64,000 nucleotides of DNA from Blattabacterium cuenoti (GTDB taxonomy: Bacteria > Bacteroidota > Bacteroidia > Flavobacteriales > Blattabacteriaceae), in contig NZ_CP059219.1 in NCBI RefSeq assembly GCF_014252395.1, positions 399,366-463,365 on the forward strand, read 5' to 3'. The notes below the pieces were generated by a model, which did not search any database, was not told where the DNA came from, and saw only the letters and a list, made by a program, of their open reading frames with translations. Numbering within the stretch: position 1 is the stretch's first letter; each line of letters begins with the position of its first letter. Position numbers and translations under genes: made by a program. Positions 1 through 64,000 of the stretch are shown one piece after another.

Positions 1-192
1 TACTACTTTATCCTCTACTACTTTATCCTCTACTACTTTATCCTCTACTACTTTATCCTCTACTACTTTATCCTCTACTACTTTATCCTTTACTACTTTA
101 TCTTCTACTACTTTATCCTTTACTACTTTATCCTTTACTACTTTATCCTCTACTACTTTATCCTCTACTACTTTATCTTCTACTACTTTACT
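1..192. repeat. 15-bp in-frame tandem repeat (minisatellite) inside rplX
   Basis: Twelve consecutive 15-base units of tactactttatcctc type fill 1-180, with a partial unit to 192 and degenerate pieces to about 235. Five adjacent copies (1-75) are identical; the others differ only at two bases, which switch one codon between GAG, GAA and AAG. Read on the minus strand each unit encodes E/K-D-K-V-V, so copy number can change without shifting the frame. The array reaches the window edge and may continue. Confidence 0.97.
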
Positions 193-450
193 TTCTATTA
201 CTTTTACTTTATCCTCTACTACTTTACTTTCTATTATTTTTTTTAAATTAGATATATGTATAGGAGCTTCTTTTTCTATAATTCCTCCTTTAGGATTTTT
301 TGCATTAGGTTTAGTATGCCTCTTTACTATATTTAATCCTCTTATAATAACTTTATTTTTTTTAGTAAAAATTTTTGAAACAATACCTTCAGTTCCTTTA
401 TAATTTCCTGATAAAATTAATACTTTATCTTCTTTTTTTATTTTTTTCAT
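1..450 (-). CDS. rplX: 50S ribosomal protein L24, C-terminus cut by window edge and carrying a pentapeptide repeat
   Basis: L24 is an early-binding protein of the large ribosomal subunit. The start codon at 450 overlaps the rplN stop (ATGA). Residues 1-70 are a normal L24 KOW region, including [14 protein letters not shown] and [20 protein letters not shown]. After IHISNL the usual basic tail of about 25-30 residues is not seen. Instead the frame runs into a (V-V-E/K-D-K) repeat that is still open at base 1, so at least 150 residues against a family length near 104. What follows the repeat lies outside the window. Position after L14 fits the S10/spc order. The identity is sure; the true C-terminus is unknown. 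Confidence 0.93.
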
Positions 451-818
451 AAAACTTCTTGGGCTAAAGATATTATTTTCATATATTCTTTTTCTCTAAG
501 TTCTCTTGCTACTGGACCAAAAACTCTTGTACCTAACATTTCTCCAGATGTATTTATTAATACACATGCATTATCATCAAAACTTATATAAGATCCATCT
601 TTTCTTCTAATTCTATTTTTTGTTCTAATAATAACAGCTTTAGATATTTGTCCTTTTTTAATAGTAGAACTTCCAGATACTGCTATTTTTATTGTAATAA
701 CTACTGAATCTCCTAATGAAGCATATCTTTTTTTAGTTCCACCTAAAACTCTAATAATTAAAGCTTCTTTTGCTCCTGTATTATCTGATACTCTACATCT
801 AGATTCTTGTTGTAACAT
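447..818 (-). CDS. rplN: 50S ribosomal protein L14
   Basis: L14 sits at the subunit interface and helps form an intersubunit bridge. The product is 123 residues, the usual length, starting [19 protein letters not shown] and ending in the conserved [14 protein letters not shown] and [11 protein letters not shown]. An upstream in-frame ATG at 860 would add 14 residues that match no L14 and would overlap rpsQ, so the start at 818 is chosen, five bases after the rpsQ stop. The stop overlaps the rplX start as ATGA, which suggests translational coupling. Confidence 0.97.
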
Positions 819-823
819 ATTTT

Positions 824-1096
824 TTATTTTTTTTCTAAAATAGAAATTAATCTCCAACATTTATTCTTACTCATAGGACGTATTTCCATAATATTTACTT
901 TATCTCCATTTTTAGATATATTTTTTTCATCATGAACCATATATTTTTTTTTCTTAATAATACTTTTTCCATAATATTTATGTTTTACTTTTTTTGTTTC
1001 AGATACTATAACTGTTTTTTGCATTTTATCACTTATAACTATTCCTTGTTTTTGTTTTCTTTTATTTCTATGAACATACTTATGATTTTCTATCAT
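824..1096 (-). CDS. rpsQ: 30S ribosomal protein S17
   Basis: S17 is a primary 16S rRNA-binding protein with an OB fold. The 90-residue product shows the family blocks [24 protein letters not shown] and the HDE motif in YMVHDEKN, then [20 protein letters not shown]. The start overlaps the end of rpmC by 17 bases. A start after the overlap would remove the N-terminal strand, so the overlap is probably real. The isoelectric character is very basic, as in the family. Confidence 0.96.
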
Positions 1097-1274
1097 TTAT
1101 TTTCTTATTTAATTCAGTTTTTAATCTAGCAATATTTTTTCTTAATATTCTTATAATCATAGGATTTTTATTCATTTTTATAGAATGATTAAATTTTATA
1201 TTTTGATAATTATTTTCATTTATTTTTATTTTTTCAATCAAATTCTTTATTGAAAGATTTTTTATATTTTTCAT
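1080..1274 (-). CDS. rpmC: 50S ribosomal protein L29
   Basis: L29 lies near the peptide exit tunnel and contacts the trigger factor/SRP docking site. The 64-residue protein is a short two-helix hairpin with the family pattern [10 protein letters not shown] near the N-terminus and [17 protein letters not shown] at the C-terminus. The middle is asparagine- and lysine-rich and diverged, as expected in an AT-rich symbiont. It starts inside the rplP stop (ATGA) and its 3' end overlaps rpsQ by 17 bases. Position between L16 and S17 supports the call. Confidence 0.93.
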
Positions 1275-1687
1275 TTTATTGCATTAGAAACAACGAATTT
1301 TATTTTTATAGGAAGTTTTTGAGCTGCTAATCTTAAAGCTTCCTTAGCTATTTTCATATCTACTCCATCTATTTCAAATAAAATTTTTCCTGCTTTAACT
1401 ACAGATACCCAAAATTCAACTGGTCCTTTCCCTTTTCCCATACGAACTTCTTGCGGTTTTTTTGTAGCAGGTTTATCAGGAAAAACATTAATCCATAATT
1501 GTCCTTCTCTCTTCATATATCTAGTAGCAGCAACACGTGCCGCTTCTAATTGTCTAGAACTAATCCAAGCACCTTCTAAAGATTTTATTCCATATAAACC
1601 TCTTGATAAAGAAGTTCCTTTTTTAGAATTTCCACGTATTCTACCTTTTTGTTGTTTTTTATATTTTGTTTTTTTTGGTTGCAACAT
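1271..1687 (-). CDS. rplP: 50S ribosomal protein L16
   Basis: L16 binds 23S rRNA near the A site and the central protuberance. The 138-residue product has normal length and the conserved blocks [16 protein letters not shown], the segment [19 protein letters not shown] and [20 protein letters not shown]. The arginine normally hydroxylated in some bacteria lies in the [10 protein letters not shown] neighbourhood. It is one of the best-conserved proteins here, compatible with strong selection on the ribosome core. It overlaps rpmC by four bases. Confidence 0.98.
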
Positions 1688-1708
1688 AATTTTGTATTAC
1701 AAAATAAT

Positions 1709-2398
1709 TTATTGTTTTCTTTTTTTTAAATAACCTTTTTGTTTTCTTTGTATTCCTAATAATGGAGATAATTCTCTTTTTCCATATATTTCTCCTTTCA
1801 TTATCCAAACTTTAATTCCTATACTACCATAAACAGTATGTGCTACATCTACATGATAATCTACATCAGCCCTAAAAGTTCCAAGAGAAATTCTACCTTC
1901 TTTATAAGTTTCACATCTAGCCATCTCTGATCCATTTAATCTTCCAGATATTTGAATTCTTATTCCTTGAGCATTCATCCTCATAGCAGCAATAATAGAT
2001 AATTTTATTGCTTTTTTATAAGATATTCTATTTTCTAATTGTCTAACTAAACCTTTTGCCAATAATGGAGCATCTAATTCTGGTCTTTTTACCTCAGATA
2101 TATTAATTTGAACTTCTTTTTTAGTAAGCTTTTTTAATTCTTTTCTAACTGTATCTACTTCATCTCCACCTTTTCCAATAACAAGAGCAGGTCTAGATGT
2201 TCTAATTGTTATAGTAATAAATTTTAAAGTTCTTTCTATAAAAATACGAGAAACTATTCCTTTTGGAAATCTAGCTTCTATATATCTTCTAACTTTAAAA
2301 TCTTCTTGAATTCTATCCTTATAATTATTACACCAACTAGATTGCCATCCAATTATAATTCCAAGACGATTAACTATTGGATTTGTTTTTTGTCCCAT
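1709..2398 (-). CDS. rpsC: 30S ribosomal protein S3
   Basis: S3 lines the mRNA entry tunnel and contributes to the ribosomal helicase. The 229-residue product begins [14 protein letters not shown] and carries a type II KH domain with the GKGG loop at residues 75-78 ([11 protein letters not shown]). The C-terminal domain contains [20 protein letters not shown] and the [10 protein letters not shown] segment. The C-terminus is a short basic tail (LKKRKQ), a little shorter than in free-living relatives. It lies four bases after rplV in the S10 operon. Confidence 0.98.
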
Positions 2399-2402
2399 AT
2401 AT

Positions 2403-2780
2403 TTACATTTCTTTTCTATTTTCTAAAAAAACTATAACATGACTTGATCTCTTTCTTATTCTATGACCTCTTCCTTGAGGAACAGGACGTAATCTTTTTA
2501 AAGTTTTTCCTTGATTTACTTGAATATTTTTTATAAATAAAAATTTATCATTATCTGAATATTTATTATTATATTTTATTTTCCAATTTGATAATAAAGA
2601 AAGAAGTAATTTTTTTAAAAAAATAGATATTTTTTTTTTATTACTATATGTTAATATATCTAAAGCATTTTGTATTTCTTTATTACGAATTAAATTAGCA
2701 ATTAATCGTATTTTTCTTGGAGAACTTCTTACTCTATTTAAAGAAGCAGAAACTATATTTAATTTTTTTTTCGTATTCAT
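2403..2780 (-). CDS. rplV: 50S ribosomal protein L22
   Basis: L22 extends a loop into the peptide exit tunnel. The 125-residue product has the N-terminal [20 protein letters not shown] segment and the tunnel-loop and C-terminal signature [20 protein letters not shown]. The central region (about residues 45-80) is lysine/asparagine-rich and poorly conserved, consistent with AT drift where contacts are few. It follows rpsS and precedes rpsC, the canonical order. Confidence 0.96.
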
Positions 2781-2798
2781 TTCTCAAAATAAAAATTA

Positions 2799-3083
2799 TT
2801 AATTTTTTATTTTTAACTTATTTTTAGATCCTGAATGTCCTCTAAAAACACGAGTAGGTGAAAATTCACCTAATTTATGTCCTATCATATTTTCCGTAAT
2901 ATATACATTAATAAATTGTTTTCCATTATGTACTGCAAAAGTATGTCCTACAAAATCAGGTAAAATAGTAGATGGTCTAGACCAAGTTTTAATAACTGTT
3001 TTTTTTTCATTTTTTATATTTTTTAATACTTTTTTATATAATTTTTGAGATACATATGGACCTTTTTTTAAAGATCTTGCCAT
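2799..3083 (-). CDS. rpsS: 30S ribosomal protein S19
   Basis: S19 sits in the head of the small subunit and contacts S13. The 94-residue product starts [11 protein letters not shown] and contains the family signature [24 protein letters not shown] as well as the C-terminal [15 protein letters not shown]. Length and motif spacing are normal. It is placed four bases downstream of rplB and upstream of rplV. Confidence 0.98.
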
Positions 3084-3087
3084 AATT

Positions 3088-3912
3088 TTATTTTTTTCTT
3101 CTTTGTAAGATATATTTATTAGAATGTTTTCTTTTTGAACGAGTTCTAAATCCTTTAGAATATTTTCCTTTTCTACTTCTAGGTATTCCTCCTGATGCTT
3201 TTCCTTCTCCTCCTCCCATAGGATGATCTACAGGATTCATAGCAACACCTCTAGTTCTAGGTCTTTTTCCTAAATGTCTACTTTTTCCTGCTTTACCATA
3301 TGTTTCTAATTGATGATCTGGATTAGATACTACTCCTATAGTGGCCATACATGTAACCATAATCATTCTAATTTCTCCTGAAGGGAGTTTAATACTAGCA
3401 TATTTTCCATCTTTTGCAAATAATTGAGCAAAAGAGCCTGCACTTCTTACTATTTTAGCTCCTTGACCAGGTCTAAGTTCTATACAAGAAATAGTAGTAC
3501 CTAATGGTATTTCACTTAAAAAAGTAGAATTTCCAATATTAAAAGGAATTTTTTTTCCAGAAATAATTTTTTGTCCTACTTTAAAACCATCCATTGCTAT
3601 AATATATCTTTTTTCTCCATCTTTATAATGTAATAAAGCTATAAAAGAAGATCTATTAGGATCATATTCTATAGATTTTATAATAGCATAAATTCCAAAT
3701 TTTCTTCTTTTAAAATCAATTATTCTATATTTTTTTTTATGTCCTCCTCCTAAATAACGTATAGTCATTCTACCAGTATTATTACGACCTCCAGACTTAG
3801 ATTTTCCTTTAGTTAAAATTTTTTCAGAATTAGAAGTTGTAATTTGATCAAAACAATTTACTATTCTAAAACGTTGACCAGGAGTTATAGGTTTTAATTT
3901 TTTTATAGACAT
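3088..3912 (-). CDS. rplB: 50S ribosomal protein L2
   Basis: L2 is a core 23S rRNA-binding protein close to the peptidyl-transferase centre. The 274-residue product shows [20 protein letters not shown] near the N-terminus, the [22 protein letters not shown] block, and [18 protein letters not shown], which contains the histidine needed for peptidyl transfer (HPMGGGEG). The C-terminal extension is basic. Its start codon shares one base with the rplW stop (TAATG), suggesting coupled translation. Confidence 0.99.
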
Positions 3913-4211
3913 TAAATTTCTTTTTTATTGAAAAAATCAATTTTTTGATTTTTATTAAATTGAACAATTACTTTTTTTATTTTATTAGTTCTTCCATAAA
4001 GAAATCCTTTTTTAGTATATTTAGATTTATCTTTTCTAGGATAAATCATAGTCCTAATATTTTTAATAGAAAAACCTAATATTTTTTCAAATTCTTTTTT
4101 TATCTTAATTTTATTATAATTTTTATTTGTGTTACTTATAGAAAAAGTATAAAAATTTTTTTTTTCTTCTTTGGAAGATTTTTCTGTAAAAAAAGGTTTA
4201 ATAAAAATCAT
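3912..4211 (-). CDS. rplW: 50S ribosomal protein L23
   Basis: L23 is at the tunnel exit and is the docking point for trigger factor and SRP. The 99-residue protein has the family start [16 protein letters not shown] and the later [25 protein letters not shown] region, which is the rRNA-binding loop. It is shorter and more diverged than the neighbouring L2 and L4, but length is within the family range and its place between rplD and rplB is canonical. Its stop overlaps the rplB start by one base. Confidence 0.95.
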
Positions 4212-4214
4212 ATT

Positions 4215-4844
4215 TTATAGAAATAAAAATTTTTTAATTTTTTTTATAGAATTTTCTGAAAAAATAATATATGGAAAATTTAATAAAGAAAAACAATCTA
4301 ATTCGTCCACATTTAATAATTTAAAATTTATTAAATTTCTAGATGATAAATATAAATTTTTATTAGTTTTTCCAACTACCATCAATGATTTTTGATTATT
4401 TAAATTTAAATATTTTAATAAACTTAAAATAAATTTAGTTTTCGGTATATTTAATTCTATATTTTCTATAATTTTAATTTTATTTTGTATTAATTTTTGT
4501 TCAATAATAAATTTTCTAACTTTATTTTTAGTAGATTTATTTAATTTAGTTATATATTTTTTTGGTTTTGGTCCAAAAACTCTTCCACCTCCTCTAAAAA
4601 TAGGATTTTTAATATTACCTTTTCTAGATCCACCTGTTCCTTTTTGTCTATGTAATTTTCTAGTACTACCTGATAATTCTCCCCTTTCTTTAGATTTATG
4701 TGTTCCTTGACGTTGTGCTAATAAATATCTTTTTATTTCTAAATATAAAGAATGTTCATAATATTTTTTTAAAAAAAAATCTTTTTTAAATTCAATTATT
4801 TTATCTGTTTTATTACCTTTAATATCCAAAATTTTTAATTCCAT
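4215..4844 (-). CDS. rplD: 50S ribosomal protein L4
   Basis: L4 reaches into the exit tunnel and, in some bacteria, represses its own operon. The 209-residue product has the long basic loop [20 protein letters not shown] followed by [20 protein letters not shown] and [12 protein letters not shown], typical of the tunnel extension. The C-terminal half keeps the general alpha/beta pattern ([20 protein letters not shown]) but is AT-drifted. It overlaps the end of rplC by 10 bases. Confidence 0.96.
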
Positions 4845-5464
4845 TTCTTTTTTTTAATCATTAAATATGAATTTTTATTTCCTGGAACTGAACCTTTTAA
4901 AATTATAAAATTATGATGAATATCTATTTTTAATATTTTTAAATTTTTAATAGTAACATTTTTATTTCCAGTTTTTCCAGCCATTTTTTTACCTTTAAAA
5001 ACACGTGAAGGATCAGATCCTGCTCCTATTGATCCTGGAGCTCTTAAACGATTATGTTGACCATGACTACTTTCTCCTACTCCTGAAAAATTATATCGTT
5101 TTACAACTCCTTGAAAACCTTTTCCTTTAGAAATACCTTTTACATCAACTAAATCTCCTTCTTTAAAAAAATCTATTATATTAATTTTTTTTCCTAAATA
5201 CAAATTATATACACCTTTAAATTCTAATAATTTTTTTTTAGGAGTTAATTTTGCTTTTTTAAAATGTCCTATTAAAGGTTTATTAGTTTTTTGAATTTTT
5301 TTTTCATCTATTCCTATTTGAATAGAAGAATATCCATCTTTTTCTATTGTTTTTATTTGAACTATATAACAAGGTCCTATTTTTATAATACTACATGGGA
5401 TATTTTCTCCATTATCTAAATAAATACTTGTCATTCCTATGTTTTTACCTATTAATCCAGTCAT
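4835..5464 (-). CDS. rplC: 50S ribosomal protein L3
   Basis: L3 is one of the first proteins to assemble on 23S rRNA and its loop approaches the peptidyl-transferase centre. The 209-residue protein starts [15 protein letters not shown] and contains the loop [15 protein letters not shown], then [20 protein letters not shown] and [19 protein letters not shown]. The glutamine methylated by PrmB in other bacteria is at SHGQH. The gene follows rpsJ and overlaps rplD. Confidence 0.98.
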
Positions 5465-5473
5465 TTTATTTTA

Positions 5474-5779
5474 TTATACTTTTATTTCAGCTTCTACTCC
5501 ACTAGGTAATTCTAATTTCATTAAAGCATCTACTGTTTTAGATGAAGCATTATGAATTTGCAAAAGTCTTTTATGAGTAGGAAGAAAAAATTGTTCTCTT
5601 GATTTTTTATTTACATGTGGAGAACGTAATACTGTAAATATTTTTTTTTCAGTAGGTAAAGGAACTGGACCGTTTAACACTACTCCTGTAGGTAATACAG
5701 AATTTACAATTCTTTCAGCTGATTTATCTAACAAATTATAATCGTAAGATTTTAATTTTATTTTTATATCATGACCCAT
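5474..5779 (-). CDS. rpsJ: 30S ribosomal protein S10
   Basis: S10 is both a head protein of the 30S subunit and the NusB partner in antitermination; nusB is also in this window (41517). The 101-residue product carries the family signature [20 protein letters not shown] and [12 protein letters not shown]. Length is normal. Its ATG shares one base with the fusA stop (TAATG), and rpsJ follows fusA directly without a tuf gene between them, an arrangement I recall as usual in Bacteroidota. Confidence 0.98.
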
Positions 5780-7887
5780 TATTTTTTATTTTTTTTATTA
5801 TGATTTTTTATAATAATATTATCTATAATATTCGTTGGTACTATATCATAATGAGAAAATTCCATAACTGATGTCCCTCTACCAGAAGAAAGTGTTCTTA
5901 ATATTGTTACGTATCCAAACATTTCAGATAATGGAACTAAAGATTGAATAACTTTAATATTATTTTTATTAATCATATTTTGAATTAATCCTCTTCTACG
6001 ATTTAAATCTCCTATTACATCTCCCATATTTTCTTCTGGAATAATTACCTCTAATTTCATAATAGGTTCTAATAAAACAGGTTTTGCTTTTTTAGCTGCT
6101 TCTTTAAAACCTAATTTTCCTGCTAATTCGAAAGAAAGTTGATCAGAATCAACAGAATGATATGATCCATCCAATATCGTTATTTTAGCACTTTCTATTT
6201 CATATCCAGATAAAGGTCCACTTTTCATCATTTCTATACATCCTTTTTCTATAGATGGAATATATTCTTTAGGAATGTTACCTCCTTTTATTTTATTAAT
6301 AAAATCTAATCCAAATTTTCCATCATTTCTAGGTTCTAATCGAAATAATATATCAGCATATTTACCTCTACCACCTGTTTGTTTTTTATAAATTTCTCTA
6401 TGTTCTACTAAATCAGTCAAAGCTTCTTTATATTCTACTTGAGGTTTTCCTTGATTAATTTCAACTTTAAATTCTCTTTTCATACGATCTACAATAACTT
6501 CTAAATGAAGTTCACCCATGCCAGAAATAATAGTTTGACCTGTATGTTTATCCGTTTTAACTTGAAAAGTAGGATCTTCTTCCATTAATTTATATAATGC
6601 TAAACTCATTTTATCTATATCAGATTTATATTTAGGCTCAATAGCTAATCCTATTACAGGTTCAGGAAAAGATATATTTTCTAATAAAATTGGATATTTT
6701 TCATCACATAAAGTATCTCCTGTTTTAATATCTTTAAAACCAACTACAGCAGCTATATCTCCAGCTCCAATTTTTTCTATTGGATTTTGTTTATTAGCAT
6801 GCATTTGATATATTCTAGAAATTCTTTCTTTATTACCAGATCTTGAATTAAAACTATAAGAACCTGACTCTATTTTTCCAGAATAAACTCTAAAAAATGC
6901 TAAACGTCCTACAAATGGATCACTTGATATTTTAAAAGCTAAAGCAGAAAAAGGTTCTTTTTCACTAGGTTTTCTTGTTTCCTTTGTTTTACTAATAGGA
7001 TTAATTCCAACTACATCTTTTCCATCAAGAGGAGAAGGTAAATATCTACATATAGCATCTAATATAGCTTGTACACCTTTATTTTTAAAAGAAGAACCAC
7101 ATAAAATAGGAATAATTTTCATATTTATTGTATTCTTTTGTAAAGAATGAATAATATCATCTTCTGATATAGAAGAATGATTGTTATATAAAAATTTTTC
7201 CATTATTGCATCATCATATTCAGATAAAGTTTCTATAAGTTTATTTTTATAATCGTTAACAGAATCCACCATTTCATATGGAATAGGTTTTTCTTGATAA
7301 GTCATTCCATAATTTTGATCGTCCCATATTATAGCTTTATTAGATATTAAATCTACTACTCCTATAAAATTTTCTTCATTACCTATAGGTATTTGTAAAG
7401 GAACTGAATTAGCACCTAAAATTTTTTGTATTTGAGAACAAACATTAAAAAAATCAGATCCTTGACGATCCATTTTATTTACAAAAGCAATTCTAGGTAT
7501 TCCATATTTATCGGCTTGTCTCCATACTGTTTCTGATTGTGGTTCTACTCCATCTACAGCACTAAATAAAACAACCATTCCATCTAAAATTCTCATAGAT
7601 CGTTCCACTTCTACTGTAAAATCTACATGACCTGGAGTATCTATGATATTAATTTGATATTTTTTATTTTTGTATATCCAATTACAACATGTAGCTGCAG
7701 AAGTTATAGTTATTCCTCTTTCTTGTTCTTGTTGCATCCAATCCATAGTAGCTGCTCCATCATGGACTTCTCCTATTTTATGATTAATACCTGTATAAAA
7801 TAAAATTCTTTCTGTAGTAGTTGTTTTACCTGCATCTATATGCGCTGCAATACCTATATTTCTTGTATATTTTAAATCTTTTTCCAT
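5779..7887 (-). CDS. fusA: Elongation factor G
   Basis: EF-G is the GTPase that drives translocation and, with RRF, ribosome recycling. The 702-residue protein has full length. GTPase motifs are G1 [10 protein letters not shown] (residues 15-24), the switch I RGITI (58-62), G3 DTPGH (83-87) and G4 NKMD (137-140). Domain IV has GGRGKYAD and the tip residues near [11 protein letters not shown], and domain V ends with [15 protein letters not shown]. It lies between rpsG and rpsJ. Only one EF-G paralogue is visible here. Confidence 0.99.
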
Positions 7888-7892
7888 TATAA

Positions 7893-8369
7893 CTAAAATC
7901 TAAAATGCGAAAATGCTTTATTAGCTTCAGCCATTTTATGAATATTTTCTTTTCTTTTTACGGATTCTCCTTGTTCTTGAAAAGCGTCCCATATTTCATA
8001 AGCTAATTTATTTGCCATCGTTTTTTCATTTCTTATAGAAGCACATGAAATTAATAATTTCATTGCTTTTGTTATTTTTCTATTAGAAGAAATAGGAACT
8101 GGAACCTGAATATTAGATCCTCCCATACGACGGCTTCTAACTTCTACATGAGGCGTTACATTTTTTAATCCTTCTTTCCATATTTCTATTACTGATTTAT
8201 CTTCTGATTTTTTTATTAAATCCAACTTTTTCATAGAATTATAAAAAATATTATATGCTACACTTTTTTTACCATTTTTCATTAAATGATTAACAAAACG
8301 TGTAACAAGAGGATCATTAAATTTAGGATCAGGAAAATATATTTTTTCTTTTTTTTTAACTTTTCTCAT
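7893..8369 (-). CDS. rpsG: 30S ribosomal protein S7
   Basis: S7 nucleates assembly of the 30S head and contacts E-site tRNA. The 158-residue protein has [20 protein letters not shown] near the N-terminus, the [20 protein letters not shown] signature in the middle (about residues 71-90) and [15 protein letters not shown] at the C-terminus. Length matches the family. It is eight bases downstream of rpsL and five upstream of fusA. Confidence 0.98.
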
Positions 8370-8376
8370 TAATATT

Positions 8377-8754
8377 TTAATCTTTTTTATTTATTTTAGC
8401 TCCATATTTACTTCTACTTTTTTTTCTTCCATTTACACCAGCTGCATCACGAGCCCCTCTAACTATTTTATATTTTACTCCTGGTAAATCTTTTACTCTT
8501 CCTCCTTTTACTAATACTATTGAATGTTCTTGAAGATTATGTCCTTCACCTGTTATATAACTAATAACTTCTCTACCGTTTGTAAAACGAACACGAGCTA
8601 CTTTTCGCATAGCTGAATTAGGTTTTTTAGGAGTTGTAGTATAAACTCTAGTACAAACTCCTCTTTTTTGAGGACAAAATTCTAGGGCAATAGATTTTCT
8701 TTTTTTAGAAATTGAACTACGTCCTTTTCTAATTAATTGTTGTATAGTAGGCAT
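8377..8754 (-). CDS. rpsL: 30S ribosomal protein S12
   Basis: S12 is the decoding-site protein and first gene of the str operon. The 125-residue product starts [12 protein letters not shown] and contains [18 protein letters not shown] and [20 protein letters not shown] followed by DLPGV. Both lysines whose substitution gives streptomycin resistance in other bacteria (in PKKPNS and in RVKDLPGV) are present, so the protein is of the wild-type, sensitive form at those positions. A promoter-like element lies just upstream at 8773-8804. Confidence 0.98.
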
Positions 8755-8772
8755 ATACTATGATTTATAATG

Positions 8773-8804
8773 CAAATTATAATATTTTTTAATAAAAATT
8801 ACAA
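8773..8804 (-). promoter_or_regulatory. Probable vegetative promoter of the str-S10-spc operon
   Basis: On the minus strand TTG (8802-8804) is followed by 20 bases and then TATAATTTG (8773-8781). This closely resembles the Bacteroidota vegetative promoter (TTG, about 19 bases, TANNTTTG) and contains a TATAAT core. The expected start of transcription near 8766 would give a leader of about 12 bases before rpsL. No other candidate is as good in the 75-base gap between map and rpsL. Confidence 0.6.
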
Positions 8805-8829
8805 ATCAAAAAATAAATTTATTTTAAAT

Positions 8830-9651
8830 TTAGTAATTAGGAATTTTTTTATTCTGAAAAGGATCTTCTTCTAATGATTTAATATTAAGTTCTTTATAAA
8901 TATAACGAAAAGTAGAAAGTAAACAAGGAGATCCATCAATAATGGCTATATTATGTTCATAATGAGAGGATATTTTTTTATCTAAAGTAGTAATAGTCCA
9001 TCCATCTTCATGAAAGACTATTTCAGAAGAACCTTTATTAATCATAGGTTCTACAGAAAGAACTAAACCATTCTTTAATTTTAAACCTTTTTTTTTTTTA
9101 CCAAAATTAGGAACTTGAGGTTCTTCATGCATTTTTTTTCCAATTCCATGACCTACAAGATTTTTTACCACATTATATCCATTTTTTTCAATATAAGATT
9201 GTATAGAATAACCTATATCTCCAATACTATTTCCAAATTTACATTTGGAAAGACCAATATAAAGAGAATTCTTAGAACAATTAAGAAATTTTTTTGTTTC
9301 TTTTGAAACTTTTCCTACTTCAAAAGTATAAGCATGTTCTCCATAAAATCCATTCATATAAACTCCACAATCTATAGATAACACATCTCCATCATATAAA
9401 GGATATTGATTAGGTAAACCGTGTACTACTTGATAATTTGGAGAAACACATAAAGTATTTGGAAAATCATATAAACCTAAAAAAGCAGGTTTTCCTCCAT
9501 GATCACGAATAAAATTTTCTGCTAATCTATCTAAATAAAGAGTATTAATACCAGGTTTAATTTCTTTAGCTAACATTCCTAATGTTTTAGAAGCTAAAAA
9601 TGCACTTTTTTTTATTAAAATAATTTCATCTATAGTTTTTAATTGTATCAA
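8830..9651 (-). CDS. map: Methionine aminopeptidase type I
   Basis: This enzyme removes the initiator methionine from new proteins in the cytosol. The 273-residue product has the pita-bread fold motifs: VVHGLPN (substrate histidine, residue 77), SIDCGVYMNGFYGEH with metal ligand Asp94, VGHGIGKKMHEEP with the ligand histidine, GLVLSVEPMI with the ligand glutamate and the final HEDGWTITT and YEHN. The second metal ligand, normally aspartate (GDHAYTF-type), is glutamate here (Glu105, GAA at 9337-9339). Otherwise the enzyme looks complete. It is the last gene of the rplM-rpsI-rpsB-tsf-gpmI-map run. Confidence 0.96.
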   Translation of the reverse strand: MIQLKTIDEIILIKKSAFLASKTLGMLAKEIKPGINTLYLDRLAENFIRDHGGKPAFLGLYDFPNTLCVSPNYQVVHGLPNQYPLYDGDVLSIDCGVYMNGFYGEHAYTFEVGKVSKETKKFLNCSKNSLYIGLSKCKFGNSIGDIGYSIQSYIEKNGYNVVKNLVGHGIGKKMHEEPQVPNFGKKKKGLKLKNGLVLSVEPMINKGSSEIVFHEDGWTITTLDKKISSHYEHNIAIIDGSPCLLSTFRYIYKELNIKSLEEDPFQNKKIPNY

Positions 9652-9659
9652 AATAATAA

Positions 9660-11198
9660 CTATTTTTTATAATCTATTATCATGGAACTACTATTCATAA
9701 TAGTAGGAATAGGTAATTTCATTAATTGAAGTATAGTAGGAGCTACATTTGATAATGAACCTATTTTTTTTAATAAAATATTTTGTTTTTTTATTTCTTT
9801 ATCTAAAAGAATAAAAGGCACTAAAGATGTGCTATGAGTAGTATTAGGTGTTCCATCTAAATTAATCATATAATCTGCATTTCCATGATCTCCTACAATA
9901 ATAACTGTATAAAAATTATTTATAGCTTCTTCAGAACATAATTTAGTACATTTATCGATATATTCACAAGCCTTTATTGTTTCAATCATTTTTCCAGTAT
10001 GACCAACCATATCTGGATTAGCAAAATTTAAACAAATAAAATCAGATTCTTTTTTTTTTAATTCAGGAATAATTTTTTCTACAATTTTTTTTGCACTCAT
10101 TTCAGGTTTTAAATCATAAGTAGATACTTTAGGAGATTCACATAAAATTCTAATTTCTTTATCAAAAGGAATTTCTCTTCCTCCAGAAAAGAAAAAAGTT
10201 ACATGTGGATATTTTTCTGTTTCAGCAATACGTATTTGTTTTTTTCCTTCTTTTTCTAAAACTTCACCTAAAGTGTAGGATAAATTTTTTTTTTCAAAAA
10301 TAGAGTAAACATTTTTTTTATATTTAGAATTAAAACAAGTCATAGTTATATAATGAGATAAATTTATTCTTTCGTTATAAAAAAAATTTTTTCCAATAAA
10401 AAATTCCGTAATTTGTCTAGAACGATCTGGACGAAAATTAAAACAAAATACTATATCTCCATTTTCTATCCTAGAAATAGGAATTCCTTTATCATCAATA
10501 ATTATTAAAGGTGATAAAAATTCATCTGTTTTACCATTATTATAAGATTTTTCTATAGAATTAATAATATTATTAGTATAAATTCCTTTAGAATAAACCA
10601 TAGCATCATATGCTTTTTTAGTTCTTTCCCATCGATTATCACGATCCATAGAATAATATCTTCCAATAACAGAGGATAATTTTCCTACATATTTTTTAGT
10701 TATTTTAAAAAGTTTTTTTATATAAGAAATACTTTTTTTTGGAGATGAATCTCTTCCATCTGTAAAAATATGGATAAAAATATTTTTTATTTTTTTTTTA
10801 TAAGCTATTTTAATTAAAGAAAAAAGATGATTCATATGCGAATGAACACCCCCATCAGATAATAATCCAATAAAATGAATTTTTTTTTTATAAAGAATAA
10901 TTTTATCAAAAATTTTGTTTACCTTTTTTTGAAAAGATCCATTTTTAATAGATTGATCTATTTCTTCTAAACTTTGTATTACTTTTCGTCCAGATCCTAA
11001 ACTTAAATGACCTACTTCAGAATTACCCATTTGATTTTTAGGCAATCCAACATAAGATCCTGAAGCATATAATTTACTAAAAGGTTTTTCTTTATAACAA
11101 AAATCAATAAATGGAGTTTTAGCTTGTTCAATAGCAGAATGATATTTAGAAGAAGAAATCCCCCATCCATCTAAAATTATTAAAATTACTTTTCTCAT
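9660..11198 (-). CDS. gpmI: 2,3-bisphosphoglycerate-independent phosphoglycerate mutase
   Basis: GpmI interconverts 3- and 2-phosphoglycerate in glycolysis and gluconeogenesis. The 512-residue protein has the usual length. The phosphatase-type metal site begins ILIILDGWG, the catalytic serine is in MGNSEVGHLSLGSGR, and the second site is at LNFANPDMVGHTGK and IVGDHGNAD. The phosphoglycerate-binding region has TDGRDSSPKKS and FNFRPDRSRQ. It lies nine bases upstream of map and downstream of tsf, an unusual partner set that suggests cotranscription with translation genes. Confidence 0.97.
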   Translation of the reverse strand: MRKVILIILDGWGISSSKYHSAIEQAKTPFIDFCYKEKPFSKLYASGSYVGLPKNQMGNSEVGHLSLGSGRKVIQSLEEIDQSIKNGSFQKKVNKIFDKIILYKKKIHFIGLLSDGGVHSHMNHLFSLIKIAYKKKIKNIFIHIFTDGRDSSPKKSISYIKKLFKITKKYVGKLSSVIGRYYSMDRDNRWERTKKAYDAMVYSKGIYTNNIINSIEKSYNNGKTDEFLSPLIIIDDKGIPISRIENGDIVFCFNFRPDRSRQITEFFIGKNFFYNERINLSHYITMTCFNSKYKKNVYSIFEKKNLSYTLGEVLEKEGKKQIRIAETEKYPHVTFFFSGGREIPFDKEIRILCESPKVSTYDLKPEMSAKKIVEKIIPELKKKESDFICLNFANPDMVGHTGKMIETIKACEYIDKCTKLCSEEAINNFYTVIIVGDHGNADYMINLDGTPNTTHSTSLVPFILLDKEIKKQNILLKKIGSLSNVAPTILQLMKLPIPTIMNSSSMIIDYKK

Positions 11199-11211
11199 TT
11201 AAAAATTTATT

Positions 11212-12036
11212 CTAAATATTTATTCTTTTAAAAAGATTTATTTTCAATTTATTATTATATTTTTTTAAATATTCTTGAACTGTTATCTTATTATTTTTTA
11301 TAAATTTTTGATTAAGAAGAGTATTTTCAGATATAAATTTTTCTACTTTTCCCAGGATTATTTTTTTCATTATATTTTCTTGTTTTTTTTCTTTTTCCAC
11401 TTGACTTTTAAAAATTTCAATTTCTTTTTTCATTAAAGAATTAGGTATTCCATTTTTATCTATAGATATAGGATTCATAGCAGTAACATGCATTGCTATA
11501 TTTTTTGCAACATTTTTATCTATTTTAGTAGAAAAACCAATTAATGTTGCTATTTTATTATTATGAGTATAATCCATTACAAATGGAGCCATTATTTTTT
11601 CAAAAATTTTTAATTCTAATTTTTCTCCTACAACTCCCATTTTATTAATAATCATTTTTTCAATATTTTCATATTCATAATTATGATCTTTATATGAACT
11701 ATTTAAAAAATCTTTTTTATTATTATACAACAATGATTGTTTAGATAAAATAGATAAAAAATCTAAAAAATCTAAATTTTTAGAAAGAAAATCAGTTTCA
11801 CAACTCAATCCTATGATTGTTCCATAGGAATAATCAGAATTAACACAAGAAATAACTGCACCTTCTTTCATTTGAAATAATGAACGATCTACTGCTATTT
11901 TTTCTCCTTTTTTTCTTAATATTAAAATAGCTTTTTCTATATTTCCATTAGAATTTATTAAAGCTACTTTACAATCCATTATTCCAATTCCTGTTATTTT
12001 TCTAAGTTCATTAATTTTATCAATGGATACTTTCAT
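11212..12036 (-). CDS. tsf: Elongation factor Ts
   Basis: EF-Ts is the guanine-nucleotide exchange factor for EF-Tu. The 274-residue product begins with the UBA-like domain (ELRKITGIGIMDCKVALI) and keeps the EF-Tu-contacting motif in GLSCETDFLSKN, the counterpart of TDFVAKN. The following core has HVTAMNP and the C-terminal VQEYLKKYNN. It follows rpsB by six bases, the conserved rpsB-tsf pair. The middle is AT-drifted but all major blocks are present. Confidence 0.96.
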   Translation of the reverse strand: MKVSIDKINELRKITGIGIMDCKVALINSNGNIEKAILILRKKGEKIAVDRSLFQMKEGAVISCVNSDYSYGTIIGLSCETDFLSKNLDFLDFLSILSKQSLLYNNKKDFLNSSYKDHNYEYENIEKMIINKMGVVGEKLELKIFEKIMAPFVMDYTHNNKIATLIGFSTKIDKNVAKNIAMHVTAMNPISIDKNGIPNSLMKKEIEIFKSQVEKEKKQENIMKKIILGKVEKFISENTLLNQKFIKNNKITVQEYLKKYNNKLKINLFKRINI

Positions 12037-12042
12037 AAATTA

Positions 12043-12750
12043 TCATGAATTTGTAATTTCATATTCATTTTTTGTTGTTATACCATTTTTAATAGATTCT
12101 ATTATCACTTCTAAAATAATGTTTATAGACTTAGAAGAATCATCATTAGAAGGAATAGGATATTGAATACCGTTTGGATCTGTGTTGGTATCTACCATAG
12201 CAAAAATAGGTATTTTAAGTTTTTTAGCTTCTGTAAAAGCTATTTTTTCTTTATTTGGATCTACTAGAAAAATACCACCTGGTATTTGATTCATATTTGA
12301 TATACTTCCTAAATTTTTATATAATTTAGAATATAACCTATTAATTAATAATCTTTCTTTTTTAGAAAGTGTATCAAATGTTCCATTTTTTTTCATTTTT
12401 TCAATACTATTCATTTTTTTTACAGATTTTCTAATAGTAGTGAAATTAGTAAGCAATCCTCCTAACCATCTTTCTGTAATACAAGGCATATTAATACTCT
12501 TAGCATAAAATGCTATTTTTTCTTTAGCTTGAGCTTTTGTTCCTACTAATAAAATTTTTTTACCATTTTTTACTATTTCTTCTAAAGCATTACAAGCTTC
12601 TTTTAATTTTAAAATTGTTTTTGATAAATCTATAATATGAATACCTCCTTTTTTCATAAAAATAAAAGAACGCATATTAGGATTCCATTTTCGTACAATA
12701 TGTCCAAAATGTACACCAGCTTTCAATAAATCTTTAGTATTAATTTCCAT
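12043..12750 (-). CDS. rpsB: 30S ribosomal protein S2
   Basis: S2 is one of the last proteins to join the 30S subunit and binds near the mRNA exit. The product starts MEINTKDLLKAGVHFGH, which is the canonical beginning. An ATG 63 bases upstream at 12813 is in frame but would overlap rpsI and add unrelated lysine-rich sequence, so 12750 is preferred, giving 235 residues. Family blocks are HIIDLSKTI, VGTKAQAKE, ERWLGGLLTNF and the C-terminal DTNTDPNGIQYPIPSNDDS. Confidence 0.97.
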   Translation of the reverse strand: MEINTKDLLKAGVHFGHIVRKWNPNMRSFIFMKKGGIHIIDLSKTILKLKEACNALEEIVKNGKKILLVGTKAQAKEKIAFYAKSINMPCITERWLGGLLTNFTTIRKSVKKMNSIEKMKKNGTFDTLSKKERLLINRLYSKLYKNLGSISNMNQIPGGIFLVDPNKEKIAFTEAKKLKIPIFAMVDTNTDPNGIQYPIPSNDDSSKSINIILEVIIESIKNGITTKNEYEITNS

Positions 12751-12766
12751 TTTTTCAGTAAATAAT

Positions 12767-13144
12767 TTAACGTTTTGAAAATTGATATTTTTTTCTTGCT
12801 TTTTTTTGACCAAATTTTTTTCTTTCTACTTTTCTAGAATCACGTGTTAATAATCCTTCAAATTTTAATTTACTTCTATTTTTTAAATCTAATTGACAAA
12901 GTGCACGAGATATAGCAAGACGAATGGCTTCTCCTTGACTATTAAACCCTCCTCCAAAAACTTTAATATTTATATCTAATTTATCTAATTGGTTTAAAAT
13001 TTTAATAGGATATAAAACTTTCTGATGAACATATTTTGGAAAATATTGATCCAATTTTTTTAAATTAACAGTTATTAATCCATTTCCCGGTTTTAAATAA
13101 ATACGAGCTAAAGATCTTTTTCTTCTACCTATACTATGTATCAT
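12767..13144 (-). CDS. rpsI: 30S ribosomal protein S9
   Basis: S9 reaches with its C-terminal arginine to P-site tRNA. The 125-residue protein has SIGRRKRSLARIYLKPG at the N-terminus, GGGFNSQGEAIRLAISRALC in the middle and ends LTRDSRKVERKKFGQKKARK followed by KYQFSKR, so the terminal KR dipeptide is present. The start overlaps the rplM stop by 11 bases. The L13-S9 pair is universally conserved. Confidence 0.98.
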   Translation of the reverse strand: MIHSIGRRKRSLARIYLKPGNGLITVNLKKLDQYFPKYVHQKVLYPIKILNQLDKLDINIKVFGGGFNSQGEAIRLAISRALCQLDLKNRSKLKFEGLLTRDSRKVERKKFGQKKARKKYQFSKR

Positions 13145-13598
13145 TATTTTTATAATTCAATTTTAAAAAATTAGGTTTTTGAGCTTTATGTTTATGATTT
13201 GATTTTTTATATACATGTAAATTTTTAAATATTAAACGTCCTAAACGATTTTTAGGTAACATTCTTTTTACTGCTTTATATATAATATCTCTTGAATCTT
13301 TTTTATACAAATTTTTAATAGAAGTAATTTTTCTTCCTCCTGGATATCCAGTATGACGAATATATATTTTATTATTCCATTTTTTTCCGGTTAATTTAAT
13401 ATTGTCAGAATTAATAACTATAACATGATCTCCACAATTTATATGTGGAGTAAAAAAAGATTTATGTTTACCTCTTATAAGATAAGCAACTTTAGAAGAA
13501 AATCTTCCTAAAATTTGATCAGTAGCGTCCATTATTATCCATGATTTTTTTATAGAATCTTTTTTAATAAAAACAGTTTTAAAACTTAACGGATCCAT
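13134..13598 (-). CDS. rplM: 50S ribosomal protein L13
   Basis: L13 is an early assembly protein of the large subunit. The 154-residue product starts MDPLSFKTVF, as in flavobacteria, and contains SWIIMDATDQILGRFSSKVA, the FTPHINCGDHVIVIN block, the IRHTGYPGGRK signature and MLPKNRLGRLIFKNLHVY. It is the first gene of the minus-strand run to map and is divergent from dnaK, separated by 182 bases that hold the dnaK control region. Confidence 0.97.
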   Translation of the reverse strand: MDPLSFKTVFIKKDSIKKSWIIMDATDQILGRFSSKVAYLIRGKHKSFFTPHINCGDHVIVINSDNIKLTGKKWNNKIYIRHTGYPGGRKITSIKNLYKKDSRDIIYKAVKRMLPKNRLGRLIFKNLHVYKKSNHKHKAQKPNFLKLNYKNNDT

Positions 13599-13644
13599 AT
13601 TTATTATTTTTTGTAATATAAGAAATTTTGAAAAAATTGATAAA

Positions 13645-13659
13645 ATGACTTTTTGTCAT
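13645..13659. promoter_or_regulatory. Dyad ATGAC-N5-GTCAT upstream of dnaK (candidate activator site)
   Basis: A perfect 5+5 inverted repeat with a TTTTT spacer lies about 107 bases upstream of the predicted dnaK transcription start. The same dyad with the same 5-base spacer occurs in this window only at 33172-33186 and 36514-36528, all between genes. Position and symmetry fit an upstream activator sequence for a Fis-type HTH dimer. The remaining gap between rplM and dnaK holds long T and A tracts (13661 onward) that could bend the DNA. Confidence 0.5.
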
Positions 13660-13732
13660 ATTTTTTTTTAAAAAAAAGTTTTTTATTGTCATAATTTTTA
13701 TATCATTTAATTTGAAAAGTGTTTTTTCATTA

Positions 13733-13748
13733 TGGCATAATGATTGTA
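13733..13748 (+). promoter_or_regulatory. Sigma54-like -24/-12 element upstream of dnaK
   Basis: TGGCATAATGATTGTA matches the -24 half (TGGCAC/T) and most of the -12 half (TTGCW) of the sigma54 consensus with the right spacing: GG at 13734-13735, ten bases, then GT where GC is expected. The mismatch is at the strongly conserved C, so this is weaker than the groS element. Predicted transcription start is near 13759, 22 bases before the dnaK ATG. No CIRCE element (TTAGCACTC dyad) is present. Confidence 0.42.
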
Positions 13749-13780
13749 GGCTATTGTAATATGAAAAAACGTAATAAAAA

Positions 13781-15673
13781 ATGAGTAAAATTATAGGAAT
13801 AGATTTAGGCACAACAAATTCTTGTGTTGCTGTTATGGAAATAAATGATCCTATTGTTATTCCAAATTCGGAAGGAAAAAGGACAACTCCATCTATAGTA
13901 GCTTTTGTAGAAGGAGGAGAAAGAAAAATAGGAGATCCAGCAAAAAGACAAGCAGTAACTAATCCACAAAAAACAATATTTTCAATTAAACGTTTCATGG
14001 GAAGAATGTATTCAGAAGTTTCTGAAGAATTAAAACATATTCCTTATAAAGTAATTAAAGGTAGTAATAACACCCCTAGAGTAGATATAGAAAAAAGATT
14101 ATATGCTCCTCAAGAAATATCTGCTATGATTTTGCAAAAAATGAAAAAAACAGCTGAAGATTATTTAGGAGTAGAAATAAAAAAAGCTGTTATTACAGTT
14201 CCTGCTTATTTTAATGATGCACAAAGACAAGCCACTAAAGAAGCTGGAGAAATAGCAGGATTAAAAGTAGAAAGAATAATAAATGAACCAACAGCAGCAG
14301 CTTTAGCTTATGGATTAGATAAAAATAATCAAAATAAAAAAATAGTAGTATATGATTTAGGAGGAGGAACTTTTGATGTTTCTATTTTAGAATTAGGAGA
14401 TGGAGTTTTTGAAGTTCTTTCTACAAATGGAGATACTCATTTAGGAGGAGATGATTTTGATCAAATTATTATTGATTATTTAGCTAATGAATTTAAATCT
14501 AAAGAAGGATTAGATCTAAGAAAAGATCCTATGGCTTTACAACGTTTGAAAGAAGCTTCTGAAAAAGCTAAAATTGAATTATCATCTTCTAATCAGACAG
14601 AAATTAATCTACCATATATTACAGCTACAGAATCAGGACCTAAACATTTAGTAATAACCTTAACACGTTCAAAATTTGAACAATTATCATATAAGTTAAT
14701 ACAACGTTCTATTAAACCTTGTTCAAAAGCTTTAGAAGATGCTAATTTATCTACAAAAAATATAGATGAAGTTATTTTAGTAGGTGGATCTACTCGTATT
14801 CCAAAAGTACAAAAAGAAGTAGAAGATTTTTTTAAAAAAAAACCTTCTAAAGGAGTTAATCCAGATGAAGTAGTAGCAATTGGAGCTGCTATACAAGGAG
14901 GAGTTTTAACCGGAGATGTACAAAATGTATTATTATTAGATGTTACTCCTTTATCTTTAGGAATAGAAACTTTAGGAGGTGTTTTTACTAAACTTATTGA
15001 AGCTAATACTACTATTCCTACTAAAAAATCTGAAATTTTTTCCACAGCAGCAGATAATCAATCTGCAGTTACTATACGTGTTGGACAAGGAGAAAGATCT
15101 ATGTTTAATGACAATAAAGAAATAGGTAGATTTGATTTAGTAGATATACCACCAGCACCTAGAGGAATACCTCAAATAGAGGTTACATTTGATATAGATG
15201 CTAATGGAATTTTAAATGTTTCTGCTAAAGATAAAGGAACAGGAAAAGAACAATTTATACGTATTGAAACTTCTTCTGGATTAAATCAAGAAGAAATAGA
15301 AAAAATGAAAAAAGAAGCAAAAGAAAATGCAAAAAAAGATGAAAAAATTAAATCAGAAATAGATAAATTAAATGTAGCAGATAATCAAATATTTCAAACT
15401 GAAAAACAATTAAAAGATTATGGAAATAAATTATCTGATAATAATAAAAAAAATATAGAAAATTCTTTAGAAGAATTAAAAAAAGCGCATGCTAAAAAAG
15501 ATTTTGCATCTATTGATGTATGTATGAAAAAATTAAATGAATCTTGGACTAATGCTTCTCAAGATATTTATACAGCTACTAAAGCTAGTAAATCAGAAAA
15601 AAAAGAAAAAAAAGAAAATAATAATAAAGGAAATGAAAATGTACAAGATGTAGATTATGAAGAAGTAAAATAA
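13781..15673 (+). CDS. dnaK: Chaperone DnaK (Hsp70)
   Basis: DnaK is the ATP-dependent Hsp70 that folds and protects cytosolic proteins. The 630-residue protein is full length: the ATPase domain has [48 protein letters not shown] and [13 protein letters not shown]. The interdomain linker is [18 protein letters not shown], followed by the substrate-binding domain, the helical lid, and the C-terminal [10 protein letters not shown]. It stands alone, with no dnaJ or grpE next to it. It is preceded by a sigma54-like promoter and a dyad shared with groESL. The stop codon directly abuts the stop of psd on the other strand, with no spacer. Confidence 0.99.
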
Positions 15674-16348
15674 TTAATTAAAAGGGAGATTATGGAGAAT
15701 AGATATTTTAGTCACTCCTCCAACAACTTTTTCTCCCTTTTTTACTAAAATATTAGAATTTAAAGGTAAAAAAACATCAATTCTAGATCCAAATTTTATA
15801 AATCCAAATTCATCTCCTTTTTTTACTTTAAAATTTTTTTTTGCATAAATAACAATACGACGTGCTAAAAATCCTGCTACTTGTCTTAATAAGATTTTTT
15901 TACCATCATCTGTTTCTATAACAGTAGTAGTTCTTTCATTTTTTAATGAAGATTTTTTAAACCAAGCTATAAAATATTTTCCAGGATGATACTTCACATA
16001 AATAATTTTTCCAGATATAGGATATCTATTTATATGAACATTAAAAAGAGACATGAAAATAGATATTTTAATACATTTTTTTTTTAAAAATTCATTTTCA
16101 AATTCTTTTTGTATATCCAATATCTTTCCATCAGCAGGAGATATAATTATTTTTTTATCATTTTTTTTATAAAAAAAATTTCTTTTTGGATTTCTAAAAA
16201 ATAAAATAAAAAAAATATAACATGTAATTAAAAAAATAGATATAAAATAATGAATAAATTTAGAAAATAAAAAAAAAGTTAAAAATATCAATAATAATAT
16301 TAATATAAAAGCATATCTTAAAAAAGATATTCCTTCTTTATGAATCAT
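15674..16348 (-). CDS. psd: Phosphatidylserine decarboxylase, short archaeal-type
   Basis: This membrane-associated proenzyme makes phosphatidylethanolamine from phosphatidylserine. The 224-residue product has one or two N-terminal membrane segments (about residues 10-50), then SPADGKILDIQ, SLFNVHINRYPISGKI, and near the C-terminus IKFGSRIDVFLP. The Gly-Ser of FGSR is the self-cleavage site whose serine becomes the pyruvoyl group. This short form is the one typical of Bacteroidota. It follows cdsA, which supplies the CDP-diacylglycerol that feeds the pathway. It is convergent with dnaK with no spacer. Confidence 0.93.
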   Translation of the reverse strand: MIHKEGISFLRYAFILILLLIFLTFFLFSKFIHYFISIFLITCYIFFILFFRNPKRNFFYKKNDKKIIISPADGKILDIQKEFENEFLKKKCIKISIFMSLFNVHINRYPISGKIIYVKYHPGKYFIAWFKKSSLKNERTTTVIETDDGKKILLRQVAGFLARRIVIYAKKNFKVKKGDEFGFIKFGSRIDVFLPLNSNILVKKGEKVVGGVTKISILHNLPFN

Positions 16349-16357
16349 TATAAATTT

Positions 16358-17173
16358 TTATTTATAAAAATAATTAATACCAATTACAATTGTCGCTATT
16401 ATTGGAATAACAATAATAAAACTATCTAATCTATCTAAAAAACCTCCATGTCCTGGAAACAAAATACTAGAATTTTTTACATTATAAGATCTTTTAATTA
16501 TTGATTCTATAAAATCTCCAATAGTAGAAAAAATAGGAATAAAAAAAGATAAAATAAACCAATATTTTTTATTCCATATTTTATATAAAATAAAACCTGA
16601 TATTATACAAAAAAAAATTCCTCCTAAAAAACCTTCTATAGATTTTTTAGGAGAAATAGTTATAGCTATTTTTTTTTTACCCCATTTTTTTCCTATTATA
16701 TAGGATAGAGTATCATTAGTCCATATTAAAATAAAAGTTCCTAAAATTAATTCTTTACCATAAGATATAATTGTATATATATAAGAAGCTAAATAAAAAG
16801 GTATTATAATATATACTAATCCAAAAATTAAATGACTTACTTGTTTTATTTTTTCCTTGTGAGAATATTTAGAAAATAATTGAATTATAAAAAAAAAAGT
16901 AGAAAAAGGAATAAAACATATAATATATAAAATTAATCCATTTTTTATAAAAATGTCCATAAATATGGAAAATATATAAAATAAAGAAGTTATTTTAATT
17001 AAAAAAATATCAGTTTTTAATATAATTAAAAATTCAAATAAACAAAAAAATGATAAAATCATCATTAATATTCTAAAAGTTTTTTCTCCATTTTCAATGG
17101 AAAAAACTATTAGAATAATATAAATAAACCCACTTAAAAATCTTATTAGAAAATCTAATTTTTTTTTTTTCAT
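16358..17173 (-). CDS. cdsA: Phosphatidate cytidylyltransferase
   Basis: CdsA makes CDP-diacylglycerol from phosphatidate and CTP in the inner membrane. The 271-residue product is a polytopic protein with about eight hydrophobic segments. The family signature is seen as SPKKSIEGFLGGIFF (about residues 170-185) and the C-terminal PGHGGFLDRLDSFI, which holds the metal-binding aspartates. It lies nine bases upstream of psd and downstream of ftsH, giving a compact phospholipid and membrane-quality group. Confidence 0.94.
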   Translation of the reverse strand: MKKKKLDFLIRFLSGFIYIILIVFSIENGEKTFRILMMILSFFCLFEFLIILKTDIFLIKITSLFYIFSIFMDIFIKNGLILYIICFIPFSTFFFIIQLFSKYSHKEKIKQVSHLIFGLVYIIIPFYLASYIYTIISYGKELILGTFILIWTNDTLSYIIGKKWGKKKIAITISPKKSIEGFLGGIFFCIISGFILYKIWNKKYWFILSFFIPIFSTIGDFIESIIKRSYNVKNSSILFPGHGGFLDRLDSFIIVIPIIATIVIGINYFYK

Positions 17174-17201
17174 TCTAATAAAATTAAAAATTACTTATTT
17201 T

Positions 17202-19136
17202 TTAAGTAATTTGATTACTAGAATTTAATATTTCATCTATTTCATCAGGAAAAGGTCTTTCTCCAAAGATATTTTTCAAATCTTCTCTAAAGATAACTTC
17301 TTTTTCTAAAAGTTCGTTAGCTAATATAGTTAATTTTTTTTCATTTTTTTTCAATATTTTTTTAGCTCTTTGATATTGTTCTGTTATAATTTTAGATATT
17401 TCTTCATCTATAATTTGAGCAGTTTTTTCACTATAAGGTTTTGAAAAATAAAATTCATTTTGTCCGGTAGAATCATAATAAGAAATGTTACCAATTCTTT
17501 CATTTAATCCAAAAATAGCTACCATAGATTGAGCTTGTTTAGTTACTCTTTCTAAATCATTTAACGCACCAGTAGATATACTATTAAAAATAATTTCTTC
17601 AGCAGATCTTCCTGCTAATAACGCACAAATTTCATCTTTCATTTGTTCTGGAGTAGTTAATTGTCTTTCTTCTGGTAAATACCAAGCAGATCCTAAAGAT
17701 CTTCCTCTTGGTACTATAGTTACTTTTACTAATGGAGCTGCATGTTCTAATAACCAACTTATTGTAGCATGTCCTGCTTCATGATAAGCTATTCTTTTCT
17801 TTTCATTTGATTTTATAATTTTATTCTTCTTCTCTAATCCTCCAATAATACGATCTATTGCATCTAAAAAATCTTGATTTTTTATTTTTTTTCTATCTTT
17901 TCTTGCTGCAATAAGAGCTGATTCATTACAAACATTTGCTATATCTGCTCCACTAAAACCTGGAGTTTGTCTAGATAAAAAATCTATATCTACATTTTTA
18001 GATAATACTAATCTTTGTAAATGAACACGAAATATTTCCTTTCTTTCATTTAATTCTGGTGGATCCACTAATATAGTTCTATCAAAACGACCAGGACGAA
18101 GCAACGCTTTATCTAAAATATCTGATCTATTAGTAGCAGCTAATACAATAACATTAGTATTAGTTCCAAATCCATCCATTTCTGTAAGTAGTTGATTTAA
18201 AGTATTTTCTCTTTCATCATTTGATCCTGCTATACTACTTTTACCTCTAGCTCTTCCTATGGCATCTATTTCATCTATAAATATTATACATGGAGATTTT
18301 TCTTTAGCTTTTTCAAATAAATCTCTAACTCTAGAAGCACCTACTCCTACAAACATTTCTACAAAATCTGATCCAGATAAGGAAAAAAAAGGAACTTTAG
18401 CTTCACCAGCTACAGCTTTAGCTAATAATGTTTTACCTGTTCCAGGGGGTCCTATTAATAAAGCTCCTTTAGGTATTTTTCCTCCAAGTTTAGTATATTT
18501 TTTAGGATTTTTTAAAAATTCAACTATTTCTTGAACTTCTTCTTTAGCTCCTTCTAAACCAGCAACATCTTTAAAAGTTATTTTTACATTATCATTTTCG
18601 TCAAATAATCTTGCTCTAGATTTTCCTATATTAAATATTTGTCCTCCAGGACCACTTCCTGTAGCTCCTATTCTTCTAAAAATAAAAATCCAGAATATAA
18701 TCAATAATATAAAAAAAATTCCATAATCAAAGAAAAATTTAGTTATAGTATACTCTTGTTGATTTTTAAAATCAATAATAGTATTTAAATTATATTTTCT
18801 TTTATATTCTTCAAATTTTTTTTGAAAAAATTGTAAATCTCCTATTTCAAATTCATATTGTAAAGATGGTGTAATAATTTTTTGTTTATTATCATAAGGA
18901 ATATGAGGTATATTAGAAGATAATTTTTTGTTTAAATAAACATGTACAATTTCTCTATGTTTAATTATAATTTTTTGTACTTTTCCTTTTATTAAAATAT
19001 CAAAAAAAGTATCTTGATCTATTTTTCTAGGATTAGAAAAAGAAGATTTAAAAAAAAATATTCCTAAAAATATAGAGAATATAACTGCATATACCCAAAA
19101 AAAGTTATTTTTACTTTTTACTTTTTTATCTATCAT
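17202..19136 (-). CDS. ftsH: ATP-dependent zinc metalloprotease FtsH
   Basis: FtsH degrades misfolded membrane and some soluble proteins. The 644-residue product has two membrane segments (about residues 13-30 and 135-154) around a periplasmic domain. The AAA module follows: Walker A GPPGTGKT (229-236), Walker B IIFIDEID (about 284-291), the pore motif in [11 protein letters not shown] and the second region of homology [20 protein letters not shown]. The zinc site HEAGH is at 452-456. All catalytic residues are present. It sits between rsfS and cdsA. Confidence 0.98.
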
Positions 19137-19179
19137 ATAGGTTTCTTCATTACTTAATTTAAATAAAAACTAAATCTTG

Positions 19180-19503
19180 TTATAAATTTTGATTCCAAAG
19201 ATTTTCTATATCATAATGCAATCTTATTTTTTTTTGAAAAATATGAACAACAATAGAAATATAATCTACTAATATCCATTCTCTATTTTTTAAACCTTCT
19301 ATATGCCAAGGTTTTTTTTTCAATTTTCTAATTATAATTTTTTTTATAGATTGAGAGATGGCATAAACTTGATTATGAGAACTTCCATTACAAATAACAA
19401 AGTAATCACAAATAAAATTATCTCTATTTTTTAAGTTTAAAATAGATATATCCTCTCCTTTAACCATTTTAATTCCTTCTATAATCTTGTTTAATAATAA
19501 CAA
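19180..19503 (-). CDS. rsfS: Ribosomal silencing factor RsfS (YbeB/Iojap family)
   Basis: RsfS binds L14 and keeps the ribosomal subunits apart under starvation. The 107-residue product has the family blocks NFICDYFVICNGSSHNQVYA, KPWHIEGLKNREWILVDY and VVHIFQKKIRLHYDIENLW. The start used is TTG at 19503; homologues have about ten more N-terminal residues, so an upstream non-ATG start is possible. It is the first gene of the minus-strand rsfS-ftsH-cdsA-psd run and divergent from birA. Confidence 0.92.
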   Translation of the reverse strand: MLLLNKIIEGIKMVKGEDISILNLKNRDNFICDYFVICNGSSHNQVYAISQSIKKIIIRKLKKKPWHIEGLKNREWILVDYISIVVHIFQKKIRLHYDIENLWNQNL

Positions 19504-19610
19504 AATGTTTTTTAATTATTTTTGTTTAATAGGTAATATTATTTTTGTTTTCAAAACACAAAAATAAGGTTTTCACTTTAAAAAATTTAACTTTTCCAAT
19601 TTAAAATATT

Positions 19611-20366
19611 TTGATAAAATTTATTTGGCCTATAGATTTAATTCTTTTAAAAGAAGTTGATTCTACTAACAAATATGCTAGAAAATATGTTTATAAAAAA
19701 AAAAATTGGATAATCATTTCATCTATAAATCAAACTAAAGGAATAGGAATGGGAAAAAACCAATGGTATACAGAAAAAGGAAAAAATTTAACCTTTAGTA
19801 TTATTTTTAAACCTATTAAAATTTTACCTGTAAAAAAAAGATATATAATAAATATTATTACAAGTAATGCAATTCATAAAACTTTACTTAATTATAACAA
19901 TAATAATCTTATATGGATTAAATGGCCTAATGATATTATTTATGATAATAAAAAAATAGGAGGTATTTTAATAGAAAATAATATTTTCTTACAAAATGTT
20001 CACTCTATTATTGTTGGAATAGGATTAAATATTAATCAAACAAAATTTAATAAAAAATGGAATGTTTCTTCACTTAAAAAAATTTTTAACATTAATTTTA
20101 AATTAGATAAACTTTTTTTTGAAATTATATATTCTTTTCAAAAAGAATATTTTCTATTTATAACTTATGGAGAAAATTTTATACGTAATTATTACATCAA
20201 TCATCTATATTTAAAAGATAAAAATTCTTTATTTTATGTATATAAAACAAAAAGTTATACTAAAGGCATTATTAGATCTATAACAGATCAAGGTTTTTTA
20301 ATTATAGAAATAAAAAAAAAATTATATTTTTTTTTTCAAAAAGAAATTAAACTTATTTTATCATAA
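19611..20366 (+). CDS. birA: Biotin--protein ligase (no DNA-binding domain)
   Basis: This enzyme activates biotin with ATP and attaches it to biotin carboxyl carrier proteins. The 251-residue product has only the catalytic and C-terminal domains, with no HTH repressor part, so it is not BirA-type regulatory. Motifs are LLKEVDSTNKYARKY, the biotin/AMP loop TKGIGMGKNQWYT (counterpart of GRGRRGRKW) and WIKWPNDIIYDNKKIGGILI. The start is TTG; no suitable ATG exists. It is divergent from rsfS, an order common in flavobacteria, and a TATTTTTG -7-like box lies at 19540-19547. Confidence 0.9.
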   Translation: MIKFIWPIDLILLKEVDSTNKYARKYVYKKKNWIIISSINQTKGIGMGKNQWYTEKGKNLTFSIIFKPIKILPVKKRYIINIITSNAIHKTLLNYNNNNLIWIKWPNDIIYDNKKIGGILIENNIFLQNVHSIIVGIGLNINQTKFNKKWNVSSLKKIFNINFKLDKLFFEIIYSFQKEYFLFITYGENFIRNYYINHLYLKDKNSLFYVYKTKSYTKGIIRSITDQGFLIIEIKKKLYFFFQKEIKLILS

Positions 20367-20379
20367 TTTTTTTATAATT

Positions 20380-22074
20380 CTATTTTTTAATTTTAATAAG
20401 TATTTTTTTTTCATTTAACACGAATTCTTTAATAAAAAAGAAAAAACCAATATTGATAATATTAGAAGTAAAATAATATAAAGATAAAGCAGAAGCATAA
20501 TTATTTATAAATAATAACATAATAATAGGCATTAAGTATAACATAAAATTCATATCTGGAATAGAATAATTATCCTCTTTTTTAGTATATTTAGGTATAT
20601 TTTTACTATTATTATTACTTAATTTTGTATAAATTAATAAAGCTATTGCATATAATAAAGTAAGTAAACTAACATGATTACCATAAAAAGGTATAGAAAA
20701 AGGAAATTCTAAAATTGAATCATATGAAGTTAAATCATCTACCCATAAAAAAGATTTCCCTCTTAAATTTATTATAGTAGGAAAAAATTTGAATAATGAA
20801 TAAAAAATAGGTATTTGAAATAAAGCTGAAAGACATCCAGACATTGGATTTATTCCAACTTTTTTATATAACACCATCATTTCTCTTTGTTTTTTTAATG
20901 CATTTTCATTTTTATATTTATTATTTATTTCTTCTATTTCTGGACGTATCATTTTCATGATAACATTTAATTTATATTGATTATAAGTAATTGGATATAA
21001 AATAAATTTTACTACTATAGTCATCAAAATAATAATAATACCATAATTTAAATTTGTTTTTTCTAAAAATTGAAAAATCGTTAAAAAAAAATATTTATTA
21101 ATCCATTTTAAAAAACCCCATCCAAATGGAATAATATTTTCAAATCCATTTTTATATTTTTTTAATAAATTAAAAGATAAAGGACCAAAATAAAAACGAA
21201 AAGAAAAATTAAGTTCTTCATTTTTCTTTACATTTATAAATGTTCTAAATTGAATTTTTTTTAGAAAATTACCTGAAGAATAATTTTCAGAACAAATAAA
21301 AACATTATTAAATTTTTTTTCAGGAATAAATATAGAAGTAAAAAATTGTTGTTTATAAGCTATCCAATTAACATTAGTTATATTTTTTTCCTCTGTTTTT
21401 TTTTCAGATAAATATTTAACATATGGAAAATTCTTTTTTAAAAAAGAATAATATACTTGTGTATAAGCATTTTCCCAATTTCTATCTTTTTCTAAAGAAA
21501 AAATTTTTTGTCCTAAATCTATTAATACATTATTGTTAAATAAATAAAAATTTTCTGTTTTTACAGAAAATTTAATATCATATTGATCTTGTTTTTCTAT
21601 TATATATGTATAATATAAAAATCCTTTTCCATAAGGATTTTTAGCTTTCATTATAAGAGTATCAATTAAACCTTTTTTATTTGAAGATAATAAAAAAGGT
21701 TTAAAATATAAATGATTAGTATCAATATTCAATCCTTTTTTATTAGAAAAATTCATTCTATATAAAAAACTTGAATTTTTTGCTAAAAAAATATTTTTAA
21801 TATGATTTTTTTTTATAGGATCATATGCTTTATATTTTTTTAGAAAAATATCACTTATTATTCCTCCTATATTAGATATTTTAAGTTTTAAAACTTTATT
21901 TTCTAATATAACAAAATCATTATTTTTTGTTTTTATTTGTTCTGAAATAATAATTTTTTTTGGATAAAATTCTTTTTTTTGTTTTTTATTATTAAAATAA
22001 GTGAAGATTATTAAAATAAATAATATAAGAAATAGTCCTATCATGGAACTATAATCTAAATTTTTATCCTTCAT
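20380..22074 (-). CDS. yidC: Membrane protein insertase YidC (Oxa1 family)
   Basis: YidC inserts and folds inner-membrane proteins, alone or with SecYEG. The 564-residue product has an N-terminal signal-anchor (about residues 10-26), a large periplasmic domain and the conserved five-helix Oxa1 core at the C-terminus. The core contains LNYGIIIILMTIVVKFILYP, MSGCLSALFQIPIFYSLFKF and FMLYLMPIIMLLFINNYASA. The C-terminal tail is basic. It overlaps the pyrG stop (ATGA), the flavobacterial pyrG-yidC pair. Confidence 0.96.
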   Translation of the reverse strand: MKDKNLDYSSMIGLFLILFILIIFTYFNNKKQKKEFYPKKIIISEQIKTKNNDFVILENKVLKLKISNIGGIISDIFLKKYKAYDPIKKNHIKNIFLAKNSSFLYRMNFSNKKGLNIDTNHLYFKPFLLSSNKKGLIDTLIMKAKNPYGKGFLYYTYIIEKQDQYDIKFSVKTENFYLFNNNVLIDLGQKIFSLEKDRNWENAYTQVYYSFLKKNFPYVKYLSEKKTEEKNITNVNWIAYKQQFFTSIFIPEKKFNNVFICSENYSSGNFLKKIQFRTFINVKKNEELNFSFRFYFGPLSFNLLKKYKNGFENIIPFGWGFLKWINKYFFLTIFQFLEKTNLNYGIIIILMTIVVKFILYPITYNQYKLNVIMKMIRPEIEEINNKYKNENALKKQREMMVLYKKVGINPMSGCLSALFQIPIFYSLFKFFPTIINLRGKSFLWVDDLTSYDSILEFPFSIPFYGNHVSLLTLLYAIALLIYTKLSNNNSKNIPKYTKKEDNYSIPDMNFMLYLMPIIMLLFINNYASALSLYYFTSNIINIGFFFFIKEFVLNEKKILIKIKK

Positions 22075-23705
22075 ATATAAGAAGAATTCTGAATGTCAAA
22101 AGATTTATAAATTTTAGAAATTTTTATAAAATACGTAAATAAAGGATGTGGATTAGTTATCCTACTTTTATATTCCGGATGATATTGAACTCCTAAGAAA
22201 AATATATGATTATCTAATTCTAAAGCTTCTACTAAACCAGTATCTGGGTTTATTCCTACAGCTTTCATTCCAGCTTTAGAAAAACATTCTAAATAATTAT
22301 TATTAAATTCATATCTATGACGATGTCTTTCAAAGACTTCTTTTTTTCTATAAATAGAAAAAATTTTTGATCCTTCAATAAAAGAACATTTCCAATTTCC
22401 TAAACGCATAGTTCCTCCTTTATTAATTATTTTTTTTTGTCTTTCCATTAAACATATAACTGGATGAGAAGTATGAGGATTGGTTTCAAAACTTTCAGCT
22501 TTTTTTAAACCTAAAACATTTCTAGCAAATTCTATTACAGCAATTTGCATTCCTAAACATATTCCTAAAAAAGGAATTTTATTTTCTCTAGCATATTTTG
22601 CAGCAAGTATTTTACCTTCAATTCCCCTATAACCAAATCCTGGTGCTATTAAAATTCCTGAAATTCCTTTAAAATATTTTTTTATATTTTCTTTTTTTAT
22701 CATTTCAGAATAGATCCATTTTATATTAACATAAATTTTATTTTCAGTACCAGCATGAATTAAAGCTTCTGTTATAGATTTATAAGAATCATGTAAAGAA
22801 ACATATTTTCCTACTAATGCTATTTTAACTTCATATTTTGGATTTTTATATTTTTTTATAAATATTTTCCATTTTTTTAAATTTGGACTAATAATAGTAG
22901 ATAATTTTAAATGATTTAATACTACTTTATCAAAATTTTGTAAATGTAATAAGTAAGGAATTTCATATATAATTTTAGAATCTATTGATTCTATTACATG
23001 TATTGGTTTTACATTACAAAATAATGCTAATTTTTGTCTAATATTTTTAGATATATGTTTTTCTGTTCTACATACAATAATATCTGCTTGTATTCCATTT
23101 TCCATTAAATTACGAACAGAATGTTGTGTTGGTTTTGTTTTTATTTCTCCAGTAACTGTAATATATGGAAGTAATGTTAAATGAATAACTAATCCATTAA
23201 ATTTACCTAATTCCCATTTCATTTGACGAACTGATTCTATATATGGTAAACTTTCTATATCTCCTACTGTACCTCCTATTTCTGTAATAATAATATCATA
23301 AATTTTGGATTCTCCAAGTATTTTAATACGTCTTTTAATTTCATTAGTTATATGAGGTATAACTTGTACAGTTTTTCCTAAATAATTTCCTTTTCTTTCA
23401 TTATCTATAACTGTTTTATAAATTATACCAGATGTAACGTTATTTTCTCTAGTTGTGGATTGATTTAAAAAACGTTCATAATGACCTAAATCTAAATCAG
23501 TTTCTGCTCCATCTTTAGTTACAAAACATTCTCCATGTTCATATGGATTTAAAGTTCCTGGATCTATATTAAAATAAGGATCTAATTTTAATATTGAAAC
23601 CTTATATCCTCTTGATTTTAATAACATTCCTAATGAAGCAGAAACAATTCCTTTTCCTAAAGATGAAGTTACTCCTCCTGTAACAAAAATATATTTTGAT
23701 TCCAT
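22071..23705 (-). CDS. pyrG: CTP synthase
   Basis: PyrG aminates UTP to CTP using glutamine. The 544-residue protein begins MESKYIFVTGGVTSSLGKGI; an ATG 15 bases upstream (23720) is less likely. The synthetase domain has DPYFNIDPGTLNPYEHGE and ITEIGGTVGDIESLPYIESV. The glutaminase domain follows with the nucleophile in FLGICLGMQIAVIE and the His-Glu pair in VQYHPEYKSR. Length and all motifs are normal. The 5' region to 23812 is shared with the divergent SRP RNA. Confidence 0.98.
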   Translation of the reverse strand: MESKYIFVTGGVTSSLGKGIVSASLGMLLKSRGYKVSILKLDPYFNIDPGTLNPYEHGECFVTKDGAETDLDLGHYERFLNQSTTRENNVTSGIIYKTVIDNERKGNYLGKTVQVIPHITNEIKRRIKILGESKIYDIIITEIGGTVGDIESLPYIESVRQMKWELGKFNGLVIHLTLLPYITVTGEIKTKPTQHSVRNLMENGIQADIIVCRTEKHISKNIRQKLALFCNVKPIHVIESIDSKIIYEIPYLLHLQNFDKVVLNHLKLSTIISPNLKKWKIFIKKYKNPKYEVKIALVGKYVSLHDSYKSITEALIHAGTENKIYVNIKWIYSEMIKKENIKKYFKGISGILIAPGFGYRGIEGKILAAKYARENKIPFLGICLGMQIAVIEFARNVLGLKKAESFETNPHTSHPVICLMERQKKIINKGGTMRLGNWKCSFIEGSKIFSIYRKKEVFERHRHRYEFNNNYLECFSKAGMKAVGINPDTGLVEALELDNHIFFLGVQYHPEYKSRITNPHPLFTYFIKISKIYKSFDIQNSSYI

Positions 23706-23812
23706 TACATTAAACAACACAATTTATATTTTGTGAAAAACTTTATTAAAAATTTTTTTTTAAAGATATTGTTTTAATAGAATTTATGATTTTTTTTTTA
23801 TATTTACCAAAA

Positions 23813-23918
23813 CTTGGAGCAAGTTCTACACAATCAGCTCCCTATAAATCCTCCAGGGTGGGAACACAGCAAAGGTAAATAGGTTGTAGCGATGTGATGT
23901 AGTAAAGCTTGCTCCTTG
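23813..23918 (+). ncRNA. ffs: Signal recognition particle RNA (4.5S type)
   Basis: The RNA scaffolds Ffh in co-translational targeting. The central hairpin contains the SRP core CCAGGGTGGGAACACAGCAAAGG, with the GGAA tetraloop and the asymmetric AGCA side (about 23853-23876). The ends pair: GGAGCAAG (23816-23823) with CTTGCTCC (23908-23915), and CTACA (23826-23830) with TGTAG (23898-23902). A possible -7 box TATATTTA lies at 23799-23806. It ends about 18 bases before the clpX ATG, so clpX may be read from the same promoter. Boundaries are estimates. Confidence 0.88.
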
Positions 23919-23935
23919 ATTTAGGAAATAATTTT

Positions 23936-25153
23936 ATGAATTTGTTGAAATGTAATTTTTGCGGAAGAAAAAAAAATGAAATAACTTTCCTTGTATCAGG
24001 AATTAGTGGCCATATTTGTAATGATTGTATAGAGAAAACGTATTCTATAATACAAAATATTTTTTCAGAAAAAAAAACTGAGTATAATACTGAAAAAAAA
24101 AATAAATTAACACAAATATCTGTTAAAAAACCTAAAGAAATAAAGTATTTTCTAGACCAATATATAGTAGGACAAGATAAAGCTAAAAAAATTATCTCTG
24201 TTGCTGTATATAATCATTATAAACGGATTCAACAATTTTCCTGTTCTAATAAAAATAAAGAAGATATACAAATAGAAAAATCTAATATTTTATTAATTGG
24301 AAATACAGGAACTGGAAAAACTTTACTTGCTAAAAGTATTTCAAAACTTTTAAAAATTCCTTTTGCTATAGCTGATGCTACTACTTTAACTGAAGCAGGA
24401 TATGTTGGAGAAGATGTTGAATCTATTTTAACAAGATTATTACAATCTGTTAATTATAATGTAAGTTATGCTGAAAAAGGTATTATTTTTTTAGATGAAA
24501 TTGATAAAATATCAAGAAAAAGTAGTAATCCTTCTATTACTAGAGATGTTTCTGGAGAAGGGGTACAACAAGCTTTACTTAAAATATTAGAAGGATCTAT
24601 TGTAAATGTTCCTCCACAAGGAGGAAGAAAACATCCAGATCAAAAAATGATACAAATTAATACTGAAAATATATTATTTATAGCTGGAGGAACTTTTGAT
24701 GGAATAGAAAAAATTCTATTAGATAGAATGAATCAAACTTCTATAGGATTTTTTACTACAAAAAAAAATGACAATAAAAATCATGAAAATTTTTTAGAAA
24801 ATATTTTATCTACAGATTTAAAAAAATTTGGTTTAATTCCGGAACTTATAGGAAGATTTCCTATAACCACTTATTTAAATCCATTAGATAAAACTATGTT
24901 AAAAAAAATTTTATTAGAACCAAAAAATGCTTTAATAAAACAATATAAAAAATTATTTAATATAGATAAAATATCAATGAACATAACAAATGAAGCTTTA
25001 GATATAATTGTGGATAAAACATTTAAATTAGGTCTTGGTGCAAGAGGATTAAGAATTTTTTGTGAAAAAATTTTTTTAGATTATATGTTTGATATAGAAA
25101 ATGTTGATTCTATTTTAAATATAGATGAAAATATTGTTTTAAAAAAAATTTAA
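23936..25153 (+). CDS. clpX: ATP-dependent Clp protease ATP-binding subunit ClpX
   Basis: ClpX unfolds substrates and feeds them to ClpP. The product of 405 residues starts [15 protein letters not shown] with the zinc-binding cysteines at 6, 9, 28 and 31. The AAA module has [19 protein letters not shown] (Walker A), [10 protein letters not shown] (Walker B), the sensor region and the pore loop in [15 protein letters not shown] 27 bases upstream is in frame but lies inside the SRP RNA, so the ATG is preferred. clpP is not adjacent. The gene is convergent with obgE. Confidence 0.97.
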
Positions 25154-25155
25154 AA

Positions 25156-26145
25156 TTAATTTTTTTTAAGTAAATTCCATAATTTATTTTTAAGATCAAA
25201 TAATCCTTCTTTTTTAAAAGAAGAAATAAAAAGTATATTTTCTTTTAAATTTAAAAAAATTTTTATTATTTTATTTTTTTTTTCATTATTAATTAAATCA
25301 GATTTAGAAATAACTACTAAACGTTTTTTATTCAATAATTTTGTATTAAATTTTTTTAATTCATTTAATAAAATTAAATATTGTTTTTTTTTATCTATTA
25401 TATCTGAGGATATTAAAAATAATAAAATGGAATTTCTTTCTATATGTCTTAAAAAAAAATATCCTAATCCTACTCCTTTAGAAGCGTCTTTTATAATTCC
25501 AGGAATATCTGCTATTAAAAAAGAATTATAATCCATTTTTACAACTCCTAATTGTGGTTTTGTAGTAGTAAAAGAATAATTTCCTATTTTTGGTTTTGCT
25601 TTAGTCATAACGGAAAGTAAAGTTGATTTACCAGCATTAGGAAATCCTATTAAACCTACATCAGCTAAAATTTTTAATTCTAAAAAAATCCAATGACCTT
25701 TTGTTTTTATTCCAGATTGTGCAATATAAGGAGATCTTCGTATAGAATTTTTAAAAAAAATATTTCCATTTCCACCTTTTCCTCCTTTAAATAAAATTTT
25801 ATTTTGAAAATCTTTAGTTATTTCTGTTATTATATTTTTTTCTTCATTTTTAATAACAGTACCTAAAGGTACTTCTATTAATAGATTTTTTCCATTAGCT
25901 CCAGTTATATTATTTCCTTTTCCTGGAGATCCAGATTTTGCTATCCAATGTTTTTTATATTTTAAATGAAGTAATGTATTAATATGAGAATTACCTTTAA
26001 TAATTATATCACCACCTTTTCCTCCTTTTCCTCCATCGGGTACTCCTTTAATTATGTATTTATCTCTATAAAAATGAATACATCCAGAACCTCCATCTCC
26101 ACTTTTACAATAAATTTTTATTACATCTATAAAAGAATTTTTCAT
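25156..26145 (-). CDS. obgE: GTPase ObgE/CgtA
   Basis: Obg is an essential GTPase that acts in late 50S assembly. The 329-residue product has the glycine-rich Obg fold (VPDGGKGGKGGDIIIKGN, SGSPGKGNNITGANGKNL, FKGGKGGNGN) over residues 1-155. The G domain follows with GFPNAGKSTLLSVM (G1), FTTTKPQLGVV (switch), DIPG (G3) and VISKSDL (G4). The optional OCT domain is absent. It follows adk by four bases. Confidence 0.96.
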   Translation of the reverse strand: MKNSFIDVIKIYCKSGDGGSGCIHFYRDKYIIKGVPDGGKGGKGGDIIIKGNSHINTLLHLKYKKHWIAKSGSPGKGNNITGANGKNLLIEVPLGTVIKNEEKNIITEITKDFQNKILFKGGKGGNGNIFFKNSIRRSPYIAQSGIKTKGHWIFLELKILADVGLIGFPNAGKSTLLSVMTKAKPKIGNYSFTTTKPQLGVVKMDYNSFLIADIPGIIKDASKGVGLGYFFLRHIERNSILLFLISSDIIDKKKQYLILLNELKKFNTKLLNKKRLVVISKSDLINNEKKNKIIKIFLNLKENILFISSFKKEGLFDLKNKLWNLLKKN

Positions 26146-26149
26146 AAAA

Positions 26150-26740
26150 TTAATTTTTTTTTAAAAAATTATGAATTTTTTTTTCTATAAAAATAGAAAT
26201 TTTTTTTATAGAAAAAGAAGCATCTAATTTGAATAGATAAATTTGATTTTTTTTAAAATCATTCCAAATTAATGAAGATTCTTTATTATATTCTTTTATT
26301 CTTTTTTTAACTGTAATAATGTTTGTATCATCTTCTCGTAAACTAATTTTTCCTCTTTTTAATAATCTATTTATTATTATATTATTTTTAATAAAAAAAT
26401 AAAAAACTATATTTATCTTACCTAAAGAGAATTGATTTAATATTTTTTCCAAAAAATAAATCTGATTTTTAGTTCTTGGATAACCATCATAGATAATTCC
26501 ATTTTCTTGAAAATATTTTTGTATTTCTCTATTTACCATGTTAGTAGTAATATAATCAGGAACTAATAAACCTTTTTTTATATAAAAATTAGCAATTTTT
26601 CCTAAATTAGTTTTTTCTTTTATGTGATTTCTAAATATCATTCCAGTGGATAAATGTATAAATCCAAATTTATCTGCTATAATTTTAGCTTGAGTTCCCT
26701 TTCCACATCCTGGTGGTCCAAACAATATAATATGTATCAT
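26150..26740 (-). CDS. adk: Adenylate kinase
   Basis: Adk equilibrates AMP, ADP and ATP. The product of 196 residues starts MIHIILFGPPGCGKGTQAK, with the P-loop at residues 8-15. An ATG 27 bases upstream is in frame but would put extra residues before the first strand. Other blocks are IHLSTGMIFRNHI (AMP site), GIIYDGYPRTKNQIYFLE and RGKISLREDDT. The protein lacks the long LID insert, as in short-type enzymes. It is followed by obgE. Confidence 0.94.
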   Translation of the reverse strand: MIHIILFGPPGCGKGTQAKIIADKFGFIHLSTGMIFRNHIKEKTNLGKIANFYIKKGLLVPDYITTNMVNREIQKYFQENGIIYDGYPRTKNQIYFLEKILNQFSLGKINIVFYFFIKNNIIINRLLKRGKISLREDDTNIITVKKRIKEYNKESSLIWNDFKKNQIYLFKLDASFSIKKISIFIEKKIHNFLKKN

Positions 26741-26858
26741 AAAATAAAAATCATGAATCTCATGCAAAAAAAATATATAGAAAATAATTTATTAATTAAT
26801 GGAGTAAAATAAATGGAAAGTATTATTTGAATAACTTTATTATAAGTATGAATGGTTA

Positions 26859-28247
26859 TTAAAAATGAATAGCTTTACCATAAGCATGAGCTATAGATTC
26901 TAAAATAGATTCACTTAATGAAGGATGAGGGTGTATAACACCTAACATTTCATAACTAGTTGTTTCTAATTTTCTAGCAACTGCTACTTCTGAAATTAAA
27001 TCAGTAACATTATTTCCTATCATATGACATCCTAACCATTCATCATATTTAGCATCAAAAATAACTTTTATAAATCCATTAGTTTCTTCATCAGAAATAG
27101 CTCTTCCAAGAGCTTTAAATGGAAATTTAGCTATTTTAATTTTAAATCCTTTTTTTTTAGCTTCTTCTTCTGTATAACCAATAGAAGCTATTTCAGGATA
27201 TGAATAAACACATTTTGGAACATTATTATAATCTATTTCTTGACAATCTAATCCTTTTATATTTTCTACACAATTTATAGCTTCATGTGAAGCTACATGA
27301 GCTAGAGATGTAGTTTTTATTACATCTCCAATAGCATAATATCCATCTATATTAGTACGATAATTTTTATCTATAACTATAAATTCTTTTTCAATTTGAA
27401 TTCCAACTTCTTCTAATCCTAAAAAACGAGTATTTGGAATTACTCCCATAGCATAAAATACTATATCTGTTTCTAAAACTATTTGTTTTATTGATGAATT
27501 TATTATTATACTAACAAAAACTTTTTCATTATCAATATTTATTTCTTTTATAATAGAACAATTATAAATTTTTATTCCCATTCTTTCAAAAGAATATTTT
27601 AAATAATTGGAAATATCATTATCTCCACTTGGAAAAATATTTTTAGATATTTCTATAATAGTTACTTTTGTTCCTATAGACTGATAAAAATAAGCAAATT
27701 CTAATCCTATAGAACCAGAACCTATTATTATCATTCTATTTGGACATGAAGACAATGAAAAAGCTTCTTTATATGTTATAATTTTTTTTCTATCATAAAA
27801 TTTTTTTTCTATTCTAGGAATAGATCCAGTAGCAATAATAATGTGTGAAGCTGTATATTCTCCTATACTTTTTTTATCTTTAAAAACTTCAATCTTTTTA
27901 TTTTTTTTTAATTTTGCATATCCATAAATAATATGAATATTATTTTTTTTCATTAAAAATAAAAGATTCTTTTTTATATGATTTACTGCATTTTTACTTT
28001 TAGAAAAAATTTTAGTATAATTTATTTTTATATTTTCTATATTAAATAATTCTTTATTTTTTTTAATTGATTGTAAAATTTTAGCACTATTTAAAATAGA
28101 TTTAGTAGGAATACATCCTATATTTAAACAAACTCCACCAAGAGAATCTTTTTCTATTATAGCTGTTTTCATTCCAAGTTGTGCTGCACGTATAGAAGCT
28201 ACATAACCTCCAGGTCCACTTCCTAAAATAATAACATCAAAATGCAT
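26859..28247 (-). CDS. lpdA: Dihydrolipoyl dehydrogenase
   Basis: This flavoenzyme (E3) reoxidises dihydrolipoyl groups in pyruvate and 2-oxoglutarate dehydrogenases and the glycine cleavage system, whose T-protein gene is at 48032. The 462-residue protein has the FAD motif ILGSGPGGYVASIRAAQLG, the redox disulfide Cys40-Cys45 in GGVCLNIGCIPTK, the NAD motif IIGSGSIGLEFAYFYQSIG and the active-site His-Pro in VIHPHPSLSE. Full length and complete. It is divergent from tal. Confidence 0.97.
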   Translation of the reverse strand: MHFDVIILGSGPGGYVASIRAAQLGMKTAIIEKDSLGGVCLNIGCIPTKSILNSAKILQSIKKNKELFNIENIKINYTKIFSKSKNAVNHIKKNLLFLMKKNNIHIIYGYAKLKKNKKIEVFKDKKSIGEYTASHIIIATGSIPRIEKKFYDRKKIITYKEAFSLSSCPNRMIIIGSGSIGLEFAYFYQSIGTKVTIIEISKNIFPSGDNDISNYLKYSFERMGIKIYNCSIIKEINIDNEKVFVSIIINSSIKQIVLETDIVFYAMGVIPNTRFLGLEEVGIQIEKEFIVIDKNYRTNIDGYYAIGDVIKTTSLAHVASHEAINCVENIKGLDCQEIDYNNVPKCVYSYPEIASIGYTEEEAKKKGFKIKIAKFPFKALGRAISDEETNGFIKVIFDAKYDEWLGCHMIGNNVTDLISEVAVARKLETTSYEMLGVIHPHPSLSESILESIAHAYGKAIHF

Positions 28248-28367
28248 AATTTTTATATATCATACAATTACATAAATTTACGGTTTTTTATTAAAAAAAA
28301 AGATAAAGAAAATAGATTTATAAGAAAAAATTATAAATTTACATTTGTATATAATTATTATTTTTTT

Positions 28368-29030
28368 ATGAAATTTTTTATAGATACAGCTAATTTAGAA
28401 GAGCTTTATAAAGCTAAATCGTTAGGATTATTAAATGGAGTAACGACTAATCCATCTTTAATATCAAAAGAATCTATTTTTTCTAAAAAAGAAATAGAAA
28501 ATCATTATATATCTATATGTAATTTATTAGAAAATGAAGAAGATTTAAGTGCAGAGGTAATTAGTACTAATTATGATGATATTATAAAAGAAGGAAAAAA
28601 ACTATCTTTTTTACATTCAAAAATTGTAGTAAAAATACCTATAAATGAGGATGGAATAAAAGCTATTAAATATTTTTATAAAAAAAAAATTAAAACTAAT
28701 TGTACACTTATTTTTTCTACAGGACAAGCTATTTTAGCAGCTAAAGCTGGAGCTAATTATGTATCTCCTTTTATGGGAAGATTAGATGATATATCTCATA
28801 ATGGATTAAATTTAATAAAAGAAATTAAAAATATTTATGATAAATATTCCTTTAATACTAAAATATTAGCTGCTTCTATACGTTCTCCTTTACATATTAT
28901 AGAATGTGCTAAAATAGGTATTTATGCAATTACTTCTCCTTTAAATGTTATTCTTTCTTTATTTAATCATCCTTTAACAAATATTGGATTAGAAAAATTT
29001 TTAAAAGATTATAAAAATAAAATACATTAA
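28368..29030 (+). CDS. tal: Transaldolase, short type (TalC/fructose-6-phosphate aldolase-like)
   Basis: The enzyme transfers dihydroxyacetone units in the non-oxidative pentose phosphate pathway. The product of 220 residues starts MKFFIDTANLEELYKAKSLG; upstream in-frame codons encode AT-rich low-complexity sequence and are not counted. The Schiff-base lysine is Lys89 in KIVVKIPI. Other blocks are GVTTNPSLISKE, NCTLIFSTGQAILAAKAGA and ISPFMGR-like VSPFMGRLDD. Small subunits of this kind form decamers. Transaldolase and F6P aldolase activities cannot be separated from sequence alone. A TACATTTG -7-like box lies at 28340-28347. Confidence 0.93.
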   Translation: MKFFIDTANLEELYKAKSLGLLNGVTTNPSLISKESIFSKKEIENHYISICNLLENEEDLSAEVISTNYDDIIKEGKKLSFLHSKIVVKIPINEDGIKAIKYFYKKKIKTNCTLIFSTGQAILAAKAGANYVSPFMGRLDDISHNGLNLIKEIKNIYDKYSFNTKILAASIRSPLHIIECAKIGIYAITSPLNVILSLFNHPLTNIGLEKFLKDYKNKIH

Positions 29031-29031
29031 T

Positions 29032-29346
29032 TTATATTATTTTTATTTTTTCATCTAATAAATATTGAATAGAAATAGATGCTGATTTTGGAAGTTTTTC
29101 ATAAAATTTAGATAATTCTATTTGTTCTTTATTTTCAAAAATTTCTTCTAAATTATTTTTATTCATTAAGTTAAATTCTTCTAGTTTTTTATCTAAATTT
29201 TTTTTTATTTCTTTACTTATTTTTTGACTTATTTTTTCTAAAACACATATCGTTTCATATATATTTTTTCCTGTTTTTTTTTCTAATTTAATACGATCTA
29301 TAGTTTCTGTATTTATTGAAGCATTAACATTTTTTAAAAAATTCAT
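29032..29346 (-). CDS. rpoZ: RNA polymerase omega/Rpb6-like subunit (Bacteroidota type)
   Basis: Omega helps beta-prime fold and assemble. The 104-residue protein matches the Bacteroidota Rpb6-like omega family: NTETIDRIKLEKKTGKNIYE, VLEKISQKISKEIKKNLDKK, then EEIFENKEQIELSKFYEKLP. In flavobacteria this gene follows bamD, as it does here, with a four-base ATGA overlap. The repeat at the end of bamD stops exactly at this start codon. The call rests on recalled family similarity, so function is less certain than family. Confidence 0.82.
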   Translation of the reverse strand: MNFLKNVNASINTETIDRIKLEKKTGKNIYETICVLEKISQKISKEIKKNLDKKLEEFNLMNKNNLEEIFENKEQIELSKFYEKLPKSASISIQYLLDEKIKII

Positions 29347-29987
29347 AATTTTTTATTATTTATTAATAATTTTTTATTATTTATTAATAATTTTTTATTA
29401 TTTATTAATAATTTTTTATTATTTATTAACAATTTTTTATTATTTATTAATAGCTTTTTATATAAAACTTTTAATTTTTTTGCATTATATGATAAATTTG
29501 AAAAATTCTTAATATACTTTTCATATGATTTAAAAAAATCATATTTTCTAAAAAGTTTATAATTTGCATAACAAATTTTATATAAAACTTTTTCTTTAAA
29601 AAAACTTTTTGGAAAAGTATTTAAAAAATCTTGAAAATAAATTAAAGAAACTTTATATCTTTGCATTAAAAAATAAGACTCAGCTATATAATAATTTTTT
29701 ATTTCTATTTTCATTAATAAATTATTAAGATATTTATAAGCTTCTTTTGTCATTAAACTATTAGGATAGTCTTTAATAAATTGATTTAATTTATTAACCG
29801 CAATAGTAGTATTATTTTGATCTAAATCAAAATTTAAAGAAGAAAGATAATAACGTTTTCCACTTTCAAATAAAGATTTTTCAGTTTTTTTATCATTTTT
29901 TTCTAAAAAATATTTTTTTTCAGAAAAAATAAAACAACCCTCAAAAAAGGTAATTATTATTATTATTAAAATAATTCTAAAATTCAC
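29343..29987 (-). CDS. bamD: BamD-like outer-membrane assembly lipoprotein, shortened, with repeat tail
   Basis: BamD is a lipoprotein partner of BamA in outer-membrane protein assembly. The N-terminus is a lipoprotein signal with lipobox FEGC (Cys18). TPR-like helices follow, including KRYYLSSLNFDLDQNNTTIA, LNQFIKDYPNSLMTKEAYKY and YFQDFLNTFPKSFFKEKVLY. Family members are about 240-280 residues with five TPRs; here recognisable sequence ends near residue 175 and is replaced by the KLLINNK array to residue 214. Either the C-terminal TPRs were lost or the gene was cut by repeat expansion. Location between ferritin and the omega-like gene matches flavobacterial bamD. Confidence 0.82.
   Translation of the reverse strand: MNFRIILIIIIITFFEGCFIFSEKKYFLEKNDKKTEKSLFESGKRYYLSSLNFDLDQNNTTIAVNKLNQFIKDYPNSLMTKEAYKYLNNLLMKIEIKNYYIAESYFLMQRYKVSLIYFQDFLNTFPKSFFKEKVLYKICYANYKLFRKYDFFKSYEKYIKNFSNLSYNAKKLKVLYKKLLINNKKLLINNKKLLINNKKLLINNKKLLINNKKL
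29347..29451. repeat. 21-bp in-frame tandem repeat ending bamD
   Basis: Five consecutive 21-base units (aattttttattatttattaat) occupy 29347-29451; only one differs, by a single base (C at 29430). On the minus strand they encode K-L-L-I-N-N-K five times and form the last 35 or so residues of the BamD product. The array ends at the bamD stop, which overlaps the next start codon. A degenerate sixth unit is visible just outside (29452 onward). Each unit is a multiple of three, so copy number changes keep the frame. Confidence 0.97.
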
Positions 29988-29991
29988 AATT

Positions 29992-30504
29992 TTATTTATT
30001 ATGTTTTTTTTGAAAATGTTTTATATCTTGATCAAATAAATATAATCCAACTTTATCTTCTCCTATTAACTTAATTTTATCTAAAATCATTTTAGTTAAT
30101 GCTTCTTCTTCTACTTGTTCTTCTAAATACCATTGTAAAAAATTATATGTAAAATAATCTTTTTCTTGTAAAGAAATATCTACTAAATTATTTATTTTTT
30201 TAGAAATTTCTTTTTCATGTTCAAATAATTCTTGAAATAATTCTTTTAAAGAAATATTATTATATATTATTTTTTTATAAGAAATATTATTATCTAAAAT
30301 AACATCTCCCCCTCTTTTATTAACATATCTTATTAATTTTAACATATGCATTCTTTCTTCATTAGAATGATCATATAAAAATTGAGATATTCCTTCAAAA
30401 CCTTTTTTTTCTACCCAAGAAGCCATAGAAAGATATAATTGAGAAGATTTTAATTCTCTATTTAATTGTTTTATTAATCCTGTTTGTATTTTTTCATTAA
30501 ACAT
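29992..30504 (-). CDS. ftn: Ferritin (non-haem, FtnA type)
   Basis: Ferritin oxidises and stores iron in a 24-mer shell. The 170-residue product has the ferroxidase ligands visible as Glu17 (NRELKSSQLYL), the EERMH motif (about 49-53) and EQVEEE in the fourth helix. The length and four-helix pattern are those of bacterial FtnA. It starts eight bases inside the dapA stop, so it is likely cotranscribed with dapA. Iron storage may matter to a symbiont with many Fe-S enzymes, such as MiaB here. Confidence 0.94.
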   Translation of the reverse strand: MFNEKIQTGLIKQLNRELKSSQLYLSMASWVEKKGFEGISQFLYDHSNEERMHMLKLIRYVNKRGGDVILDNNISYKKIIYNNISLKELFQELFEHEKEISKKINNLVDISLQEKDYFTYNFLQWYLEEQVEEEALTKMILDKIKLIGEDKVGLYLFDQDIKHFQKKHNK

Positions 30505-31393
30505 ATTTATTATTAATTAATTTTTTTAAAAAAAATTGCATTTTTCTTTTTAAAGAATCAGTTGCAATTAATAAAGGTAATCTGACATATGGTTTACATA
30601 TTCCTTTTATATCTAAAAGAGTTTTTATTCCTGTTGGATTACCTTCTTCATAGATTAAATCTATAATTTTTTTTATTTTATAAAAAATAGAAAAAGCTTT
30701 TTTTGCATTATTTTCCATTGATAATGATACCATTTTTGAAATTTTATCAGGAAATCCTTGAGCTATAACAGAAATAACCCCTTCACCTCCTCCTAATATA
30801 ACAGGTAAAGTAATAAAATCATCCCCTGATATTACACTAAAATTTTTTGGTTTTTTTTCAAGTATTTTATAAGATTGTAAAATATTTCCAGAAGCTTCCT
30901 TTATTCCTATTATATTTTTAAAATTATGAGCTAATTGTAAAACAGTATCTGGTAAAATATTAGATCCTGTTCTTTTAGGAACATTATAAATAATAATATG
31001 AGCTTCTGTATAATTAACTATAGATTTAAAATGTTCATATATTCCATTTTGAGATGGTATATTATAATAAGGAGAAACTGAAAGGATAGCATAAAAATCT
31101 GATAAATTTTTTATGCTATTTATTTTATTTATTACATTTTCTGTATTATTCCCACCTATTCCTAATATTAAAGGAAGTTTTTTATAATTTGATGATTGAA
31201 TACATTTAATAATATCTTGTTGTTCTTCTTTTTTTAAAGTAGCAGTTTCTGCTGTTGTTCCTAATGCTACTAAATAATTTACTCCATTATCTATAACATA
31301 TTTCACAAGATTTTCAAGTCCATTAAAATCAATTTTTTTATCCTTTTTAAAAGGAGTAACTAACGCTACACCTGTTCCATATAATTTTTTCAT
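30497..31393 (-). CDS. dapA: 4-hydroxy-tetrahydrodipicolinate synthase
   Basis: DapA condenses pyruvate and aspartate semialdehyde, the first committed step to lysine and meso-diaminopimelate. The 298-residue product has the catalytic Schiff-base Lys165 (IIGIKEASGN), Tyr136 (IIIYNVPKRTG) and the Thr46-Thr47 pair in ALGTTAETATL, with the pyruvate-binding GDD segment. It is complete and full length. It supports both the cell wall and provision of lysine to the host. A dyad ATTTCA-N3-TGAAAT lies upstream at 31434-31448. The 3' end overlaps ftn by eight bases. Confidence 0.96.
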   Translation of the reverse strand: MKKLYGTGVALVTPFKKDKKIDFNGLENLVKYVIDNGVNYLVALGTTAETATLKKEEQQDIIKCIQSSNYKKLPLILGIGGNNTENVINKINSIKNLSDFYAILSVSPYYNIPSQNGIYEHFKSIVNYTEAHIIIYNVPKRTGSNILPDTVLQLAHNFKNIIGIKEASGNILQSYKILEKKPKNFSVISGDDFITLPVILGGGEGVISVIAQGFPDKISKMVSLSMENNAKKAFSIFYKIKKIIDLIYEEGNPTGIKTLLDIKGICKPYVRLPLLIATDSLKRKMQFFLKKLINNKYV

Positions 31394-31503
31394 AGATTAG
31401 TTTACTACATTTGATATAATAAATATCGTTGTTATTTCATATTGAAATATCATTAATCATTGTTTTTTTTTAAAACAGATGTAAGCGCGCATAAAAAATG
31501 TAA

Positions 31504-31776
31504 TTAATAGTCTCTTTTTGTTCTTGGTCTAGCTGCAGAAACTATAATATTTCTACCCATAAATTCTGTCCCATTTAATTTTTCAATAGCCTGTTTAGCA
31601 TTTTCCTCATTAGACATTTCTATAAAACCAAAACCTTTACTTCTTTTATTTGATGTAGTTTCATCAAATATTATTTTAGCATGAGTAACTTCTCCTATAG
31701 ATTCAAAATGTTTTTTTAATTCTTGTTCTGTCATATCATAAGATAAATTACCTACGTATAATTTCGTATTGTCCAT
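31504..31776 (-). CDS. Small RRM RNA-binding protein
   Basis: A single RNA-recognition motif protein of 90 residues. RNP2 is KLYVGNLSY near the N-terminus and RNP1 is KGFGFIEM, followed by ANAKQAI-type helix 2 (NAKQAIEKLNGTEFMGR) and a short basic tail ending RPRTKRDY. Such proteins act as RNA chaperones, often cold-induced; the specific target is unknown. A start 27 bases upstream is in frame but adds a non-conserved hydrophobic stretch, so MDNTKLYVGNLSY is chosen. A TAAATTTG -7-like box lies at 31801-31808, directly upstream, but no clear -33 partner is seen. Confidence 0.9.
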   Translation of the reverse strand: MDNTKLYVGNLSYDMTEQELKKHFESIGEVTHAKIIFDETTSNKRSKGFGFIEMSNEENAKQAIEKLNGTEFMGRNIIVSAARPRTKRDY

Positions 31777-31976
31777 ATTAAAAATAAATTGTTTTAAAAG
31801 CAAATTTAGATAAATATTTTTTCTAAAATAAATATATAACTCAAACTTAAATAGGTTTTTTAAATTTTAATAAAAAATTATCTTTTATATCCACTAAAAA
31901 TAAAAGTAAAATTTTCAATTTTTTTTATCTTAAAAACAAACTAAAACTTTTATAAAAATAAAAAGAATAATCATTC

Positions 31977-33149
31977 ATGAATAATTTCTCTATTATATCA
32001 TCATTATTAGATAATGATTTTTATAAATTTACTATGCAAAATGCTGTTATTAAATTATTTCCATTCGCAAAAGCTAAATATGAGTTTATAAATAGAGGAA
32101 AACATTTTTTTCCAAAAAATTTTGATAAAATATTGAAAGAAAATCTTAATAAAATGGCATATTTAAAACTTTCAAAGGAAGAAAGAGTTTTTTTAGAAAA
32201 AAATTGTCCTTATTTAGATTCTTCTTATTTAGACTTTCTAAATAAATATAGATATAATCCAAAAGAAGTAAACATATATCAAAAAGGAAAAAATATAAAA
32301 ATGAATATAGAAGGATTATGGAGTAGTACTATTTTATGGGAAGTTCCTTTAATGGCTATTATATCTGAATTATATTATAAGTTAACAGGAATTAAACCAA
32401 TATCAGATAAAAAAATTATAATTCTTACTAAGAATAAAATAAAAAAATATAAAAAATTACAAGTTAAAATTGGAGAATATGGAACAAGAAGAAGATATTC
32501 TTATCAAGTACATAAACTAGTATTAAAAATTTTAAAAAAAGAAGGATATCCATTTTTTATAGGAAGTAGTAATGTTCATTTTTCTCATATTTTTTCAATA
32601 AAACCTATTGGAACTCAAGGTCATGAATGGATTATGTTTCATGCAGCTAAATATGGATTTAATATAGCAGATCGTATAGCTATGGAAAATTGGTTACATA
32701 TTTATAATGGAAATTTAGGAATTGCTTTATCTGATACATTTACATCTCCTATTTTTTTTAAAAATTTTAATAAAAAATTATCTAATATTTTTAAAGGAGT
32801 TAGACATGATAGTGGTAATCCTATTTCTTTTATAAAAGAAACAATAAAACATTATAAAAAATTTAAAATAAATCCTATCAAAAAAAAAATTATATTTTCT
32901 GATAATCTAAATCCATATAAAGTAGCATATATATCTTCTTTTTGCAAAAAAAAAATAATTCCTTTTTTTGGAATAGGTAGTAATTTTACTAATGATATAG
33001 GATATCCTTCTATGAATATTGTTATAAAAATGGTAAAAGCTTTACCAGAAAAAAAATGGATATCAGTAATAAAATTATCCAATGTAAAAGAAAAAAATAC
33101 TGGTAAAAAAAATGTAATTTTTTTAGCAAAAAAAATTTTACATATATAA
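31977..33149 (+). CDS. pncB: Nicotinate phosphoribosyltransferase
   Basis: PncB makes nicotinate mononucleotide for NAD salvage. The 390-residue product has SLLDNDFYKFTMQNAV at the N-terminus, GLWSSTILWEVPLMAIISEL, EYGTRRRYSYQVHKLVLKIL and the phosphohistidine region PIGTQGHEWIMFHAAKYG. The C-terminal part has the phosphoribosyl site GVRHDSGNPISF and FGIGSNFTNDIG. It is complete. Dependence on host nicotinate is a plausible inference. The 3' end lies 22 bases before a regulatory dyad. Confidence 0.95.
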   Translation: MNNFSIISSLLDNDFYKFTMQNAVIKLFPFAKAKYEFINRGKHFFPKNFDKILKENLNKMAYLKLSKEERVFLEKNCPYLDSSYLDFLNKYRYNPKEVNIYQKGKNIKMNIEGLWSSTILWEVPLMAIISELYYKLTGIKPISDKKIIILTKNKIKKYKKLQVKIGEYGTRRRYSYQVHKLVLKILKKEGYPFFIGSSNVHFSHIFSIKPIGTQGHEWIMFHAAKYGFNIADRIAMENWLHIYNGNLGIALSDTFTSPIFFKNFNKKLSNIFKGVRHDSGNPISFIKETIKHYKKFKINPIKKKIIFSDNLNPYKVAYISSFCKKKIIPFFGIGSNFTNDIGYPSMNIVIKMVKALPEKKWISVIKLSNVKEKNTGKKNVIFLAKKILHI

Positions 33150-33171
33150 AATTTTAAAATACGATATTATA

Positions 33172-33186
33172 ATGACATAATGTCAT
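33172..33186. promoter_or_regulatory. Dyad ATGAC-N5-GTCAT upstream of the miaB operon
   Basis: ATGACATAATGTCAT is identical to the copy before groS, and flanking bases also match (TCATYTAATAT on the right). It lies 14 bases before the miaB ATG and overlaps a TATAAT at 33168-33173. There is no sigma54 element downstream of it. In this position a bound protein would more likely repress than activate, which suggests autoregulation by the activator encoded two genes in. The right half may be in the leader. Confidence 0.5.
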
Positions 33187-33199
33187 CTAATATAAAAAT

Positions 33200-34558
33200 A
33201 TGGAAAATAAAAAAAAAATTGATCATTCAAATAAAAATTTTTATATAGAAAATTTTGGATGTCAAATGAATATTTATGATAGTGAAATAGTAGCTTCTAT
33301 TTTATTAAAAAACGGTTTTTTTTTATCAAAAAATTTAGAAAAAACAAATATATTTTTGTTAAATTCTTGTTCTATACGAGAAAAAGCAGAATTAACAATA
33401 AAAAAAAGATTAAAAGAATTAAATTTTCTTAAAAAAAAGAATCAAACTATATTTATAATGATAGGGTGTTTTTCTAAAGAATTTAAAAAAATTCTTTTAG
33501 AAGAAAAAAAAATAGATTTATTTATAGATCCTGATTCTTACAAAAAAATTCCAAATTTTATAAATCATTTCATAAATAAAAAAAAATATTTTCATATTAC
33601 TAATATTTCTAAAGAAACATATGAAGATATATATCCATTTCATTTTAATAAAAAAAATAATATAACTGCATTTTTAAGTATAACAAGAGGATGTAATAAT
33701 ATGTGTACATTTTGTATAGTCCCCTTTACTAGAAAAAGAGAAATAAGTAGTAATCCATATTCTATCATAGATAAATGTAAATATTTATATAAAAATGGTT
33801 ACAAAGAAGTAACTCTTTTAGGACAAAATGTAGATTCTTATAAATGGGAAGGATTTTATGAAAAAAAAAAAATATTTATAGATTTTTCTAATCTATTAGA
33901 TATTTTAGCTAAAAAAATACCTTTTATGAGAATACGATTTTCTACATCTAATCCTCATGACATGTCTGATAAAGTATTAAAAATAATTTCTAAACACTCA
34001 AATATATGTAAACATATACATTTACCTGTTCAATCTGGAAGTAATAAAATACTAAAATTAATGAATAGAAAATATACACGTGAAAATTATCTTTCCTTAA
34101 TTAAAAAAATTAAAAAAATAATACCTAATTGTTCTATTTCTCATGATATTATAACAGGTTTTTGTAATGAAAAAGAAAAAGATCATCAAGATACAATTAG
34201 TTTAATGAATGAAGTTGTATATAATTATGGGTATATGTTCTCCTATTCACCAAGACCTAATACTTATGCATATAGAAAATTAGAAGATAATGTTCCTTCT
34301 TATATAAAAAAAAAAAGATTAAAAGAAATTATAGATTTACAAAGAGAACATTCATTTTTTAGAATGAAAGAATATTTATATAAAATACAAGAAGTTTTAA
34401 TAGAAGGAGAATCAAAAAAAAATAATAAATATTGGTATGGTAGAAATACTCAAAATATAGTTGTAGTTTTTCCAAAAAAAAATTCTAAAATAGGTGATAT
34501 AGTTTTTGTAAAAATAAAAGAAATTACATCTGCTACATTAATAGGAGAAATTCAATAA
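33200..34558 (+). CDS. miaB: tRNA-2-methylthio-N6-dimethylallyladenosine synthase
   Basis: MiaB is a radical SAM enzyme that thiomethylates i6A37 in tRNAs reading UNN codons, acting after MiaA (gene at 53293). The 452-residue product has the first cluster cysteines at 21, 57 and 90 (FGCQMNIYDSE, NSCSIREKAE, IGCFSK) and the radical SAM CXXXCXXC at Cys165, Cys169 and Cys172 (TRGCNNMCTFC). The C-terminal TRAM domain is present. Starts 14 bases after a dyad shared with the chaperone promoters. First gene of the run with the sigma54 activator, lptE and secG. Confidence 0.96.
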   Translation: MENKKKIDHSNKNFYIENFGCQMNIYDSEIVASILLKNGFFLSKNLEKTNIFLLNSCSIREKAELTIKKRLKELNFLKKKNQTIFIMIGCFSKEFKKILLEEKKIDLFIDPDSYKKIPNFINHFINKKKYFHITNISKETYEDIYPFHFNKKNNITAFLSITRGCNNMCTFCIVPFTRKREISSNPYSIIDKCKYLYKNGYKEVTLLGQNVDSYKWEGFYEKKKIFIDFSNLLDILAKKIPFMRIRFSTSNPHDMSDKVLKIISKHSNICKHIHLPVQSGSNKILKLMNRKYTRENYLSLIKKIKKIIPNCSISHDIITGFCNEKEKDHQDTISLMNEVVYNYGYMFSYSPRPNTYAYRKLEDNVPSYIKKKRLKEIIDLQREHSFFRMKEYLYKIQEVLIEGESKKNNKYWYGRNTQNIVVVFPKKNSKIGDIVFVKIKEITSATLIGEIQ

Positions 34559-34573
34559 GAAAAAATAAAAACT

Positions 34574-35815
34574 ATGGAATCTATCCAAAATATAAAAAAA
34601 AAATTTGGAATCATTGGATATGATTATGCTTTACATAGAGCTTTAGAAAAAGCATTACAAGTAGCTTTTACTGATATTTCAGTATTAGTTCTTGGAGAAA
34701 GTGGAGTAGGAAAAGAATTTATTCCAAAAATAATTCATCAATTTTCATATAGAAAACATCATTCTTATATTGCTGTTAATTGTGGTGCTATTCCAGAAGG
34801 AACTATTGATAGTGAACTTTTTGGACATGAAAAAGGTTCTTTTACTGGAGCTACAAGTATGCGAAAAGGTTATTTTGAAGGTGCTAATGGAGGAACTATA
34901 TTTTTAGATGAGGTAGGAGAACTTCCTTTAACTACACAAGTTCGTTTACTTAGAATTTTAGAATCAGGAGAATTTATTAAAGTAGGATCTTCAAAAATTC
35001 AAAAAACAGATATTAGAATTGTAGCAGCTACTAATTTAAATATGATAGAGGCTATACAAAAAGGAAAATTTAGAGAAGATTTATATTACCGTCTTAATAC
35101 TGTGCAGATTAATGTTCCTTCTTTACGTTTTCGTAAAAATGATATTAAATTTTTATTTAAAAAATTTTCTAATGATTTTGCGGAAAAATACCATATGCCT
35201 AAAATAACACTTACTAAAGAATCTATAAAATATTTAGAAAATTATTCTTGGCCTGGAAATATAAGGCAATTAAAAAATATTATTGAACAAATTTCAGTAG
35301 TAGAAACAGAACGAGAAATTACTATAGAAAAATTAAAAGAATATATTCCAGAAAATATTCCTTCTTTATCTTTTCCTAAAGATGAATCTTTTATTCATGA
35401 TTATTCCAGAGAAAGAGATTTTCTTTATAAAATTTTATTTGATATGAGAAAAAATCTTAATGATTTAAAAAATATTACTTATGAATTAATAAAAAATAAT
35501 TCAAATGCTAGATTTAGTGAAAAAAATCAAGAACTTATAGAAAAAGTTTTTGGGAAAAGAATAACTGCTAAAGATTCTATTTTTCAATTAGAAGATTCTT
35601 CTAAATCTTCCTCAGAAGAGGATTTAGATTATGAAGAAATAGAAGAAGATTTTTCAAAAAAAAATGAATTATATTCTTTTTCTTTGCAAGAACGAGAAAT
35701 AGAACATATTCAAAAAATTCTAAAAAAAAATTATGGAAAAAGAAAAAAAACAGCTAAAGAATTAGGAATTTCTGAGAGAACTCTTTATAGAAAAATAAAA
35801 CAATATGGATTATAA
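34574..35815 (+). CDS. Sigma54-dependent transcriptional activator, no sensory domain
   Basis: The protein is an enhancer-binding activator that remodels sigma54 RNA polymerase. The 413-residue product has only a short N-terminus of about 20 residues, then the AAA+ domain: Walker A GESGVGKE (41-48), the sigma54-contacting loop GSFTGA (88-93, variant of GAFTGA), Walker B TIFLDE (108-113) and the R-finger and sensor regions (REDLYYRLN, WPGNIRQLKNIIEQ). A linker rich in Asp/Glu follows. A Fis-type HTH ends it (KTAKELGISERTLYRKIKQY). No receiver, GAF or PAS domain is present. It is likely to bind the ATGAC-N5-GTCAT dyads before groS and dnaK; this is inference. Confidence 0.93.
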   Translation: MESIQNIKKKFGIIGYDYALHRALEKALQVAFTDISVLVLGESGVGKEFIPKIIHQFSYRKHHSYIAVNCGAIPEGTIDSELFGHEKGSFTGATSMRKGYFEGANGGTIFLDEVGELPLTTQVRLLRILESGEFIKVGSSKIQKTDIRIVAATNLNMIEAIQKGKFREDLYYRLNTVQINVPSLRFRKNDIKFLFKKFSNDFAEKYHMPKITLTKESIKYLENYSWPGNIRQLKNIIEQISVVETEREITIEKLKEYIPENIPSLSFPKDESFIHDYSRERDFLYKILFDMRKNLNDLKNITYELIKNNSNARFSEKNQELIEKVFGKRITAKDSIFQLEDSSKSSSEEDLDYEEIEEDFSKKNELYSFSLQEREIEHIQKILKKNYGKRKKTAKELGISERTLYRKIKQYGL

Positions 35816-36254
35816 ATTATTTTTTATTTATACATTTTTTTTTATTAGTTGTTATCAACCTACTTTTTATTCATTTTTTAGTCAAAAAAAAACTATAGAA
35901 ATTGGAGAATTTATAGAAAAAATAAATTTACCTGGAAGATCTATTTCTTTTGATTTTAAAAAAAGTTTAGAAACTTATATAATAAAACATGGTTATTCTA
36001 ATTTAGTATTAGAAAATGGAAATATTATTTTGGAAGGAATATTTTTAAATTGTACTATTAATAATTCATTTAAAAAAATTCAAATAATAACAAAAATTTT
36101 TTATAAAGATAATTTAGACCCTAAAAAAAATTGGGAAAAAAATTTTACTATTTCAGAAAATTATTATAAAGAAGATAATATTTTTTTAGATAAAACAATA
36201 GATGAAATTATAAAAAAATTAACAATTAAAGTATATAATAATATAATATTATAA
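35805..36254 (+). CDS. lptE: LptE-like LPS-assembly lipoprotein
   Basis: LptE plugs the LptD barrel in the outer membrane for LPS export. The 149-residue product has a lipoprotein signal ending in FFISC (Cys16), then IEKINLPGRSISFDFKKSLE and scattered beta-strand pattern as in Bacteroidota LptE proteins. Overall sequence conservation is weak, so the call rests on the lipobox, size and the conserved position between the sigma54 activator and secG. It overlaps the activator gene by 11 bases. Confidence 0.75.
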   Translation: MDYKLFFIYTFFFISCYQPTFYSFFSQKKTIEIGEFIEKINLPGRSISFDFKKSLETYIIKHGYSNLVLENGNIILEGIFLNCTINNSFKKIQIITKIFYKDNLDPKKNWEKNFTISENYYKEDNIFLDKTIDEIIKKLTIKVYNNIIL

Positions 36255-36265
36255 AATTATTGTTT

Positions 36266-36508
36266 ATGACAAATATATCTATTACTATATTTAGTTTATT
36301 TATTATAGTAACATGTATTTTATTTATACTAGTAATATTAATACAAAATCCAAAAAAAGAAAGTATAAATCAATATTTTATGGAAAAAAATTTTAGATTT
36401 TTTGGTATAAAAAGAACAAACACATTTTTAGAAAATATTACTTGGTTTTTATCTATTGTCATATTTTTTTTAATTTTTATTTTTAATTTTTTATTAAAAA
36501 CAAAATAA
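36266..36508 (+). CDS. secG: Protein-export membrane protein SecG
   Basis: SecG is a small accessory subunit of the SecYEG translocon. The 80-residue product has two membrane segments (about residues 5-27 and 56-76) with a short polar loop between, as in the family; the loop has IQNPKKESINQYF, the counterpart of the VLIQNPKGGGL-type motif. A TTG six bases upstream is in frame, but ATG at 36266 is preferred. It lies between lptE and groS. Confidence 0.83.
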   Translation: MTNISITIFSLFIIVTCILFILVILIQNPKKESINQYFMEKNFRFFGIKRTNTFLENITWFLSIVIFFLIFIFNFLLKTK

Positions 36509-36513
36509 TTATT

Positions 36514-36528
36514 ATGACATAATGTCAT
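36514..36528. promoter_or_regulatory. Dyad ATGAC-N5-GTCAT upstream of groESL
   Basis: ATGACATAATGTCAT is a perfect 5+5 inverted repeat, six bases after the secG stop. Its centre is about 76 bases upstream of the predicted sigma54 start, a normal distance for an enhancer site. The 15 bases and right flank are the same as at 33172-33186. An AT-rich stretch with A and T tracts separates it from the promoter and could help DNA looping. Confidence 0.55.
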
Positions 36529-36569
36529 TTAATATTTTTTTTAAATAAAAAAATCAAATTATTTTTCAT

Positions 36570-36586
36570 TTGGCATGTTTTTGGCT
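36570..36586 (+). promoter_or_regulatory. Sigma54-type -24/-12 promoter of groESL
   Basis: TTGGCATGTTTTTGGCT has GG at 36572-36573, ten bases, then GC at 36584-36585, the invariant sigma54 arrangement. The -24 half TTGGCATG matches the consensus TTGGCACG at all but one base; the -12 half TGGCT differs from TTGCW at one. Predicted transcription start is near 36597, 32 bases before groS. A dyad AACGAT-N4-ATCGTT (36591-36606) covers that start. No CIRCE repeat is seen. Confidence 0.62.
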
Positions 36587-36628
36587 TCTGAACGATTAGT
36601 ATCGTTAACCTTAAAAATTATTTAAAAT

Positions 36629-36910
36629 ATGGCGGAAGTAAAGATTAAACCTTTAGCGGATCGTGTTCTTATAGAACCAGATCCTGCTGAAACAAAAACA
36701 TCTTCAGGTATTATCATTCCTGATACTGCAAAAGAAAAACCACAAAAAGGAATTGTTATAGCGGTTGGAAAAGGAAAAAAAAATGAACCTATGATTCTAA
36801 AAGAAGGTGATAAAGTTTTATATGGAAAATATTCTGGAACAGAATTAAAATGGGAGGGAATAGAATATCTTATTATGAGAGAATCTGATATAATAGCTAT
36901 TATAAGGTAA
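36629..36910 (+). CDS. groS: Co-chaperonin GroES
   Basis: GroES caps the GroEL cavity. The 93-residue product has [20 protein letters not shown], the mobile loop ([19 protein letters not shown]), and the roof region, ending in the strand REDSII-like [10 protein letters not shown]. Length is normal. It is 20 bases upstream of groL and follows secG by 120 bases containing the sigma54-type control region. Confidence 0.98.
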
Positions 36911-36924
36911 ATTTATTAAATTAA

Positions 36925-38574
<1,650 letters not shown>

Positions 38575-38577
38575 ATA

Positions 38578-38614
38578 TAAAAAAATAGTGTCTATATAGA
38601 CACTATTTTTTTTT
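38578..38614. terminator. Bidirectional intrinsic terminator between groL and kdsC
   Basis: The perfect palindrome AATAGTGTCTAT/ATAGACACTATT (38584-38607) is flanked by A runs on the left and T runs on the right. It can therefore form a stem followed by U in both directions and serve both convergent genes. It is the strongest hairpin I find in any intergenic region of the window, which fits the high expression expected of groESL. The kdsC stop falls within its T run. Confidence 0.9.
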
Positions 38615-39131
38615 AAAACCAATTATTTTGAACTTTTAAAGTTTGTTCTATAACATCTCTAACACATCCTTTACCACCTTTTTTTGGTGAAATATATTTA
38701 GATATATTTTTCACTTCTTGAACAGCATCTATTGGAGAACAAGGTAAAGCTACAGATTTCATGATTTCAATATCAGGAATATCATCTCCCATATAAAGAA
38801 TTTCTTTTTTTGTAATATTTAATATATTACAATATTCATCTAAATACCTTTTTTTATTATCAACACCTTGATAAATATAACGAATATTTAAATTCCTTAA
38901 ACGTCTAAATACCATTAAATCTGATCCTTTTGTAATAATACATAAATTATATCCTTTTTTTTTTGCTAATTGCATTGCATATCCATCTTTAGCAAACATT
39001 TGACGAACCATATTTCCATCCGGAAAAAGATTTAAAGTACAATTAGTTAATACTCCATCTACATCAAATATAAAAGTATTAATATCATTCATTATATTCA
39101 TGTAATTATTCATAAAATCAATTATTGTCAT
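38613..39131 (-). CDS. kdsC: KDO-8-phosphate phosphatase (KdsC, HAD family)
   Basis: KdsC removes phosphate from KDO-8-P for lipopolysaccharide inner core. The 172-residue product has the HAD motif I FIFDVDGVLTN (Asp23, Asp25), motif II as IITKGSD, and motif IV MGDDIPDIEIM, with the C-terminal GGKGCVRDVIEQTL typical of KdsC and YrbI proteins. There is no cap domain, as in tetrameric KdsC. It agrees with lptE and bamD in showing a retained LPS outer membrane. Several in-frame ATGs exist; the longest is used. Confidence 0.86.
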   Translation of the reverse strand: MTIIDFMNNYMNIMNDINTFIFDVDGVLTNCTLNLFPDGNMVRQMFAKDGYAMQLAKKKGYNLCIITKGSDLMVFRRLRNLNIRYIYQGVDNKKRYLDEYCNILNITKKEILYMGDDIPDIEIMKSVALPCSPIDAVQEVKNISKYISPKKGGKGCVRDVIEQTLKVQNNWF

Positions 39132-39234
39132 AAAAAAAAGATTAACATAAAAAACAAGACAATAATCAATTAAATAATAATAAAAGTTAAAAAAATATTA
39201 AATAATAATTTAACGATTATTATGTATTACTAAA

Positions 39235-39627
39235 TTAAATATCTTCAAAATTAATATTTGTAAAATTTTTTACTTCTGATATTTTTTTTTGAACATCTTT
39301 AATTTCTTGATTATATGTATGATTATTTTTAAAATCTTTTTGATGACGTTCTGAAATTACTTCCCTACCTTTTTCATTAATAATAAATCGAATCATATCA
39401 TCAAGTATACTCTGAAATTTTGAAAAATCTTCTTTATATAAGTAAATCTTGTGTTTTTTATAAGTGATTTCACCCGTTTCAGAAAAATTTTTTTTACTTT
39501 CAGTAATAGTTAAATAATAATCACCAGCTCTTGTTTCTCTTGCATCAAAAAAATAGGTACGACTACCAGTTTTTAAAGTTCGTGAGCAAATTTCATTTCT
39601 TTCTTTGATATTTTCTTTTTCGTCCAT
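39235..39627 (-). CDS. DUF3276 family PUR-alpha-like nucleic-acid-binding protein
   Basis: The product of 130 residues belongs to the Bacteroidota DUF3276 family, related to the PUR repeat of PUR-alpha. Conserved parts are LKTGSRTYFFDARETRAGDY and YYLTITESKK, then FSKFQSILDDMIRFI. Other bacterial PUR members bind DNA or RNA; the cellular role of this family is not established. The C-terminal tail after residue 100 is charged and variable. The start 39627 (MDEKENI) is preferred to an ATG 42 bases upstream in frame, which gives a hydrophobic N-terminus. Confidence 0.85.
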   Translation of the reverse strand: MDEKENIKERNEICSRTLKTGSRTYFFDARETRAGDYYLTITESKKNFSETGEITYKKHKIYLYKEDFSKFQSILDDMIRFIINEKGREVISERHQKDFKNNHTYNQEIKDVQKKISEVKNFTNINFEDI

Positions 39628-39704
39628 TTCAAAAAATATTATAATCCTATATAAAGCAAATCTAAACAAAAAAAATGTTCTATACTATTTTGTATTATAA
39701 TTAT

Positions 39705-41435
39705 TTAAAATAAATTTTTTTTATAAAAAAAATTTTTATTTATTATTTTTAATATTTTTCCATTTTTTAAAATAAAAAATAAATCAAAATCAGATATATA
39801 AGAAGTATCATGAGTAATAATAATAATAGTACTATTTTTCATATTTTTTTTTATACAATTAATTATTAATTTTCTAGTTAACTGATCTATAGCAGAAAAA
39901 CTATCATCAAATATAATAATTTTTGGATTTCTTACAAGTGCTCTTGCTATACATATTCTTTGTTTTTGTCCTCCAGATAAAGTAATACCTTTTTCTCCTA
40001 TAATAGTATCATATCCATATTTAAAATTTAAAATATCTTTTTCTATCATAGCTTTTTTTGCAGCATTATAAATTTGATATGGATAAATTTTTTTATCTAA
40101 ACATCCTAATGCTATATTATTATAAATTGAATCAGAAAAAAGAAAAGATTCTTGAGGAACATAACCTATATTTTTTCTTAAATTATATAAATTATGATTT
40201 TTTATAGAAAGATTATCTACAAGTATTTCTCCTTTATATGGATCATATAAACGAGATATTAATCTACCTATAGTAGATTTACCAGAACCTGTTTTTCCTG
40301 TTAAAATTAAAGTATTTCCACTCATTACAGTAAATGATATTTTATTTATTATAATATTTTTATCATAAAAAAAACTAACATTTTTAAATTGTATTTTACC
40401 AAAAATTTTTTTTTTTATAAATTTTTTTTTATTAAAAATATTTGGTTTTTCTTTTAAAAATTCACTTATACGAATTTGTGATACTTTAGCTCTTTCTACA
40501 ATAGAAACAACCCATCCTAATATAATAAAAGGAAAAATTAAAATATTTATATATGTAAAAAATTCAGCAATAGTACCTATTTCTTTTATTTCTCCATGAA
40601 AATATTTTTTTCCTCCAAAAAAAAGAATTAATAAATGGCTTATACCCATAAAAAATATTATAATAGAAGATAAAATAGTATCAATTTTTGCTAATTCTAT
40701 ATTTTTTTTATGATAAATTGATATAATTTTTTTATGTTTTTTATAAAAAAATTTTTCCGCTACAAATGATTTAATAATATGAATTCCAGAGAAAGTTTCT
40801 TGTATAAAAGAACATATAATAGATTGATTTTTCTGTACTTCTTCACTTTTTTTAGTAATAAAAATACTTATATAATAAACAAAAATAAAAAGAATAGGAA
40901 TTGGTAAAATAACATAAAAAGTTAATGATTTATTTATTCGTAACATTTGTATAAAAACCATAAAAAAAAGAACCAAAAGATTAAAAAAATACATAATACC
41001 AGGACCTATATATTGTCTTATAAATGATACATCTTCTGTCAGTCTATTCATTAAATCTCCTGTTGAATTTTTTTTATAAAAAGTCAAACTTAATTTTTGA
41101 TAATGTAAAAAAATATCATTTTTTATATCAAATTCTATCATTCTAGATGTTGTAATTATACATTGACGCATATAATATTTTACAATACCTCCTATAATTG
41201 GAACTATTAATATTATGCTAGTATAAATGAAAATATCTTTTTTTAGATTAAAAATTTTTGATGTATTATTTGAAATATCTATAAATAAATTTTTTATGAT
41301 ATTAATAGATTTTCCTATATAAGGTATAGGAAGTAAAGTTAAAATATTTGATAATAAAATTAAAATAATCCCTATACACAAACGTAATTTGTACCTTTGA
41401 CAATATTTTTTGCTAAAAGCAAATAAATTACTCAT
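39705..41435 (-). CDS. ABC-type exporter, half-transporter with fused ATPase (MsbA-like)
   Basis: A half-transporter of 576 residues with six predicted membrane helices (residues 1-310) and a C-terminal ATPase. Motifs are Walker A LTGKTGSGKSTIGRLI, Q-loop VPQESFLFS, signature LSGGQKQRICIARAL, Walker B IIIFDDSFSAID and H-loop IIITHD. The residue after the Walker B aspartate, usually a catalytic glutamate, is aspartate. This is common in one partner of heterodimeric exporters. Substrate is unknown; lipid A or lipid export are possible in view of kdsC and lptE. An ATG at 41507 is in frame but adds a poorly conserved leader. Confidence 0.85.
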   Translation of the reverse strand: MSNLFAFSKKYCQRYKLRLCIGIILILLSNILTLLPIPYIGKSINIIKNLFIDISNNTSKIFNLKKDIFIYTSIILIVPIIGGIVKYYMRQCIITTSRMIEFDIKNDIFLHYQKLSLTFYKKNSTGDLMNRLTEDVSFIRQYIGPGIMYFFNLLVLFFMVFIQMLRINKSLTFYVILPIPILFIFVYYISIFITKKSEEVQKNQSIICSFIQETFSGIHIIKSFVAEKFFYKKHKKIISIYHKKNIELAKIDTILSSIIIFFMGISHLLILFFGGKKYFHGEIKEIGTIAEFFTYINILIFPFIILGWVVSIVERAKVSQIRISEFLKEKPNIFNKKKFIKKKIFGKIQFKNVSFFYDKNIIINKISFTVMSGNTLILTGKTGSGKSTIGRLISRLYDPYKGEILVDNLSIKNHNLYNLRKNIGYVPQESFLFSDSIYNNIALGCLDKKIYPYQIYNAAKKAMIEKDILNFKYGYDTIIGEKGITLSGGQKQRICIARALVRNPKIIIFDDSFSAIDQLTRKLIINCIKKNMKNSTIIIITHDTSYISDFDLFFILKNGKILKIINKNFFYKKNLF

Positions 41436-41516
41436 ATAACATATAAAAATATAACTTTTTTTAAAGTTTATAAATACACAAATTTTATTATGTATAAAAA
41501 TTAACATTATTTAAAA

Positions 41517-42467
41517 ATGTCAATAAGACGAAATTTTAGAATAAAAAGTCTACAATTTTTATATGCTCAACATTTATCAAAAATAGATTCAAATAAAGTT
41601 GAAAAAGATATGCTTAATAATATAGAAGAATTACATTATTTATATATTTTTCTTCTTTATTTAATTTTAAAAATTAGAGAAAATGCTTTAAAAACAATAA
41701 AAAATTTTCATAAAAAACATCATATAAATGAAATGAAACTTATACATAATTTTGCATATAATTCTGTAATTAAAATATTATCTAATAATAAATATTTAAT
41801 AAAAGAATATAATTCAATAAAAAATTCTAAAAAAACATTATGGAAAAAAAAAGATGAATATATTTTTCTTTTTTTAAAAGAAATACAAAATAAATCAATT
41901 TTTCAAATTGAAAATTTTTTTTATAAACCGTGTAATACTTTTGAAGAAGAAAAAAAATTTATAATACAATATTATAAAAATTTTATTATTTCTAATAAAA
42001 AATTAATAGAAATTATAGATGATTTATATATTAATGGACAAGAAAATTTATATATAGCACATAATATGGTATATAAAACTTTACATTTTATAAAACATTC
42101 TACTTCTAAAAATTTTAGATTATATAATATTTACAAAAATGATGAAAATATTAAATTTATTACTGATTTATATAGAAATACAATATTTCATAAAAAAGAA
42201 TTTAATAATTTAATTAATGATATATCAAATAATTGGGATATAAATAGAATAGCAATTCTAGATTTAATTATATTGCAAATGGCTATTTGTGAATTTTTAT
42301 ACTTTCCTAATATACCACCAAAAGTCACTATGAATGAATATATTGAAATTACAAAAATTTTTTGTATGGAAAAAAGTAAAATTTTTATCAATGGTATATT
42401 AGATCAAATATTTAAACTATTACATAAAAAAAATAAAATATTTAAAATAGGAAAAGGTTTAATGTAA
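41517..42467 (+). CDS. nusB: Transcription antitermination factor NusB, long Bacteroidota type
   Basis: NusB binds S10 (rpsJ, 5474) and boxA RNA to stop premature termination in rRNA operons. The 316-residue protein is more than twice the usual 140; the NusB fold is in the C-terminal part (NWDINRIAILDLIILQMAIC and PKVTMNEYIEITKIF), while the N-terminal region starts IRRNFRIKSLQFLYAQHLSK. Long NusB proteins are known in Bacteroidetes. Divergent from the ABC exporter and first in nusB-yajC-coaE-thx. Confidence 0.9.
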   Translation: MSIRRNFRIKSLQFLYAQHLSKIDSNKVEKDMLNNIEELHYLYIFLLYLILKIRENALKTIKNFHKKHHINEMKLIHNFAYNSVIKILSNNKYLIKEYNSIKNSKKTLWKKKDEYIFLFLKEIQNKSIFQIENFFYKPCNTFEEEKKFIIQYYKNFIISNKKLIEIIDDLYINGQENLYIAHNMVYKTLHFIKHSTSKNFRLYNIYKNDENIKFITDLYRNTIFHKKEFNNLINDISNNWDINRIAILDLIILQMAICEFLYFPNIPPKVTMNEYIEITKIFCMEKSKIFINGILDQIFKLLHKKNKIFKIGKGLM

Positions 42468-42484
42468 ATTAAATAATTATTAAT

Positions 42485-42793
42485 ATGTTACAACAAAATT
42501 CTATAGCAAATACTATTTGGATGTTTGCTTTAATTTTTATTATATTCTATTTTTTTATGATACGTCCTCAAATACGAAAACAAAAAATTGAAACAAAATT
42601 TCAAAAAAATTTAAAAAAAGGAAATTATATAGTAACTAATTCAGGAATACACGGAAAAATTATAGATGTAGCAGAAAATTTTTGTGTATTGGAAATTATG
42701 TCTGGTAAAATAAAACTTGAAAAAAATATAATATCTAAAGATTTAACTGAACTTTATTATGGAAATATAATTAAAAAAATAGAAAAAAAATAA
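42485..42793 (+). CDS. yajC: Preprotein translocase subunit YajC
   Basis: YajC is a small membrane protein of the SecDF-YajC complex. The 102-residue product has a single N-terminal membrane helix (about residues 8-26), the following RPQIRKQK motif and the soluble tail with KGNYIVTNSGIHGKIIDV, as in the family. secD/F are not in the window. It lies 17 bases after nusB and five before coaE. Confidence 0.92.
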   Translation: MLQQNSIANTIWMFALIFIIFYFFMIRPQIRKQKIETKFQKNLKKGNYIVTNSGIHGKIIDVAENFCVLEIMSGKIKLEKNIISKDLTELYYGNIIKKIEKK

Positions 42794-42798
42794 AATTT

Positions 42799-43404
42799 AT
42801 GTTAATAGGAATAACAGGTAAAATAGGATCCGGAAAAAGTTTATTTTCTTCTTTTTTTAAAAAAAAAGGAATACCTATATATTATTCAGATAAAAGAGGA
42901 AAAATATTAATGAATGAAATAGATTATATAAAAAAAAATATAATAAAATATTTTGGAATAAATTCTTATAAAAAAGGAAAAATAAATAGAAACTATTTAT
43001 CAAAAATAGTTTTTAATGATTCTATTGCATTAAAATTATTATGTACCATAGTACATCCATGGATTTCAATAGATTTTAAAAATTGGATGTTTTCTATGCA
43101 AAAAAATGCTTTATATGTAATAAAAGAATCTGCTATTTTATTTGAAAGTGGAAATTATAAAGAATGTGATTTAATTATTACTATTAAATCTACTATGGAA
43201 AAAATATTGGATAGAATTAAAAAAAGAGATAATTTAAATGAAAATCAAATTATAAATCGTATAAAAAATCAAATATCTAATAAAAAACGAGAAAAAAAAT
43301 CTAATATCATTGTTAATAATTGTTCATCTATTACTTTTTTATTAAAAAAAGCAGATATAATACATAATAAAATAATAAAAATAAAATATGGGAAAAGGAG
43401 ATAA
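42799..43404 (+). CDS. coaE: Dephospho-CoA kinase
   Basis: CoaE does the last step of coenzyme A synthesis. The 201-residue product has the P-loop GITGKIGSGKSLFS, YYSDKRGKILMN, LLCTIVHPWI and the lid-like DLIITIKSTMEKILDRIKKR. The LFESG counterpart is AILFESGN. It is AT-drifted but complete. Its 3' end overlaps the small thx gene by 17 bases. Confidence 0.92.
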   Translation: MLIGITGKIGSGKSLFSSFFKKKGIPIYYSDKRGKILMNEIDYIKKNIIKYFGINSYKKGKINRNYLSKIVFNDSIALKLLCTIVHPWISIDFKNWMFSMQKNALYVIKESAILFESGNYKECDLIITIKSTMEKILDRIKKRDNLNENQIINRIKNQISNKKREKKSNIIVNNCSSITFLLKKADIIHNKIIKIKYGKRR

Positions 43405-43492
43405 AAAAACTAAAAGAGGTAAAATAAAAAATAAAACTTATGGAAATCTTCGTCCAAATCCAAAAAATATGAAAAAAAAGAAAAAAAATTAA
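43388..43492 (+). CDS. thx: 30S ribosomal protein Thx (small basic ribosomal peptide)
   Basis: A 34-residue peptide beginning MGKGDKKTKRGKIKNKTYGN and ending in a poly-lysine tail. The start matches the Thx family of Thermus and Bacteroidota, a peptide at the top of the 30S head that stabilises rRNA. It is too short for most gene finders. The reading frame starts within the coaE 3' end (17-base overlap) and stops two bases before the convergent Zn-protease gene. Confidence 0.9.
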   Translation: MGKGDKKTKRGKIKNKTYGNLRPNPKNMKKKKKN

Positions 43493-43494
43493 AT

Positions 43495-44187
43495 TTATTC
43501 TTCTTCCTTTTGATAAAAAACTGACATAAAATATATTAATTGTCCTAAACTACCTAAAGCATGAACTACATAAGTCATAGATGCCCATCTTAATGAATCT
43601 TTCACTTTACGATATTCTTGATAATTTACAATATTTTTATTTCTAAGCCAAGTTAAAGCTCTATTACTAGCGTCAAATTCTATTGGTAAAGTAATTAATG
43701 AAAAAAGAACAACCATAAAAAATAAACCTATTCCTAATTGAAGAATAAAAGAATCTTTTCCACTGGATCCATAAAACATACTAATTCCGTACATTATAGC
43801 AATATTAGTAAATTTTGAAGCAAAATTTAAAATAGGAACTAAATAATTTCGTAATTCTAATAAATTATAATTTAATTTATGTTGTAAAGCATGACCACAT
43901 TCATGAGCAGCAATTGCAATTGCTGTTATAGATTTTTTTTCATAAACTTTTTCACTTAAATTTATTGTTTTATTTAAAGGATTGTAATGATCAGTTAATT
44001 CTCCTTCTGTTGAAAGAACATGTACATCATAAATACCATTTTCTGTTAACATTTTATCTGCTATTTCTTTTCCACTCATATTAGAATGTAAATAAAGTTT
44101 ACTATATAATCTTAATTTATTTTGTAAAATAGTATTTACTATAACACTTACTAAAAAAGTAGTTCCTACAACTAAATAATAATTCAT
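43495..44187 (-). CDS. Membrane zinc metallopeptidase, YugP family
   Basis: A membrane protein of 230 residues with the zinc motif HECGH (IAIAAHECGHALQHKL) after the GELTDHYNP loop. Membrane segments are predicted at residues 1-17 and in the C-terminal half (about residues 105-165). The family belongs to the neutral zinc metallopeptidases with unknown substrates. Start 44187 (MNYYLVVG) is preferred over an ATG 18 bases upstream. Length and the conserved MSGKEIADKML block support a functional gene. Confidence 0.85.
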   Translation of the reverse strand: MNYYLVVGTTFLVSVIVNTILQNKLRLYSKLYLHSNMSGKEIADKMLTENGIYDVHVLSTEGELTDHYNPLNKTINLSEKVYEKKSITAIAIAAHECGHALQHKLNYNLLELRNYLVPILNFASKFTNIAIMYGISMFYGSSGKDSFILQLGIGLFFMVVLFSLITLPIEFDASNRALTWLRNKNIVNYQEYRKVKDSLRWASMTYVVHALGSLGQLIYFMSVFYQKEEE

Positions 44188-44270
44188 ATCTATTTTTTTT
44201 AACAAAATTATTAATTTATCAAATAAAATGAAAATATATATAAATTAGCTTTTATGTCAAACTTCTGACT

Positions 44271-45563
44271 ATGAATATTCCAACAGTAAAAAATTTAAAA
44301 AGAGTCGTTATTATTGGTTCTGGATTCGCTGGATTACAAGTAGCAAAAAAATTAAGAAGAGATAAATTTCAAGTAATTCTTATAGATAAGAATAATTATC
44401 ATACTTTTCAACCTTTATTATATCAAGTAGCTACAGCAGGTTTAGAACCAGATTCTATAGCACATTCTATTAGAAATATTATAAAAAAAACAAAAAATTT
44501 TTTCTTTAGATTAGCTATTGTTCATTATATTAATACAGAAAAACAAAAAATATATACAAATGTAGGATATTTATTTTATGATTATTTAATTATGGCTACA
44601 GGTTCTATAACAAATTATTTTGGTAATAAAAATATTGAAAATTTTGCTTTTCCTATGAAATCTATTCCAGAAGCTTTAGACTTGAGAAGTCTTATTCTAC
44701 AAGATTTTGAATCTGCTTTATTAACAAAAGATTTTAAAGAAAGAAAAAGACTTATGACTTTTGTTATTGTAGGAGGAGGACCAACAGGAGTAGAATTAGC
44801 TGGTGCATTAGCTGAAATGAAAAAATATATATTACCTAATGATTATCCTGATTTAGATATTCAATATATGAATATTCATTTATTACAAGCTTCTAAAAGA
44901 TTATTAGATGGGATGTCTGAAAAATCAGCAAAACAAGCTTATAATAATTTGAAAGAATTAGGTGTTATTATATGGTTAAATTGCTTAGTTAAAGATTATG
45001 ATGGAAAAATAGTTTTTATAGAAAAAAATAAAGAAATAGAATCAGCTAATGTAATATGGGCTGCAGGAGTAAAAGGATCTATAATTAAAGGATTTTTAAA
45101 AGAAGATATTAAAAATAATAGAATTTTAGTAGATGATTATTTTAAAGTTAAAAAATATGAAAATATTTTTGCAATTGGGGATGTAGCATATATAAATACA
45201 AATAAATTATATCCTAATGGATATCCTATGACAGCTCAACCAGCTATACAACAAGGAAATTGGTTAGCTAAAAATTTCAATTATTTATCGGATCAAAAAA
45301 TGATAAAACCATTTATTTATAAAAATTTAGGATCAATGGCTACTATAGGTAGAAATAAAGCTGTATGTGATTTTCCTTATTTCAAATTAAAAGGTTTTTT
45401 AGCTTGGATAGTTTGGATGTTCGTTCATTTGGTTAGTTTAGTTGGATTTAGAAATAGAGCAATAGCTTTAACAAATTGGATTATTCAATATTTTAATTAT
45501 AATAAAAGTGTTCGTTTAATTATAAGACCTTTTCGTAGAAAAAAAAAATTATTTAAAAATTAA
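44271..45563 (+). CDS. ndh: Type II NADH dehydrogenase (NDH-2)
   Basis: NDH-2 is a non-proton-pumping NADH:quinone oxidoreductase on the membrane. The 430-residue product has two nucleotide-binding motifs: FAD VVIIGSGFAGLQVAKKL and NAD IVGGGPTGVELAGALAEM. It also has the conserved FQPLLYQVATAGLEP, IFAIGDVA and YPMTAQPAIQQG. The C-terminal membrane-anchoring helices are amphipathic and hydrophobic (LAWIVWMFVHLVSLVGFRN). It neighbours the menaquinone genes menF and menI, so it probably reduces menaquinone. It overlaps menF tail-to-tail by 15 bases. Confidence 0.94.
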   Translation: MNIPTVKNLKRVVIIGSGFAGLQVAKKLRRDKFQVILIDKNNYHTFQPLLYQVATAGLEPDSIAHSIRNIIKKTKNFFFRLAIVHYINTEKQKIYTNVGYLFYDYLIMATGSITNYFGNKNIENFAFPMKSIPEALDLRSLILQDFESALLTKDFKERKRLMTFVIVGGGPTGVELAGALAEMKKYILPNDYPDLDIQYMNIHLLQASKRLLDGMSEKSAKQAYNNLKELGVIIWLNCLVKDYDGKIVFIEKNKEIESANVIWAAGVKGSIIKGFLKEDIKNNRILVDDYFKVKKYENIFAIGDVAYINTNKLYPNGYPMTAQPAIQQGNWLAKNFNYLSDQKMIKPFIYKNLGSMATIGRNKAVCDFPYFKLKGFLAWIVWMFVHLVSLVGFRNRAIALTNWIIQYFNYNKSVRLIIRPFRRKKKLFKN

Positions 45564-46601
45564 TTGAGAAAGAATATTTTTTATTTTTTTTTCTGTTTCT
45601 ATATATTCTTGATTTACATTACTATTAATAGTTATTCCACTACCAGCATATAAAATTATTTTTTTTTTATCTTCTTTAATTGTTGCACATCTTAAATTCA
45701 AATATAATTCCATATTTTTTTCATTTATTACTCCAATATATCCTGTATAAAAATTTCTTTTATATCCTTCATTTTCTTTAATAAAATCTAAAGATGTTTT
45801 TTTAGGAAATCCACATATGGAAGGAGTAGGATATAATTTATTTATTATTTCATAATAATCAGGTTCTTTAAAAAAAGAAAAAGAAATTGGAGTTTCTAAA
45901 TGTTTTAAATTTCCTGTTTTTATAACTTTAGTTTTTTCTAAAAAAATATATCCATCATAAAATTTTAGAAAATTAACAATATATTTTATAACAATATGAT
46001 GTTCTTCTATTTCTTTTTTTGTCCATTTATTTTCTCCCCAAGTAGTTCCTGCTAATGCTACGGTTTTTAATTTTTTTTTTTTACATTTTATCAATAGTTC
46101 TGGAGATGATCCTATCCAAAAACCATGATGAATATCATACCAAAGATAAACTAAAGCATTTGGATAATAAAGAATTAATCTTTGTAAAGTTTCTTTTAAA
46201 TAAAATTTATGAAAATGAATTTTTATATATCTAGATAAAACTACTTTTTTAAAGTATCCTTTTTTTATATATTCTACTCCTTTTTCAATAAGTTTTTTAT
46301 ATTTATTAGAATAAGTTAAAAAAGAAGAATGTTTTTCCCAAAAATTTGGTATAAAATAATTTATATATGAATAATATTTTTGTATATCAGTATAATAAAT
46401 TTTTTTTGGATATATTTTTATAGTAAAATTGTCATCAAAATCTTTTATTAAAAAAAATTTATTATTTACATAATTTTTATTATAATGAGAATAAAAAATA
46501 ATTTTTTTTTCATAAGGTTTTTTAAAAAGAACAAAACTATTATGCATATAATAATTTTTTATGATTCTTTTATACAAAGAAAAAAGACTTATTTTTAACA
46601 T
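45549..46601 (-). CDS. menF: Isochorismate synthase (menaquinone pathway)
   Basis: The enzyme converts chorismate to isochorismate, the entry to menaquinone. The 350-residue product is in the chorismate-binding family; signatures are KKVVLSRYIKI, IGSSPELLIK, TVALAGTTWGENKWTKKEIE, LYPTPSICGFPKK and YTGYIGVINEKNMELYLNLR. It is AT-drifted in the N-terminal third. The alternatives are salicylate or aminodeoxychorismate synthase; the adjacent menI and ndh favour menaquinone. aroC at 52217 makes its substrate. Starts seven bases inside menI. Confidence 0.87.
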   Translation of the reverse strand: MLKISLFSLYKRIIKNYYMHNSFVLFKKPYEKKIIFYSHYNKNYVNNKFFLIKDFDDNFTIKIYPKKIYYTDIQKYYSYINYFIPNFWEKHSSFLTYSNKYKKLIEKGVEYIKKGYFKKVVLSRYIKIHFHKFYLKETLQRLILYYPNALVYLWYDIHHGFWIGSSPELLIKCKKKKLKTVALAGTTWGENKWTKKEIEEHHIVIKYIVNFLKFYDGYIFLEKTKVIKTGNLKHLETPISFSFFKEPDYYEIINKLYPTPSICGFPKKTSLDFIKENEGYKRNFYTGYIGVINEKNMELYLNLRCATIKEDKKKIILYAGSGITINSNVNQEYIETEKKIKNILSQLIFK

Positions 46602-47026
46602 ATTTTATTTTTTAAAATAATATTAGTCATTTTACATAAACTAATAATTTTTTTTTCATTATAAACATTAACATGAATAAAATGAAGAGTTTTTCCTTTA
46701 TGTAAAATTTTAGCCTTAGCAAAAAGTATTCCTTTTTTTATGCATTTAATGTGGTTTGCAGATATTTCAATATTAAATATATTATAATTACTCTTTTCAA
46801 GATTTATAAAAGATAAAGAACACCCAACACTTTCAGCTAAAGTAATAGAAGCTCCTCCATGTAAGTATCCAAAAGGTTGTAAAATATTTTTATTTATTGG
46901 CATTTTTGCTATTAAAGTTTCTATTTTTGGAGAAATAAAAATAAATTTAATTTTCATGGTATTTAAAAATGTATTTTTTCTTAAACTATTTAGTTTATTT
47001 AATACTTCTTTAATTTTTTTTTTCAT
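46595..47026 (-). CDS. menI: Hotdog-fold thioesterase, probable DHNA-CoA thioesterase
   Basis: A 143-residue hotdog protein of PaaI/MenI type with the motif PFGYLHGGASITLAESVG (HGG and the catalytic Glu). In menaquinone biosynthesis MenI releases 1,4-dihydroxy-2-naphthoate from CoA. The function is inferred from the motif and from the seven-base overlap with menF; other small thioesterases look alike. Divergent from idi. Confidence 0.8.
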   Translation of the reverse strand: MKKKIKEVLNKLNSLRKNTFLNTMKIKFIFISPKIETLIAKMPINKNILQPFGYLHGGASITLAESVGCSLSFINLEKSNYNIFNIEISANHIKCIKKGILFAKAKILHKGKTLHFIHVNVYNEKKIISLCKMTNIILKNKIC

Positions 47027-47070
47027 AACATATATCCAATTAAAATTAAGAAAATAACTTAAAAATATTT

Positions 47071-47622
47071 ATGTATATGTATAATAATACTAATAATAAA
47101 AAATATGAAGATTATATTCCTATAATAGGAAAAAAAAATAAAATTATAGGATTTGAAAAAAAAAAAAAAATTCATGAAAATGGATTATTACATAGTGCTG
47201 TTTCTATATTCATTTTTAATACAAAAAAGGATTTAATGTTACAAAAAAGATCTTCAAAAAAATATCATTCTTCTTTATTATGGACTAATACATGTTGTAG
47301 TCACCCTACAAAAAAAGAATCTCTATTAACTGCAGCTCATCGTTGTTTAAAACAAGAAATGGGATTTGATTGTTTTTTAACACAAAAATTTAGTTTTAAT
47401 TATTATGAATCATTTAATAATGGGTTAATAGAAAATGAATTAGATCATGTTTTTGTAGGATTTTATGAAAAATCACCTATTATAAATTATAAAGAAGTTG
47501 ATAATTGGAAATGGAGTTCATTAAAAAAATTAATAAAAAATATTCATATTTTTCCAAATTCTTATACTATATGGTTTAAAATAATATTAAAAAATTATTT
47601 AAATAAACTTATAATTAAATAA
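47071..47622 (+). CDS. idi: Isopentenyl-diphosphate delta-isomerase, type I
   Basis: Idi interconverts IPP and DMAPP, precursors of undecaprenyl phosphate, menaquinone side chain and the i6A modification made by MiaA. The 183-residue product has the active-site cysteine in WTNTCCSHP, the Nudix-like HRCLKQEMGFDC and a glutamate in ENELDHVFVG. A 15-base A run (47156-47170) encodes lysines within the N-terminal part and could cause transcription slippage. Divergent from menI and ten bases upstream of the queD-like gene. Confidence 0.91.
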   Translation: MYMYNNTNNKKYEDYIPIIGKKNKIIGFEKKKKIHENGLLHSAVSIFIFNTKKDLMLQKRSSKKYHSSLLWTNTCCSHPTKKESLLTAAHRCLKQEMGFDCFLTQKFSFNYYESFNNGLIENELDHVFVGFYEKSPIINYKEVDNWKWSSLKKLIKNIHIFPNSYTIWFKIILKNYLNKLIIK

Positions 47623-47631
47623 AAAATATTA

Positions 47632-48042
47632 ATGAAAGTTACTATAAATAAAAAAGGACGTTTTAGTGCAGCTCATAGACTTTATAATTCTCATTGGGAC
47701 TATAAAAAAAATATTGAAGTTTTTGGGAAATGTGCATATTTAAATTATCATGGACATAATTATGAATATATAGTAAGTATAACAGGAGAAATTAATTCAG
47801 AAACAGGATTTGTTTATAATTTACAAAAATTAAAAAATCTTCTTATTGAAGAAATAGAAGAACTTTTTGATCATAAAAATATTAATTTAGATATTAAGGA
47901 ATTTGATTCTATAAATCCTACTTTAGAAAATATTGTTATTTTTATTTGGAATAAAATAAATAAAAAAATGCCTTATAATTTAGATTTGAAAATAACTTTA
48001 TACGAAACGGAAAATAATTTTGTTGAATTTAATGGAAAATAA
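47632..48042 (+). CDS. queD: 6-pyruvoyl-tetrahydropterin synthase / QueD family protein
   Basis: The family converts dihydroneopterin triphosphate either to carboxy-tetrahydropterin (queuosine) or to a folate precursor. The 136-residue product has the three zinc histidines His15 (SAAHRL), His40 and His42 (YHGHNY) and the cysteine Cys34 (GKCAYLNYH). Later blocks are TGEINSETGFVYNL and ENIVIFIW. Which branch it serves cannot be told from sequence; folC (54295) shows that folate metabolism is retained. Overlaps gcvT by 11 bases. Confidence 0.87.
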   Translation: MKVTINKKGRFSAAHRLYNSHWDYKKNIEVFGKCAYLNYHGHNYEYIVSITGEINSETGFVYNLQKLKNLLIEEIEELFDHKNINLDIKEFDSINPTLENIVIFIWNKINKKMPYNLDLKITLYETENNFVEFNGK

Positions 48043-49141
48043 TAGTTTGAAAAAAACAATTTTATATCAAAATCATATAAAATTAGGAGCAAAAATGGTT
48101 CCTTTTTCTGGTTTTTATATGCCTTTACAATATACTTCTTCTTTAAAAGAACATATGTCTGTTAGAGAATTAGCTGGTATTTTTGATGTTAGTCATATGG
48201 GAAAATTAATTTTAAAAGGAAAAGATTCTAAAAAATTAATTCAGTATTTAACAACAAATGATTTTTCTAAAATTAAAATAGGACAAGCACAATATACTTG
48301 TTTTATTAATGAAAAAGGAGGTATTATAGATGATTTAATTATTTATAAAATTTTAAATGAAAAATTATTATTAATAGTAAACGCTTCTAATATTGAAAAA
48401 AATAAAATATGGATTAATAATTATATAAAAAAAAATACGCTTAATGTAAAATTATTTGATTTATCTCAAAAATATTCTCTTTTATCTATTCAAGGACCAT
48501 TATCTTTATTTTATCTTCAAAAATTGACAAATATTACGTTAGATAAAATCCCTTTTTATCATTTTAAAATAGGAGAACTATCAGGAATAAAAAAAATATT
48601 AATATCTTCTACAGGATATACTGGATCTAAAGGTATAGAAATTTATATTCCTAATAAATACACAGAAAAAATATGGAATGATATTTTAAAAATAAAAAAA
48701 ATAATTCCTTGTGGAATTGCAAGTAGAAATTCATTAAGATTAGAAATGGGATATCGTTTATATGGAAAAGATATTTCTGAAGAAATTACTCCTATAGAAG
48801 CAGGATTATCTTGGATCATAAAATTTGAAAAAAATTTTATAGCAAGAAATATTTTAAAAGAACAAAAAAAAACTAAAAAATATAAAAAATTTATATCCTT
48901 TATTGTCAAAGAAAGAAGTAATATTCCTAGAGAAGGATATTCCTTGATAGATATTAACGATAATACTATAGGATATATTACTTCTGGTATTTTTTCTCCA
49001 GTATTAAAAAAGGGAATAGGTTTAGGTTATTTATATGATAAATATATGTATAAAAAAAAAGATCCTATTTTTTTTTCAGTAAAAAAAAAAAAGGTTCCTA
49101 TTTCAATAGTAAAATTGCCATTTATTAAAAATTTTAATTAA
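48032..49141 (+). CDS. gcvT: Aminomethyltransferase, glycine cleavage T protein
   Basis: GcvT releases ammonia from the aminomethyl-lipoyl H protein and gives methylene-tetrahydrofolate. The product of 369 residues starts MENNSLKKTILYQNHIKLGA with KMVPFSGFYMPLQY, and has GIFDVSHMGKLIL, the folate-site TGYTGSKGIEIY and LRLEMGYRLYGKDI. A TTG 12 bases upstream is in frame but ATG is chosen. lpdA (26859) encodes the L protein; P and H are outside the window. It ends in a lysine-rich tail. Confidence 0.94.
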   Translation: MENNSLKKTILYQNHIKLGAKMVPFSGFYMPLQYTSSLKEHMSVRELAGIFDVSHMGKLILKGKDSKKLIQYLTTNDFSKIKIGQAQYTCFINEKGGIIDDLIIYKILNEKLLLIVNASNIEKNKIWINNYIKKNTLNVKLFDLSQKYSLLSIQGPLSLFYLQKLTNITLDKIPFYHFKIGELSGIKKILISSTGYTGSKGIEIYIPNKYTEKIWNDILKIKKIIPCGIASRNSLRLEMGYRLYGKDISEEITPIEAGLSWIIKFEKNFIARNILKEQKKTKKYKKFISFIVKERSNIPREGYSLIDINDNTIGYITSGIFSPVLKKGIGLGYLYDKYMYKKKDPIFFSVKKKKVPISIVKLPFIKNFN

Positions 49142-49148
49142 TTTTTTT

Positions 49149-50531
49149 TTGCAAAATATTTATTACATTAAAAAAAAATTTGAAATATATATTGAACATA
49201 TAAAAAAAAATTTTTTATTTATTATTCCTATATTTATTACACAATTAGGAGTAATATCTATTGGTTTATCTGATAATATGATGATTGGTCTTTTAGGAAA
49301 AACAGCGTTAGCTTCAGTTTCATTAGCTAATGCTGTTTTTTTTATTGTAATTATTTTTGGTTTTGGTATTTCAACTGCTATTTCTTCTTTAATAGCATCT
49401 GCAAATGCTAAAAAAGAATATAAGGAAGGTGCTAATATTTTTTATCATGGATTAATTATTAATTTTTTTTTATCAATATTTATGTATGGTTGTATACATA
49501 TTTTTTCTTATATTTTTCCTTATTTAGGTCAACCTAAAGAAATATTAAAAGAAACTATATCTTTTTTAAAAATAATAGCTATTTCTTTTATACCATGGAT
49601 GATTTTTGAAATATTTAGAAAATTTTCTGAAGGATTATCTTTAGTTATTCCCATCCTTATTATAACTTGGTTTTCTGCTTTTGTCAATATAATATTGAAT
49701 TATATATTTATTAAAGGACTTTATGGATTTAATAAATTAGGAATCCTTGGAATAGGATATGCTACTTTAATAGCTCGTACTATTATGTTAATAGGATTTT
49801 TTTTTATTATACATAAGTATAAAATAGTACGTAATTATTATAATCATTTAAAATATATTTTTTTACAAAAAAAATATTTTAATAAAATATTAAAAATAGG
49901 TATTCCTTCTGGATTACATATGTTATTTGAAATGAGTGCTTTTGCTATTTCTTCTTTTCTTTCAGGAAGATGTGGAATAAAAGTATTAGCAGCACATCAA
50001 ATTGTTATTAGTTTAGTATCTTCTACTTTTATTCTTAATACAGCATTTTCTGTTGTAGCTACAATAAGAATAGGAAATGAATTTGCTTTAAAAAATTATT
50101 ATAAATTAAGGATAATAGCAAAATCTATTTTTTTTATGGGAATTTTTTTTATGTTAATATGTAGTTTTTTATTTATTTTTTTTAGAAAAAATATTCCTTA
50201 TATATATATAAAAAATGATTATGAAGTAATTCACATTGCGGAAAATATGATTTTTATAGCTGGTATTTTTCAATTATCTGATGGATTACAAAGTATAATT
50301 ACTGGATTCTTGAGAGGATTACAAGATGTAAAAATACCTATGTTAATTAGTTTTTTTTCTTATTGGATTGTAGCTCTTCCTACAGCTTGGTTTTTATCTA
50401 TTAATATAGGAGGAGAAGGAGTATGGATAGGTTTAGGCATAGGTCTTACTATATCAACTCTTTTACTTTTTATAAGATATGAAATTATAACTAAAAGGCT
50501 TATAAAAAGCCAATTTTTTATTAAAAATTAA
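49149..50531 (+). CDS. MATE family efflux transporter
   Basis: A secondary transporter with about twelve membrane helices that extrudes drugs or metabolites against sodium or protons. The 460-residue product has the internal duplication typical of NorM-like proteins; first half includes FITQLGVISIGLSDNMMIGL, second half KIGIPSGLHMLFEMSAFAIS. The substrate is unknown. The start is TTG at 49149, eight bases after the gcvT stop; no ATG is better placed. It is the only multidrug-type secondary carrier here. Confidence 0.9.
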   Translation: MQNIYYIKKKFEIYIEHIKKNFLFIIPIFITQLGVISIGLSDNMMIGLLGKTALASVSLANAVFFIVIIFGFGISTAISSLIASANAKKEYKEGANIFYHGLIINFFLSIFMYGCIHIFSYIFPYLGQPKEILKETISFLKIIAISFIPWMIFEIFRKFSEGLSLVIPILIITWFSAFVNIILNYIFIKGLYGFNKLGILGIGYATLIARTIMLIGFFFIIHKYKIVRNYYNHLKYIFLQKKYFNKILKIGIPSGLHMLFEMSAFAISSFLSGRCGIKVLAAHQIVISLVSSTFILNTAFSVVATIRIGNEFALKNYYKLRIIAKSIFFMGIFFMLICSFLFIFFRKNIPYIYIKNDYEVIHIAENMIFIAGIFQLSDGLQSIITGFLRGLQDVKIPMLISFFSYWIVALPTAWFLSINIGGEGVWIGLGIGLTISTLLLFIRYEIITKRLIKSQFFIKN

Positions 50532-50552
50532 ATATTTATATTTGTCCATAAC

Positions 50553-50581
50553 ATGCAAAAAAAATAAAAATTTGCATTTTT
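50553..50581 (+). terminator. Possible hairpin terminator between the MATE gene and deaD
   Basis: ATGCAAA (50553-50559) and TTTGCAT (50571-50577) are inverted repeats around an 11-base A-rich loop, followed by TTTTATTT. The stem is short and AT-rich, so it is only a weak terminator candidate. It may instead be a leader hairpin of deaD, because it ends eight bases before the deaD ATG and a -7-like TATATTTG lies just upstream at 50537-50544. Confidence 0.4.
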
Positions 50582-50585
50582 ATTT

Positions 50586-52214
50586 ATGAAAACATTTAAA
50601 GATTATTTTAATAATGATATTATTAAAGGTTTAGAAGCTATAGGATTTAAATATCCAACTCCTGTACAAAAAAAAGTTATTCCTTTTTTACTTTCTTCAG
50701 AAAGAGATGTTATCGCTTTAGCTCAAACAGGAACTGGAAAAACAGCTGCTTTTGGACTTCCTATTATTCAAAAAATTAATATTAAGTTAAATACACCTCA
50801 AGCTTTAATATTATGTCCTACAAGAGAACTTTGTATACAAATAACACGTGATCTTTCTCGTTTTTCTAAATTTTTATCATCTATTAAAATAGTTTCTCTA
50901 TATGGTGGAGCAAATATAGATACTCAAATTAAATCTTTATATCAAAAAACTCATATTATAGTTGGAACACCAGGAAGAATTATTGATTTAATAAAAAGAA
51001 AAAAATTAAACTTTTTTGAAATTCAATATTTAGTACTTGATGAAGCAGATGAAATGTTAAATATGGGATTTAAAGAAGAATTAGATTATATTATATCTAA
51101 ATTACCAAAAAAAAGACAAAGTTTACTTTTTTCAGCAACTATGTCTAAATATATGAATGTAATAGCGCATGCTTATTTAATAAATCCTATTGAAATAACT
51201 ACAGGTAAAAAAAATATTGGATCTGATGATGTAAAACATATATATTATATAATAAGAAATTTAAGTAAAAAATATTTAGTACTTAAAAGAATTGTAGATA
51301 TAAATCCTGAAATATATGGAATTGTATTTTGTAGTACTAAAAAAGAAACTAAAGAAATAGCTGAATTTTTAATAAAAGATGGATATAATGCTGATGCATT
51401 ACATGGAGATTTATCACAAACACAACGTGAATCTGTTATGAATAGATTTAGAAATAAAAATTTACAATTTCTTGTAGCTACTGATGTAGCTGCTCGTGGA
51501 TTAGATGTTAATAATATTACACATGTTATCAACTATAGTATTCCAAAAGAAAGTGAAATTTACGTTCATAGAAGTGGACGTACTGGAAGAGCTGGAAATT
51601 TTGGAATTTCTGTATGTATTATTCATATTAGAGAAACAAAAAATTTAAAAGAATTTGAAAAAAAAATTGGAAAAAATTTTGAACGTTTTATGGTTCCTAC
51701 TGGAAAAGAGATATGTGAAAAAAAACTTATCTATTTTATAGATAAAGTAAAAAAAACAATTGTAGATGAAGATTTTATAAAAAAATTTATTCCTGAAATA
51801 CAAAAAAAATTAGAAATTTTTGACAAAAAAGAATTAATAAAACGTTTTTCTTGGATAGAATTTAATCGTTTTTTTAATTATTATAAAAATTCTAAAGATT
51901 TAAATTCTATTATTACTTATAATTTTAATAAAAAATTTAAAAAAAAAACTTTTATAAAATCAAAAAAATTAAAAAAAGAATCTTTTTCTAAACTTTTTTT
52001 AAACATAGGATCTAAAGATAAACTAACTAAAATAGGTTTAATAAATTTAATAAATCAGGCAGTTAATAATTCTCATATTAATATTGGACATATAGAAATT
52101 TTATCAAATTCTTCATTATTTGAAGTAGAAAAACGTTTTAGAAATAAAATATTGATAGGTATGAGCAGAATTAACCACTTTGGAAGACCTCTTTCTATAG
52201 AAATAAAAAATTAA
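50586..52214 (+). CDS. deaD: DEAD-box RNA helicase with DbpA-type RNA-binding C-terminus
   Basis: ATP-dependent RNA unwinding for ribosome assembly or mRNA turnover. The 542-residue product has the Q motif [10 protein letters not shown], motif I AQTGTGKT, motif II DEAD, motif III SAT and motif [12 protein letters not shown], with the C-terminal DbpA/CsdA-like RNA-binding domain ([20 protein letters not shown]). The C-terminal linker is lysine-rich. Which of CsdA or DbpA it replaces is unclear. The start is downstream of a hairpin that may regulate it. Confidence 0.94.
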
Positions 52215-52216
52215 CT

Positions 52217-53296
52217 ATGGCTGGAAATACTTTTGGTAAATTATTTAGAGTGAGCACTTTTGGAGAAAGTCATGGAGTAGCTATGGGAGGAGTAATAGAT
52301 GGATGTCCATCAGGTATAAAATTAGATTTTAAAGAAATTCAATATGAATTAAATCGTAGAAAACCTGGACAATCATCTATAGTAACTCAAAGAAATGAAC
52401 CAGATAAAGTAGATTTTTTATCTGGAATTTTTGAAAATAAAACTACAGGAACACCTATTGGATTTATTATTTATAACAAAGATCATAAATCTGATGATTA
52501 TAAACATATACAAGAAATATATCGCCCTTCTCATTCAGATTTTACTTATGAAAATAAATATGGAATAAGAGATTATAGAGGTGGAGGTCGATCTTCTGCT
52601 AGAGAAACAATATGTAGAGTAGTAGCAGGATCTATAGCTAAACAATTAATAAAAAATATTACAATTACATCTTATGTATCTTCTGTGGGTGATATATCAG
52701 TAAATAAATCTTATAAAGATTTAGATTTATCTAAAAATTCTATAGAAAAAAGTATTATAAGATGTCCTGATCCAGAAATTTCAGAAAAAATGATATATAA
52801 AATTAATAAAATAAAAAATAAAGGTGATACTATAGGTGGAACTATTACTTGTGTAATTAAAAATGTTCCAATAGGAATTGGAGAACCTGTATTTAATAAA
52901 TTACATGCAGAATTAGGAAAAGCTATGTTATCAATTAATGCAGTAAAAGGATTTGAATATGGAAGTGGTTTTTTAGGTACAAAATTAACTGGTTCTCAAC
53001 ATAATGATTTATTTTATTCAAATGGAAAAACAGAAACAAATTTTTCTGGAGGAATACAAGGAGGAATATCAAACGGTATGGATATTTATTTTAAAATAGC
53101 TTTTAAACCAGTTGCTACAATAATGAAAAAACAAAAAACTATAGATAAACATGGGAATGTTATTTTTATGGAAGGAAAAGGGAGACACGATCCTTGTGTT
53201 TTACCTCGTGCAATTCCTATTGTAGAATCAATGACTGCTTTAGTTTTAGTAAATTATTGTATGTACAAAAAATTATCTAAATATTCTTCTTTTTGA
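52217..53296 (+). CDS. aroC: Chorismate synthase
   Basis: AroC makes chorismate for aromatic amino acids, folate and menaquinone. The 359-residue product has [20 protein letters not shown] (signature 1), [14 protein letters not shown]-like [20 protein letters not shown] (signature 2) and [20 protein letters not shown] (signature 3). It is complete. Two bases after deaD. Its TGA stop overlaps the TTG start of miaA. menF (45549) uses its product. Confidence 0.96.
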
Positions 53297-54231
53297 AAAA
53301 AAAATTTTTAGTTTTTATATTAGGACCAACTTGTGTAGGAAAAACTTCTATTTCCTTATTTTTAGCTAAAAAATTAAAAACAGAAATTTTATCTTGTGAT
53401 TCTAGACAATTCTATAAAGAATTAAAAATAGGAACATCAATGCCTACTAAAAAAGAACTTAATAATATTACACATCATTTTATAGGACATTTAAGTATTC
53501 ATGACAATTATAATGCAAAATTATTTGAAATAGATTGTTTAAAAAAAATTTCAAAATTATTTGAAAAATATACTATTTTAATTATAGTAGGAGGATCTGG
53601 ATTATACGAAAAAGCAATAACAGAAGGATTATCTGATATTCCTAAAATTAATTTAAATATTAGAAATAATTTAATTTTTAATTTTAAAAAAAATGGTATT
53701 TATTTTTTACAAAAAGAATTTTTAAAAAAAAAAAATAAAGAAGATATAATAGATATACAAAATCCAAAACGTTTAATTCGATACTTAGAAATAATTGAAT
53801 CTACAGGACATTCTCCTTCTTTTTTTTTTAAAAAAAAAAAAAATAAAAGAAACTTTACAATTTTAAAAATTGGATTAATTATGTGTAGGGATAATATTTA
53901 TTTTAGAATAAATTCTAGAGTAGAAAATATGATAAATAAAGGATTATTTGAAGAAGCAAAACTATATTATGATTACAAATATTTGAATAGTTTACAAACT
54001 ATAGGATATAATGAAATTTATAATTTTTTTTCTAAAAAAGAAAACTCTATAAATAAAACTATAGAAAAAATAAAAATAAATACTAGAAATTATGCAAAAA
54101 GACAAATAACATGGTATAAAAAAGATAAAAAAATAAAATGGTTTAATCCAAATGAAAAAGATAAAATATTAAATTTTTTATTAAAAAAAATGGGCAATAC
54201 TGGATTTGAACCAGTGACCTCCTGCTTGTAA
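53293..54231 (+). CDS. miaA: tRNA dimethylallyltransferase, C-terminus encoded antisense to tRNA-Val
   Basis: MiaA adds dimethylallyl to A37 of tRNAs reading UNN codons; MiaB (33200) then thiomethylates it. The product of 312 residues starts TTG, overlapping the aroC stop, and has [11 protein letters not shown] (P-loop), [28 protein letters not shown] and LQTIGYNEI. It has long homopolymers, such as T10-A14 at 53820-53843. The last 13 codons (from about 54192) run through the opposite strand of tRNA-Val, giving [13 protein letters not shown], a sequence that is not part of the MiaA family. Confidence 0.93.
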
Positions 54232-54266
54232 AACAGATGCTCTAAACCAGTCTGAGCTAATTGCCC
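54191..54266 (-). tRNA. tRNA-Val (anticodon TAC)
   Basis: On the minus strand the gene starts GGGCAATTAGCTCAG at 54266 and ends with ATTGCCC-A at 54191. The acceptor stem pairs GGGCAAT with ATTGCCC. The D arm GCTC/GAGC, the anticodon stem-loop TCTGT-TTTACAA-GCAGG (anticodon TAC, codon GUA) and the T arm ACTGG-TTCAAAT-CCAGT are all present. No CCA is encoded. About 40 bases at its 3' end overlap the end of miaA on the opposite strand. Confidence 0.96.
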
Positions 54267-54294
54267 AAAAAATTATTCAAATATAAATAAAAAA

Positions 54295-55551
54295 TTAATA
54301 TAATAATAAAACTTCAGATACAACAAAAGTACTCCCACTTATTAAAATTAAGTCTTTTTTATAAGCTTTTTTTTTAGCGGTAAAAAAAGCTTTTTTTACT
54401 GTATTATAAAAACTTATTTTTTCTTTATCTTGTAAAACATTATATACTAATTTTTTTAAATCATTAATAGAAAATTTTCTATCTATATTAGGTTGACAAA
54501 AATAATAAAAAGATTTAATAGGAAAATATTCTAATATTTTATCTACTTTTTTTTCTTTTACAAAACCCAAAACTAAATGTAATCTTTCATATGATTCTTT
54601 TTTTAATTGATTATTTACCATTAATATGCCTTCCTCATTATGAGCTATATCACAAATTATTTTTGGATAATATTGTAAAATTTGCCATCTACCTCTAAAA
54701 TTAGTATTTTTTATTACATTTTTTAATCCTTTTTTTATAGATTTATTAGATATAATAAAATTTTTTCTATCATGTAAAATTTTTATAGTTTTTAAAACTA
54801 TATTTTTATTTAAATTTTGATAATCAGCTTCAAAAGGAATTTGATATTTTAAATTTTTTTTTTCTTCTGTAAAAAAATAGATTGGAGCATTTTTTTTAAA
54901 GGATTCTTTTAAAAAAATAAGTTGTATATTTTTTGACATTTTACTTCCTATTATTACTGATACATTTTTTTTTATTATTCCAGCTTTTTCAAAAGCTATT
55001 TCTAATTTATTCTTACCAAGAATTTCTGTATGATCCATGCTAATATTAGTAATTATAGATATTTCTGGAATAATAATATTAGTAGAATCTAATCTTCCTC
55101 CTAAACCTACTTCAATAATAGCTATATCAATTTTCTTATATTTAAAATATTGAAAAGCTAAAATAGTATTCATTTCAAAAAAAGAAATTTGTTCTTTTTC
55201 TATAAATTTTTTATTATTTTTAATAAAATCTATAATAAAATCTTTTTCTATTAATATATTATTACAAGTTATTCTTTCTCTAAAATCTAATAAATGAGGA
55301 GAAGTAAATAAACCAATTTTATATTTTTCTTCTTGTAAAATAGAAGATAACATATGAACAGTAGATCCTTTTCCATTTGTTCCTCCTACATGAATACTTT
55401 TAAAATAATTTTGAGGATTTCCTAAATAGGAACAAAAATTTTGTATTCTTTTTAAACCTGGTTTATAGGATCTTAAACCATTTTTTTGATAGATTGGAAG
55501 ACGCTTAAAAATCCATTTAATAATTTCTGAATAATTCAAAATTATGTTCAT
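54295..55551 (-). CDS. folC: Folylpolyglutamate / dihydrofolate synthase
   Basis: FolC adds glutamates to folates and, in many bacteria, also makes dihydrofolate. The product of 418 residues has the P-loop VGGTNGKGSTVHMLSSIL, the omega loop TSPHLLDFRERI, LGGRLDSTNII, TNISMDHTEILGKN and the C-terminal domain. The start MNIILNYSEIIKWIF at 55551 is preferred over an ATG 33 bases upstream. It is divergent from glnS and immediately upstream of tRNA-Val on the same strand. Confidence 0.93.
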   Translation of the reverse strand: MNIILNYSEIIKWIFKRLPIYQKNGLRSYKPGLKRIQNFCSYLGNPQNYFKSIHVGGTNGKGSTVHMLSSILQEEKYKIGLFTSPHLLDFRERITCNNILIEKDFIIDFIKNNKKFIEKEQISFFEMNTILAFQYFKYKKIDIAIIEVGLGGRLDSTNIIIPEISIITNISMDHTEILGKNKLEIAFEKAGIIKKNVSVIIGSKMSKNIQLIFLKESFKKNAPIYFFTEEKKNLKYQIPFEADYQNLNKNIVLKTIKILHDRKNFIISNKSIKKGLKNVIKNTNFRGRWQILQYYPKIICDIAHNEEGILMVNNQLKKESYERLHLVLGFVKEKKVDKILEYFPIKSFYYFCQPNIDRKFSINDLKKLVYNVLQDKEKISFYNTVKKAFFTAKKKAYKKDLILISGSTFVVSEVLLLY

Positions 55552-55625
55552 TAAAATAACATAACAAAAATATATTTTTTTCAAAAAATTAATTATATTA
55601 GTATCATAATTTATAATTTTTTAAA

Positions 55626-57290
55626 ATAGAATCACATTTACATTTTATTGATAAAATCATAAAAAAAGATATAAAAAATGGATTTCCTTTGGAAAGGATT
55701 AGATTTCGTTTTCCTCCTGAACCAAATGGATATCTTCATATTGGACACATTAAAGCTATATGTCTTAATTTTGAATTGGGTAGAAAATATAAGTCTCCAG
55801 TTAATTTAAGATTTGATGATACTAATCCTGTTGTAGAAAATAAAAATTTTATAGAATCTATTAAAAAAGATATTATTTTTTTGGGTTTCAAATGGGATAA
55901 AGAAAGTTATGCTTCAGATTATTTTACAAAACTTTACGAATGGGCTATTAAATTAATTAAAGATAATAAAGCTTATGTAGATGATCAATCTCAAAATATT
56001 ATTAAATTTCAAAGAAAAAATCCTTTTGAAATTGGAATTAATAGTATCTATAGAAATAGATCAATAGATGAAAATCTAGATCTTTTTGATAAAATGAAAA
56101 ATGGATTTTTTAAAGAAGGATCATGTGTTTTAAGAGCTAAAATTAATATGGAATCATCAAACATGAATATGAGAGATCCAATTATGTATAGAATATTACA
56201 AAAAAAACATCATAAAACTGGATATCAATGGTGTATTTATCCTACTTATGATTGGACTCATGGGCAATGTGATTATATTGAACAAATATCTCATTCATTA
56301 TGTTCATTAGAATTTGAAAATAGAAAACCATTATACAATTGGTATATAAACCAAATATATGATGAAAAAAAAATTAAACCAAAACAAATAGAATTTTCAA
56401 GACTAAATATCAGTCATACTATAACTAGTAAAAGAAAAATTAAATATTTAATAGAAAAAAAAATAATACAATCTTGGGATGATCCACGTATTTTAACAAT
56501 ATCTGGATTACGACATAAAGGTTATACGCCAATTTCATTAATAAATTTTGTTCATAATATAGGAATTTCAAAAAGAAATAATATTATTGATATATCTCTT
56601 TTAGAATTTTGTATTAGAGTACATTTAAATAAAATAGCAACTAGAGTAATGGTAGTCCTAGATCCAATTAAGTTAATTATAGATAATTATCCTGAAAATA
56701 CTACTGAATGGATAAAAGCTGAAAAAAATCCAGAAAGTACTACTATTGAATTTAGAAAAGTTCCTTTTTCAAAATATTTATTTATTGAAAAAAATGATTT
56801 TTTAGAAAAAGAACAAGAAAATTTTTTTCGTCTTTGTATTGGTAAAGAAGTAAGATTAAAAAATGCTTATATTATAAAAGCTAATTATATAAAAAAAAAT
56901 TTTGATGGAAAAATAACAGAAATATATTGCTCTTATGATCAAAAAAGCAAATCTGGTAAAAAAGAAAAAAATAAGGAAAAAGGAAGAGTAAAAAGTACTT
57001 TACATTGGGTTTCTATAAAACATTCTTTACCTATAAAAATTAATTTATATAATACTCTTTTTTTAAAAAAAAATCCTAATATTGATTTTAAAAAAAATAT
57101 AAATAAAAAATCAATAGATAAAATTATGGGATATGCAGAACCATTTTTGAAAAAAGCTAAAAAAGGAGATCATTATCAATTCCAAAGAATTGGTTATTTT
57201 TATGTAGAAAAGGATAAAAAAAATAAAATTTTTTTTAATAAAACAGTATCTATAAAAAATAAATGGGAAAAAAAAATAAAAAAATTATAA
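55626..57290 (+). CDS. glnS: Glutaminyl-tRNA synthetase, possible ATA start
   Basis: GlnRS charges tRNA-Gln. The catalytic domain has PPEPNGYLHIGHIKA (HIGH motif), RFDDTNPV, the GlnRS-specific YDWTHGQCDYIE and the KMSKS counterpart ITSKRKIKYL; anticodon-binding domains follow. The first canonical start is TTG at 55689, just before RFRFPPEPNG. Sequence upstream is still open and encodes HFIDKIIKKDIKNGFPLERI, which matches the conserved N-terminal segment (NFI-II-DL-G) of GlnRS. No ATG, GTG or TTG precedes it; the best start is ATA at 55626 (I/M-E-S-H-L-H-F), after an in-frame TAA at 55614. The function is sure, the start is inferred. Confidence 0.9.
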   Translation: MESHLHFIDKIIKKDIKNGFPLERIRFRFPPEPNGYLHIGHIKAICLNFELGRKYKSPVNLRFDDTNPVVENKNFIESIKKDIIFLGFKWDKESYASDYFTKLYEWAIKLIKDNKAYVDDQSQNIIKFQRKNPFEIGINSIYRNRSIDENLDLFDKMKNGFFKEGSCVLRAKINMESSNMNMRDPIMYRILQKKHHKTGYQWCIYPTYDWTHGQCDYIEQISHSLCSLEFENRKPLYNWYINQIYDEKKIKPKQIEFSRLNISHTITSKRKIKYLIEKKIIQSWDDPRILTISGLRHKGYTPISLINFVHNIGISKRNNIIDISLLEFCIRVHLNKIATRVMVVLDPIKLIIDNYPENTTEWIKAEKNPESTTIEFRKVPFSKYLFIEKNDFLEKEQENFFRLCIGKEVRLKNAYIIKANYIKKNFDGKITEIYCSYDQKSKSGKKEKNKEKGRVKSTLHWVSIKHSLPIKINLYNTLFLKKNPNIDFKKNINKKSIDKIMGYAEPFLKKAKKGDHYQFQRIGYFYVEKDKKNKIFFNKTVSIKNKWEKKIKKL

Positions 57291-57297
57291 ATAAAAT

Positions 57298-60200
57298 TTA
57301 TTCTAATATTTCTGCAGAAATACTTTCATATTCTCTTAATCCAGTTCCAGCAGGAATTTTATGTCCTACAATAACATTTTCTTTTAATCCATATAAATAA
57401 TCAGTTTTACTACTTATAGCCGCTTCACTTAAAACTTTTGTTGTTTCCTGAAATGAAGCTGCAGATATAAAAGATTTAGTTTGTAAAGCTGCTCTAGTTA
57501 TACCCTGCAATATAGGTCTAGCAGTAGCAGCTATAGCATTTCTAGTTTTTATTAATTTTTTATTTTTATATTTTAATACAGCATTTTCATTTATAAAATC
57601 TCTATAAGAAATAATATCTCCATTTTTAAAAATATCTGAATCTCCATTATCTTCTACTACTCTCATTTGAGATATTCTATCATTTTCTTCTATAAAATCA
57701 TCTTTATACTCAATACTTCCTTCTAAAAATTTAGAATCTCCAATATCTATTACTTCTACTTTTCTCATCATTTGTAAAACAATAACTTCAAAATGTTTAT
57801 CATTAATTTTAACTCCTTGTAAACGATATACTTCCTGTATCTCTTTTATTAAATATTCTTGAACAGCTCGAGGTCCTCTTATATTTAAAATATCATTAGG
57901 AGTAACTGCTCCATCTGATAATGGCATTCCTGCTTTTACATAATCATTTTCTTGAACAAGTATTTGATTAGATAATTTTACAAGATATTTTCTAATTTCA
58001 CCTGTTTTAGATTCTACAATAATTTCTCTATTTCCTCTTTTTATTTTACCATGAGTAACTATTCCGTCCATTTCCGATACTACAGCTGGATTAGAAGGAT
58101 TACGTGCTTCAAATAATTCAGATAAACGAGGTAATCCTCCTGTAATATCTCCAGATTTAGCTGATCTTCTAGGTACTTTTACTAATATTTTACCTATATC
58201 AATTGTTTCTTCATCTTCTACCATTAAATGAGCTCCAACTGGTAAATTATATATTTTTAATTCTTTATTATCTTCATCAAGAATCTTTAATGTTGGAATT
58301 AAATTTTTATTTCTTACTTCTGTGATAACTTTTTCTTGAAAACCTGTTTGTTCATCTATTTCTATTTGAAAGGTAACCCCTTGTTCTAAATGTTCATAAG
58401 ATATTTTTCCAGAAAATTCAGCAATGATTACTGCATTATATAAATCCCATTTACAAATTAAATCTCCTTTTTTTAATTTATCTCCATGTTTAACATATAA
58501 AGTAGCTCCATAAGGAATATTATTCATCATTAAAATAGATGATTTTTTTTCATTAAAAAATTTCATTTCTGTAGAACGAGAAACAACAATTCCTACTTTT
58601 CCAGAATTTTTTTTTACTAATTTTAAATCTTCAAATTCTACAATACCATTATATTTAGTTCTTATTTGAGAGGATTCTGTAATATTACCTGCTGTTCCTC
58701 CAACATGAAACGTACGTAAAGTTAATTGAGTTCCAGGTTCACCAATAGATTGTGCAGCTATAACTCCTACTGCTTCTCCTTTTTGCACTATTTCTCCTGT
58801 AGATAAATTACGTCCATAACATTTAGAACAAATACCCATTTTTGCTTCACATGTAAGAGGAGATCTTACTTCTATTATTTCTATTCCAGATTTTTCAATA
58901 ATGTTTGCTATTATTTCATTAATCATTTCTCTAGAATTTACTATTAATTCATTAGTTTTTGGATGAAAAATATCATTTAAAGAAACACGACCTAAAATTC
59001 TATCAAATAAAGTTTCTACTATTTCTTCATTTTTTTTCAACGCAGATATTTCTAATCCACGTAATGTATTACAATCTTCTATTTTTATAATAACATCTTG
59101 TGCAGCATCAACTAAACGTCTTGTAAGATATCCTGCATCTGCTGTTTTTAATGCTGTATCTGCTAATCCTTTTCTAGCTCCATGAGTAGATATAAAATAT
59201 TCTAAAATAGATAATCCTTCTCTAAAATTAGATAATATTGGATTCTCAATAATTTCTCCTCCAGAAGATCCAGCTTTTTTAGGTTTAGCCATTAAACCTC
59301 GCATTCCAGAAAGTTGACGTATTTGTTCTTTAGATCCTCTAGCTCCAGAATCTAACATCATATATACAGGATTAAAACCTTGTCTATCTTCACGCATATA
59401 TTTCATTACTTTTTCTGTAAGCATAGTATTTGTATTTGTCCAAATATCAATTACTTGATTATAACGTTCATTATTCGTTATTAATCCCATATTGTAATTT
59501 ATTTTTACGTCATCTACCTGTTTAATAGCATGGTTCACCATATATTTTTTATTATCAGGTATAATAATATCTCCTAAACCAAAAGAAAGTCCTCCTTTAA
59601 ATGCATTATAAAAACCTAATTCTTTAATATCATCTAAAAAATTAGAAGCAGTAGGAACATCCGTTAAATATAGAATTTTACCTATAATTTCTCTTAATGA
59701 TTTTTTAGTAAGAGATTCATTAATAAATCCTACTTTTTCAGGAACAACTTGATTAAATAATACTCTACCTACGGTAGTTTCTATTAATTTAGATAAAAAT
59801 TTATTTTCTTCACGAATATTCACTTTAACTTTAATTAAAGCATGTAAATCTACTATTTTTTGATTATAGGCTATTTCTACTTCTTCTGGAGAATAAAAAA
59901 TTAAACCTTCACCTTTTACATTTCTACTGGAATCAGATAATAAAGGTTTAGTCATATAATACAATCCTAATACCATATCTTGAGAAGGTACTGTAATAGG
60001 AGATCCATTCGCAGGATTTAAAATATTTTGAGAAGCTAACATCAAAAGTTGAGCTTCTAAAATAGCTCCATCAGATAATGGTAAATGTACAGCCATTTGA
60101 TCTCCATCGAAATCTGCATTAAAAGCAGAACAAACTAAAGGATGTAATTGAATAGCTTTTCCTTCTATTAATTTAGGTTGAAAAGCTTGAATTCCTAATC

Positions 60201-61527
60201 TATGCAAAGTAGGAGCTCTATTCAATAATACAGGATGTCCTTTTAAAACATTTTCTAAAATATCCCATATCATAGGCTCTCTTTTATCAATAATTCTTTT
60301 AGAAGATTTTACTGTTTTTACTATGCCTCTTTCAATTAACTTTCTAATAATAAAAGGTTTATAAAGTTCCGCAGCCATATCTTTAGGAATTCCACACTCA
60401 TGTAATTTTAAATGTGGTCCAACTACAATAACAGATCTAGCAGAATAATCTACTCTTTTTCCTAGAAGATTTTGTCTAAAACGTCCTTGTTTCCCTTTTA
60501 AAATATCAGATAAAGATTTTAAAGGTCGATTAGCTTCTGATTTTACTGCAGATACCTTTCTTGAATTATCAAATAAAGAATCTACTGCCTCTTGCAACAT
60601 TCTTTTTTCATTACGAAGAATAACTTCAGGAGCTTTAATTTCTATAAGTCTTTTTAAACGATTATTTCTTATAAGTACACGACGATATAAATCTGTCATA
60701 TCAGAAGCAGCATAACGTCCTCCGTCTAAAGGTACTAAAGGACGTAATTCTGGAGGTATTACAGATAATACATGAATAATCATCCAAGATGGATCTCCTC
60801 CATTTTTTTTACCTTCTATAAAAGATTCTACTACTTGCAAACGTTTTAAAGCTTCTGTACGTCTTTGTTTAGAAGTTTCATTATGAGCTTGATTCCTTAA
60901 TTCTATAGATAAAGTATCTAAATTTATACGATTCAATAAATTTTCTATGCATTCTGCTCCCATTTTAGCAATAAATTTATTTGGATCTGAATCTTCTAAA
61001 TGTTGATTACCTTTTGGTAAAGAATTTAAAATAGATAAATATTCTTCTTCATTTAAAAAATCTCCTTTTTGATAAGGAGATCCATCTGAATGAAAAGCAT
61101 TTCCTCCTTGTATAACAACATATCTTTCATAATAAATAATCATTTCAAGTTTTTTGGAGGGTAATCCTAACAAATATCCTACTTTATTAGGAGATGATCT
61201 AAAACACCAAATATGAACAACAGGAACGACAAGACTAATATGTCCCATACGTTCTCTTCTAACTTTTTTTTCAGTAACTTCGACTCCACATCTATCACAA
61301 ACGATTCCTTTATAACGGATTCTTTTATATTTACCACAAGCACATTCATAATCTTTTACAGGACCAAAAATTCTTTCACAAAAAAGACCATCTCTTTCTG
61401 GTTTATGTGTACGATAATTTATTGTTTCCGGTTTTAATACTTCTCCATGAGATTCTTTTAATATTACTTCTGGAGAAGCTAATCTAATAGTAATTTTACT
61501 GAATTTATTGTTTTTATTTTTATTCAT
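57298..61527 (-). CDS. rpoC: DNA-directed RNA polymerase subunit beta-prime
   Basis: Catalytic subunit of RNA polymerase. The 1409-residue product is full length. The N-terminal zinc site has Cys62, Cys64, Cys77 and Cys80 (ECACGKY and [11 protein letters not shown]); the active-site [16 protein letters not shown] binds magnesium; the second zinc site is [16 protein letters not shown]. The bridge helix and trigger loop regions ([20 protein letters not shown] and [19 protein letters not shown]) are conserved. It follows rpoB by 27 bases and is convergent with glnS. Confidence 0.99.
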
Positions 61528-61554
61528 TTTTCCTAAAAACTCATTATAGAAAAT

Positions 61555-64000
61555 TCATTTTTCTAAATTAATATCTAATCCCAATCCTTTTAATTCATAA
61601 CAAAGAACATTAAATGATTCAGGATTATTAGGTTCAGGCATAGGATCTCCTTTTACTATAGCTTCATAAGTTCTTGCTCTTCCTGTTACATCATCTGATT
61701 TAACAGTTAACATCTCTCGTAAAATATTAGATGCTCCAAATGCCTCTAAAGCCCAAACTTCCATTTCTCCAAAACGTTGTCCTCCAAATTGAGCTTTACC
61801 TCCTAAAGGTTGTTGAGTAATTAAAGAATAAGGTCCTATTGAACGAGCATGCATTTTATCATCTACCATATGACCTAATTTTAACATATATATTACTCCT
61901 ACAGTAGCTGGTTGATCAAATCTTTCTCCTGTACCTCCATCAAATAAATAAGTAGTTCCAAAACGTGGAATTTTTGCTTTATTTGTATATTCAGAAATTT
62001 TTTCTATACTTGCTCCATCAAATATAGGTGTAGAAAATTTAACATTTAATTTAGAACCAGCCCAACCTAAAACTGTCTCATATATTTGACCTATATTCAT
62101 TCTAGATGGAACTCCCAATGGATTTAAAACAATATCAACAGGACTTCCATCTTCTAAAAATGGCATATCTTCTACTCTAAGAATACGAGCTACTACTCCT
62201 TTATTTCCATGTCTTCCAGCCATTTTATCACCTACTTTTAATTTTCTTTTTTTAGCAATATATACTTTTGCCATTTTTACAATACCAGATGGTAATTCAT
62301 CTCCTACTGTAATAGTAAATTTTTTGTGTTTTAAAATACTATTTAAATCATTTATTGCTATTTTATAATTATGTAAAATTTCTGATACTAAATTATTTAT
62401 ATCACTATTATTAGTCCAATTATTAGTAGAATCAATAACCATGTAATCCGATATACTATCAAGTATTTTCATATTGAATTTGATTCCTTTTTCTATTATT
62501 TTTTGTTTTTTTTCATTAAAAATAGGACTATCACAAATTTTATCATTTAATATAGAGTGTAATTTTTTTAAAAGAATATTTCTAATATGAGAAAATTTTT
62601 TTTTATATTCTTTTTCTAAATGTTCTATTTTTATTTTATCCTGAATTCTAGATTTTTTATCTTTTATACTTCTAGTAAAAAGTTTTGTATCTATTACTAC
62701 TCCAAATAAAGAAGGTTCAGCTCTTAAAGATGCATCTTTAACGTTTCCAGCTTTATCTCCAAAAATAGCTCGTAATAATTTTTCTTCTGGTGTTGGATCT
62801 GATTCTCCTTTTGGTGTTATTTTTCCGATAAGAATATCACCAGGTTTAACTTCAGCACCAATTCTAACAATTCCATTTTCATCTAAATCTTTAGTAGCTT
62901 CTTCACTAACATTAGGAATGTCATTAGTTAATTCTTCCATTCCCAATTTTGTATCACGTACATCTAAAGAATATTCATCTATATGAATAGAAGTAAACCA
63001 ATCTTCACTTACTACTCTTTCAGAAATTAAAACAGCATCTTCAAAATTATATCCATTACAAGGAATAAATGCTGCTTTTAAATTTCTTCCTAAAGCCAAT
63101 TCTCCATTTTCTGTGGCATATCCATCACATAATATTTGTCCTTTAGTAACTCTCATACCTTTTTTTACAATCGGTTTTAAGGAAATACATGTATTTTGAT
63201 TTGTTTTTCTAAATTTAATAAGATTATAACTTCTTACAGAAGTTTCATTAAAACTTACTAAGTTTTCTTTATCTGTTCTATCATAATGAATTATTATTTT
63301 TGTAGCATCTACATATTTTACTATACCATCTTTTTCTGCATTAATTAAAATTCTAGAATCTATTGCTATCTGTTTTTCTAATCCTGTACCAACTATAGGT
63401 GATTCAGGTTTTAATAATGGAACAGCTTGACGCATCATATTAGAACCCATAAGAGCTCTATTAGCATCATCATGCTCTAAAAATGGAATTAAAGAAGCAG
63501 ATATAGAAGCTATTTGATTAGGAGCTACATCTATATAATTTACTTGATTTGCTTTTACTATAGGAAAATCACCATCTTCACGAGCTATAATTCTATTATA
63601 TAAAAATTTTCCATATTTATCAATTGCATTTGCTTGTGCTATAATCTTTCCTTCTTCTTCTTCTGCACTTAAATATTTTACTTGATATTTTTCAACTTTA
63701 CCTTTATTTACTAATTTATAAGGAGTTTCAACAAATCCCATTTTATTTATTTTAGCAAATACAGAAAGAGAAGATATTAATCCTATATTAGGTCCCTCTG
63801 GAGTTTCTATTGGACATAATCTTCCATAATGAGAATAATTAACATCTCTTACTTCAAAACCGGCTCTTTCTCTAGATAATCCACCAGGTCCTAAAGCAGA
63901 AAGTCTTCTTTTATGAGTTATCTCAGACAAAGGATTTGTTTGATCCATAAATTGAGATAATTGATTAGTTCCAAAAAAAGTATTTATTACAGATGATAAA
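61555..64000 (-). CDS. rpoB: DNA-directed RNA polymerase subunit beta, N-terminus beyond window
   Basis: Second largest subunit of RNA polymerase. The frame is open to the edge, so the gene extends past 64000; the visible part is about 815 residues. It begins near [18 protein letters not shown] (the rifampicin-binding cluster), followed by [20 protein letters not shown]. Residues corresponding to Asp516, His526 and Ser531 of E. coli are present, so this site looks rifampicin-sensitive. The C-terminus has [20 protein letters not shown] and WALEAFGA. rpoB and rpoC are adjacent in the usual order. Confidence 0.99.

Follow-up and report, generated by a model that had tools for sequence, protein, structure and literature searches.

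The window analysed here, a 64,000-nucleotide stretch of the Blattabacterium cuenoti genome, carries the chaperone genes dnaK, groS and groL, together with an operon that starts with miaB and encodes a sigma54 activator (EBP). A short dyad precedes each of dnaK, miaB and groS, and -24/-12 promoters of the sigma54 type are situated between the dyad and the gene at dnaK and groS (Table 1). An exact scan for ATGAC-N5-GTCAT returned exactly three copies in the window, all of them intergenic and without a fourth, as the initial annotation had stated. The whole 626,430-bp genome likewise contained no fourth exact copy, so that no surplus of copies was seen outside the window, and a reversed-pattern control gave 0 matches genome-wide. 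The earlier estimate was roughly 0.05 chance matches; dinucleotide shuffles gave 0.02 copies per 64 kb, and none of 100 shuffles reached three. The copies before miaB and groS had been described as identical over 15 bases and in the right flank; the 15 bp are indeed identical (both ATGACATAATGTCAT), but the right flanks are merely similar (CTAATAT vs. TTAATAT). With up to two mismatches allowed, the window held 19 matches where 16.8 were expected, which is chance level, so within a single genome only near-perfect sites are informative.

Table 1. Features of the chaperone and activator loci. Positions are those of the window unless prefixed with C1 or L.
Feature	Position	Strand	Remarks
Putative EBP-binding dyad ATGACTTTTTGTCAT before dnaK	13645..13659	.	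TGACT-TTT-TGTCA, 7/8 to TGNCA-N3-TGNCA; near-invariant in genus
Extra half-site TGTCA between dnaK dyad and promoter	13687..13691	+	ATTGTCATA recurs there in most relatives
dnaK sigma54 -24/-12 promoter TGGCATAATGATTGT	13733..13747	+	TGGCATAATGATTG kept in nearly all relatives
dnaK	13781..15673	+	PF00012
Putative EBP-binding dyad ATGACATAATGTCAT directly before miaB	33172..33186	.	Proposed autorepression site
miaB, first gene of activator operon	33200..34558	+	TIGR01574 above cut-off; PF04055/PF00919/PF01938
Sole sigma54 activator (EBP) of genome	34574..35815	+	AAA+ from residue 13; Fis-type HTH 371-411
HTH_8 domain of EBP, proposed dyad reader	35684..35806	+	PF02954, residues 371-411
Putative EBP-binding dyad ATGACATAATGTCAT before groS	36514..36528	.	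Kept across genus
groSL sigma54 -24/-12 promoter TGGCATGTTTTTGGC (GG-N10-GC)	36571..36585	+	Kept in nearly all rpoN-bearing relatives
groS (GroES)	36629..36910	+	PF00166
groL (GroEL)	36931..38574	+	PF00118
Perfect site ATGTCATAATGTCAT before grpE	C1:92348-92362 (L009:12748-12762)		Outside window; sigma54 promoter TGGCAAATCTTTTGC 13 bp downstream
One-mismatch site TGACATTATGTCT with promoter TGGTATAATGTTTG before htpG (HSP90)	C1 ~123052-123098 (L011:3652-3698)	minus	

Promoter alignments were made for 61 members of the family, including 42 genomes from the genus itself. Relatives often carried ATGTCATAATGACAT, ATGACATAATGACAT or ATGCCATTATGGCAT at the corresponding dyad positions. Since the variable base is swapped in relatives, the constant part of the site is TGNCA-N3-TGNCA, and ATGAC-N5-GTCAT was rejected as too strict a description of it. 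The broader consensus has three matches in the genome, all intergenic, and these precede grpE, miaB and groS; the dnaK site departs from it at a single position. This consensus, the addition of grpE and htpG as members outside the window, and the differing layout of the miaB site all go beyond the initial annotation, in which grpE and htpG were absent, and these two genes therefore serve as an independent check on the site. A scan for sigma54 promoters alone yielded 632 sites above threshold, 12 of which were intergenic and near a start; used alone it was rejected as too noisy, and specificity requires combination with the dyad. When promoter and dyad were ranked together over the intergenic DNA of the genome, groS, grpE and dnaK took the first three places and htpG the fifth. 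The groSL promoter by itself is the second-best sigma54-like site of the genome, and it becomes the best once combined with its dyad. In four free-living genomes the strict dyad plus promoter pattern gave few matches, two of which, in a genome of 3.5 Mb, immediately precede dnaK and groES.

In the present genome the dyad lies upstream of the -24/-12 promoter by 13 bp at grpE and htpG, 43 bp at groS and 74 bp at dnaK. The dnaK, groS and miaB sites are kept in related strains, and throughout the genus the groS and dnaK promoters persist at every locus that retains the dyad. A perfect grpE site was present in 29 of 30 relatives, 28 of which also fit the TGGCA promoter pattern. Some observations at these sites count against the explanation that we favour below. 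The -12 element at dnaK reads TTGT or TTGG, not TTGC. The htpG site is kept in about half of the relatives and is eroded in many. Finally, one relative (G056, locus L162) has neither dyad nor sigma54 promoter upstream of groES, yet it retains the EBP, rpoN and the dnaK site.

The miaB operon had been noted as encoding the only sigma54 activator of the window, and this protein proved to be the sole EBP of the whole genome. Its AAA+ sigma54-interaction domain (PF00158, E=5e-65) aligns with the Walker motifs GESGVGKE and TIFLDE and the loop G(A/S)FTGA. It thus combines the features of a bacterial EBP: PF00158 with Walker A/B and GAFTGA, a C-terminal Fis-type HTH, and a sigma54 in the same genome, encoded by a single rpoN (PF04552 at C1:523491-523964). 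Residues 394-408 of the HTH region (A-ELGIS-RTLYRKI) are nearly invariant among 20 orthologues. No N-terminal sensor domain, neither receiver nor GAF, precedes the AAA+ domain. The protein scored under the cut-off for every named EBP family tested, including the equivalogs of PspF (TIGR02974, 265.8 vs. 443.6 bits; NF008622, 201.9 vs. 529) and of NtrC/NifA (TIGR01818, 303.7 vs. 558.6; TIGR01817, 296.2 vs. 528.9). A structure model of moderate quality (pLDDT 74.5) has a fold resembling the AAA+ domains of NtrC1 and FleQ and is uninformative on the signal, which is likely to be protein-folding stress.

EBP and rpoN are single-copy genes that are retained together, in every genome sampled from the genus itself and in several small-genome relatives. 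In three other genera (g4, g8 and g9) rpoN is absent, as is the EBP save for one remnant in g4, and no dyad above 6/8 and no promoter pattern was found in 28 regions from these genera (groES 10, dnaK 13, grpE 5). The loss of EBP and rpoN may represent few independent events. The EBP remnant, decayed and with an internal stop, is in genome G003 (C1:18715-19521), which has no rpoN and also carries a decayed remnant of htpG (C3:180439-181469).

Orthologues of the EBP, with ~60% identity over the whole protein, are widespread in the order (74 of 79 genomes). Their gene lies downstream of miaB in 19 of 20 longer loci examined, and named genomes with an orthologue extend from Flavobacterium to Pedobacter, Chitinophaga and Dyadobacter. 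Among free-living Bacteroidota a perfect site stood before miaB in 46/50 loci (0.14 in shuffles; reversed control 0) and before groES in 27/40 (0.14 in shuffles), and a dnaK site of at least 7/8 was present in 18/19 loci (1.4 in shuffles). In most Bacteroidales loci the EBP gene is not linked to miaB and has no perfect dyad close by. The putative activator-enhancer pair is conserved in the greater part of the sampled phylum.

Among the free-living relatives, the groES and dnaK dyads stand ~12 to 76 bp away from the -24 box, and these distances fall into clusters at 12, 23, 33, 43, 54, 64 and 75. A free search over periods of 3-20 bp gave a best period of 10.5-10.6 bp (R=0.755, Rayleigh z=28.5, n=50), while 300 control patterns without TGNCA-like halves reached a z of at most 8.4. 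The phasing persisted with unique distances only (R=0.69, p ~1e-6) and was weaker when the data were collapsed to gap clusters (n=16, p ~2e-3). Such phased distances are expected of an activator that touches promoter-bound polymerase over short DNA. The dyad is thus placed as an enhancer would be: ahead of a -24/-12 promoter, at variable distances, and preferentially on one face of the helix.

We consider it very probable that the dyads are enhancers of the miaB-linked EBP, through which it switches on the core chaperone genes, while its own operon is probably repressed. What the sequence itself shows are the sites and promoters, the presence of one EBP and one rpoN, the conservation, the co-loss and the phasing; from these we infer that the EBP binds the dyads. 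In the proposed mechanism the EBP would bind TGNCA-N3-TGNCA via its Fis-type HTH, and the dyad-bound protein would assemble an AAA+ ring. This ring would then remodel RNA polymerase-sigma54 at the TGGCA-N6-TTG promoters of groSL, dnaK, grpE and htpG, and EBP bound to the miaB dyad would repress the operon that encodes it. Conservation in genus and phylum, sigma54 promoters at the chaperone sites, co-loss with rpoN and activator, and helical phasing together lend strong support to the earlier suggestion that the two chaperone loci and the activator operon share a regulatory role.

The miaB site differs from the others in that no sigma54 promoter was found there by the scan. In free-living relatives the miaB dyad is followed after 8-21 bp by a housekeeping -7 box, TAnnTTTG (44 of 46 loci), and a -33 TTG is usually located inside the second half-site, so that the dyad overlaps the -33 to -7 stretch. 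No TAnnTTTG promoter can be made out ahead of miaB in the present genome, and the argument for repression is drawn from the loci of relatives. Because a sigma54 promoter is missing at miaB and the dyad overlaps the housekeeping promoter of relatives, binding of the EBP probably represses its own operon. The EBP might instead, without any repression, activate the housekeeping promoter or a weak sigma54 promoter, which could lie downstream and have escaped the scan. We regard this as unlikely, since a dyad that contains the -33 TTG, with the TAnnTTTG box close by, occupies a typical repressor position, and autorepression of a similar kind is reported for PspF (PMC3709507).

As the link between EBP and dyad is indirect, the dyads could also be the target of another stress regulator, such as a repressor, whose sites coincide with sigma54 promoters by accident. 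This is improbable, given that the site fronts the operon of the EBP itself in nearly all of the free-living miaB loci and vanishes where EBP and rpoN vanish. The phasing to the -24 box over distances up to ~76 bp fits an enhancer-bound activator, and one EBP alone serves the one sigma54 of the genome. A 5-bp stem with a 5-base loop could alternatively act in the transcript as an RNA hairpin or terminator, and the dyad upstream of the groES promoter does lie within a terminator-like hairpin (TGCCAGC...GCTGGCATTTTTT) in many of the free-living relatives, among them loci L263, L265, L281, L282 and L283. We rejected this reading as very improbable: at groS, dnaK, grpE and htpG the dyad is upstream of the promoter and hence outside the transcript, the variable bases are often unpaired (T/T in 22 and C/T in 22 of 77 free-living sites), and helical phasing has no RNA explanation. 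Chance likeness of AT-rich intergenic DNA, with which the ordinary number of two-mismatch sites would agree, is already refuted by the rarity of exact matches (0.02 expected), the conservation over the phylum and the out-of-sample recovery of grpE and htpG.

In other bacteria these chaperone genes are controlled by sigma32, HrcA/CIRCE, CtsR or HspR, in contrast to the sigma54 and enhancer-binding activator proposed here. On inspection the dyads, 5+5 with a 5-base spacer, did not match the CIRCE/HrcA operator with its 9-bp repeat and 9-bp spacer. In Flavobacterium psychrophilum, sigma54 (SM4) promoters have been mapped at groES-groEL, dnaK, grpE-dnaJ and htpG, and also at lon and clpB; the activators were left open, with three candidate PF00158 proteins, and no binding site was reported (PMC9723704). 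The chaperone gene set is common to that species and Blattabacterium; promoters alone were described there, whereas an activator and its site are proposed here. A 2025 survey of sigma54 regulons reported chaperones as enriched among predicted targets in Bacteroidota, most of all in Flavobacteriia, and stated that EBP-promoter specificity was not available for every organism covered; the portions of its text that were searched mention neither an enhancer motif nor a link to a miaB-linked EBP (PMC12316311). No description of the activator or its site was found in the open-access literature searched. Chaperone sigma54 promoters in Bacteroidota are thus known, and what we propose as new is the activator-enhancer pair with its unusual role.

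The proposal names an activator and a site, supplies a testable consensus, and predicts a regulon. The genome paper of Walczuchella suggested nitrogen control as the role of rpoN (PMC3971599); the sole EBP of the present genome points to chaperones instead, and chaperone control offers a reason for the retention of rpoN in tiny endosymbiont genomes. A wider and more tentative possibility, which we hold to be somewhat less probable than its opposite, is that throughout Bacteroidota the core chaperones may be under the command of a single sigma54 activator that lacks a sensor and whose gene neighbours miaB and is close to groES. This master regulator would repress itself, become active once a negative partner (possibly the chaperones themselves) releases it, and be the main reason why Blattabacterium, Uzinura and Walczuchella keep rpoN.

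The nearest parallel is PspF and the psp system of Escherichia coli, which has in common with our proposal a sensor-less EBP, HTH-bound enhancers, a stress regulon and negative autoregulation (PMC3709507). The two differ in the operon, which in Blattabacterium is miaB-EBP-...-secG-groES, in the regulon, which here would consist of core chaperones and not psp, and in the linker of the EBP, which is longer in Blattabacterium and contains a conserved helix. This helix (residues 277-307, window positions 35402-35494) lies between the AAA+ and HTH domains, has the conserved sequence E-R-ILYKVLFDM-DLNDLKKLT, matches no Pfam model, and is a possible docking or oligomer surface.
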